Assembly (NCBI GenBank): GCA_021325435.1
Contig: JAJPHE010000144.1
Location: forward strand, 1-36,913
Length of the DNA: 36,913 nt
From: Actinomycetota bacterium
Lineage (GTDB): Bacteria; Actinomycetota; Acidimicrobiia; Acidimicrobiales; JAJPHE01
Direction: 5' to 3'
This document shows positions 1-36,913 of the stretch, piece by piece (the stretch's first letter is position 1; every line of letters begins with the position of its first letter). The notes under the pieces were generated by a model. It ran no database searches and had not been told where the DNA came from. It worked only from the letters and a program-made list of their open reading frames with translations. A program made the translations under genes and the position numbers.

Positions 1-1
1 C

Positions 2-79
2 GCCGCTCAACTCGCCTTCGTCGTCGCCATCCTGCTCATCGTCAAACTCCTCGACCACCACCACCCCGACCGGCACTGA
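2..79 (+). CDS. C-terminal end of a membrane protein (partial)
   Basis: The window opens inside a gene. The frame from base 2 reads 25 residues to a TGA at 77-79: a hydrophobic run (LAFVVAILLIVKLL) and then a short hydrophilic tail with three consecutive His (DHHHPDRH). This fits a last transmembrane helix with a short cytoplasmic tail. The family cannot be recognised from so little sequence, and the rest lies upstream of the window. It could be a chance frame, but the hydrophobic-then-charged pattern and the clean stop favour a real gene end. Confidence 0.45.
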   Translation, partial: AAQLAFVVAILLIVKLLDHHHPDRH

Positions 80-129
80 CCAGCCCCTATCCGCTCACCC
101 TCTTAGGCCTTGACCCCCACTAGCGGTAA

Positions 130-720
130 GCCGCGGCCGGTCACTCGTTTCCTCAGGGAGCACGCACCCGGGCACGAATCGTCGAGGCCGCCGCCGCCCT
201 GATCCATGAGCGCGGGGTCGCGGGCGCCACCTTGGAAGACGTGAGGGCGGCGGCGGGAGTCAGCGGCTCTCAGATGACCCACTATTTCGCCGACAAGAAC
301 GATCTCGTGCAGGCGGTCATCGGCTACCAAGCCGACGCCATCGTCAATCGCCAGCGGCACGCGCTCAGCAGCGCGAACGGAGTCGAAGCCTGGCGGAACA
401 TGGTGATCACGGCAGCGAAGCGCACCAAAGCAAAGGGGGGCTGCCAACTTGGCTCGCTCGTCGGTCAGCTCGCCGAGAGTGACCCCGAGGCCCGAGCGCT
501 TATCGCGGCAGGGTTCGATCAGTGGGCAGCCGCCATCAGCGATGGACTCAGATCCCTTGATGTCGACGGGAAACTCCCGTCGGACACCGACCCGGACGAC
601 CTTGCCATCACGGTGCTCGCCACGCTCCAAGGGGGACTTCTACTCGCGCAGGTACAGCAGAGCCCCCGTCCGATCGAGACTGCGGTCAACACCCTCTTCG
701 CCCTCATCATCGGCAGATGA
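130..720 (+). CDS. TetR/AcrR regulator with a disrupted 5' end
   Basis: The frame encodes a TetR regulator. Helix 1 and the HTH run from TRARIVEAAAALIHERG through VSGSQMTHYFADKNDLV (about bases 163-312). The ligand domain contains KGGCQLGSLVGQLAESDPEA, typical of the LmrA/YxaF-like TetR group. Homology starts near base 160, but the frame has stops at 121 and 127 and no ATG, GTG or TTG before a TTG at 232, which would cut off helix 1. Another frame has a TTG at 110 reading MTPTSGKPRPVTR, a plausible TetR N-terminus. A frameshift near 145-155 would join the two. It is therefore either a frameshifted gene, a sequencing error, or a gene starting at TTG 232. The ligand is unknown, and no adjacent target gene is obvious. 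Confidence 0.7.
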   Translation, partial: AAAGHSFPQGARTRARIVEAAAALIHERGVAGATLEDVRAAAGVSGSQMTHYFADKNDLVQAVIGYQADAIVNRQRHALSSANGVEAWRNMVITAAKRTKAKGGCQLGSLVGQLAESDPEARALIAAGFDQWAAAISDGLRSLDVDGKLPSDTDPDDLAITVLATLQGGLLLAQVQQSPRPIETAVNTLFALIIGR

Positions 721-732
721 ACCCAATTGGGT
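721..732. promoter_or_regulatory. Perfect 12-bp palindrome directly after a TetR stop codon
   Basis: ACCCAATTGGGT is its own reverse complement and begins on the base after the TGA of the TetR gene. With no loop bases it is a poor hairpin terminator. A protein binding site is more likely, perhaps for the neighbouring TetR. No promoter elements are clear around it, so the role is inference. Confidence 0.3.
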
Positions 733-885
733 GACGTGGCGCATCCCCGACCAACCCGACGACGGTCGCCGGACCCACGCCGCCCGGATCTGAGGCTGCA
801 GGCCTTTGCCGAGCCCAGATCTTCGCGACCTCTATTTTATGCCGAAGTACCGGGCAAGGGCGGAGGGCGAGCCACAGTGGCGTGG

Positions 886-1410
886 TTAGGGGGAAGCGGT
901 CGTCGTGGTCACCATCACGAGGGGGATGGGCCGGGAAGTCTTGGACTGATACCAGTCGTAGCGTCCGTGGTTGGTGGCGTTCATCGAGCGCCAGAGTCGT
1001 TGGTAGTCCGGGTCCTCGGGGATGAGGACCGCGGCACGGCCACTGAATCGACGGCGGCCCACTTGGAGCTCGACTGACGGGTCCGAGACCAGGTTGTTGA
1101 ACCAAGCGGGGTTCCCGTCGGCCCCGTCGTTCGAAGCGGCTAGCACGAACCGGTCGCCATCCCGGGCGTAGCAGAGTGCCGAACACCGGAGTTGGCCGGT
1201 GCGTCGCCCAGTGGTGCGCAGCAGCAGCGTCGGCGCCCCGATCATCCCATGGCCGATGCGTCCGGCGCTGTGTTCGTAGAGCCAGCGATGGGCCCGGAGA
1301 ACTGAGGTGGGTGCAGTTCGCGGCGCGGTCAGACGGTTCAGAGCCCGGGCGAGCCGAGGCGGCGCCCCCGGAAGCTCACCGAGGGACGCGTGTCGTACGG
1401 CGTGCGCCAT
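886..1410 (-). CDS. Deazaflavin (F420)-dependent nitroreductase (Ddn) family protein
   Basis: The 174-residue protein shows the Ddn/split-barrel signature: PTLLLRTTGRRTG, then CSALCYARDGDRFVLAASNDG, then NPAWFNNLVSDPSVELQVG. Known members bind F420H2 and reduce quinones, nitroimidazoles or other small substrates, often at the membrane; the substrate here is unknown. The ATG at 1408-1410 was chosen because an AAAGGAG Shine-Dalgarno lies about 8 nt upstream, whereas the longer open frame up to 1566 reads shadow-type residues. The first 35 nt overlap the 3' end of the upstream TetR gene on the same strand. The two are therefore probably co-transcribed and translationally coupled, and the TetR protein is the likely regulator. 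Confidence 0.85.
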   Translation of the reverse strand: MAHAVRHASLGELPGAPPRLARALNRLTAPRTAPTSVLRAHRWLYEHSAGRIGHGMIGAPTLLLRTTGRRTGQLRCSALCYARDGDRFVLAASNDGADGNPAWFNNLVSDPSVELQVGRRRFSGRAAVLIPEDPDYQRLWRSMNATNHGRYDWYQSKTSRPIPLVMVTTTTASP

Positions 1411-2062
1411 GGTCGCGCTCCTTTCCCTGTGTCGGAACATTCGACGTCTCCGCTCGCGATTGCAGACCAGCGAGGAGCAGTTCGATGAGCTCGTCGCTTC
1501 GCTCCTCGAGGTCCTTGCCGCCCGAGGACAAAAGAGACAAGACGTCGATACCGACAATCGCAGCAAAGATCACCCGGGCCGCCGCCTCGGCGTCGAGGTC
1601 GGCCCGGAACTCCCGCCGGGCCTGCCCGTGCCTGACTATGTCGGCGATCAGGCTCAGGGCCAGCTCCTGGAACCCCACGTAGGCGGACCCCGGCGCCGAG
1701 CGCACGTTGAGCTCCGACCCGAGCCGGGTCACACACCCGAACGAGGGGTCCTCCCGTATCAGCCGCGCCCGGCGGCGCAGCAGTGCTTCCACCTGCTCGG
1801 ACGCCGACTCGGGGAGCTCGTTGGCTAGGAGCCGGGACACCAACTCCTCCTGCTTGGCCCGGAAAGCAGCCAGGGCCAGATCTTCCTTTGACGCGAAATG
1901 GAAATAGAACGCCCCCTTGCTCAAAGCACTGGCCGCCACCAGGTCATTCAGGGACACCCCTTCGTAGCCCCTCTCGGCGAAGGCGAGAGCCGCCGTCGCG
2001 ACGATGTGAGCCCGGGTGGCCTCCGCTCGAGGCTGGCGGTTGCTGGTCACCTTGGCTGACAC
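1376..2062 (-). CDS. TetR/AcrR regulator, gamma-butyrolactone-receptor-like HTH
   Basis: This is a 228-residue TetR protein. Residues about 14-60 form the HTH domain (RAHIVATAALAFAERGYEG, then LSKGAFYFHFASKEDLA), which resembles the ScbR/ArpA-type family; the rest is an all-helical ligand domain. The start is GTG 2060-2062. A perfect dyad lies 17 bp upstream, over a TATGAT -10 element, so autoregulation is likely. The 3' end overlaps the Ddn-family reductase gene by 35 nt, which makes that gene the obvious co-regulated target. The last ~25 residues are Arg-rich and unlike the family, because they read through the start region of the next gene. The ligand cannot be told from sequence. Confidence 0.85.
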   Translation of the reverse strand: MSAKVTSNRQPRAEATRAHIVATAALAFAERGYEGVSLNDLVAASALSKGAFYFHFASKEDLALAAFRAKQEELVSRLLANELPESASEQVEALLRRRARLIREDPSFGCVTRLGSELNVRSAPGSAYVGFQELALSLIADIVRHGQARREFRADLDAEAAARVIFAAIVGIDVLSLLSSGGKDLEERSDELIELLLAGLQSRAETSNVPTQGKERDHGARRTTRVPR

Positions 2063-2073
2063 GGTCCTAGTGG

Positions 2074-2092
2074 ATCATACCGACTGGTCGGT
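2074..2092 (-). promoter_or_regulatory. TetR operator overlapping a promoter
   Basis: The dyad ACCGAC-TG-GTCGGT (2079-2092) has perfect 6-bp arms. On the minus strand a TATGAT -10 box (plus positions 2074-2079) abuts it. The GTG start of the TetR gene is 11 nt beyond the -10 box, so the transcript would have a leader of only a few bases. The -35 is poor at normal spacing, though TTGAAA is present slightly too close. A repressor bound here would block RNA polymerase, which fits TetR autoregulation. Confidence 0.6.
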
Positions 2093-2174
2093 TTTCAAGA
2101 CCCTTCGGCTAGAGGGCCATCCGGTGCGTGGTTCCTGAGCGCTATGGGGCGCCCAGGCATAGGGATTCCCGGGG

Positions 2175-2336
2175 ATGGTGGTGTTGGACGCGGGTTGCAG
2201 AACGGGTCAGGTGACCGAGGAGTTGCTGAGGCGCATCCCTGCCACAGGCGCGCTCGTCGGGCAGCGGGGCGACGGTCGCCAGGATCGCCCTCCGAGTCGC
2301 ACCTGGAAGCCCCGCAGACTTCGGGCCAAGTCCTGA
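2175..2336 (+). pseudogene. Remnant of a class I SAM-dependent methyltransferase
   Basis: A 53-codon open stretch reads MVVLDAGCRTGQVTEELLRR and then IPATGALVG. This is the SAM-binding motif I block of small class I methyltransferases (normally VLDAGCGTGxVTEELLRRIP), with the first motif Gly changed to Arg. After ALVG the frame loses similarity, while a neighbouring frame continues with GSGATVARIALRVAP, which resembles the usual DGSxAMVAxAR segment, so a frameshift is likely. A TAG at 2160-2162 closes the frame just upstream, and the ~50 residues that normally precede motif I are absent or scrambled. I read it as a decayed gene, not a functional short protein. Confidence 0.5.
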
Positions 2337-2820
2337 CGTAGCCGAAGCCGTCTGAACCGCCAGGGCTAGAGGTCAGGATGTTGACGTGGTTCATCCTGTC
2401 CGCTGGCACCTGGCCGTGCTCCTGCCCGACGTCGCCGTCGCCGACCACGTTCGGGCCTGAGGCGACGTTGGGACCCGGCCATGGCCCAGGTAGTCCGGCG
2501 CACATCAGCCTCGCCTTACCCGGAGGAGGTCGACGACTCGGCGGAACTGGAGGCCCGGGTCGACCACCTCGCCCCTCTGGTCGCGCCCTTTGATGTCGCG
2601 CTGGGGGTTGGCCCTGGGCCGCGGTGCTTGAACTCCGACGCGGCATCGCCCAGGGGCGGGGGCGACACATCTATGGGCCGCGGGAGGACCTGCCAGGGCG
2701 TGCAGATCCGCGCGTAGAGCCGGATATGACCGGTGTGCGCACAACGGCATAATGCCCGGGCCCGTGGGGTAGAGGGCGGCCACCGGGGGGACGGCTCCCG
2801 GTCGTGGGGGAGGCCGGCGG
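2337..2820. other. Non-coding or decayed stretch, no gene recognised
   Basis: Open frames exist here on both strands, but all are short and rich in Pro, Arg and Gly, as expected from random GC-rich DNA. One plus-strand frame (2481-2717) has a short acidic, protein-like part (YPEEVDDSAELEARVDHLAPL) but no recognisable domain. The stretch may hold the decayed 3' part of the methyltransferase remnant to its left. Confidence 0.4.
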
Positions 2821-3168
2821 GTGCGTGTCGTCATCGTGGATGACAGCGAGGACCTGCGCCGGCTGCTGAGTCTGGTGCTGACCGAGGCCGGCCATCAGGT
2901 GGTGGGGGAGGCCCCCGACGGGGCGCAGGGTGTCGAAGAGGTGGAGCGGAGGCATCCGGACGCCGTCGTGTTGGACTATGACATGCCGGTGATGAGCGGG
3001 CTGGAGGCGCTGCCGCGCATGCTCTCGGCGTGCCCGGCGACGCGGGTGGTCCTCTTCACCTCTGGGATGAGCGGGGCGGTCCAGGAGGCAGCCAGGGGCC
3101 TCGGGGCGGCCGCCGTCCTGGAGAAGACGGCCGGGGTGGATGCGCTCCTCGAAGCACTGACGCCGTAG
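2821..3168 (+). CDS. Single-domain response regulator (CheY-like receiver)
   Basis: The 115-residue protein is a lone receiver domain. The acidic pocket is D7/D8 (VVIVDDSED), the phospho-acceptor is D52 (VVLDYDMPVMSG), the conserved Thr/Ser is T80/S81 (LFTSG), and the conserved Lys is K102 (LEKTAG). All catalytic residues for phosphotransfer are present. There is no output domain, so it would act through protein contact or phosphorelay. The start is GTG 2821. No histidine kinase lies nearby, so it is an orphan and its partner is unknown. Gaps on both sides and the absence of an operon suggest a solitary transcription unit. Confidence 0.88.
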   Translation: MRVVIVDDSEDLRRLLSLVLTEAGHQVVGEAPDGAQGVEEVERRHPDAVVLDYDMPVMSGLEALPRMLSACPATRVVLFTSGMSGAVQEAARGLGAAAVLEKTAGVDALLEALTP

Positions 3169-3317
3169 CCGGCGGTAGGGCTGTCGCTAGGTGAGAAGGT
3201 GACCGACGAGCACTTCGACCGCTGTCCCCGGGCTGGTCAGACGGCTCGCACCTGGGCGAGGCGCTTGACTGCGTAGTCGTCGTCCCAGCAGACGGCGGCT
3301 TCCCACGCGGCCGACGC

Positions 3318-3971
3318 TTACGCAGCAACGTCATATGCGTCGCCGTCGAGGCCGGCGGCATTGTGAGGCAGTGCAAGGTCGAGGTCGGGGACGTCGACAT
3401 GCGACTCGTCCCAGTCGATCAGCGCCACCCGCTCCGGGGTCAGCAGGACGTTGCCAGGGTTCGGGTCGCCGTGGACGACGCATGTCTCACGTCCCAGGAG
3501 GCGGGCCCACGCGCCTCGGCATCGAGCTACGCCCTCGGGGGGCATCGCTGCAAGGTCGATCTTCGTCCCGGTCTCGGCGTGCAGAAGGTCCGTCGATGAC
3601 TGCCAGCCCGGCCGCTGCGGCCATCCGTGCGTTAACCGATGTAGCTGGCGCAGCACGTCGGCCACGCGGCGCCAGTCGGCCTCCGTCTCGGGCGGTTCGC
3701 CCTCCACGTAGGTCATCACCACTACGCCGTCGGCGAACAGCCGGCCGTCCCGAGTTGGGATCGGTACCGGCACGGTCAGACCTTCACGGTCAAGGTATTG
3801 AAGAAGCGTCGTTTCCCATACAAGATCAGCGTCGCTCCGAGTGCCTCGGCGAGCGACAGCTAGGTGTCCGTTGACGCGCACACTCCACACCTCGTTGGCG
3901 ATTGCGCCAGCTAGCGGTTCGATATGAGCGACGTCGTCCCCCCAGTTCTCTAGTGCCCCCTCCCATCCCAC
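3318..3971 (-). CDS. Aminoglycoside phosphotransferase (APH)-family kinase, prematurely terminated
   Basis: The 217-residue product has the APH/choline-kinase fold motifs: the N-lobe (HLAVARRG), a hinge segment VVVMTYVEGEPPE, the catalytic loop VVHGDPNPGNVLL (H167-D169) and the metal-binding ALIDWDE (D186). Members phosphorylate hydroxyls of small molecules; the substrate here is unknown and resistance should not be assumed. The frame ends at a TAA (plus 3318-3320), but the same frame continues beyond it as ASAAWEAAVCWDDDYAVKRL and then AQVRAV before a TGA at 3237-3239. That is the normal C-terminal helix of the family. A single C-to-T change (CAA to TAA) would explain the stop. The core catalytic residues remain, but loss of the last helix may destabilise the protein. 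Confidence 0.75.
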   Translation of the reverse strand: MGWEGALENWGDDVAHIEPLAGAIANEVWSVRVNGHLAVARRGTRSDADLVWETTLLQYLDREGLTVPVPIPTRDGRLFADGVVVMTYVEGEPPETEADWRRVADVLRQLHRLTHGWPQRPGWQSSTDLLHAETGTKIDLAAMPPEGVARCRGAWARLLGRETCVVHGDPNPGNVLLTPERVALIDWDESHVDVPDLDLALPHNAAGLDGDAYDVAA

Positions 3972-4379
3972 CGGTCCGTCTTAGCGGCCCTCGGTTAAGA
4001 GCGGTGATCTCGGCTCCTCGGGTCCCGACGCAGTCGTTCACAGAAGCGGATCCCAGCAGACGGCATGCCAGCGGGTAGCTGACTCCCCTTCACCCCCACC
4101 GCTCCTCCCCCTTCCTCGTAGGCCCCGAGTTGCCGACTGGCGCTCCCCGGGCCCCAACATATGGTCGGGCGGGCAGCCCGACCGAGGACGCAGGTGTCCC
4201 AGACGTCCGAGCCGGACAGCCCCAGCCCGCCCTTGTAAATCCCCAGGCCCTCCGTGCTTCTGGACCAGGGGGGCGGCGCTGCTTGCTGAGGCCCCAGGCA
4301 TGCTGGGCCAGGCCGGTCAGCGCGAGCAGCGGGTCGAGGCCCTGATCGGTGAGTCCACCTACCTCCTGAACGTCGACCG
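3972..4379. other. Intergenic stretch, no gene recognised
   Basis: About 400 bases lie between the APH-family gene and the dimethylformamidase-like gene (both minus strand). Frames are open on the minus strand because of GC content, but the translations show no domain and differ in composition from neighbouring proteins. A CGGGCGGGCAGCCCG motif near 4166 can fold into a short stem. No promoter is obvious. Confidence 0.4.
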
Positions 4380-5894
4380 TCAACCTCTGGGCGCGGCCTC
4401 CTGACCCAGCCGGACGAGCACGTTGCGGGTGATCTGCTCGATCTGTGGGTCCCGCCCGGCCAGCCCGTGGGCCCAGTCCGTCGATCCCGAGGTGAGGACG
4501 GTGGCGCCCGCTTGGTTGGTGTATGCGCCCAGCACAGCGTGCCCATGACGTATTCGTTCCATGGCCGCTGGATCGCGCGTTCCGAACACCCGTGACGCGA
4601 TGTACTCCAACTCTCTGGGCTCGCCGGGCTTGGGAGGACGAGGCGCTGTCTCGCGGGTGAAGTGCTGGGTGGGGCAGGTTCCGAGCATCTCGAAGGTCGA
4701 CGGCGTCCCGTCCTCGCCGGTGGGGTAGGGCAGCCCGTCGCGGTAGGTGAAGACGCATCCGTCGCACTCGTAGCCCACCACCGTGGCCCCAGCCCCCAAC
4801 ACGTCGCCGTACCCCAGTCCGGTGCCTTCGAAGATCCAGTGACGGGGGCGATGCACGGTATAGCCGCCGAGCCCGGCCGACACATTGCGACCAATTCGGT
4901 GATAGCCGCCCCGCGTGAACGAGACGCCCGTCATATGGTTCTCGGGCCGGCCGATGATCACGTCGGACCAGAACGTCGTTACTTCAACCTCCCGGTCGGT
5001 TCCCATGAGGGGGTCGTTCTTGAAGAAGCCCTTGTACCCGACCATGACGTCGCGGTCGTCGCCCTCGATGCGCACCTGCCACAGCGAGGTGTTGCCAGAA
5101 AAGAAGGCGGCGTTGCCTCCCCCGGCAATGAAGGACTCAACCGTGTCGCGCATGCCCTTGGACCAATACTCGTCATGGCCGACGGATAGATACAGGGAGG
5201 CCCCGCCCAGAACCTCTGGGTGATCCTCGAGATCGGCATTGGTGCACACACCGATCTCGAAGCCCTCTCGCTCGGCCCACTCGATGAAGGGCATCTCCCA
5301 ATCCGGCCATCCCGCCGACCCGGCGTAGCCCGACAGATGATTCAGCTGGACATAGCCCACGTGGGCGGCGTTCTGGGGGTCGGGGGCGCCGGTTCCGGTG
5401 ACCCGACGGCCCTTCCCCGGGGGTTTGAAGAGGTAGCCGGCCGCCATCGGCCTCCTCATGGCGACGTGGGTGCCCCCGGTGTACAGGTTCGGTCCGCCGA
5501 AGTCGTTGTAGGCGTGCCACGTGTTAGTGGTGAGCGCCAATACGATCCGGGTGGGAGAGGACGGGCGGAGGACGAAAAAGGCGTAGTCGCGCCGGACCTT
5601 CTCGCCCACGTCGATCTCCATGACGACCTCGTAGTAGCCGGAACGCCACGCCGGATCGACGTCGAGGGTGAGAGCCGCCGGCCAACCGCACCCCTTGGAG
5701 GAAGCGTCCCTCGGCGTTTCATGCTCGTCCGCGGCCACCCCGGGAGATCTGAAGACGACCTCCCGACGGCCACCCACCCGGGCCACCTCGACGCGCACCG
5801 GGCGCCCCGAGGAGGACGAAAGGTGCAGGCGCACCTGCTCCCCTGCGACTACGGACTGCGGCCAGCAGTAACCCGTCACCACCTCACGTGCCAT
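4380..5894 (-). CDS. N,N-dimethylformamidase large-subunit-like protein (DMFA2 C-terminal domain)
   Basis: The protein has about 504 residues. After an N-terminal beta-sandwich region (SVVAGEQVRLHLSSSSGRPV) comes the DMFA2-type core: TNTWHAYNDFGGPNLYTGG, then GVCTNADLEDHPEVLGGASL, then VGHDEYWSKGMRDTVESFIA and GGGNAAFFSGNTSLWQVR. Its nearest known relative is the large subunit of bacterial dimethylformamidase, an iron-dependent amidohydrolase, but most members of the domain family have no known substrate. ATG 5892-5894 (MAREVVTGYCWPQ) was chosen because the residues before it, up to 5975, do not look like protein. No small DMFase subunit gene is adjacent, so activity on dimethylformamide is doubtful. 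It seems to stand alone. The TetR operators at 6180-6226 lie about 290 bp upstream. Confidence 0.8.
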   Translation of the reverse strand: MAREVVTGYCWPQSVVAGEQVRLHLSSSSGRPVRVEVARVGGRREVVFRSPGVAADEHETPRDASSKGCGWPAALTLDVDPAWRSGYYEVVMEIDVGEKVRRDYAFFVLRPSSPTRIVLALTTNTWHAYNDFGGPNLYTGGTHVAMRRPMAAGYLFKPPGKGRRVTGTGAPDPQNAAHVGYVQLNHLSGYAGSAGWPDWEMPFIEWAEREGFEIGVCTNADLEDHPEVLGGASLYLSVGHDEYWSKGMRDTVESFIAGGGNAAFFSGNTSLWQVRIEGDDRDVMVGYKGFFKNDPLMGTDREVEVTTFWSDVIIGRPENHMTGVSFTRGGYHRIGRNVSAGLGGYTVHRPRHWIFEGTGLGYGDVLGAGATVVGYECDGCVFTYRDGLPYPTGEDGTPSTFEMLGTCPTQHFTRETAPRPPKPGEPRELEYIASRVFGTRDPAAMERIRHGHAVLGAYTNQAGATVLTSGSTDWAHGLAGRDPQIEQITRNVLVRLGQEAAPRG

Positions 5895-6179
5895 GGCCGA
5901 ATCGTAGGAGCAGGGTCGAAGAGCCTCCCGGAGCCGGACCGAGCCGAGCGCCGGAAGGATGGCTCCAGTCCACACGGCCCCGCGCCAGCGGCAGGCTCGG
6001 CGCCGACCAGCTCGACCATCGGGCTCTCTTCGAAGGCAGTCAGCCTCGGGCGAGGCGACCGTCGCCTACTTCCGGGTAGCGACATTGCGCCGGCAGGTTG
6101 GCCAGCCACCCAGATCCCGGTCATGGTCGCCCGCGGCCTCGGCCGCGCTGGCCCCTCTTGTCTCGGTCGAGCAGAGCAA

Positions 6180-6229
6180 CTGATCATACGACCAGCGATC
6201 TTGACAAAGACTGATCAAACGATCAGACT
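6180..6229 (+). promoter_or_regulatory. Promoter with two tandem TetR operators
   Basis: Two copies of one dyad lie 31 bp apart, about three helical turns: CTGATC-atac-GACCAG (6180-6195, one mismatch) and CTGATC-aaac-GATCAG (6211-6226, perfect). Between and across them are a consensus -35 TTGACA (6201-6206) and, 17 bp later, a weak -10 CAGACT (6224-6229). The second dyad fills the spacer and enters the -10. The next gene's GTG is at 6238, 8 nt after the -10, so transcription should begin at or next to the start codon. This is the layout of a TetR-autorepressed, leaderless promoter driving the aromatic operon. Confidence 0.72.
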
Positions 6230-6237
6230 TCTGACTC

Positions 6238-6870
6238 GTGAGCGAAACAGGGCTGGCCAACCGACCGACGCGGCCCTCGGCTGATCCCACCCGCGAGCGG
6301 ATCCTGGCCGCCGCCCTCGACTTGTTCTCGGAGCGGTCGTTTGAGGGCGCCACCACGCGGGAGATCGCGGGGCGGGCCGGGGTGACCCAGCCGCTGCTCA
6401 ACTACCACTTCCGTTCGAAGGACGAGCTGTGGCGGGCGGCGGTGGACGGGGTGTTCGGCGAGCTGGTCGAGGCGCTCGTCTCGCGGGAGGAGGGCCTGAG
6501 CGGGGTCGACGATCTGACGACAGCGCGTCTGGTGGTCAGGGAGTTCGTGCTGTTCTCGGCCCGGCGCCCGCAGCTGCATCGCATCATCACCCAGGAGTGC
6601 AAGGCCGACGGTCCCCGTATGGACTGGCTGGTCGAACGGCACGTCCGCCCCCTATACCAGGCCACCACTGAGCGTTTCGCCCGGCTCCGCCAGCAGGGCT
6701 ATCTGCCGGACGTACCCGTCGAGCACCTCTACTACATCGTCACCGGAGCGGGTCCGACCATGTTCGTCCTCGGCCCGGAGTGCCGTCGTCTGGCCGGGCT
6801 CGACCCCACCTCCCCTGACGTGATCGAGGCCCATGCCGACGCGGTGTGCACGTTCCTGTTCGGCCGCTGA
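6238..6870 (+). CDS. TetR/AcrR regulator of the aromatic catabolism operon
   Basis: This is a 210-residue TetR protein. The HTH occupies about residues 18-64 (RERILAAALDLFSERSFEG, then GVTQPLLNYHFRSKDELW), followed by a helical ligand domain (VVREFVLFSARRPQLHRIIT, with GPRMDWLVERHVRPLY). It is the first gene of a same-strand run; the dioxygenase gene begins 18 nt after its stop. The GTG start at 6238 is supported by the promoter just upstream, which predicts a leaderless mRNA, so no Shine-Dalgarno is expected. Two copies of a dyad on that promoter point to autorepression relieved by an aromatic substrate or intermediate; the inducer is inference. Confidence 0.9.
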   Translation: MSETGLANRPTRPSADPTRERILAAALDLFSERSFEGATTREIAGRAGVTQPLLNYHFRSKDELWRAAVDGVFGELVEALVSREEGLSGVDDLTTARLVVREFVLFSARRPQLHRIITQECKADGPRMDWLVERHVRPLYQATTERFARLRQQGYLPDVPVEHLYYIVTGAGPTMFVLGPECRRLAGLDPTSPDVIEAHADAVCTFLFGR

Positions 6871-6888
6871 CCAAGAAGGGGATTACCC

Positions 6889-7785
6889 ATGCGCCACGAC
6901 CTGGAGCTCGGCTACCTCGGTGTCGAGGTGCCGGACCCCGCGACCCTTACGCCATTCTTCGCTGAGGTGGTCGGCCTCGTCCCAGGGGAGCCGGCGGCTG
7001 ATGCGGGCACGTTGACGTGGCGTAACGACGATCGGGCCTATCGGTTGATCGTCGAGCCCGGTGCGGCCAACGACGCCACCTTCGTCGGTTTGGAGGCTGC
7101 CCACGCGGGCTCCTTCGACCGGGTCGTCGAGCGGCTCCGACGGGCCGGACACGAGGTGAGCTCGGGGTCGGCAGAGGAGGCCGCGGCCCGGCGGGTCCGA
7201 CGTCTGGCGTCCGCTGCCGCGCCGTGGGGTGTTCGGGTCGAGATCGTCGAGGCGATCGAGTCGGCGCCGGTGCCGTTCGCCTCGCCCCTGATGCCTGGGG
7301 GGTTTCTGACCGAGGGGGTGGGGTTCGGCCACACCGTGTTCGCGACCACGGCGTTCGACGAGTCCCACGCCTTCCTCGTCGATGGCCTCGGTTTCTCCCA
7401 GTCGGACTGGCTCGAGATGCAGGTCGCGGAGGGCATCGTGCTGGAGGTCCGCTTCTACCATTGCAATGCCCGGCACCACACGATGGCGCTGGCCCGCGCT
7501 CCGTTCGACCTGCCCCAGAAGCTGCACCATGTGATGGTTGAGGCCAACGACTTCAATGATGTGGGCGCGGCGTTCGACCGGGCCTGGGCGACCGATCTCG
7601 CCCTCCCGATGGGTCTCGGCCTCCATGACAACGACCGGATGTTCAGCTTCTACGTGGCCAGCCCGGCAGGCTTTCTCGTCGAGGTCGGCAGCGGCGCGCG
7701 GACCATCACTGAGCCGTGGACCGATAACCGCGTTTACGACGCCACCAGCGTGTGGGGCCACAAGCCGATGCGGGCCGGCGCGTGA
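6889..7785 (+). CDS. Extradiol ring-cleavage dioxygenase, type I (BphC-like, two-domain VOC)
   Basis: The 298-residue protein has two vicinal-oxygen-chelate domains, the size and layout of 2,3-dihydroxybiphenyl 1,2-dioxygenase-type enzymes. The C-terminal domain carries the expected Fe(II) 2-His-1-carboxylate set: H148 (GFGHTVFATT), H213/H214 (KLHHVMVEANDF) and E265 (GFLVEVGSG), plus the second-shell signature LGLHDNDRMFSFYVASPAGF. It should open a catechol ring next to the hydroxyls (meta cleavage) in the cytoplasm. The N-terminal domain has no such ligands, as usual. The ATG at 6889 follows an AAGGGG sequence. Its TGA overlaps the GTG of the hydroxylase gene by 4 nt, so the two are coupled. 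The exact catechol cannot be told. Confidence 0.9.
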   Translation: MRHDLELGYLGVEVPDPATLTPFFAEVVGLVPGEPAADAGTLTWRNDDRAYRLIVEPGAANDATFVGLEAAHAGSFDRVVERLRRAGHEVSSGSAEEAAARRVRRLASAAAPWGVRVEIVEAIESAPVPFASPLMPGGFLTEGVGFGHTVFATTAFDESHAFLVDGLGFSQSDWLEMQVAEGIVLEVRFYHCNARHHTMALARAPFDLPQKLHHVMVEANDFNDVGAAFDRAWATDLALPMGLGLHDNDRMFSFYVASPAGFLVEVGSGARTITEPWTDNRVYDATSVWGHKPMRAGA

Positions 7786-9308
7786 CCGGTCGCTCGGACC
7801 TCGACGCCGAGGTCGCCATCGTGGGCTACGGCCCCGTCGGCGCCGCCCTGGCCGTTCTTCTCGGCCAGCTCGGCCGCTCCGTCGTCGTGGTCGAGAAGTG
7901 GCCGGAGCCTTATCCGCTCCCCCGGGCGGTGCACTTCGACCACGAGGTCGGGCGCATCCTGCAGGCCTGCGGCATAGGGTCGCAGCTGCGCGAGATCATC
8001 GAGCCAGCCGACATCTACGAATGGCGAAACGCCGCCGGGGTGACCCTGCTGCGCTTCGGCCGGGTCGGGGACAGCCCCTCGGGCTGGCCCCTTTCGTCGA
8101 TGTTCAACCAGCCCACCCTCGAGGGGCTGCTCGACGAGCGGGCCCGGGCCCTCCCGACCGTGGAGGTCCATCGAGGCGTCGAGGTCGACGGGTTGGAGGT
8201 CGACGGCTCCGGCGTCACGTTGCGTACCGCCCACCGCGGAGACCTACGGGCCCGTTACGTCGTGGGCTGCGACGGCGCCAACAGCACCGTGCGCGGCGCC
8301 GCCGGGCTGGCCCTGCGTGACCTCGGGTTCTTCTACGACTGGCTGGTGGTCGACGTGATCCTCGACGACGCCCGGGTGTTCGACCCCATGAACCTGCAGG
8401 TATGCGACCCGGCCCGCCCCACCACCGTCGTGTCCGGGGGCCCCGGGCGTCGTCGTTGGGAGTTCATGCGCCTTCCCGGTGAGCCTCTCGAGCTGCTGAA
8501 CGAGGAGCGGCGCGCCTGGGAGCTGTTAGCGCCATGGGATGTCCACCCCGCTAACGCCCGGCTGGAGCGTCATGCCGTCTACACCTTCCGGGCCCGATAC
8601 GCCGAACGCTGGCGGGCCGGCCCGGTGCTCTTGGCGGGGGACGCCGCCCACCTCACACCGCCCTTCGCCGGGCAGGGGATGTGCGCTGGCCTGCGTGACG
8701 CCGCCAACCTGGCCTGGAAGCTCGATCTGGTCGTCAGCGGCCGGGCGCCGGACTCCCTGCTCGACACCTACGAGCGGGAGCGCCTTCCATCCGTGAGGGC
8801 GTCCATTGACTTCGCCATCGAGCTCGGGAAGGTGATCTGCGTACCCGACTCGGAGGAGGCGGCGGCCCGCGACGAGGCCATGGCGGCGACCGTGGGTCCC
8901 GAGCCGAGCGACGTGCCTGCCCTGCCGGGCATCGGGCAGGGACTCGTCCACCCCACCGCCGCACATGCCGGCGAGCTGTTCGTGCAGCCCACCGTCGACG
9001 GCCGGCTCCTCGACGACGTGGGCGGTGTCGGCTGGCGCCTGGTGACCGTCGACACCGAAGCCGACGTCCCCGACCCGGCCGCCCTCGAGTGGTTCGCCGC
9101 GATCGGCGGCCGGGTGCTCCGCCTGCCCCCAGACGAGCGGGTCGGGCGCGGGTGGCTCGCCCGCCACGGCGCGAACTGGGCGCTTCAGCGCCCCGACTTC
9201 TACCTCTACGGCACCGCCGCCGGTGCCGACGCCGCCGCCGAACTCCTGACCGATCTCCGCTGGCGATTGTCCGCCGTCCCCCGACCCCTGCAAGGTGCGC
9301 ACCCATGA
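7782..9308 (+). CDS. FAD-dependent aromatic hydroxylase (MhpA-like)
   Basis: This is a 508-residue class A flavoprotein monooxygenase. It has the Rossmann motif GYGPVG (residues 15-20), the DG motif VVGCDGANSTVRG (about 161-172) and the GD motif LLAGDAAHLTPPFAGQG (about 283-299) that contacts the FAD ribityl chain. The C-terminal third resembles the thioredoxin-like tail of 3-(3-hydroxyphenyl)propionate and phenol hydroxylases. Such enzymes use NAD(P)H and O2 to add an ortho hydroxyl to a phenol, giving the catechol that the upstream dioxygenase cleaves. GTG 7782 was chosen because it forms a GTGA overlap with the dioxygenase stop and the Rossmann strand begins a few residues later. The 3' end overlaps the FAH-family gene by ATGA. 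Confidence 0.88.
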   Translation: MTGRSDLDAEVAIVGYGPVGAALAVLLGQLGRSVVVVEKWPEPYPLPRAVHFDHEVGRILQACGIGSQLREIIEPADIYEWRNAAGVTLLRFGRVGDSPSGWPLSSMFNQPTLEGLLDERARALPTVEVHRGVEVDGLEVDGSGVTLRTAHRGDLRARYVVGCDGANSTVRGAAGLALRDLGFFYDWLVVDVILDDARVFDPMNLQVCDPARPTTVVSGGPGRRRWEFMRLPGEPLELLNEERRAWELLAPWDVHPANARLERHAVYTFRARYAERWRAGPVLLAGDAAHLTPPFAGQGMCAGLRDAANLAWKLDLVVSGRAPDSLLDTYERERLPSVRASIDFAIELGKVICVPDSEEAAARDEAMAATVGPEPSDVPALPGIGQGLVHPTAAHAGELFVQPTVDGRLLDDVGGVGWRLVTVDTEADVPDPAALEWFAAIGGRVLRLPPDERVGRGWLARHGANWALQRPDFYLYGTAAGADAAAELLTDLRWRLSAVPRPLQGAHP

Positions 9309-10132
9309 AGCTCGCCAACATCCGCGGCCGCGCCGCCCTCGTCCTTGGAGACGAGATCGCCGACGTCGAAACCGTCTCCGGCGGCCGGTTCGGCCCCGAG
9401 ATCATGTCCCTCTACGACGACTGGGCCGCGTTCGCCGCCTTCGCGGCCACGGTATCGGCCGGGTCGGCTCCGCTCGTGGAAGCCGGCCTGGGCAACCCGG
9501 TCCCCGCCCCCCGGCAGGTGTTCGCTATCGGTCTCAACTACCGGTCCCACGCCGAGGAGTCCGGGATGGGCGTCCCAACGGTGCCGGCCACCTTCACCAA
9601 GTTCCCCGCCTGCCTGGCCGGCCCGTTCGACGATGTACACATCCCGGGCGACACCGTCGACTGGGAGGTTGAGCTGGTGGCCGTGATAGGGGCGAGGGCC
9701 GACCGGGTCGACGAGGCGGACGCATGGGCGAACGTGGCCGGGGTGACTGTCGGGCAGGACATCAGCGACCGCACCCTGCAGTTCTCCGCCGGCAGCCAGT
9801 TCTCCTTGGGGAAGTCGTGGCGTGGCTTCGGACCGTTGGGGCCCTGGGTCGTCTCGGTCGACGAGCTCGCCGACCCCGACGACCTGGCGCTGAGCTGTGC
9901 GGTCAACGGGGAGAAGATGCAGGATGCCCGCACCAGCGACCTCATCTTCAGCGTCCCCCGGCTGATCGCCGAGCTTTCCGCCGTGGTGCCGCTGCTACCG
10001 GGCGATGTGATCTTCACCGGCACCCCAGCCGGCGTGGGCGCCGTTCGCCAGCCACCCCGGTTCCTGCAGCCCGGAGACGTGCTCGAGTCCTGGATCGAAG
10101 GCATCGGCACCATCCGCAACCGCTGCGTGTGA
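9305..10132 (+). CDS. Fumarylacetoacetate hydrolase (FAH)-family protein
   Basis: The 275-residue protein carries the FAH catalytic fold: AIGLNYRSHAEE (about residues 74-85), the metal-binding acidic pair in DWEVELVAVIG (E121, E123), the third ligand in GQDISDR (D152), and FTGTPAGVGAV near residue 240. Members act on 2-oxo acids or 1,3-diketones as hydrolases, hydratases, isomerases or decarboxylases. In a meta-cleavage operon the likely job is downstream processing of the ring-fission product, for example a 2-hydroxymuconate-type intermediate. The ATG at 9305 overlaps the hydroxylase stop (ATGA), and its own TGA overlaps the next GTG, so expression is tightly coupled. Confidence 0.9.
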   Translation: MKLANIRGRAALVLGDEIADVETVSGGRFGPEIMSLYDDWAAFAAFAATVSAGSAPLVEAGLGNPVPAPRQVFAIGLNYRSHAEESGMGVPTVPATFTKFPACLAGPFDDVHIPGDTVDWEVELVAVIGARADRVDEADAWANVAGVTVGQDISDRTLQFSAGSQFSLGKSWRGFGPLGPWVVSVDELADPDDLALSCAVNGEKMQDARTSDLIFSVPRLIAELSAVVPLLPGDVIFTGTPAGVGAVRQPPRFLQPGDVLESWIEGIGTIRNRCV

Positions 10133-10692
10133 CGGCCATGCTCCTCCCTTTCGAACCCGAGCCCTTCACCCCGCCCACCGACCGCGACATGCTCCCGTCG
10201 GAGCGCCGCCAGTTCGTGCGGACCCACCGGACGTGCGTGTTCGGCTACCCCCGGCTCCACGACGGGCCCGCCATGTCAGTCGTCTACTACGTGCCCACCG
10301 ATGGTGACGAGCTGCTGGTGTCAACCATGGCGGGCCGGAGCAAGGCTCTCGCCGTGGCCCGGGACCCCAAGGTGAGTCTCTGCGTGCTCGACGAGCGGTG
10401 GCCGTTCGCCTATCTCCAGGTGTACGCCGACGCCGCCGTCGAGCGCGACCCCGACCTGGTGGTCGACGTGATGATGGCGGTGGGGGAGCGTATGTCGGGC
10501 CAGCCGGTCGGACCCGAAGCACGACCCGTCGTTCAGGCCATGGCCACCGAGGAGAACCGGGTCGTTGTGCGCTGCCGCCCCTACGCCACCTTCGCCCAGC
10601 CTCCCCGACACCTGCACCGCAACGATCAGGAGGAACGGCTCACCCACTGGGTGTCCGGCAGCGTCCCGTGGGACGCGCCCGACCCGCGTTGA
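10129..10692 (+). CDS. Pyridoxamine 5'-phosphate oxidase (PNPOx)-fold protein
   Basis: The protein has about 187 residues and a split-barrel flavin-binding fold: FVRTHRTCVFGYPRLHDGPA, then MSVVYYVPTDGDELLVSTMA, then GRSKALAVARDPKVSLCVLD. Relatives bind FMN or F420. In this operon it may reduce an intermediate or supply reduced flavin, but the sequence does not settle this. GTG 10129 gives a GTGA overlap with the FAH-family stop; ATG 10138 is the alternative, three codons later. It is the last gene of the TetR-led operon and is followed at once by a short inverted repeat. Confidence 0.82.
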   Translation: MTAMLLPFEPEPFTPPTDRDMLPSERRQFVRTHRTCVFGYPRLHDGPAMSVVYYVPTDGDELLVSTMAGRSKALAVARDPKVSLCVLDERWPFAYLQVYADAAVERDPDLVVDVMMAVGERMSGQPVGPEARPVVQAMATEENRVVVRCRPYATFAQPPRHLHRNDQEERLTHWVSGSVPWDAPDPR

Positions 10693-10711
10693 GGTCAACC
10701 GGGGTTTGACC
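10693..10711 (+). terminator. Short inverted repeat after the aromatic operon
   Basis: GGTCAA-ccggggt-TTGACC begins on the base after the operon's last stop codon. Its 6-bp arms and 7-nt loop could form a weak hairpin terminator. There is no T-run, so a regulator-binding dyad for the next gene, which starts about 80 bp downstream, is an alternative. Confidence 0.35.
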
Positions 10712-10788
10712 AGCCGTGTGCCGGCGGGCAGCGAACAGTGGCTCGAATGTGTGGCCGCACGTCATGGGGAGGGGGTAGAACACGAGGC

Positions 10789-11517
10789 ATGACCGCCGAG
10801 ATCCGCGACCTGTCCGGCAGGCGCTTCGAGCAGGTGAACCTGTCCAGAACCCGTGTCCATGGCGCGTTCCTTATCGGCACCAAGGTGACCGACGCCTGGG
10901 TCCAATCGCTGGACCTGTCAGGCAACATCCAGTCCCTGGTCGTCAACGGCGTCGAGGTCGCCGGCTATGTCCAGGCGGAGCTGGAACGACGCCACCCAGA
11001 GCTCGGGTATCTGGGTTCGAAGGATGTGCCCGGGCTGCAAAGAGCGTGGTCCACGGTCCGAGAGATCGCCGCCGCGACGCTCGATACCGCCCGGCGCCTA
11101 CCCCCGGCGGCGCTCAATGAGTCGGTTGATGGCGAGTTCTCGTATCTCCAGACACTGCGTCATCTGGTGTTCGCAACCGATCGATGGATCACCGGACCGG
11201 TCCTTGGCCGGGCGGACCAGTTCCACCCGCTTGGCTACCCGTACGACAGCGCTCCGCCCGTAGAGCGAGCTCCGCTCGACCTGGACGCCACACCGACGCT
11301 CGACGAGGTGCTTGAGATCCGAGCCGAGCGCACAGCGTCTGTCGAGGACCTCGTGCGCCACGCCACGGACGGCTCCCTGGCCCGGGTGGTCGACAGTCCC
11401 AACGGTGGTGCGACCACCGTCGGCGACTGCATCCGGGTCGTCATCTTCGAGGAGTGGTGGCACCACCGCTACGCAAATCGGGACCTCGCCGTGCTCGCCA
11501 GCAGAGCCGGCACGTGA
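10789..11517 (+). CDS. DinB-superfamily protein with a pentapeptide-like N-terminus
   Basis: The 242-residue protein starts with about 45 residues of pentapeptide-like pattern (LSGRRFEQVNLSRTRVHGAF, then VQSLDLSGNIQSLVV). A four-helix DinB-type domain follows, with its metal-site histidines in LQTLRHLVFATDRW and EEWWHHRYANRDL. DinB-fold proteins include bacillithiol and mycothiol-dependent transferases and many of unknown function; I cannot assign a reaction. ATG 10789 was chosen over an upstream GTG at 10738 because the extra residues look non-coding. It is a single gene facing the tandem GNAT gene, with a hairpin between them. Confidence 0.82.
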   Translation: MTAEIRDLSGRRFEQVNLSRTRVHGAFLIGTKVTDAWVQSLDLSGNIQSLVVNGVEVAGYVQAELERRHPELGYLGSKDVPGLQRAWSTVREIAAATLDTARRLPPAALNESVDGEFSYLQTLRHLVFATDRWITGPVLGRADQFHPLGYPYDSAPPVERAPLDLDATPTLDEVLEIRAERTASVEDLVRHATDGSLARVVDSPNGGATTVGDCIRVVIFEEWWHHRYANRDLAVLASRAGT

Positions 11518-11592
11518 CGAACCGCGCGTAACGGAGCCTACCGGTCGCCGGCCGGGGGCCATGCCTTCGCCAGTCGAAGCCGGCGGTGTCAC

Positions 11593-11613
11593 CCGACCCG
11601 GACATCGGGTCGG
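11593..11613. terminator. Hairpin between convergent genes
   Basis: CCGACCCG-gacat-CGGGTCGG has a perfect 8-bp GC-rich stem and a 5-nt loop, extended by CAC/GTG with one bulged base. It lies between the stops of the DinB gene (plus, 11517) and the tandem GNAT gene (minus, 11628), where a bidirectional terminator is expected. No U-tract is present. Confidence 0.55.
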
Positions 11614-11627
11614 TGCGCCGGGTCCGG

Positions 11628-12647
11628 TTAAGGCGCCGGCACCGAACCCTTTAGTCGGTGGACGTACCGAACCATGGTGCGGCCCACCTCGTCCGTCCAA
11701 CGTGAGTGCTCGGGGATCCCGAGGGAGGCCGGGATCCGGAGGGAGGCGAGGTTCTTCGAATCGACGATGATGTGGGCTTCCCGGCAGCCGGTGTGTTCTT
11801 CGAGGAACCGGTGGGCGAGTCGGACCCCGCGGCTGACGAACCCTCGCCCGCGGTGTCGAGGGTGGGAGGAGCAGGAGACGTTGGCCTCTCCGGCCGGGAC
11901 GTGTTCGTTGGCGAGATCGCAGTCGATATAGGCGACGTAGTCGGCGTCTGGACCGTCGACGGAGAAGGTCCACTTCGGTCCCACCCCAAAGGCCTCGGTC
12001 CGTTCGGCCAGCACGCGGGCGGCGTGCATGCGTTGCTCGTCGGCGGTCATAGCCTCCCAGGACTGCTGTTGGCCGGAGAGCCACAGCCAGCGGATCTGCT
12101 CTTGGTCTTTTGCTTCCAGGTCGGCGTCGAGGTCGCTTGGTCGGGGGCGGCGCAGGGTGACAACGCCGTCGGAGTAGCTCAGCGGCGGTACCGCCCGCTT
12201 GAAATAGGGATTCCCATCGAGGTCACCAGTTCGGGCGAAGCCGACCCGGGCGGCCAGGGCCAAGGAGTCGGTGTTGTCAGGATCGATGAGCAGGGTGGCG
12301 GTGCGATGGGTGGTGCTGGTGGCCAGGTGGTGCATGAGCAGCTGAACCGCCCGGGTGGCGTAGCCCCGGTGCCGGTGCGACGCGAACACGTTGTATCCGA
12401 CGTTGACTTCCCCTGGTTCGAGCCAGGACCGGTCGAGGTCGTAGTCGACCCAGCCGACTACGTCACCGGCAGCTTCGATGCAGGCGAGGGGTGATGGATG
12501 GTCGGCGCCCGGGCCCAGGAAGCGGTGGAAGGCTTCATCCCGGCCCGCTACCAGCTTGATGGCGTCCCCGGGTCCTGGGGGCCGGAGTCGGATCAGCCCG
12601 TCGGTTATCGGGCGTAGGGCCGGAGCGGTCAACTGGTGGGATCCCAA
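11628..12647 (-). CDS. Tandem GNAT N-acetyltransferase (two domains)
   Basis: The 339-residue protein holds two GNAT domains in a row. The first (about residues 15-155) has the acetyl-CoA P-loop region in FASHRHRGYATRAVQLLMHH and ends with NTDSLALAARVGF. The second (about 160-335) has SSHPRHRGRGFVSRGVRLAH and SKNLASLRIPASLGI. Acetyl-CoA-binding residues are recognisable in both, so both halves may bind cofactor; the acceptor is unknown. The start is TTG 12645-12647, and no better start is in frame. The first 19 nt overlap the 3' end of the histidine phosphatase gene on the same strand, suggesting co-transcription. Confidence 0.82.
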   Translation of the reverse strand: MGSHQLTAPALRPITDGLIRLRPPGPGDAIKLVAGRDEAFHRFLGPGADHPSPLACIEAAGDVVGWVDYDLDRSWLEPGEVNVGYNVFASHRHRGYATRAVQLLMHHLATSTTHRTATLLIDPDNTDSLALAARVGFARTGDLDGNPYFKRAVPPLSYSDGVVTLRRPRPSDLDADLEAKDQEQIRWLWLSGQQQSWEAMTADEQRMHAARVLAERTEAFGVGPKWTFSVDGPDADYVAYIDCDLANEHVPAGEANVSCSSHPRHRGRGFVSRGVRLAHRFLEEHTGCREAHIIVDSKNLASLRIPASLGIPEHSRWTDEVGRTMVRYVHRLKGSVPAP

Positions 12648-13222
12648 GTCGGAGCGGCGAGGCTTCGGACCTGTAGGGCGGCCGGCTCGGCAACGATCTC
12701 GGTGATGGCGCAGTTCGGTATGCCCCCCTCGATTACACCTGGGGCCATCATGGACACCTCGTGGTCGCCCAGGATGTTGCGGGCCAGGTCGGCGGTGACG
12801 CCGCCGTGGGAGACGACCACGACTGTCTCGCCGGGATGCCGGGCGGCGAACTCGACGAGGGCGTTCCCGAGGCGCTCACCGGCGGCTCGCGAAGACTGGC
12901 CACCAGGCGGCGTGAAGTCGCGCTGGCGGCTGGCACGGTCCCAGTCGGCCAGGAACTCCTGCAAAGACTTGTCCCGCCCATCCCAGTTCATCCGCTCGGC
13001 CAGCCGCCCATCGACAGCGACGGCGAGCCCGAGGCGGCGACCGATCGGCTCCGCCGTCTGGCGCGCCCGGCGAAGCGGGCTCGAATAGACGGCGGCCACC
13101 GGCACGGAGGTGAGGGTTGCGGCCACCCAATCCGCTTGGGCCATGCCGGCCTCCGAGAGGCCAGGGTCACCCGGAAGCGCTGCCTTCTCGGCGTGCTGGA
13201 CGATCAGGAGACGCGTCCTCAC
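12629..13222 (-). CDS. Histidine phosphatase-family (phosphoglycerate mutase-like) protein
   Basis: The protein has about 197 residues and the histidine-phosphatase fold: LLIVQHAEKA at the N-terminus, YSSPLRRARQTAEPIGRRLG, and VVVVSHGGVTADLAR with the second catalytic His. The usual RHGE/RHAE motif reads QHAE: the phosphate-binding Arg before the catalytic His is Gln (codon CAG, one transition from CGG). This could weaken or abolish catalysis. GTG 13220-13222 (MRTRLLIVQHAE) was chosen because the motif normally sits within ten residues of the start; an in-frame ATG at 13262-13264 would add 14 residues but has its purine-rich AAGGA directly against the codon. It overlaps the tandem GNAT gene downstream. 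Confidence 0.8.
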   Translation of the reverse strand: MRTRLLIVQHAEKAALPGDPGLSEAGMAQADWVAATLTSVPVAAVYSSPLRRARQTAEPIGRRLGLAVAVDGRLAERMNWDGRDKSLQEFLADWDRASRQRDFTPPGGQSSRAAGERLGNALVEFAARHPGETVVVVSHGGVTADLARNILGDHEVSMMAPGVIEGGIPNCAITEIVAEPAALQVRSLAAPTWDPTS

Positions 13223-13414
13223 GGGCAGACTTTTGCCCAGCCGCCAAGCAGCCCGCCAGAACATTCCTTATTGGGCGGCCGCGCTGACTCGTGATTGGGC
13301 TGCTCCAAGCAAGCGAGATCGACGGCTTCGCGTTCTGGGGTCCGCCACAGAGGGCACGCACGGAGCACCCGGTCATCCTTCTCATGACGAGCGCCCCGGG
13401 AGCCCGATTAATGG

Positions 13415-13813
13415 CTACCGGCGTCCAGGCTTCCGTGAGGAAGGCGCTGTCTTACTTCGTTGAGGGTTACGACGACCACGACCGCCGCTGGGGGTGACCG
13501 AACTGGAGCCAGTCAGGAACACGTCAAGGGCGGAGTCGAGCCGAGGTCGTAGCTCGCCAGGGTCCCCCCACCAGCTGGTGGTCCAGTTGGTGATGGTGAG
13601 CATGTAGATCGAGGTGAGGATCTCGGCGAGCTGGAGCGGGTTCAACTCGGCGCGCACCTCTCCACGCTGCTGGCCTTGACGGAACAGCTCGGCGAGCAGT
13701 CCGAAGTTCTCGATGTCCTTCTCCTTAGCGGCACCGGTGGAACCGACGAAGATGGTGGTCGAGCTCACGACTTGGGTCATGAACTCCCGGTCGCTCTCGA
13801 AGACGATGATGGT
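13415..13813 (-). pseudogene. C-terminal remnant of a TetR/AcrR regulator
   Basis: The frame encodes only the ligand-binding half of a TetR protein: TIIVFESDREFMTQVVSSTT, then KDIENFGLLAELFRQGQQRG, then AELNPLQLAEILTSIYMLTI. A stop (plus 13814-13816) closes the frame upstream. There is no HTH, and the DNA where it should lie is taken up by the plus-strand fusion gene starting at 13832. A shorter product from ATG 13780 could be made but could not bind DNA. The Arg-rich tail after LDVFLTGSSS also looks off-family. It appears to be the stump left by a deletion or insertion whose breakpoint is near 13810-13830. Confidence 0.65.
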
Positions 13814-13831
13814 CTATCGAGCGGGGGGGCG

Positions 13832-14794
13832 ATGACGTCACCGAAGGAAGTGGTGCTCGCGTTCATGGCGGCGTTCATCGCTGCCTGGCCCGAGCAGGAT
13901 GCAGGGTTCTTGGCCGGCTTTCTTGCCGCGGATGCGGTCTACCACAACATGCTGCTGGAGCCGGTCCGGGGGTTGAAGGCGATCGAGGCGACGGTCGCCG
14001 GGTTCATGGCGATGGGGGGGCGGGTGGAAGTCGACATCCGGCAGCTGGTCGCCGAGGGAGCGATCGTCGCCGTCGAGCGGGTGGACCACTTCGAGAGCGT
14101 GGATAGGACGATCTCCTTGCCGATGGTCGGGGTGTTCGAGGTGGCCAACGGCAAGATCACGGCCTGGCGGGACTACTTCGACGCGGCGTCTTGGGCCAGC
14201 GTCGGATCGCCGCAGGAGCGAAGCGTGGGCTGGTACCCACCGGAATCTCGGCTGGAGGCTGGAGGCGTCGCTCTGCGAACGTTCGAGGAACGCGACGCCC
14301 CTGACGTGGCGGAGGCGTGTCGCGACCGTGACATCTTACGGTTCACGTTCATGCCCGACGGACTCACGGACCAAGGGGCACTGGAGTGGATCCGACGGGG
14401 AATGGAGTGGTGGCCGAGGGGCAACCTGCGCTTTGCCATCGTGAAAGCGGACTCAGATCGAGTCGTCGGCCAAGTGGGGCTCGGCGTCGATGAACGTCAC
14501 CGCTCGGCGGAGGGCTATTACTGGGTGGCCGCTCCGGAACGGGGTCGGGGCGTGGCCTCCACCGCCCTCGGTCTGGTGGTCGACTGGGCCTTCACCCTGG
14601 GCCTCGAGCGCATCTTCCTCCTCATCCACCCCCAGAACGAGGCATCCAACCGTTTGGCTGCCCGGATGGGCTTCACCCGTGAAGGGGTCCTGCGGTCCTA
14701 CGAGCCCGTGAAGGACGACCGACCCGACCTCGTGTCCTGGTCTCTACTCCCTGGAGACCCTCGACCTTGGCGGAGCGAGGTGCCTCGTGGATGA
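13832..14794 (+). CDS. Limonene-1,2-epoxide-hydrolase-like domain fused to a GNAT acetyltransferase
   Basis: The 320-residue protein has two unrelated domains. Residues about 5-125 match the limonene epoxide hydrolase fold with its active-site pattern: Y37 and N39 (AVYHNMLLEPVRG), R83 and D85 (VAVERVDHFES), and an Asp in AWRDYFDAASW (D114/D117). The Y-to-R spacing of 46 equals that of the Rhodococcus enzyme. Residues about 145-310 are a GNAT domain with VAAPERGRGVASTALGLVVD and NEASNRLAARMGFTREGVLR. The first half should open epoxides by direct water attack and the second should acetylate an amine or hydroxyl. The frame is continuous, with no stop between the domains. ATG 13832 (MTSPKEVVLAF) is the domain-consistent start; the longer frame upstream is antisense to the TetR remnant. 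Confidence 0.85.
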   Translation: MTSPKEVVLAFMAAFIAAWPEQDAGFLAGFLAADAVYHNMLLEPVRGLKAIEATVAGFMAMGGRVEVDIRQLVAEGAIVAVERVDHFESVDRTISLPMVGVFEVANGKITAWRDYFDAASWASVGSPQERSVGWYPPESRLEAGGVALRTFEERDAPDVAEACRDRDILRFTFMPDGLTDQGALEWIRRGMEWWPRGNLRFAIVKADSDRVVGQVGLGVDERHRSAEGYYWVAAPERGRGVASTALGLVVDWAFTLGLERIFLLIHPQNEASNRLAARMGFTREGVLRSYEPVKDDRPDLVSWSLLPGDPRPWRSEVPRG

Positions 14795-14861
14795 CCGCCG
14801 GATTTTGGCGCGCAAGCGGGAGCAGCCCGGATCGTCCACCGACCGCAAACGGCCCACCCGA

Positions 14862-15467
14862 TTATTCCGGCAAACCGAGGATCGATCGCAGGCACTTGAC
14901 GGTGTTACCGACGTCGCGGTGCAGCACGGCCTCCATCCCCACAACCCTCGCCCCTTCGACGTTCTCGGGCCGGTCGTCGACGAAGACACATTCGACCGGG
15001 TCAACGCCGAGACGGTCCGCTGTCAGCCGGTAGATGGTCGGGTCGGGCTTGGCCATGCCCTCCTCGCCAGAGATCACGACGAGGTCGACGAGCTCCTCCA
15101 GACCGAAGCGGGCGTTCAGGTGACTACGGACATCGGGCCCGTTGTTGGCCAGGATCGCCACCCGATGGGTGGAGCGGATCTTGCGGATCAACTCGGCTAG
15201 TTCGGGTTCGATGTAGGAGTCGCCTTCGAGGTCCGAAAGGAGCCGCACGACATCCGGCACCGGCAGTCCCAGGACGTCGCCGAGGCGTTGGTGGATCTCC
15301 TCCTCCGTGCGCCCGCCAGCCCAGCCGGGGCCAATCGCATCACCCAGCGCCCGGTCGAGGCCGCCGGGCTGGAGGCCCAGGCGCTCCTCCCACGCCCGAC
15401 GGGCCAAGGGTCGGCCTCCGACGAGGAGGACTCCGCCCAGGTCGAAGATCGCCGCCCGGATAGCCAC
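14862..15467 (-). CDS. HAD-family hydrolase (subfamily IA)
   Basis: The protein has about 201 residues and the HAD motifs: AAIFDLGGVLLVGG (nucleophile Asp, second position Gly instead of Asp), VAILANNG (motif II), GMAKPDP (motif III Lys) and CVFVDDRPENVEGA (motif IV Asp pair). A Gly at the general-acid position is common in YihX-like members and does not by itself mean inactivity. The substrate is unknown. GTG 15465-15467 (VAIRAAIFDLGG) was chosen as closest to motif I; ATG 15510-15512 is an alternative giving 15 more residues. The gene converges with the fusion gene at 13832-14794. Confidence 0.82.
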   Translation of the reverse strand: MAIRAAIFDLGGVLLVGGRPLARRAWEERLGLQPGGLDRALGDAIGPGWAGGRTEEEIHQRLGDVLGLPVPDVVRLLSDLEGDSYIEPELAELIRKIRSTHRVAILANNGPDVRSHLNARFGLEELVDLVVISGEEGMAKPDPTIYRLTADRLGVDPVECVFVDDRPENVEGARVVGMEAVLHRDVGNTVKCLRSILGLPE

Positions 15468-15648
15468 GGTGCTACCCAGACCTTCCGTGGTCGGAGGAGG
15501 ACACGCGACCATCGTGGCATTGGAGCGCCAGCCGTGTCGCAGCCCGTGAGACGATGGCCGTGTGGGGTGAGGCACCGTCGTCGCGACTGGCCGTCTTGTG
15601 CTCCGCCTCGCCGAGCAGGGAGACACCCAGGCGGTCGTGCTGGGCCGC

Positions 15649-15676
15649 GGCCGGCCCTCAGATTGAGGGGCCGGCC
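15649..15676 (-). terminator. GC-rich hairpin downstream of the Asp-box protein gene
   Basis: GGCCGGCCCTCA-gat-TGAGGGGCCGGCC forms a 12-bp stem with one bulged G and a 3-nt loop. It lies about 45-70 nt past the stop of the minus-strand secreted protein gene (15719) and ahead of the HAD gene. There is no U-tract, as is often the case in actinobacterial terminators. Confidence 0.6.
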
Positions 15677-15718
15677 ACGTCCATCAGAGGCCGCGGTGCA
15701 AGCAGATCCGCGGGCTGG

Positions 15719-16990
15719 CTAGGGCACCTGGTCGAACATCACCGTGGTCTGGTTGGGTTGCGGCACCCTGACATAGGACATGTCGACGTTGCCCGACCCG
15801 TCGATGGCGTCGCTCTGAAAGTCTCCGAGCTCGCGGTCGGCGCTGCACCCCGTGCCTCCCGTGCACACCGCACCGGTCTTGGCGGGGGTCGTGTCAGCCG
15901 TGGTAAGCGCGCTCCAGGTCGAGCCGCCGTTGGAGCTCTCGAGGTACGACTCGAACCACTGAGTGCCGGATGGCGCCGCGTCCGGGGTGGAGACCGTAGT
16001 GGTGTGATACAGCGACACCGCCACCTTCGAGCCCGACGCCGCCACCCACGGGTACACCGAGGTGCCGGTGGAGACGAGGGTGGTGGGAGGGCCCCAGGTG
16101 GCGCCCCAGTCCGTCGACTCGGCCATCTTCACCGTATCGGTGGAAGCCGCCACGTCCAGCCACACCGCGTACAGATCACCGTTGCCGGCGTCGGCCACCA
16201 CCGGGAAGTTGCTGGAGGTGGTGTCCGACGTGGCCGGGCTCACCGTCGAGGTGGTGAAGGTCACCCCTCCATTGGTAGACCGGGCGAAGTTCACCCCGCC
16301 GGTGGAGGTGGCATAGATGAGGCCGACGCTGTCACCGGTCCCCAGGGCGCCTGATCCCGCCCGGGCGATGAGGTTGCCGGGGGGGCAGACGCACCCGGTC
16401 TGGTCCAGTGGTGTCGCCGCCACGGTGGTGACCGGAAAGGTCTTGCCGCCGTCCACCGACTTCGAGACGACCAGGCCGGAGGGGATCTGGTGGGTCGCTT
16501 CGTACACGACGCCGCCGGTCGGGCTCGAGCCGCTGGTGGCGATCCACTGTCGGTCCTCTACGGGAACGCCGGCCAAGGGGTTGGCCGTCCACGTGGCGCC
16601 CTGGTTGGTGGACGACGAGATGGTCGAGCTGCCGAGCCAGAGATCGGTCAGGTAGATGGCGCCCGAAGACCCGTCGACCGCCAGATCCGAGTCGCCGCCT
16701 CCAGGCAGGTCGGCCCTCAGGCCTGCGGGGGTGAGGGTCCACGATGACCCCCCGTCCGTGGACCGCCACACGTAGCTCGGTGAGCCAGGCAGGCTGGAGA
16801 GCAGGCCGTCGGGGGCGTCGACGTAGATGACCCCGCCCGGACCGACGGCGATGCCCGGCTCACTTCCGCCCTGGCCGACGGCCACCGGCCCGCCGGTGGC
16901 GGCTCCACCGGGCACAGCTGCGACGAAGGTCCCGGCCCCAGCGGCCAGGGCGGCGGCGACGGCCGCCATGCGGGTGGTCAGTGTCCTCAT
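15719..16990 (-). CDS. Secreted sialidase/BNR-like protein with Asp-box repeats
   Basis: The 423-residue protein begins with a Sec-type signal peptide (RMAAVAAALAAGAGTFVAA, likely cleaved near GGAA at about residue 31). It then shows six clear Asp boxes of the form S-x-D/N-x-G-x-T/S-W/F: STDGGSSW (77), STNQGATW (127), SVDGGKTF (178), STNGGVTF (238), STDWGATW (292) and SSNGGSTW (352), plus a degenerate one near 230. This predicts a six- or seven-bladed beta-propeller outside the cell. The catalytic Arg triad and Tyr of true sialidases cannot be confirmed, so it may be only a propeller protein. Two Cys pairs (about 200/202 and 376/382) may form disulfides. It stands alone, followed by a hairpin. 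Confidence 0.85.
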   Translation of the reverse strand: MRTLTTRMAAVAAALAAGAGTFVAAVPGGAATGGPVAVGQGGSEPGIAVGPGGVIYVDAPDGLLSSLPGSPSYVWRSTDGGSSWTLTPAGLRADLPGGGDSDLAVDGSSGAIYLTDLWLGSSTISSSTNQGATWTANPLAGVPVEDRQWIATSGSSPTGGVVYEATHQIPSGLVVSKSVDGGKTFPVTTVAATPLDQTGCVCPPGNLIARAGSGALGTGDSVGLIYATSTGGVNFARSTNGGVTFTTSTVSPATSDTTSSNFPVVADAGNGDLYAVWLDVAASTDTVKMAESTDWGATWGPPTTLVSTGTSVYPWVAASGSKVAVSLYHTTTVSTPDAAPSGTQWFESYLESSNGGSTWSALTTADTTPAKTGAVCTGGTGCSADRELGDFQSDAIDGSGNVDMSYVRVPQPNQTTVMFDQVP

Positions 16991-17236
16991 TGACGCTCCT
17001 CGAGGAGGACGGTCCTTCGCCGGCCCCCGACCCAGTTACGAGACCCCGGCTGGATCTTGCGGTCAAATCGGAGAAACCTCTCCCAAAGCCCCCAGACCCC
17101 ACGCCGTGCAGGGGAGGGCGGGGAGGCCTTCAGCCGGAGTGGTCCCGAGCCCCGCCGGAGGCCAGGATGGCGTCCAGAGGAGCTGGGCGCGCACGTTGAC
17201 TGCCGCCCGGCCGGAGCGGGTGGAGGAAGCCGACAA

Positions 17237-17662
17237 GTGCAACTGGAGGTTCCGGTAGAGATCCAGGCACCACCGGAGCGGGTGTGGGAGGTGCTGGTCG
17301 ACGTGGAGTCCTGGCCGCAGTGGACGGCGTCGATGAGGAAGGTCGAACGTCTCGACTCCGGGCCGTTCCAGGTTGGATCGAGGGCCCGCATTCGGCAGCC
17401 CCGGATGCCCTCCGTGGTGTGGCGGGTCACCGCCGTGGAGGAGGGACTCTCGTTCGTGTGGGAGGCCTCGCGGCCGGGCACCAAGGTGGTGGCCGGCCAC
17501 GTGCTGCGCCCCACCGGGGCTGGCCGCACCCTGGCCACCCTCACCATCGACACCTCGGGCTTCGCCGCCCGCCTCCTGGCGCCGCTGCTCGACTCCACCA
17601 CCCGTCGCTACGTGGAGATGGAGGCGGAGGGTCTCAAGCGCCGGGCAGAATCGACCGCCTGA
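17237..17662 (+). CDS. SRPBCC (START/polyketide-cyclase-like) protein
   Basis: The 141-residue protein has the SRPBCC helix-grip pattern: VPVEIQAPPERVWEVLVDVE, SWPQWTASMRKVERLDSGPF, a central beta-rich segment (VVWRVTAVEEGLSFVWEAS), and the long C-terminal helix LLDSTTRRYVEMEAEGLKRR. Such proteins bind hydrophobic ligands or act as cyclases and coenzyme carriers; no ligand can be named. GTG 17237 was chosen because GGAGGAAG lies about 9 nt upstream and the first strand follows at once. The gene converges with the GGDEF gene, with only 28 nt between the stops. Confidence 0.82.
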   Translation: MQLEVPVEIQAPPERVWEVLVDVESWPQWTASMRKVERLDSGPFQVGSRARIRQPRMPSVVWRVTAVEEGLSFVWEASRPGTKVVAGHVLRPTGAGRTLATLTIDTSGFAARLLAPLLDSTTRRYVEMEAEGLKRRAESTA

Positions 17663-17690
17663 CGGCTACAGCCGCCCGGCTCCGGCAGGC

Positions 17691-19004
17691 TCAGGATGCT
17701 CGGGCGGTGTCGCGACCAGCGTGCTTGGCTCGATAGAGGGCCTGGTCCGCCTGGCGGAACGCCTCCTGGTCGATCCCCAATGAGGTCGACATCCCGATGC
17801 TGGCGCTCACCTTCAGGGTGACGCCCTGCAGAACGATCGGGTCGCGCAGCGCCTCGAGTATCCGGCTGGAAAGCCGGGCGGCGTCTTGGCGGCCGCAGTG
17901 GGCGCACAGGATGGCGAACTCGTCTCCCCCGAGCCGGGCCACCAGGTCGTCCGCCCGCACCAACGACTGGATCCGCTTGCCGACCACTCGGAGGACTTCG
18001 TCGCCCATGGCGTGCCCGTGGGTGTCGTTGACCTGCTTGAAGCCGTCGAGATCGAGGTAGATGACCGACGACTCGATGGTCGAGTCCATCTGCTCCATGG
18101 CGTCATCTATGGCGCGCCTGTTGGCCAGCCCCGTGAGCGGGTCAGTCGCAGCTCGGAGCTTGAGCTGCTCCACCTGCTGGCGTAGGCGGATGGCTGCCTC
18201 GACCAGCTCCCGTGTCCTGTCGAGCATCTCCGAGGAGGCGTCAGGGTGCGGATAGCCGGGCGGTGTCCAGTGGGTGATGGTGGCGACGACCGTCCCGTCC
18301 AGGCCAGAGGCCGGGATGACGGTCACGTTCGACAGCTGTTCGCTTTCAGCGACAGAAGAGATCTCGGGATCGAGACCCGAGAGACCCATCGACAGCTGAG
18401 GGAGACCAGTGCGCCGGGCTTGGTCCCACGGGGAGCCGGGTCGCGGCTCGGCTCCGGTCAGTAGGTCCGGCAGTTGATGACCGACGCTGATCACCGGTTC
18501 TCCTGGGCTCCAGAGCGTGATGCCGAACTTGCTCCCGACCTCGGGAATCATGGCTTGTCCGACGTTGTGGAGCGCGGTGGCCAGTGGTTCCTCGGCGAGG
18601 AGACGGTGCAGGACCTCGGCGTAGATCTCCGAGCGCTCCGGGCGTCGCCCCACCAGCCAGAAGGACTGGGCGCGGTCCTCGGCGAGGACCGGACCCCCGG
18701 CCAGCTCGAGACTTACATACGAACCGTCCGAGTGGCGCAATCGGTACGAGATGGCGCTCCTGGGAACGTATCCCTGGGTTGCTTTGGCCGCCACCGCCGC
18801 GAACAGGCTGACGTCGTCGGGATGCAGAAAGTCGATGCCATTGCGCCCCACGACTTGGGCCGGTTCGTACCCCAGGAGGTCCAAAGCGCCCCGGCTGGCG
18901 AACTGGATGACCAGTCCGGCGTCGGCCACGATCAGGAGATCGCTCGAGTGGGCGAGGGTGTCCAGGACCTGCTCTGCCCAGGGAGCGGAGCGATCGACGG
19001 ACAC
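17691..19004 (-). CDS. Diguanylate cyclase with PAS and GAF-like sensor domains
   Basis: The protein has about 437 residues. Residues about 8-125 form a PAS domain (DLLIVADAGLVIQFASRGAL, HPDDVSLFAAVAA, RHSDGSYVSLELAG). A GAF-like middle follows (ATALHNVGQAMIPEVGSKFG), then a coiled linker, then a GGDEF domain (about 285-437) with YLDLDGFKQVNDTHGHAMGD and the intact active site RLGGDEFA (GGDEF 359-363). An RxxD product-inhibition site (RADD, 350-353) lies exactly five residues before GGDEF. It should make c-di-GMP from two GTP in response to a cytoplasmic signal, since no membrane segment is seen. No EAL domain is present. GTG 19002-19004 was chosen because longer frames overlap the upstream gene and look non-coding. 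Confidence 0.88.
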   Translation of the reverse strand: MSVDRSAPWAEQVLDTLAHSSDLLIVADAGLVIQFASRGALDLLGYEPAQVVGRNGIDFLHPDDVSLFAAVAAKATQGYVPRSAISYRLRHSDGSYVSLELAGGPVLAEDRAQSFWLVGRRPERSEIYAEVLHRLLAEEPLATALHNVGQAMIPEVGSKFGITLWSPGEPVISVGHQLPDLLTGAEPRPGSPWDQARRTGLPQLSMGLSGLDPEISSVAESEQLSNVTVIPASGLDGTVVATITHWTPPGYPHPDASSEMLDRTRELVEAAIRLRQQVEQLKLRAATDPLTGLANRRAIDDAMEQMDSTIESSVIYLDLDGFKQVNDTHGHAMGDEVLRVVGKRIQSLVRADDLVARLGGDEFAILCAHCGRQDAARLSSRILEALRDPIVLQGVTLKVSASIGMSTSLGIDQEAFRQADQALYRAKHAGRDTARAS

Positions 19005-19116
19005 GTCGAGATGGTACGCCGCCCTCCGGCCGCCCGGTCGCCATCCCCTTCGACTTGTGGTCAGCCTTGCGGCAGTGACCTCGACGTCGCGACCGTCGTC
19101 GCTACGCGGGTGAAGC

Positions 19117-20526
19117 TCATGCCCGCTTGAAGAACCACGGGCTGGCGTAAGCGGACGCACCGCCATAGGCGGCCTTCTCGAACGGCGCCACCCCCAGAGG
19201 GTCGATCGGACGCGCCGGATCGGTGATCCGCAGGAACATCCAGGCGCCATTGGGCTTCGCGGTGAACGAGATGACCGGCTCGCCCGGACCCGGGACGGTG
19301 ATGGGCACCACGTCCAGCAGGGTGGGGTCGCTGCGGCCCGGCCCGATGACCTGTACGAACAGCTTCTTGCCGCTCCACTGTGGTCCCCGGTCGATGTCGA
19401 GCCTGATACTCACCGGGTGTCCCTTGGGCAGGGCCAGCTCCGAGCCCATGGGGGCGCCGTTGGCGGTGGCGTCCAGGCGCAGACCCGCCTCACGGGTGCC
19501 GAAGCTGCGCCGCGACATGATGGCCCGCCGCACGCCCTGGCGGGTGAGGCTGTTGACGTAGAGACCACCCCGGCCCTTTCCGGTCTGGCCGTACACGCCT
19601 GAATGCTCGTCACTCACCCCGGTGAATCCCACCTGCCATCCGGCGTTGAAGCAGGCATTGAACGGCTGGGGGAGGCCCTGGTCGCGCCCGTACCAGAAGT
19701 AGTCGGTGGCCGTGTGCCCATGGCTCTGGTCCTGGTTGTAGGTGATGGCGTTGAACGCCTCGATGAGGAAGATCTGCTTGGCCGCGCCGGAGTGGTAGAC
19801 GAAGGACTGGAAGTTCCCGAAGTAACCCGGGTGGTTGAAGCTTCCGATGGCGTCGCTTCCGCCGCCGAAGGGCTCCGATCCGGGCTTCTGGGTCAGCCAG
19901 TCGTAGAACGGCAGGATCGTGGCCGTGTCAGGCGCGTTCTGGAATTGGTCGGCCACCGGCTTGCTCGAAGGGAAGACGCGCCACATCTGCGAGATGGCCC
20001 GGGGCGTGGCGAGGGCGGCCTCGTGGGCCGGGTCAGTGAAGTCGCTGCCGAACCAGACGTTGATGTGGCCGACGGTCGGGGTGCTGTACTCGAAGCCGCG
20101 GAAGGAGACGAAGGCGCCGGGTTCGTAGGCAGCGTCGGCGATCTTCGCCATCGTCTCCCAGTCGTTCTCGTTGATCCCCTCGATGAACCGGCACCCTCCG
20201 TCCTGCCACTTGGCGCAGGTGTACTGGCCGTGGTCCTTGCCCGACACTGCATGCTCGGTCATGCAGGCGACGTCGAGGCCGGCGGCCCGGAGCCGCTTCA
20301 GGGCGCTGAAGGGATCCCCTTCGGCATCCCCGGATATGAAGCTGTGGTTGTGCAGGTCGGAGTGGACAAGAAGCAGTGAACCCGACGGGTCCAGCCGCGA
20401 TCGCCGGGCCGCGCCCGCCGACCCCGGCACCCCGCCCAACGCTGAAGCCAGAACGGGGCGCATGGCCAGCCCCCCACCAGCCAAGGCCAGCGCCTTGAGG
20501 ACGGTTCGCCGCTGCACGGGATTCAT
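19117..20526 (-). CDS. Tat-exported PHP-domain metallohydrolase (CehA/McbA-like)
   Basis: The 469-residue protein has a twin-arginine signal (QRRTVLKALALAGGGLA, Arg 6-7), so it should be exported folded, metal loaded. The PHP metal motifs follow: SDLHNHSFISGDAEGDPF (about 56-73) and ACMTEHAVSG (about 87-96), with further candidate ligands in SFRGFEYSTPTVGHINVW, IGSFNHPGYFGN and FTGVSDEHSGVYG. The nearest known relatives are CehA/McbA-type hydrolases, some of which cleave carbamates or phosphoesters, but most are uncharacterised. The C-terminal ~120 residues look like a beta-sandwich. ATG 20526 gives a standard Tat n-region. The gene is single, about 110 bp before the GGDEF gene on the same strand. 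Confidence 0.85.
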   Translation of the reverse strand: MNPVQRRTVLKALALAGGGLAMRPVLASALGGVPGSAGAARRSRLDPSGSLLLVHSDLHNHSFISGDAEGDPFSALKRLRAAGLDVACMTEHAVSGKDHGQYTCAKWQDGGCRFIEGINENDWETMAKIADAAYEPGAFVSFRGFEYSTPTVGHINVWFGSDFTDPAHEAALATPRAISQMWRVFPSSKPVADQFQNAPDTATILPFYDWLTQKPGSEPFGGGSDAIGSFNHPGYFGNFQSFVYHSGAAKQIFLIEAFNAITYNQDQSHGHTATDYFWYGRDQGLPQPFNACFNAGWQVGFTGVSDEHSGVYGQTGKGRGGLYVNSLTRQGVRRAIMSRRSFGTREAGLRLDATANGAPMGSELALPKGHPVSIRLDIDRGPQWSGKKLFVQVIGPGRSDPTLLDVVPITVPGPGEPVISFTAKPNGAWMFLRITDPARPIDPLGVAPFEKAAYGGASAYASPWFFKRA

Positions 20527-20665
20527 ACAGCCCCTTTCGCCTGGTTCGCCGGATCAACTCTTCGTCGCTGGGGCCCCAACTCCTCCCAGGGCGGCCCAGC
20601 CTCCCGGGGCTGCGAAGCTACGGCGACCCCTTTCTGGGGGCGGGATCGGGCATCGAGGCGGGAGG

Positions 20666-21505
20666 ATGCTGGTGGAGCGACGCTTCTTGCAGGTCGACGT
20701 GTTCGGATCGGGACCCTATTACGGCAACCCGGTAGCGGTGGTGCTCGACGGATCGGGCCTCGACGACGCCGAGATGAGCCGCTTCGCTCGGTGGACGAAT
20801 CTGTCGGAGACGACCTTTCTCCTGCCCCCCGCCCGGCCGGAGGCCGACTACCGGGTGCGAATATTCACCCCGGCCGGCGAACTGCCCTTCGCCGGCCATC
20901 CCACCCTCGGGTCCGCTCACGCCTGGCTGGCCCGGTCCTCTCCCGCCTCCGGTCGCAACGTTTTCGTTCAGGAATGCCCGGCCGGGCTGATTCGGCTGAG
21001 ACTCGCCGACCGCCGCCTGTCCTTTGCCGCTCCGCCGCTGGTTCGCTACGAGCCGGTGGACGAGCCGACGGTCGCTCACCTCGCCGACCTGCTGGGCGTC
21101 GACCGGGTCGAGATCAGAGCGGCCCAGTGGGTCGACAACGGACCCGGGTGGGTGGCGGTGCTGCTCGCCAGCGCCGAGGAGGTGCTCCGGCTGCGGCCCC
21201 GGCCCGAGGAGGGCCTGAGTCTAGGGGTGGTCGGCCCCCACCCGGAGGGGTCCGAGGCGGCAATCGAGGTGCGGGCCTTCTTCTCCAGCGGCGGTGTCAC
21301 ATTCGAGGATCCGGTCACCGGAAGCCTGAATGCGTCGTTGGCCCAGTGGTTGTTGGACACCGGGCGGGTCGGGGCCCCCTACACGGCCAGCCAAGGCGCA
21401 GCCCTTGGCCGGCGAGGGCGGGTTTTCATCGAGCGCGACGACGATGGGACCATCTGGGTGGGGGGCGACACCTTCACCTGCGTCGAAGGGACAGTGGACC
21501 TGTAG
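20666..21505 (+). CDS. PhzF-family isomerase/epimerase-like protein
   Basis: The protein has about 279 residues and the two-fold PhzF architecture: FLQVDVFGSGPYYGNPVAVV at the N-terminus, the catalytic Glu in TNLSETTFLLPP (E48), FTPAGELPFAGHPTLGSAHA, and in the second half the GGVTFEDPVTGSLNASLAQW signature with its conserved Asp. Known relatives are PhzF (phenazine synthesis) and amino-acid-related epimerases; no phenazine genes are nearby, so the substrate is unknown. Two starts are possible. ATG 20666 has GGAGG almost touching it. GTG 20672 (VERRFLQVDVF) has the same GGAGG at good spacing and may be the real start. The gene converges with the glycosylase gene, 27 nt apart. Confidence 0.85.
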   Translation: MLVERRFLQVDVFGSGPYYGNPVAVVLDGSGLDDAEMSRFARWTNLSETTFLLPPARPEADYRVRIFTPAGELPFAGHPTLGSAHAWLARSSPASGRNVFVQECPAGLIRLRLADRRLSFAAPPLVRYEPVDEPTVAHLADLLGVDRVEIRAAQWVDNGPGWVAVLLASAEEVLRLRPRPEEGLSLGVVGPHPEGSEAAIEVRAFFSSGGVTFEDPVTGSLNASLAQWLLDTGRVGAPYTASQGAALGRRGRVFIERDDDGTIWVGGDTFTCVEGTVDL

Positions 21506-21532
21506 GAGCGCTCGCCGTCTTCGGCCGCCTAC

Positions 21533-22744
21533 CTAGGCTGACAGGGCCTTGGCCGCCGCGGCCAGACTGGTGGCGAGGTTCCCTCGGCGGGCGACGTTCA
21601 ACCCGGCGAGGCCCAGCCAACTCCGTAGGGCGTCGAGTTCGAGGGCGGCCGCTTCGGCGACGGACGTCGCCGTTACGCCCGGTTCGCGGTACGAGCCCCG
21701 CACCCGGAGGAGCTCTTCTTTGCGGTCCGCCTTGAGGTCGAAGCGTCCGACCAGCTGGTCTCCGACCAGCAGGGGCATGACGAAGTATCCGAAGCGGCGC
21801 TTGTCCTCGGGCACGTAGATCTCGATGCGGTAGTCGAATCCGAAGAGGCGCAGCGTGCGGTCCCTGTTCCAGATCAACGAGTCGAACGGGGAAAGGAGCG
21901 TTCCGGTGGCCCGAGTAGGCGGGCGGGGGTGGGCGCCCGGAAGGCAGAAGGCGACCTTGTCCCACCCCTCCACCGTCACCGGAACCAGGCGTCCATCGGC
22001 CACCAGATCGGCCACCGCCGCCTTCGCCCGGGCGACGGGCATCCGGTAGTAGTCGGCCAGATCGGCCACCGTCGCCACGCCGAGCGATGCCGCGGCCGCT
22101 AGGAGCAGAGCCTGTTCGGCTTCATCGGGGCTCGGCGCCGGGGCGGCCAGCAGCTCGGGCGGCAACACCCGCTCCGGCAGGTCATAGACCCGCTCGAAGG
22201 CCTCGTTCCTCCAGGCGGCCAGCTCCCCCAGGGCGAACAGCCACTCCAACGCCACCCTTCCGATGCTCCGCCGCCCCCACCACTCGCCTTGCCTCGGACG
22301 AGGGTCGCTCAGCATGCTCGCCGTCAAGGGTCCGCGCCGCTTCACCTCGTCCAGCACGGCGGCGATGTAGCGCGCCTCGGTTCTGGCCCACGCCGCCCGG
22401 TTCCGATGCCAGGCCGACGTCCCTTCGGCGAAGGAGCGCATTCGCGGTCGCAGCAGCGGGTAGGTGGCGGCGGGAGTGAGGGACGCCATGTGGGCCCATC
22501 CCTCGACCAGCTCGCCGCCGGGGCCGGACATGGCCATGTAGGCGGCCCGGTCGTAGGGCCCGAGCCGGCTGAAGGGAACCAGGAACTGCGTGCGGGCGAC
22601 GACGTTGACCGCGTCCAGTTGGATGACTCCGACCCTTCCGAACACTCGCCGGAGCCCGGCCGCTGCCGCGGGCCGTGCCGGGCGCGGCCGATCAAGTCCC
22701 TGCCCCTCGAGGGCCAGCCATCTCGCTTCGGTCGCAGTGAGCAC
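21533..22744 (-). CDS. Winged-helix DNA glycosylase, YcaQ/AlkX-like
   Basis: The protein has about 403 residues of the HTH_42 family (YcaQ, AlkZ-like). The catalytic motif region reads GVIQLDAVNVVARTQFLVPF with a QxD pair (Q42, D44), as in the YcaQ subgroup, whereas AlkZ has QxQ. Other family blocks are SRLGPYDRAAYMAM, WWGRRSIGRVALEWLFALGE, TGTLLSPFDSLIWNRDRTLR and KRRFGYFVMPLLVGDQLVGR. E. coli YcaQ removes alkylated bases and unhooks interstrand crosslinks, so a role in repair of nitrogen-mustard-like or natural-product damage is expected. GTG 22742-22744 (VLTATEARWLALEGQG) is the family-like start; a longer GTG start at 22828 adds 28 poorly conserved residues. The gene is divergent from the enoyl-CoA hydratase gene. 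Confidence 0.85.
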   Translation of the reverse strand: MLTATEARWLALEGQGLDRPRPARPAAAAGLRRVFGRVGVIQLDAVNVVARTQFLVPFSRLGPYDRAAYMAMSGPGGELVEGWAHMASLTPAATYPLLRPRMRSFAEGTSAWHRNRAAWARTEARYIAAVLDEVKRRGPLTASMLSDPRPRQGEWWGRRSIGRVALEWLFALGELAAWRNEAFERVYDLPERVLPPELLAAPAPSPDEAEQALLLAAAASLGVATVADLADYYRMPVARAKAAVADLVADGRLVPVTVEGWDKVAFCLPGAHPRPPTRATGTLLSPFDSLIWNRDRTLRLFGFDYRIEIYVPEDKRRFGYFVMPLLVGDQLVGRFDLKADRKEELLRVRGSYREPGVTATSVAEAAALELDALRSWLGLAGLNVARRGNLATSLAAAAKALSA

Positions 22745-22848
22745 CGGCCCGCCCTTCACCGGTCGGGATCCTACGAGGGGGCGGTGCTGATACCGTAGGA
22801 GTAGCGGGCCGAGCACGGCCGCGATCACACATCAAGGGCGGGGGTCCG

Positions 22849-23649
22849 ATGGATTACGAGCAGATCCTCTACGAGGTCGACGACGGCGTCGCCCTGGTGA
22901 CGCTGAACCGTCCGGAGAAGCTGAACGCCATGACGGCCCAAATGGGCGCGGAGATGGACGATGCCATGGCCGAGGCGGACGAGGACGACGACGTCCGGGT
23001 GGTCGTCGTCACCGGGGCCGGGCGCGGCTTCTGTGCCGGCGCCGACCTCGGTGCCGGAGGGCGTTTCGGCGCCGGCTGGGGCAAGGCCAACCCGGAGCTG
23101 CGCCGCAAGCTGCCGATGGACGTGCGCAAGCCCGTCATCGCCGCCATCAACGGTCCGGCAGTGGGCGCCGGCCTCACTTGGCCGCTGCAGGCGGACGTCC
23201 GCTACGTCGCCGAGGACGCCAAGCTGGCGTTCGCCTTCGTGCGTCGGGGGGTATCGCCGGAGCTGGCGTCCCACGTCATCTTGGCTCGTGTCGCCGGACT
23301 CTCGCGGGCGGCCGAGCTACTGCTGTCGGGGCGGACCTTAACCGGCAAGGAGGCCGTCGAGTACGGAGTGGCGACCAAGTCCTTTCCCGCCGATCAGGTG
23401 CTTCCGGAGGCGCTGGCCCTGGCCCGCGACATAGCCACCAATGCCGCGCCCCTTGCTGTCGCCATCTCGAAGCGGCTGCTGTGGGAGGGGGTCGGCATCG
23501 ATCTCGACCAGTGGAGAAAGCGCGAAGGAAAGCTCTTCGCCTTCACCACGTCGACGCCCGACGCCAAAGAGGGAACTATGGCCTTCCTCGAGAAGCGGGC
23601 GCCCCAGTGGGCCGGGCGGGTGTCGCAGGACCTCCCCGACATGCCCTGA
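22849..23649 (+). CDS. Enoyl-CoA hydratase/isomerase (crotonase) family protein
   Basis: The 266-residue protein has the crotonase fold: VALVTLNRPEKLNAMTAQMG, oxyanion-hole segments GAGRGFCAGADLG (60-68) and INGPAVGAGLTWPL (100-113), and FAFVRRGVSPELASHVILAR. The first catalytic Glu of classical hydratases (the E of xQPEI) is replaced by RR here (132-133), while the later SPE Glu (E138) is kept. This pattern is common in actinobacterial crotonases of unknown specificity, so hydration, isomerisation or thioester hydrolysis are all possible. The substrate would be an acyl-CoA in the cytoplasm. ATG 22849 starts the fold directly. It converges with the P450 gene, with about 20 nt between the stops. 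Confidence 0.87.
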   Translation: MDYEQILYEVDDGVALVTLNRPEKLNAMTAQMGAEMDDAMAEADEDDDVRVVVVTGAGRGFCAGADLGAGGRFGAGWGKANPELRRKLPMDVRKPVIAAINGPAVGAGLTWPLQADVRYVAEDAKLAFAFVRRGVSPELASHVILARVAGLSRAAELLLSGRTLTGKEAVEYGVATKSFPADQVLPEALALARDIATNAAPLAVAISKRLLWEGVGIDLDQWRKREGKLFAFTTSTPDAKEGTMAFLEKRAPQWAGRVSQDLPDMP

Positions 23650-23671
23650 GGCGACCCTCGACCGGCTCAGA

Positions 23672-24919
23672 TCAGGTGGACCAGCGCAGCGGCAGCCGGC
23701 GCGGTCCCCATATCCCGAACGGCTCTCGCCACTCCGGCTCGCCGTCCAGCGCCAGGTCGCGGAGAGCCGGAGCGGCGAGGCGCAAAGCCTCCTGCAGCTC
23801 GGCCCGGGCCAGGTTCGCCCCCAGGCAGTAGTGCGGTCCACCGCCGAAGGTCAGCAGGTTGAAGCCGGCCGGCACCTCTCTGGTGATGTCCAGCTCGTCG
23901 GGCCGCTCGAGAATGGTCGGGTCATGGTTGGCCACGCCGGACAGCAGGGTGACGAATGTCCCCGCCGGGATCGTTACGCCGTGGAGCTCGATGTCCTCCA
24001 GGGTCACCCGGGGCAACCCGCCGGTCGCCGCTGAGAACCGGATGGTCTCCTCCACCGCGGCGGCGGTCAGCTCGGGTCGCTCGCCCAACAGCTTCCACTG
24101 GTCGGCATGGGTGGCAAAGGCAAACAGGGCGAGGCCGAGCTGGTTACGGGTGGTGTCGGTGCCGGCCACGAGCATCATGTTGGTCACGGCCAGCAACTCG
24201 GAAGACGTCAGGCGCTGGCCTTCCTCCTCGACCGCGATCAGCTCGGAGAGGAGGTCCTCGCCCGGGTCTCGCCGGCGTTCGGCGATCAGGCCCGAGACGT
24301 ACTCGTCGATCTCTTCGATGGCCTGCTCGATCGTGCCCAGCTTTGAGGCGACGTCTAACGAGAGACTCTGCAGGATGATGTCGGCCCACCGGCTGAACAG
24401 GGGCCAGTCGTTCGAGGGCACGCCCACTAAGGCGCAGATGATGTGTATCGGGTAGCTCTCGCACAGATCCGCCACCGCCTCGCAACGGCCGTGGGGGACG
24501 ACCTGTCCCAGCTGTTCGGCGAATGTGTCGCGCATGACCGGCCCGAGCCGGTCGACCGCCTTGGGGGTGAACGCCTTCGAGACCAGGCGGCGGAGGCGGC
24601 GGTGATCCTCGCCGTCCATGAACAGAAGGATCTCCTGGTTCCGGCGGAAGAGCCGTCCGTCGGTGATGCCCTGCATGGTGAGGATGTCGTCGCCCGGCCC
24701 CCGCAGCCGAGGATCGCGGAGCAAACGCGAGACGTCCTCGTAGCGAAGCACAGCGACACCGAAGGGGGTCTGGGCGAGGCGCGCGCCCTCGGCCAGCAGG
24801 GCCCGGACGGGGCCGTCCGGCTCAGCGGGGCTGCCGCCGAGCGGCTCGAGGGCGGGGAGCCCCGCCTCCCAGTAGTTCGGCACGGTCGAAGTCGAGTGCC
24901 GGGTGTCGAGGACTGTCAA
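23672..24919 (-). CDS. Cytochrome P450
   Basis: The 415-residue soluble bacterial P450 has all hallmark motifs: the I-helix oxygen-activation site AGTDTT (252-257), the K-helix ExxR (E291-R294), and the heme loop FGGGPHYCLG with the axial C365. It would hydroxylate or epoxidise a hydrophobic substrate using electrons from a ferredoxin and reductase encoded elsewhere; none is in this window. The start is TTG 24917-24919 (MTVLDTRHSTSTVPNYW). It is divergent from the TetR-diiron-BVMO operon and shares a 59-bp intergenic region that holds a dyad operator, so the P450 is probably part of the same regulon and may carry out the first oxidation of the same substrate. Confidence 0.92.
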   Translation of the reverse strand: MTVLDTRHSTSTVPNYWEAGLPALEPLGGSPAEPDGPVRALLAEGARLAQTPFGVAVLRYEDVSRLLRDPRLRGPGDDILTMQGITDGRLFRRNQEILLFMDGEDHRRLRRLVSKAFTPKAVDRLGPVMRDTFAEQLGQVVPHGRCEAVADLCESYPIHIICALVGVPSNDWPLFSRWADIILQSLSLDVASKLGTIEQAIEEIDEYVSGLIAERRRDPGEDLLSELIAVEEEGQRLTSSELLAVTNMMLVAGTDTTRNQLGLALFAFATHADQWKLLGERPELTAAAVEETIRFSAATGGLPRVTLEDIELHGVTIPAGTFVTLLSGVANHDPTILERPDELDITREVPAGFNLLTFGGGPHYCLGANLARAELQEALRLAAPALRDLALDGEPEWREPFGIWGPRRLPLRWST

Positions 24920-24943
24920 GGACCGGGTCTCGCCGGCGGCCCG

Positions 24944-24972
24944 TTGGCCTTGAAAATAGTATCTGCTATTAT
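24944..24972 (+). promoter_or_regulatory. Promoter and dyad operator between the P450 and TetR genes
   Basis: On the plus strand TTGGCC (24944-24949) and TATTAT (24967-24972) are 17 bp apart, a good -35/-10 pair. The TetR GTG is at 24979, 6 nt after the -10, so the mRNA should be leaderless. A dyad AATAG-tatctg-CTATT (24955-24970) covers the spacer and the -10. This AT-rich island stands out in GC-rich DNA. On the minus strand TACTAT and TATTTT offer possible -10 elements for the P450 gene, so one bound TetR dimer could close both promoters. Confidence 0.65.
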
Positions 24973-24978
24973 TGTTGG

Positions 24979-25581
24979 GTGGGGCGCCGGAGCGGGGTTA
25001 CGGCTGAAGAGACGCGAGAGCAGCTGCTCTCGGCGGCGGCCGCCACCTTCGCCGAGCGGGGCTACGAGGGGGCTCGGGTATCCGAGATCGCCCGGGCGGC
25101 GGGGCTGACCACCGGGGCCATCTACGCCCACTATGAGACGAAGGCCGACCTGCTCCTGGAGGCGCTGCGCTCCCATGGGGGGGCGGCGGCGGCCCAGCTG
25201 CTGTCCGAGGGATCGGGCGGCTCGGTGCTGGACCTGCTGGCCCGGGCGGGCAGCGCCCTTCCCCGCCGTGGCGGCCAGAAGGCGACCCTCCTGCTGGAGG
25301 CGGTGACTGCCGGCCGGCGAGACCCACGGGTCGGCAAGGTGCTGACGGCAACGCTCGCCCGGCGCGAGGAGCTGCTGGCCGGTCTGCTCCGCCAGGCCCA
25401 GGAGCGGGGCGAGGTGGATCGGGGACTGTCGCCCGAGGCCCTGTCGCGGCTCATCACGCTCATCGCCGTCGGGGCGCTCGTCGCCGGGGCCCTCCAGCTG
25501 GACCCGGTGGACTCGAACGAGTGGACGGAACTGATCAACCGGGTCGTGGACGCGGCCCGCCCGACCGAGGAGGAACGGTGA
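24979..25581 (+). CDS. TetR/AcrR regulator of the P450/BVMO gene cluster
   Basis: This is a 200-residue TetR protein: REQLLSAAAATFAERGYEGA, then GLTTGAIYAHYETKADLLLE form the HTH (about residues 12-58), followed by a helical ligand domain. GTG 24979 is the start, supported by the leaderless promoter directly upstream. Its TGA overlaps the GTG of the diiron gene (GTGA), so it is the first gene of the catabolic operon and is translated with it. The dyad over its promoter, also facing the P450 gene, suggests it represses both directions until a substrate or intermediate binds. The inducer is unknown. Confidence 0.9.
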   Translation: MGRRSGVTAEETREQLLSAAAATFAERGYEGARVSEIARAAGLTTGAIYAHYETKADLLLEALRSHGGAAAAQLLSEGSGGSVLDLLARAGSALPRRGGQKATLLLEAVTAGRRDPRVGKVLTATLARREELLAGLLRQAQERGEVDRGLSPEALSRLITLIAVGALVAGALQLDPVDSNEWTELINRVVDAARPTEEER

Positions 25582-26693
25582 CCACCGTCGACCGCAACTA
25601 CAACGACGCCGACGAGATCGTGATGGAGCGCAGCCACCTCGACGAGGTGATCCACGAGATCGACATCAACTCGAAGGTCCTCTTCACTTGGGACTACGAG
25701 CGCAGTCGAACCGCCCTGGTGAAGCTGTACGAGAAGGCCAAGACCTCTCAATGGAACGCCACCACGGACCTGCCGTGGGAGACGGAGGTCGACAATGAGA
25801 GGCTCGCCTCCGAGATGGGCGGTTCCAACGAGCGCTTCAACGTCTTGCGCGAGAACCCGGGCTCGCCGGTCAGGCACTGGGGCGAGGCGGAGTGGACCCG
25901 GTTCCGTATCGAGATGCAGAACTTCATGCTCTCCCAGTTCCTTCACGGAGAGCAGGGCGCACTTGTCTGCACCGGGCTGATCACCTCGACGGTGCCCTGG
26001 ATCGACGCCAAGTACTACGCCGCCACCCAGGTTATGGACGAGGCCCGCCATGTCGAGGTCTTCGGCCGCTACCTCGACGAGAAGATGGGCGGCACGTACC
26101 CCATAAGCCCGCAACTGGCCAGCCTGCTCGACTCGATCATCGTCGATGGGCGCTGGGACATCACCTACCTCGGCATGCAGATCATGGTGGAGGGACTCGC
26201 TCTCGCCGCCTTCGGGCTGATGCACATGATCACCCAGGAGCCGCTGCTCAAGAAGCTGCTCCGCTACGTAATGAGTGACGAGGCCCGCCACGTCGCCTTC
26301 GGGGTGCTCTCCCTCAAGGAGTTCTACGCCGGCCTGTCCGCCCCCGAGATCCGCAGCCGGCAGGAGTTCGCCTTCGAGGCAGCCCTCGCCTTACGCAACC
26401 GGTTCTCGGCCCAGGACGTCTGGTCGCGTCTGGGGGCTGACCCGAAGGCGGTCGTGCGGTTCCTCAACCAGAACCCGAACCCCGGCGAGCAGATGTTCCA
26501 GACGATGCTGTTCTCCAAGATCGTGCCCAACTGCAAGAAGCTGGGCCTCCTCGACGCCGGTGACGGCTGGCTGCGCCAGAAGTTCACCGAGATCGGCATC
26601 ATCCAGTTCGAGGATTGGGTGGACACCACCGAGGAGTACGGCACCCTCGACGCCGTCGCCGCCGATCGGGTCGAAGGGGAGCCGGCCGCCTGA
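25578..26693 (+). CDS. Ferritin-like diiron protein (R2-like oxygenase candidate)
   Basis: The 371-residue helical protein has a complete carboxylate-bridged diiron ligand set: E125 (HGEQGALVC), E155 and H158 (DEARHVEVF), E205 (VEGLALAAF), E235 and H238 (DEARHVAFG). This is the E...ExxH...E...ExxH pattern of R2-like and ferritin-like oxidases. Relatives hydroxylate, desaturate or N-oxygenate small substrates with O2, but the exact subfamily is not clear. Co-location with a P450 and a BVMO favours an oxygenase over iron storage. The GTG at 25578 overlaps the TetR stop and has GAGGAGGAA upstream. No membrane helix is seen. A 114-bp gap separates it from the fusion gene downstream. Confidence 0.8.
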   Translation: MTTVDRNYNDADEIVMERSHLDEVIHEIDINSKVLFTWDYERSRTALVKLYEKAKTSQWNATTDLPWETEVDNERLASEMGGSNERFNVLRENPGSPVRHWGEAEWTRFRIEMQNFMLSQFLHGEQGALVCTGLITSTVPWIDAKYYAATQVMDEARHVEVFGRYLDEKMGGTYPISPQLASLLDSIIVDGRWDITYLGMQIMVEGLALAAFGLMHMITQEPLLKKLLRYVMSDEARHVAFGVLSLKEFYAGLSAPEIRSRQEFAFEAALALRNRFSAQDVWSRLGADPKAVVRFLNQNPNPGEQMFQTMLFSKIVPNCKKLGLLDAGDGWLRQKFTEIGIIQFEDWVDTTEEYGTLDAVAADRVEGEPAA

Positions 26694-26807
26694 CCCGACC
26701 TGCCAGGAGTAGCGGGGCGGCCCGGCCGGGCTGCGACCGGTGCTGGTCGGCGCGCGAGAATGCCGACCGGGGTGCGCCGGCCGGCCCGGCGGCGAAGGAG
26801 GATCAAG

Positions 26808-29405
26808 GTGGCTGAAGCAAACGGTCGCTCGGCCGTCCGGCCCGACGTGGACGTCGTGGCGGTGGGGGCCGGATTCTCGGGCCTCTACCTCCTCCACCGC
26901 CTGAGGGGCCTCGGCTTCTCCGTGCGCCTGCTGGAAGCGGCCGACGATGTGGGGGGTACCTGGTACTGGAACCGGTATCCCGGCGCCTGCTGCGACATCC
27001 CGACCACGGACTACACCTACAGCTTCGACCCTTCCCTCGAGGGGGAGTGGACGTGGTCGGAGAAGTACGCCACCCAACCGGAGATCCTCCGATACCTCCA
27101 GTTCGTGGCCGACCGCTACGACTTGAGGCGCGACATCACCTTCTCCACCCGAGTGGAGCAGGCCGTCTGGGACGACCAGGCCCGGCTGTGGAGGATCCGC
27201 ACCGACGGCGGCGAGGACATCGCCTGCCGCTTCTACGTGATGGCCACGGGCTGCCTCTCGATGCCGAAGGAGGTCGACATCGAGGGAGCTGATCGTTTCG
27301 GGGGAGAGGTGTACTTCACCAGTCGGTGGCCCCACGAGGGCGTGGACTTCACCGGCAAGCGGGTCGCCGTCATCGGCACCGGGTCCTCGGGGATTCAGTC
27401 CATCCCGTTGATCGCCGAGCAGGCCGCCCAGCTGACGGTGTTCCAGCGCACGCCGAACTTCTCGATCCCGGCTCACAACGGCCCTCCGCCATCCGATTCC
27501 GTCGCCGCCCTGGAGAAGGACCGGTCGGCGTACCGGCAGGCGGCCAAGTACTCAAGGGGTGGCATCCCCTCGGAGCCCAACCAGCTGACGGCGGCGATGC
27601 TGACACCGGAGCAGCAGCGCGAGCGGTTCGAGGCGGCCTGGGCCCGAGGAGGACTGTTCGACATCCTCGGTGTCTTCGCCGACCAGATGGTGAACCCGGC
27701 GGCCAACGAGCTGGTGGCGGAGTTCATACGCGAGAAGATCCGCCAGATCGTCGAGGACCCGGAAACCGCTGAGGCCCTGTGCCCGACCGACCATCCCTTC
27801 GGCACCAAACGGCCGTGCCTGGACACCAACTACTACCAGACCTACAACCTGCCCCACGTGCGCTTGGTCGACCTCCGTAAGACGCCGATCACCACCATCA
27901 CCGACAAGGGCATCGACACGCTGGCCGAGTCCTTCGAGTTCGACGCCATCGTGTACGCCACCGGGTTCGACGCCATGACCGGTGCCCTGGTGGCGGTGGA
28001 CATCAGGGGCCGACACGGGCTCACCCTCGCCCAGAAGTGGGCCGACGGGCCCGTTACCTACCTCGGCCTGACCACCGTCGGGTTCCCCAACCTGTTCATG
28101 ATCACCGGACCCGGAAGCCCCTCGGTGCTCTCGAACATGGCGGTGTCCATCGAGCAGCACGTGGACTGGGTGGCGGACTGCCTCGCCGACCTGCGAGAAA
28201 AGGGCTTCGAGACCATCGAACCCACACCCGTCGCCGAGGCCGGCTGGGTGCAGCACGTCAACGACTGCGCTGACATCACCCTGTACCCGACGGCGAACTC
28301 CTGGTACATGGGGGCCAACGTTCCGGGCAAGCCGCGGGTCTTCCTGCCCTACATCGGTGGCGTGGACGCCTACCGCCGCACCTGCGAAGAAGTGGGCGAG
28401 AAGGGTTATCTGGGCTTCCACCTGTCGGGCCCGGCGGGTGAACTGTGCAACGACGGGGTGATCCGTCGGTTGCAGCCCGACGTCTCCATGCTGCTCGACA
28501 TGATGGCGATGCTGGGGTTGCCGGCGCTCGAGACGATGTCGCCGGACCAGGCCCGGGCGTTCAGCGACGCGACCAGCGCGGCCCGGCCACCCGGGCCGGA
28601 GGTGGCGGACATGGTCGACGGCGTCATCCCCGGGCCCGCCGGTGAGCTCCAGTTCCGCCTCTACCGGCCGGAGGGGACGGGCCCCCACCCGGTGATCGCC
28701 TACTTCCACGGCGGAGGCTGGGTGCTCGGAAGCCACGTGTCGGACGAGCCGTTCTGCCGCGACCTCTGCGTCCGGTCAGGGGCGGTGGTCGTGTCGGTCA
28801 ACTACCGCCACGGCCCCGAGCACCGGTTCCCGAGCGCCGTCGATGACGCATTCGCCGCCCTGCAGTGGATCGGCTCCAACATGATCGAGCTGGGCGGCAT
28901 CCCCGGGCAGCTGGCGGTGGCGGGCTGGAGCGCCGGTGGCAACCTGGCCACGGTGACCGCCCGTCTGGCCCGCGACGCCGGTGGCCCCGAACTGGTCGGC
29001 CAGCTGCTGATGTGTCCGGTGACCGACACCGACGTGGGCCGGCCGTCCTACGTGGAGAACGGCGAGGGCTACATCCTCACCAAGGGGCTGATGGACTGGT
29101 TCTTCGACCACTACGTCGATCCACCCGACCGGCAGGACCCCAGGGTGGCGCCCCTGCGGGCGCCCGACCTGTCCGGGCTTCCGCCCGCGGTGGTGGTCAC
29201 CTGCGAGTTCGATCCGCTGCGCGACGAGGGGATCGCCTACGCCGAGGCCCTCGAGGGGGCCGGAGTCCCCACCCGTGCCGTGTTCGGACGGGGTCAAATC
29301 CACACGTCGTTGCTCATGGTCGATGTGGTGATCTCCGGGCGGCCCGTGCGCGAGGAGATCGGAGCGGCCGTCCGCCGGTTCTTTCGGGCCTCGGTACCGG
29401 CCTGA
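26808..29405 (+). CDS. Baeyer-Villiger monooxygenase fused to an HSL-family esterase
   Basis: The protein has 865 residues. Residues about 10-535 are a class B flavoprotein BVMO: FAD Rossmann GAGFSG (20-25), [17 protein letters not shown], the BVMO fingerprint region [12 protein letters not shown] (164-175), NADPH Rossmann GTGSSG (190-195), [14 protein letters not shown] with the conserved Arg (335), and VYATGFDA (about 383-390). Residues about 600-865 are an alpha/beta hydrolase of the hormone-sensitive-lipase group: oxyanion motif HGGGW (634-638), nucleophile elbow GWSAGG (S708), D802 ([10 protein letters not shown]) and H832 (QIHTS). The enzyme should turn a ketone into an ester or lactone and then hydrolyse it. 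In the fingerprint the usual His is Phe (F170). GTG 26808 is fixed by a perfect AAGGAGG 6 nt upstream. Confidence 0.92.
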
Positions 29406-29429
29406 GGGCCGCTTCCGGCTGGAGCGTCG

Positions 29430-30071
29430 GTGACCCCGCGGTCGCTGGACCCGCTGACCGGCGTCCGCCGCCCCCCGCCCTGGAACCACAACATTCACTA
29501 CGGGCGCCAGATCCTGCGCTCGGTGCCGGCTGGCGCCCAAGCCGCCTTGGACGTGGGCTGCGGGGAAGGGTGGCTGACGAGAGAGCTCGCCGAACTGGTC
29601 CCGCGGGTGGTGGGCCTGGATCCTGACCGTGCCAGCCTGGATTGCGCCCGCAGCCAGGCGCCTCCGGCGGGGGTGGAGTACCTCGCAGGGGACTTGCTTA
29701 CCTTCCCGTTCGAGCCGGAGTCTTTCGATTTCGTGGCCTGCATCAGCGCCTTGCACCACATGGACGAGCGGGCCGGTCTGGCCCGGATGGCTGACCTCCT
29801 GCGGCCCGCTGGTGTCCTGGCCGTCGTGGGCGTGGCCCGCAGCAGGCTCCCGCAGGACCTCCCCTGGGAGATCGCCGGCGCCGTCTCGACCCGGCTGCAC
29901 AAGCTGACCAAGGCCTACTGGGAGACGCCCGCACCGAAGTTGTGGCCCCCGCCCAGCTCGTACGGGGAGATCGAGCGCCTGGCCGCCGCCGTCCTGCCCG
30001 GCAGCCAGTACCGTCGGCGGGCGTTGTGGCGCTATGTGATCACCTGGACCAAGCAGCCTTCGGGCGGGTGA
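29430..30071 (+). CDS. Class I SAM-dependent methyltransferase
   Basis: The 213-residue protein has motif I LDVGCGEGWLT (residues 40-50), an acidic residue ending the second strand (VVGLDPDRAS), motif II-like YLAGDLLTFPFEPESFDFVA, ISALHHMDE and LLRPAGVLAVVGVA. It fits the UbiE/Methyltransf_11 group, which methylates small molecules; the acceptor is unknown. The start is GTG 29430, 24 bp after the BVMO-esterase stop. Its TGA overlaps the GTG of the HAD gene. It is either part of the catabolic operon or the start of a tightly packed five-gene tail. Confidence 0.85.
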   Translation: MTPRSLDPLTGVRRPPPWNHNIHYGRQILRSVPAGAQAALDVGCGEGWLTRELAELVPRVVGLDPDRASLDCARSQAPPAGVEYLAGDLLTFPFEPESFDFVACISALHHMDERAGLARMADLLRPAGVLAVVGVARSRLPQDLPWEIAGAVSTRLHKLTKAYWETPAPKLWPPPSSYGEIERLAAAVLPGSQYRRRALWRYVITWTKQPSGG

Positions 30072-30913
30072 TCGGGGTGCGCCTAGTGGCCACGGACCTG
30101 GACGGCACCCTGCTCCGCCGCGATGGCACCCTGTCGGAGCGCACCGTGGCGGCGGTGGACCGGGCGGCACGGGCAGGGCTCGGCGTCGTGCTGGTCACCG
30201 CCCGCCCTCCGCGCTGGGTCGACGACATCGCCGCCCGGCTCGCCTGCCATCCGCTGGCCATCTGCTCGAACGGCGCCCTCATCTACGACGTCCACCACCA
30301 CCGCCTGGTCGCCGAACACCCCATACCGCCCGATGTCTCGGCCCAGGTGCTCGCCCGTCTGCGAGCCGAGATCGAGGGCGTGGTGGTCGCCGTGGAGGCC
30401 GGAATGGTCTACGGACAGGAGCCGGCCTACACCCCCTCCTGGCCGCCTCCGCCCGACGCCCTGGTCGCCGAAGCCGAGCGTCTGCTGGCCGCCCCGGTGG
30501 CCAAGATGGTCGTGCGCCACGGCGAGAGCGGCGACCACTGGGAGTTGGTCGACCGGGCCCGCCGGGCGGCTGGCGGACTGGTCGAGGTCACCAGCTCCGG
30601 ACCGGGCGCCCCCGTTGAGTTGGCGGCACCCGGGGTGAGCAAGGCCTTCGCCCTCGAGATCGTCGCCGGCCAGCTTGGCGTCAAGGCGGAGGAGGTCGTC
30701 GCCTTCGGTGACATGCCCAACGATCTACCGATGCTGGCGTGGGCCGGTTGCTCGATCGCCCCGGCCAACGCCCACCCCGACGTCCTGGCGGTGGTCGACC
30801 GGGTCACCGCCGACTGCGACCTCGACGGAGTGGCCATGGTCATCGAGGAGGAAATAGACGCCGGCCGGTGGGGCCCGGTGTCACCGCCGACCCTTGGAGG
30901 TGCGGATGAGTGA
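30068..30913 (+). CDS. HAD hydrolase, Cof/subfamily IIB type
   Basis: The 281-residue protein has motif I VATDLDGTLLRRDG (D10, D12), LVTARPPRWVDD (motif II region), CSNGALIYD, a C2-type cap in the middle third, the motif III Lys in GVSKAFALEIV, and AFGDMPNDLPMLAWAG (motif IV). Such enzymes dephosphorylate sugar phosphates, nucleotides or cofactors; no specific substrate is evident. GTG 30068 is chosen for the 4-nt overlap with the methyltransferase stop and the immediate start of motif I. It overlaps the cyclase gene by 8 nt. Confidence 0.87.
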   Translation: MIGVRLVATDLDGTLLRRDGTLSERTVAAVDRAARAGLGVVLVTARPPRWVDDIAARLACHPLAICSNGALIYDVHHHRLVAEHPIPPDVSAQVLARLRAEIEGVVVAVEAGMVYGQEPAYTPSWPPPPDALVAEAERLLAAPVAKMVVRHGESGDHWELVDRARRAAGGLVEVTSSGPGAPVELAAPGVSKAFALEIVAGQLGVKAEEVVAFGDMPNDLPMLAWAGCSIAPANAHPDVLAVVDRVTADCDLDGVAMVIEEEIDAGRWGPVSPPTLGGADE

Positions 30914-31862
30914 GGTGCCGAGGTACGCCGACCTGCCCGAGGCGCCGGCGGGCGGCCGGAGCGGGTGGGGAGTCTTCGGGCCCGAAGACTCCGTCGGCAT
31001 GCTCAACCTCCAGACGCCCGAGCGGGTGGCGGCGGCGGCCCGGCTGGTGCGCCGGGGCGCCCTGTTCCCTCTCGACGCCCCCTTGGGGATGTTCTCGCCG
31101 GCCCTGGCCGCCACCCGCGGGGTGCCCCGCCACACGGTGCTGCATCGAGCCGGCACCATCGGGTTCGACGACCTCTACGACAACTTCTACCCCCAGGCGT
31201 CCAGCCAGTGGGACTCCCTCGGCCACGTGGGCTACGCCCCGGACGTCTTTTACAACGGGGCGACCGAATCGGATGTGGCTGAGGGTCGGCGCAACACCAT
31301 CGAGCACTGGAGCCGAAAGGGGATAGCCGGGCGGGCCGTCCTGTTGGACCTGGTCCGTTCCCGGTCGAGTGCCGGCCGCCCCTACGATCCGGGCTCGTCC
31401 ACCGCCTTCGACGTGGCGGACCTCGAGGCGGCCCGGCTGGAGGCCGGTGTGGAGTTCGAGAACGGCGACGTGCTGCTGGTTCACACCGGCTTCGCCGAGT
31501 GGTACGGCAACCAGGACGACGACACCAGGGTGCGGCTTCCCTACCGTCTGCAGGCGCCCGGTCTGGCCCGCACCGAGGAGATGTGCGCCTACCTCTGGGA
31601 TCACCGGGTGTGCGCCGTGGCCACCGACACCTTCGCCGTGGAGGTGTGGCCGCCGTCGTCCGACCCGGCAGACGGCGCCCTGGGGTTCATCCATCGCATC
31701 CTCATCGGCCAGTTCGGCATGGCCCTCGGGGAGCTGTGGTGGTTGGCCGACCTGGCCCGCGACTGCGCCGAGGACGGAGTTCATCAGATGTTCCTGGTCA
31801 GCGTTCCCCTCCACGCACCGGGCGGCATCGGATCGCCGCCCAACGCGGTGGCCATCAAGTAG
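30906..31862 (+). CDS. Cyclase-family (kynurenine formamidase-like) hydrolase
   Basis: The 318-residue protein belongs to the PF04199-type cyclase family: GWGVFGPEDSVGMLNLQTPE at the N-terminus, SQWDSLGHVGYAPDVFYNG (the metal-site region, in the WDSLxHV form used by many actinobacterial members), RAVLLDLVR, GDVLLVHTGFAEWYGN and VATDTFAVEVWPP. Characterised relatives hydrolyse N-formylkynurenine, isatin or related amides and lactones. Here the substrate is open; the neighbouring oxygenases make a lactone or amide ring product plausible. ATG 30906 has GGAGG about 5 nt upstream and overlaps the HAD gene. Confidence 0.87.
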   Translation: MSEVPRYADLPEAPAGGRSGWGVFGPEDSVGMLNLQTPERVAAAARLVRRGALFPLDAPLGMFSPALAATRGVPRHTVLHRAGTIGFDDLYDNFYPQASSQWDSLGHVGYAPDVFYNGATESDVAEGRRNTIEHWSRKGIAGRAVLLDLVRSRSSAGRPYDPGSSTAFDVADLEAARLEAGVEFENGDVLLVHTGFAEWYGNQDDDTRVRLPYRLQAPGLARTEEMCAYLWDHRVCAVATDTFAVEVWPPSSDPADGALGFIHRILIGQFGMALGELWWLADLARDCAEDGVHQMFLVSVPLHAPGGIGSPPNAVAIK

Positions 31863-31908
31863 TTGACGTTCGAGTTGCCTGGCGCCCCACCCTGGGTACC
31901 AAGGCGGT

Positions 31909-32583
31909 GTGCCCAATCCCGCGGTCCTGTTCGATGTCGACGGCACGCTGGTCGACACCACCTACCTGCACACCCTGGCGTGGTGGAGGGCGCTGAAGGA
32001 CTCCGGGCACGAGGTGGCCATGTCGGAGGCCCACCGGCTGGTCGGCATGGGGTCCTCTGAACTTCTGACCGAGCTGCTCGGCTCCGACCACCCGGACGTT
32101 TCCGAAGCCCACAGCCGCCATTACCAGCGGATGAAAGGGGAGATCACCCCGCTGCCCGGCGCCCGCCAGCTCATCGCCGAGGTTTCGCGGCGGGGGGCGA
32201 CGGTGGTCCTCGCCACCTCGGCCAAGGAGCACGACGTCGAGGACCTGCTGCGGGCGCTGGATCGAGCCCCGGTGGATCACGTGATCGACTCCAGCGACGT
32301 GCGATCGGCCAAGCCGGCCGGTGACATCTTCGCCGCCGCCCTCGAGGCGGCCGGCTGTGAGCCTGGGTCCGCCCTGGTGGTGGGGGACACGGTCTGGGAC
32401 GTGGTGGCGGCCGGTCGGGCCGGCGTGGGCACCGTGGCCGTTCTGACCGGGGGGAACTGCCGGGCTGAGCTGCTCGAGGCCGGCGCCCTCGGCGTCTACC
32501 GCGACGCCGCCCACCTGTTGTCCGAGCTCGATCGCAGCCCGATCGGCCGGCTCCTCGACGGCGCTCGAGTCGGGGGCGTGTGA
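31909..32583 (+). CDS. HAD hydrolase, beta-phosphoglucomutase/phosphatase-like
   Basis: The 224-residue protein has motif I VLFDVDGTLVDTTYLH (D9, D11), a C1 helical cap (WRALKDSGHEVAMSEAHRLV), motif II VVLATSAKEHD, the motif III Lys in RSAKPAGDIF and motif IV VVGDTVWDVVAAGRAG. It belongs to HAD subfamily IA, close to phosphoglycolate phosphatase and beta-PGM. The substrate is unknown. The start is GTG 31909, 46 bp after the cyclase gene; the next gene begins 12 bp after its stop. Confidence 0.87.
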   Translation: MPNPAVLFDVDGTLVDTTYLHTLAWWRALKDSGHEVAMSEAHRLVGMGSSELLTELLGSDHPDVSEAHSRHYQRMKGEITPLPGARQLIAEVSRRGATVVLATSAKEHDVEDLLRALDRAPVDHVIDSSDVRSAKPAGDIFAAALEAAGCEPGSALVVGDTVWDVVAAGRAGVGTVAVLTGGNCRAELLEAGALGVYRDAAHLLSELDRSPIGRLLDGARVGGV

Positions 32584-32595
32584 GAGGCTGATCCC

Positions 32596-33360
32596 GTGCT
32601 GCACGAGGATCGGGTCCGGGCGCTGTCGTTCGGCGACGACCCCGACCTCTACCACCGCAGCCGGCCTTCTTACCCGGCCCAGATGGTGGACGATCTGGTA
32701 GACGGCGGTGCCCCCGCCGTGCTCGACGTCGGTTGTGGCACGGGAATCACCAGCTCATTGTTCGCCGCTCGGGGATGCCAGGTCCTCGGCGCGGAGGCCG
32801 ACGAGCGCATGGCCGACTACGCCCGCCGGCAGGGCCTGGCGGTCGAGACCGGCCGCTTCGAGGACTGGGATCCGGGCGGCCGCCGCTTCGACCTGGTGGT
32901 GTCCGGCCAGGCCTGGCACTGGGTGGAGCCCCACGCCGGTTCGGCCAAGGCCGCCGCCTCCCTGGTGGACGGAGGGCGCATCGCCCTGTTCTGGAACCGG
33001 GCCCGCCACCCCCACGAGGTGCAGGCCACTTTCGACGACATCTACCGACGTCTGGCCCCCGGCCTCGACCGTTACTCGATCGTGTTGGGAAGGGGAACCG
33101 GCGACCGCTTCGAGCTGGCCACCACCGCCCTCGACGCATCAGGCCGTTTCGGTCCGGTGGAGCAGCGCCGCTACCGCTGGTCGAAGTCGTACACGACCGA
33201 TGGGTGGCTATCCCATCTGGTGACCCACAGCGACCACCGGTCGCTGCCGGCCACCGAGCTGGACGCCCTGCTGGCCGCGGTCGCCCGAGCCGTCGATGAC
33301 CTCGGGGGTTCCTTCACCACCGACTACGAGACCGTTCTGGTGACGGCGACGACCGGCTGA
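32596..33360 (+). CDS. Class I SAM-dependent methyltransferase
   Basis: The 254-residue protein starts with DPDLYHRSRPSYP, typical of the group, then motif I AVLDVGCGTGITSSLFAARG (about residues 41-60), LGAEADERM, FDLVVSGQAWHWVEPHAGSA and GGRIALFWNRARH. The HWV block marks the subfamily of small actinobacterial methyltransferases of unknown substrate. It is a second, distinct methyltransferase in the same run, with low similarity to the one at 29430. The start is GTG 32596. Its TGA lies inside the left arm of a perfect hairpin. Confidence 0.86.
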   Translation: MLHEDRVRALSFGDDPDLYHRSRPSYPAQMVDDLVDGGAPAVLDVGCGTGITSSLFAARGCQVLGAEADERMADYARRQGLAVETGRFEDWDPGGRRFDLVVSGQAWHWVEPHAGSAKAAASLVDGGRIALFWNRARHPHEVQATFDDIYRRLAPGLDRYSIVLGRGTGDRFELATTALDASGRFGPVEQRRYRWSKSYTTDGWLSHLVTHSDHRSLPATELDALLAAVARAVDDLGGSFTTDYETVLVTATTG

Positions 33361-33374
33361 GCGGCTCAGCCGGT
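33352..33374. terminator. Bidirectional hairpin that contains both stop codons
   Basis: ACCGGCTGAG-CGG-CTCAGCCGGT is a perfect 10-bp stem with a 3-nt loop. The methyltransferase TGA (33358-33360) lies in the left arm, and the complement of the MFS gene's TGA (33366-33368) lies in the right arm. It sits exactly between two convergent operons, so it should stop transcription from both sides. There is no U-tract. Confidence 0.7.
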
Positions 33375-35156
33375 GGCCCGCCCGCCCCCGGCAGGTGACG
33401 GCTCGACTTCGAGGCGGACATCCTCGACGTAGGTGGCGGACACGAGGTGGGACTCGGGGGCCTGCTCCTGATGGTGGTACTTGCCGCCCCGCATCCAGGA
33501 CGCCACCGCGGCGATGAGGCAGACGGCGGCGGCGAAGTCGAACGCCTCGTGGAGGCCGGAGCGGAACGGCCCGGAGATCAGCTGCGGGAAGAAGGCCCGG
33601 CCGGTCAGGTAGTGGGCCTTGGCGACCGGCAGATGGGCCAGGGTGGGTCCGAGGAGGGTCTGCATCGGGTTGTAGCCGAGGAAGGCGGCGAAGAGGCTTC
33701 CGACAGGCGGCAGATGGGAGATCCGCGCCGCCTGGGCGGCGGGGACGCCCTGGGCGGTCAGGCCGGAGTAGAGGGTGTGGGGGAGGCTGGCCGCCAGTCC
33801 CAGCACCATGAGGCTGAAGAACAAGCCCATGGATAGCACCATCGACGACGAGGTGAACGTGGCGGCCATCCCCGCCCCCGACCCCCGCTGGTCGGGGGGC
33901 AGGCTGTTCATGATGCCGGTCTGGTTCGGCGCAGAGAACAGCCCCATGGACAGCCCGTTGGCCAGAAGGAGCACGGCGAAGGCCCAATACGGGAAGTTGA
34001 CCGGCAGGACCTCGAGCAGGATGAAGGTGGCGGCGGCGCCGACCATCCCCCCGGTGGCGAACGGTCGGGCGCCGTAGTGGTCGGCCAGGCGGCCGGCGAA
34101 TGGCCCGGACACTAGGAAGCCGGCGGTCAGCGGGAGCATGTAGATGCCGGCCCACAGCGGCGTCTGCTCAAAGGTGTATCCGTGCTGGGGAAGCCAGATC
34201 CCCTGCAACCAGATGATCAGCATGAACATCAGCCCGCCCCGCCCGAGCCCGGCCAGCAGCGCGGCCAGGTTGCCGGCGGAGAAGGCGCGGATGCGGAACA
34301 GCGGCAGCCGGAACATCGGCGAGGTGGCCCGCCTCTCCACCACGATGAAGATCAGCAGCACGGCCAACCCGCCGATCAGCTCGGCGATCACCGCCGGATT
34401 CGTCCAGCCCATGGTGTGGCCCCCGTACGGCATGATCCCGTAGGTGATCCCGACCAGGAGGGTGATGAGCCCGATGGCGAAGGTCAGGTTGCCCCACCAG
34501 TCGATCCGTGCCGGAGTGCGTATCCCCTGATCTCGCAGCTTCACGTACGCCCACACCGTGCCGAACAGGCCGAAGGGCACCGACACGACGAAGACCAGGT
34601 GCCAGGACAACGGGCCCAGGAGGCCTCCGACAACCAGCCCGATGAAGGAACCGGCGATGGCGGCCACGTTGTTGATGCCGAGAGCCAGGCCCCGCTCGTC
34701 GGCCGGAAAGGCGTCGGTGAGGATGGCGGAGGAGTTCGCCATGAGAAAGGCGGCGCCCAGGCCCTGGCCGACCCGGCCGAGGATCAGCCACATGGCGGCG
34801 GCCGTCCCCCGCATCCAGGTCACCGCCAGCAGGATGGAAAAGACGGTGAACACCACGAAGCCGAGGTTGTACATGCGCACCCGGCCGAAGATGTCGCCGA
34901 TCCGCCCCAGGCTGACCACCAGCACCGCCGCCACCACCATGAAGCCCATCAGCATCCACAGCAGGTATCCGGTGTTGGCGGGGACCAACGGGTCGAGGTG
35001 GATGCCCCTGAAGATGTTGGGCAGGGCGATGAGCAGGATCGACTGGTTGATCGTCGCCATGAGGATGCCCAACGTCGTGTTGGACAGAGCGATCCACTTG
35101 TAACGGTCCGAATGGGGCGCCTGCGGTGTCCGTTGTTCGACGGCGGCGACGCTCAC
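33366..35156 (-). CDS. MFS transporter, DHA2-type multidrug efflux family (14 TM)
   Basis: The protein has about 596 residues and many hydrophobic helices. It begins KWIALSNTTLGILMATINQS, the DHA2 first helix, followed by ILLIALPNIF. The MFS motif A-like loop LGRIGDIFGRVRMYNLGF and GRVGQGLGAAFLMANSSAIL (motif B/C region) follow, and a second-half loop reads FAGRLADHYGARPF. DHA2 members export drugs or metabolites by proton antiport across the cell membrane. GTG 35154-35156 was chosen because it forms a GTGA overlap with the MerR gene's stop; the longer frame upstream is antisense to MerR. The hydrophilic C-terminal tail is about 50 residues. Control by the co-transcribed MerR protein is likely. 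Confidence 0.9.
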   Translation of the reverse strand: MSVAAVEQRTPQAPHSDRYKWIALSNTTLGILMATINQSILLIALPNIFRGIHLDPLVPANTGYLLWMLMGFMVVAAVLVVSLGRIGDIFGRVRMYNLGFVVFTVFSILLAVTWMRGTAAAMWLILGRVGQGLGAAFLMANSSAILTDAFPADERGLALGINNVAAIAGSFIGLVVGGLLGPLSWHLVFVVSVPFGLFGTVWAYVKLRDQGIRTPARIDWWGNLTFAIGLITLLVGITYGIMPYGGHTMGWTNPAVIAELIGGLAVLLIFIVVERRATSPMFRLPLFRIRAFSAGNLAALLAGLGRGGLMFMLIIWLQGIWLPQHGYTFEQTPLWAGIYMLPLTAGFLVSGPFAGRLADHYGARPFATGGMVGAAATFILLEVLPVNFPYWAFAVLLLANGLSMGLFSAPNQTGIMNSLPPDQRGSGAGMAATFTSSSMVLSMGLFFSLMVLGLAASLPHTLYSGLTAQGVPAAQAARISHLPPVGSLFAAFLGYNPMQTLLGPTLAHLPVAKAHYLTGRAFFPQLISGPFRSGLHEAFDFAAAVCLIAAVASWMRGGKYHHQEQAPESHLVSATYVEDVRLEVEPSPAGGGRATG

Positions 35157-35626
35157 GGCGCCTCCTGCTGCAGCTCGGCGGCCACCACTTCGGCCCGGCG
35201 GCGCCGCTCCGAGATCGCCTGGCGGAACTCGGCCAGTCGTTTCTGTTTGGCCTCCACCCGGGCGTCGAGATCGGACATGACGGTCAGTGCCTCCTCGGCG
35301 ATACGAAGGCGGTGGGCGGGGTCCTCGTGGCGGTGGAACTCGTCGCGCAGTGAGTCGAGTCGATCCTCGTTGGCCAGGATCTCGGAGATCTCGGCCAGGT
35401 TGAATCCCATGAGATCCTGCAGCTGGCGGATCCGGCGCACCCGGGCGCATTGCGCCGGTGCGTATAGCCGGTGGCCGCCCGGGCTGTGGGCGGCCGGGCG
35501 CACCAGGCCCATCTCCTCGTAGTAGCGCAGGGCGCGGGTGGAGACCCCGGTCGCCTTGGCGGCGTCCCCGATGCTCACTACGTCGTCGGCGCAGGCCTGG
35601 GTAGGGGCCTGGCTCGGGGCCGTCAC
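35153..35626 (-). CDS. MerR-family regulator of the efflux operon
   Basis: The 157-residue protein has an N-terminal winged HTH (SIGDAAKATGVSTRALRYYE, then EMGLVRPAAHSPGGHRLYAP, residues about 17-56) and a long dimerisation helix rich in Glu, Arg and Ala at the C-terminus. There is no conserved metal-binding Cys pair, so an organic ligand or drug is more likely than a metal. The GTG start is 35624-35626. Its TGA overlaps the GTG of the MFS gene, so the two form a coupled operon. A dyad about 22 bp upstream of the start is the candidate binding site. Confidence 0.88.
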   Translation of the reverse strand: MTAPSQAPTQACADDVVSIGDAAKATGVSTRALRYYEEMGLVRPAAHSPGGHRLYAPAQCARVRRIRQLQDLMGFNLAEISEILANEDRLDSLRDEFHRHEDPAHRLRIAEEALTVMSDLDARVEAKQKRLAEFRQAISERRRRAEVVAAELQQEAP

Positions 35627-35647
35627 CAGCCGGCGCCTCTGACGAAT

Positions 35648-35663
35648 CTCACGCTTACGTAAA
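35648..35663 (-). promoter_or_regulatory. Candidate MerR-family operator
   Basis: Reading on the minus strand, TTTACG-taag-CGTGAG is an imperfect dyad with a central perfect TTACGTAA palindrome (35655-35662). It lies 22 bp before the MerR start and stands out as AT-rich. Similar TTTACGTAAACG-like sites are known for some MerR regulators such as LiuR. Promoter hexamers at the long spacing typical of MerR targets were not clear. Confidence 0.4.
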
Positions 35664-35688
35664 CTATCAGTCCACGGGCCCGGCCCGG

Positions 35689-36168
35689 TCAGAGGGCCCG
35701 CCAGTAGATGAGGGCGTCTTCGTCTTCCACCGCCCGGGGCACCCGGCCGATCTGGCTGAAGCCCAGCTCCTCGTACAGGGTCCGGGCCGGGTTCGTTTCG
35801 AACACCAGGTTGAACTGCAGGGCGTCGAAGCCCAGCCGCCGGCCCTGTTCGAGGGAGTGGAGGACAAGGGACCGCCCCAGGCCCCGGCGGCGGAAGGGGC
35901 CCACCACGAAGTAGCCGGCGTTGGCGATGTGGCTGGCCCGACCGACGAAGTTCGGCTTCAAGTAGTAGGCGCCGGCCAGCTGCCCGCTATCCGTCCTGGC
36001 GACGGCGACAACCGAGGAGTGAGCGAGCCAGTACTCGTCGAACTCGTGCCGGAGCAGCGGCGGATTCTGAGGAAAGCCGTCGCCGTCCTCGACGATGCGC
36101 GAGAAGGCGGTGAAGAGGTCGTCGTGGTCGTCGGGGGTCGCCGCGGTGACGAGGAACCCGTCGGGCAT
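35689..36168 (-). CDS. GNAT-family N-acetyltransferase
   Basis: The protein has about 159 residues with the GNAT pattern: FLVTAATPDDHDDLFTAFSR, SGQLAGAYYLKPNFVGRASH, the acetyl-CoA loop GYFVVGPFRRRGLGRSLVLH (about residues 84-103), NLVFETNPARTLYEELGF and QIGRVPRAV. The acceptor is unknown. ATG 36166-36168 (MPDGFLVTAATPDDH) was chosen because an earlier ATG at 36208-36210 would overlap the start codon of the divergent CoA-transferase gene and adds residues with no family similarity. The 41-bp gap between the two divergent starts must hold both promoters; none is obvious. Confidence 0.84.
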   Translation of the reverse strand: MPDGFLVTAATPDDHDDLFTAFSRIVEDGDGFPQNPPLLRHEFDEYWLAHSSVVAVARTDSGQLAGAYYLKPNFVGRASHIANAGYFVVGPFRRRGLGRSLVLHSLEQGRRLGFDALQFNLVFETNPARTLYEELGFSQIGRVPRAVEDEDALIYWRAL

Positions 36169-36208
36169 GGCGGCGAGGCTATTGGCGCATCGCGTTAAGT
36201 TCCCGTCC

Positions 36209-36913
36209 ATGTCGGCCGGGCCGCTCGCTGATCTACGCGTCGTCGACTGCGCCACGCTCATCGCCGGGCCTGGGTGCGCCCGCTACCTGGCCGATTTCGG
36301 TGCCCAGGTGATCAAGGTCGAGCGACCCGGCATCGGCGACGGCGCCCGCCGCCTGGGTTGGTTGCAGGACGGGCAGGACACCAGCGTCTGGTGGCGGGTC
36401 CTCGGTCGCAACAAGCAATGCGTGGCCATCGACCTCAGCAGCGACGATGGTCGGTCGGCGATGCTCCGCCTCTGCGACGAGGCCGATGTTCTCGTCGAGA
36501 ACTTCCGGCCGGGAACGCTCGAGCGCCTAGGGCTCGGCCCCGAGATCCTTCTGGACCGCAACCCCCGTCTCGTCATCACCCGGGTCAGCGGGTTCGGGCA
36601 GACGGGGCCGTACGCTTCGCGACCCGGGTTCGCCACCCTGGCCGAGGCCATGTCCGGGTTCGCGGCCATCAACGGCGAGCCCCAGGGCCCACCCCTGCTG
36701 CCGCCGATCGCCCTGACCGACGAGATCGCCGCCCTGGTGGGGGCATTCGCCACCATGGTGGCGGTCCATTCGGGGGTCGGGCAGGTCGTGGACGTGAACC
36801 TCCTCGAGTCGATGGTGCAGGTCATGGGCGCCCTGCCCTCGGTAGCGGTCATGTCGGGCTACGACCAGCCCCGCCTCGGGGCTGGCATCCCCTACACGGT
36901 GCCGCGCGGCACC
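36209..36913 (+). CDS. Family III (CaiB/BaiF) CoA-transferase, 3' end outside the window
   Basis: The frame is open from ATG 36209 to the window end (235 codons). It carries family III signatures: PLADLRVVDCATLIAGPGCA, YLADFGAQVIKVERPGIGD, NKQCVAIDLSSDDGR, ADVLVENFRPGTLERLGLG, VSGFGQTGPYASRPGFATLA, and ALTDEIAAL with the likely catalytic Asp (D171) that forms the acyl-anhydride. Members move CoA between carboxylic acids, for example in carnitine, bile-acid, steroid or aromatic degradation. Full-length members have about 380-420 residues, so roughly 40 percent is missing. The acyl substrate cannot be named. Confidence 0.92.
   Translation, partial: MSAGPLADLRVVDCATLIAGPGCARYLADFGAQVIKVERPGIGDGARRLGWLQDGQDTSVWWRVLGRNKQCVAIDLSSDDGRSAMLRLCDEADVLVENFRPGTLERLGLGPEILLDRNPRLVITRVSGFGQTGPYASRPGFATLAEAMSGFAAINGEPQGPPLLPPIALTDEIAALVGAFATMVAVHSGVGQVVDVNLLESMVQVMGALPSVAVMSGYDQPRLGAGIPYTVPRGT

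Follow-up and report, generated by a model that had tools for sequence, protein, structure and literature searches.

The two-domain fusion encoded in the window, by which we mean the whole stretch of 36,913 nucleotides analysed, is real, old and widespread. A Baeyer-Villiger monooxygenase (BVMO)-like domain and an HSL-type hydrolase domain are read in a single frame that runs uninterrupted on the forward strand from a GTG at 26808 to a TGA at 29403-29405, and homology matches and motifs in both halves bear out the earlier note, which had proposed an intact frame of this kind with two domains carrying their own catalytic residues on one chain. A stop or frameshift near residue 560-600, named there as a finding that would undo the proposal, is excluded by the many independent assemblies in which the frame is fused. 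An alternative in-frame ATG at 26760 gives a protein 16 residues longer; as the Shine-Dalgarno sequence AAGGAGG, present as claimed, sits six bases ahead of the GTG, we prefer the latter. The features used below are as follows, clade A being the largest fused lineage of the BVMO tree.

26795..26801, +, Shine-Dalgarno AAGGAGG, six bases 5' of the GTG (sequence)
26808..29405, +, whole fused gene, 865 aa and stop (open frame; clade A with 55 fused frames)
26844..28418, +, BVMO-like domain, residues 13-537 (phmmer to 4ap3 and 1w4x; VIA-align Z ~47 to PAMO over residues 11-540)
27297..27332, +, BVMO fingerprint, residues 164-175, with Phe170 at the consensus His (alignments)
27810..27812, +, Arg335, aligned with the catalytic Arg of BVMOs (54/54 clade A rows)
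28419..28475, +, junction, residues 538-556, of near-constant length, with an NDG motif and a modelled beta-hairpin (alignment and AlphaFold2)
28470..29387, +, HSL-type hydrolase domain, about residues 555-860 (Pfam, phmmer, structure alignment)
28707..28718, +, HGGG, residues 634-637, oxyanion hole motif (sequence and alignment)
28923..28937, +, nucleophile elbow GWSAG, residues 706-710, with Ser708 (alignment)
29211..29213, +, Asp802 of the triad (54/54 clade A rows)
29301..29303, +, His832 of the triad (54/54 clade A rows)

The two halves and their junction

By phmmer, residues 13-539 match steroid monooxygenase (STMO, 4ap3; E 4.2e-188) and residues 10-539 match phenylacetone monooxygenase (PAMO, 1w4x; E 4.2e-184), and the AlphaFold2 model aligns with PAMO (2ylw) with a Z of 47.2 over 528 residues, at 2.0 A and 52% identity. 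Both GxGxxG/A Rossmann motifs of type I BVMOs are present (GAGFSG at 20-25 and GTGSSG at 190-195), and residues 49-63 carry the second BVMO motif, [A/G]GxWxxxx[F/Y]P[G/M]xxxD, as an excerpt of PMC12250605 defines it. The catalytic arginine of type I BVMOs is found at Arg335, kept in all 54 clade A rows, and Asp63 is kept in all 53 rows that are readable there. By alignment, these two residues correspond to Arg337 and Asp66 of PAMO. Within the fingerprint FxGxxxHxxxW[P/D], F164, G166, W174 and P175 are present and Phe170 replaces the His. For this reason we do not call the protein a strict type I BVMO, although its sequence marks it as homologous to these enzymes and likely to work like one. 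The description of this half as a full BVMO thus stands for both Rossmann motifs and Arg335 and gives way at the fingerprint His, which is absent from the window protein and from 52 of the 53 readable clade A rows. Separately, the codon at 26988-26990 encodes Cys61, at a position that is Arg (YPGARCD) in all but one of 53 readable clade A rows; this is either a quirk of the lineage or a sequencing error.

In the other half, residues 553-834 match the HSL-type esterase Est8 (4ypv; E 1.2e-76), Pfam Abhydrolase_3 covers residues 631-833 (E 7.7e-70), and the model aligns with Est8 with a Z of 47.5 over 310 residues, at 1.5 A and 44% identity. The HGG oxyanion motif, the GxSxG nucleophile and the Asp and His of the triad that define the HSL family (family IV) are all found, and Ser708 is invariant in the 54 clade A rows. 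The elbow differs from those of the described subfamilies (GDSAG, GTSAG, GESAG or GCSAG): it reads GWSAG in 54 of 56 clade A hydrolases and GYSAG in two, as against GDSAG in 22, GESAG in two and no match in one of 25 other hydrolase rows, and GDSAG in 15 and GWSAG in one of 16 stand-alone hydrolases that were fetched. The NCBIfam LipP1 model scores 343.5 bits, below its cut-off of 350. The string GWSAG occurs in two papers of the open-licence literature, judged by title a qualitative health study and work on spider acetylcholinesterase.

Over 54 clade A rows the junction varies more than the domains do (the most frequent residue has a mean share of 0.62 there vs 0.72 and 0.72 in the domains), and its NDG motif is found as N548 in 45, D549 in 48 and G550 in 51 of them. 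AlphaFold2 draws a hairpin with strands at 537-541 and 544-548 (block pLDDT 94; pLDDT 86.3 and pTM 0.84 for the whole chain), and in the model this ordered junction suggests that the arrangement of the domains is fixed and not floppy.

Distribution of the fusion

Of the BVMO frames in 71 loci, 38 were sorted as fused and 27 as unfused; over 155 loci the fused frames numbered 63. In a sample of 397 genomes from the window's order, 56 matched at E <= 1e-200 and 35, the window's own included, showed a single match spanning at least 800 of the 865 residues. The fusion was also found in 18 of 395 genomes sampled from the class and in 6 of 396 from the phylum, all of the window's order, the three samples overlapping; five genomes of the class sample, from other orders, matched at residues ~9-540 only. 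These samples suggested that the fusion is confined to one order, which clade A members in Pseudonocardia, Mycobacterium and Pseudomonadota rule out; besides Acidimicrobiia, the clade includes these genera, Bradyrhizobium and others. Named genomes outside the order carry it at 59-73% identity, and among the best 80 of at least 591 matches, whose counts are lower bounds, are Pseudonocardia lacus, Mycobacterium intermedium, Mycobacterium sp. ACS1612, several Bradyrhizobium, Vineibacter terrae and MAGs labelled Gamma-, Beta- and Alphaproteobacteria. A record titled Ilumatobacteraceae (L088) has a homologue at 73% identity. Phage records gave weak matches only, one of them with 80% cover and 33.6% identity and with an extra gene annotated between monooxygenase and lipase. 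One record titled Bifidobacterium breve (L093, CAMCZG010000042.1) carries a clade A frame identical in its aligned part to that of L061, whose genome belongs to the window's own order, and the title is likely an error of naming or binning.

Separate origins and unfused relatives

On a BVMO tree of 149 rows, for which SH-aLRT is the only support, clade A comprises 59 rows (support 100): 55 fused frames, among which L088 starts at a contig end and L009 and L089 are one sequence from two collections, and L013, L061, L091 and L093, truncated by N runs or at contig ends and recoded for the count of fused labels. The other fused groups are small. Clade B consists of L094-L096 from Bacillota, whose nearest relative in both the BVMO and the hydrolase tree is an unfused tandem pair of Cupriavidus (L072); clade C of L074 (Bradyrhizobium sp. 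CB82), L102 and L103; and clade D of L108 and L117, in which the order is reversed, with the hydrolase at residues 12-312, the BVMO at 318-842 and about five residues between them. Since its domain order is reversed, clade D cannot share its fusion event with clades A-C. After recoding of the truncated rows, the BVMO tree needs no more than four changes of the fused label, and the hydrolase tree recovers the same four groups, placing the clade D hydrolases with others whose genes precede that of their BVMO partner (L116, L137 and L141). Judged from these sequences, BVMO and hydrolase appear to have been joined on at least four separate occasions, once with the hydrolase first.

That genes of the two kinds often adjoin, as had been anticipated, is seen in eight plasmid records matching at least 80% of the query, one of them fused and seven with neighbouring gene pairs. 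Among 14 unfused loci, chosen for holding both genes, the two lie on the same strand with the BVMO first in eight and the hydrolase first in four, and on opposite strands in two.

The halves also occur apart. In one genus of the window's order (g43), three genomes (G042, G121 and G151) carry a stand-alone GWSAG hydrolase, and these hydrolases are sister to those of clade A (support 98/93, or 99/94 with G042 alone) in a tree that used 11 of the 55 clade A rows. In these genomes a different contig from that of the hydrolase carries an unfused BVMO of 62-64% identity; the BVMOs of G042 (L014) and G121 (L062) retain the fingerprint His and belong to a six-row sister group of clade A that itself has a support of only 85, the BVMO of G151 lying outside the rows of the tree. 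By sequence, this one related genus encodes the nearest unfused GWSAG hydrolases, and also close unfused BVMOs, in separate genes that do not adjoin. In a fourth genome, G177, contig ends truncate a fusion, and an unfused hydrolase-BVMO pair is present too. The 4.1 Mb genome of G042 is unusually rich in this family, with 15 query matches at E <= 1e-60, most of them BVMO-like.

Loss of the fingerprint histidine

Position 170 in 54 clade A rows is Phe in 31, Val in seven, Tyr in six, Leu in five, Ser in two, Thr in one, His in one (L028) and unreadable in one; clade B keeps the His in all three rows. The His is absent from 62 of 66 fused rows vs 12 of 82 unfused rows, the latter having been selected by similarity to the fusion and so forming no random control. 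Striking as these counts are, the tie between His loss and fusion is not significant when independent pairs are compared (four pairs, sign test p 0.25-1). An unfused BVMO of an uncultured Acidimicrobiaceae (L101, 6001-7638), in the sister group of clade A, has Phe at this position, and the change from His to Phe is therefore possible without fusion. A genome search with the strict FxGxxxHxxxW pattern would miss nearly all of clade A, which questions the use of the fingerprint His as a finder of BVMOs.

According to passages of PMC3762062, mutation of the fingerprint His lowered the activity of CHMO and inactivated HAPMO, and yet BVMOAf1, with Gln at this position, is active, so that loss of the His need not mean loss of activity.

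Selection and gene neighbourhood

Both halves are under purifying selection. In eight close pairs the NG86 dN/dS ranged from 0.039 to 0.207 in the BVMO half and from 0.062 to 0.298 in the hydrolase half (0.178 and 0.298 in the pair formed by the window protein and L028), the BVMO value being lower in six pairs, about equal in one and slightly higher in one.

In the window the fusion is preceded on the same strand by a TetR-type regulator (24979-25581) and, between the two, by an AurF-like ferritin-like protein (25521-26693) with two DEARH motifs, which scores below the Pfam cut-off and weakly matches aldehyde-deformylating oxygenase and R2-like ligand-binding oxidase; a promoter-like site lies at 24944-24972 and a divergent P450 is nearby. 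Elsewhere in the window (17691-19250, minus strand) a protein with PAS and GGDEF domains is likely a diguanylate cyclase. When eight neighbours were compared by tblastn with the 155 loci, the AurF-like and TetR genes had matches at no locus but that of the window itself (L001), and other loci showed scattered matches to P450 or enoyl-CoA hydratase at 25-47% identity. An all-against-all BLAST of the flanks of 25 fused loci found no common neighbour outside Bradyrhizobium, and 20 neighbour proteins of the named loci match unrelated families. For the genes tried, and with many of the compared loci carrying only 1.5 kb of flank, these three comparisons rule out a conserved operon partner. Hence the neighbouring genes indicate no pathway common to the fused loci, which counts against a serial bifunctional enzyme, and since none of the other fused loci tested shows the window's arrangement, this arrangement says little on the substrate of the family.

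Proposed function and its alternatives

From the sequence we infer both activities, their serial action and the substrate: the protein is probably a cytosolic bifunctional enzyme that would convert a ketone by way of an ester to an alcohol and an acid on one chain. The N-terminal half would form the ester from ketone, NADPH and O2 through an FAD peroxyflavin, with Arg335 and Asp63 acting as in PAMO, and the C-terminal half, with Ser708-Asp802-His832 and the HGGG oxyanion loop, would hydrolyse it to alcohol and acid, the net reaction being an oxidative cleavage of the C-C bond beside the carbonyl. As the nearest solved relatives are steroid and phenylacetone monooxygenases, the substrate is by analogy most likely a methyl or an aryl or alicyclic ketone, which would give acetate and an alcohol. 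Channelling between the active sites is possible. At least four apparently separate fusions in both orders suggest that the two steps belong together, and repeated joining of this kind favours, on the sequence record, the idea of sequential reactions. The missing fingerprint His and the Cys61 of the window protein weigh against this reading.

It is conceivable, if unlikely, that both halves are active and act on different substrates, the fusion fixing only stoichiometry, expression or stability. Fused loci that share no operon context would fit such an arrangement, as would an elbow of GWSAG against the GDSAG of most unfused partners, since the specificity may have moved. However, without a functional link it is difficult to see why members of the same two families should have been fused four times and in either order, and in many genomes BVMO and hydrolase genes are tandem pairs already.

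A coupling of the FAD and NADP domains is ascribed to the conserved fingerprint His of BVMOs. A more elaborate form of the sequential enzyme, which we regard as quite unlikely, is that in the largest lineage the fusion comes with altered conformational machinery: the hydrolase, docked through the ordered hairpin, would take over part of the hinge role of this His, which would become dispensable, and would pass the ester straight on to its own GWSAG site, in a family with at least four origins in both orders.

It is improbable, too, that the lost His has crippled the BVMO half and left mainly an esterase, or an NADPH oxidase making H2O2 beside a hydrolase. Such a loss would agree with the mutants of CHMO and HAPMO and with the Phe, Val, Tyr, Leu, Ser or Thr that takes its place in all but one of the 53 readable clade A rows; against it, Arg335, Asp63 and Trp174 remain, as do both Rossmann motifs, the BVMO half evolves no faster than the hydrolase in seven of eight pairs, 12 of 82 unfused rows lack the His as well, and BVMOAf1 is active with Gln (passages of PMC3762062). 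An assembly artefact, or an annotation that joins two genes, has next to no probability and is ruled out: the window comes from a draft genome of 160 contigs, but fused frames occur in many independent assemblies, three one-contig genomes among them (G008, G133 and G320), a fused protein of another clade is annotated in RefSeq (WP_283043299.1), and the length of the junction is nearly constant.

Cascades of BVMOs and esterases are in use and artificial BVMO fusions are built. If the proposed bifunctional enzyme is borne out, biocatalysis would gain a ready-made catalyst: a fusion family, natural and widespread, whose junction is fixed and whose single chain yields an alcohol plus an acid from a ketone. 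The family would also serve as a natural test of whether fusing consecutive enzymes pays.

Comparison with known enzymes

Taken singly, the halves are enzymes of known kinds; their fusion, with its altered motifs, appears to be undescribed in the open literature searched. The earlier note had allowed for annotated relatives and knew of no characterised enzyme of this layout; WP_283043299.1 is such an annotated relative, and among the papers listed by our searches of the open-licence literature there was no characterised BVMO-esterase fusion.

STMO of Rhodococcus (4ap3) and PAMO (1w4x/2ylw), both type I BVMOs, are homologous to the window protein over residues 10-540, at about 52% identity in structure alignment, and share with it the two Rossmann motifs, the second motif GGxWxxxxYPGxxxD and the catalytic Arg. 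Unlike the window protein they are without a hydrolase domain, and both keep the fingerprint His, STMO by its aligned letters and PAMO according to a passage of PMC3762062, where the window protein has Phe170. The HSL family esterases Est8 (4ypv), Est2 (1evq), LipP1 and chloramphenicol hydrolase share the whole domain, the triad and the HGG motif of the other half; they are stand-alone enzymes, whereas the window hydrolase is fused, and its elbow is GWSAG and not the GDSAG of most unfused relatives examined.

Two further systems compare with the protein as a whole. BVMOAf1 of Aspergillus fumigatus is a natural fusion of 905 aa in which an N-terminal BVMO, with Gln in place of the His and with measured activity, is followed by a further domain, but as described in PMC3762062 this is a putative polynucleotide synthase and not an esterase. 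SadD with SadA/SadB, according to PMC12753306, takes a 2-ketone through an ester to an alcohol and acetate, the same sequence of reactions that we propose for the window protein, by separate proteins where the window has a single chain.
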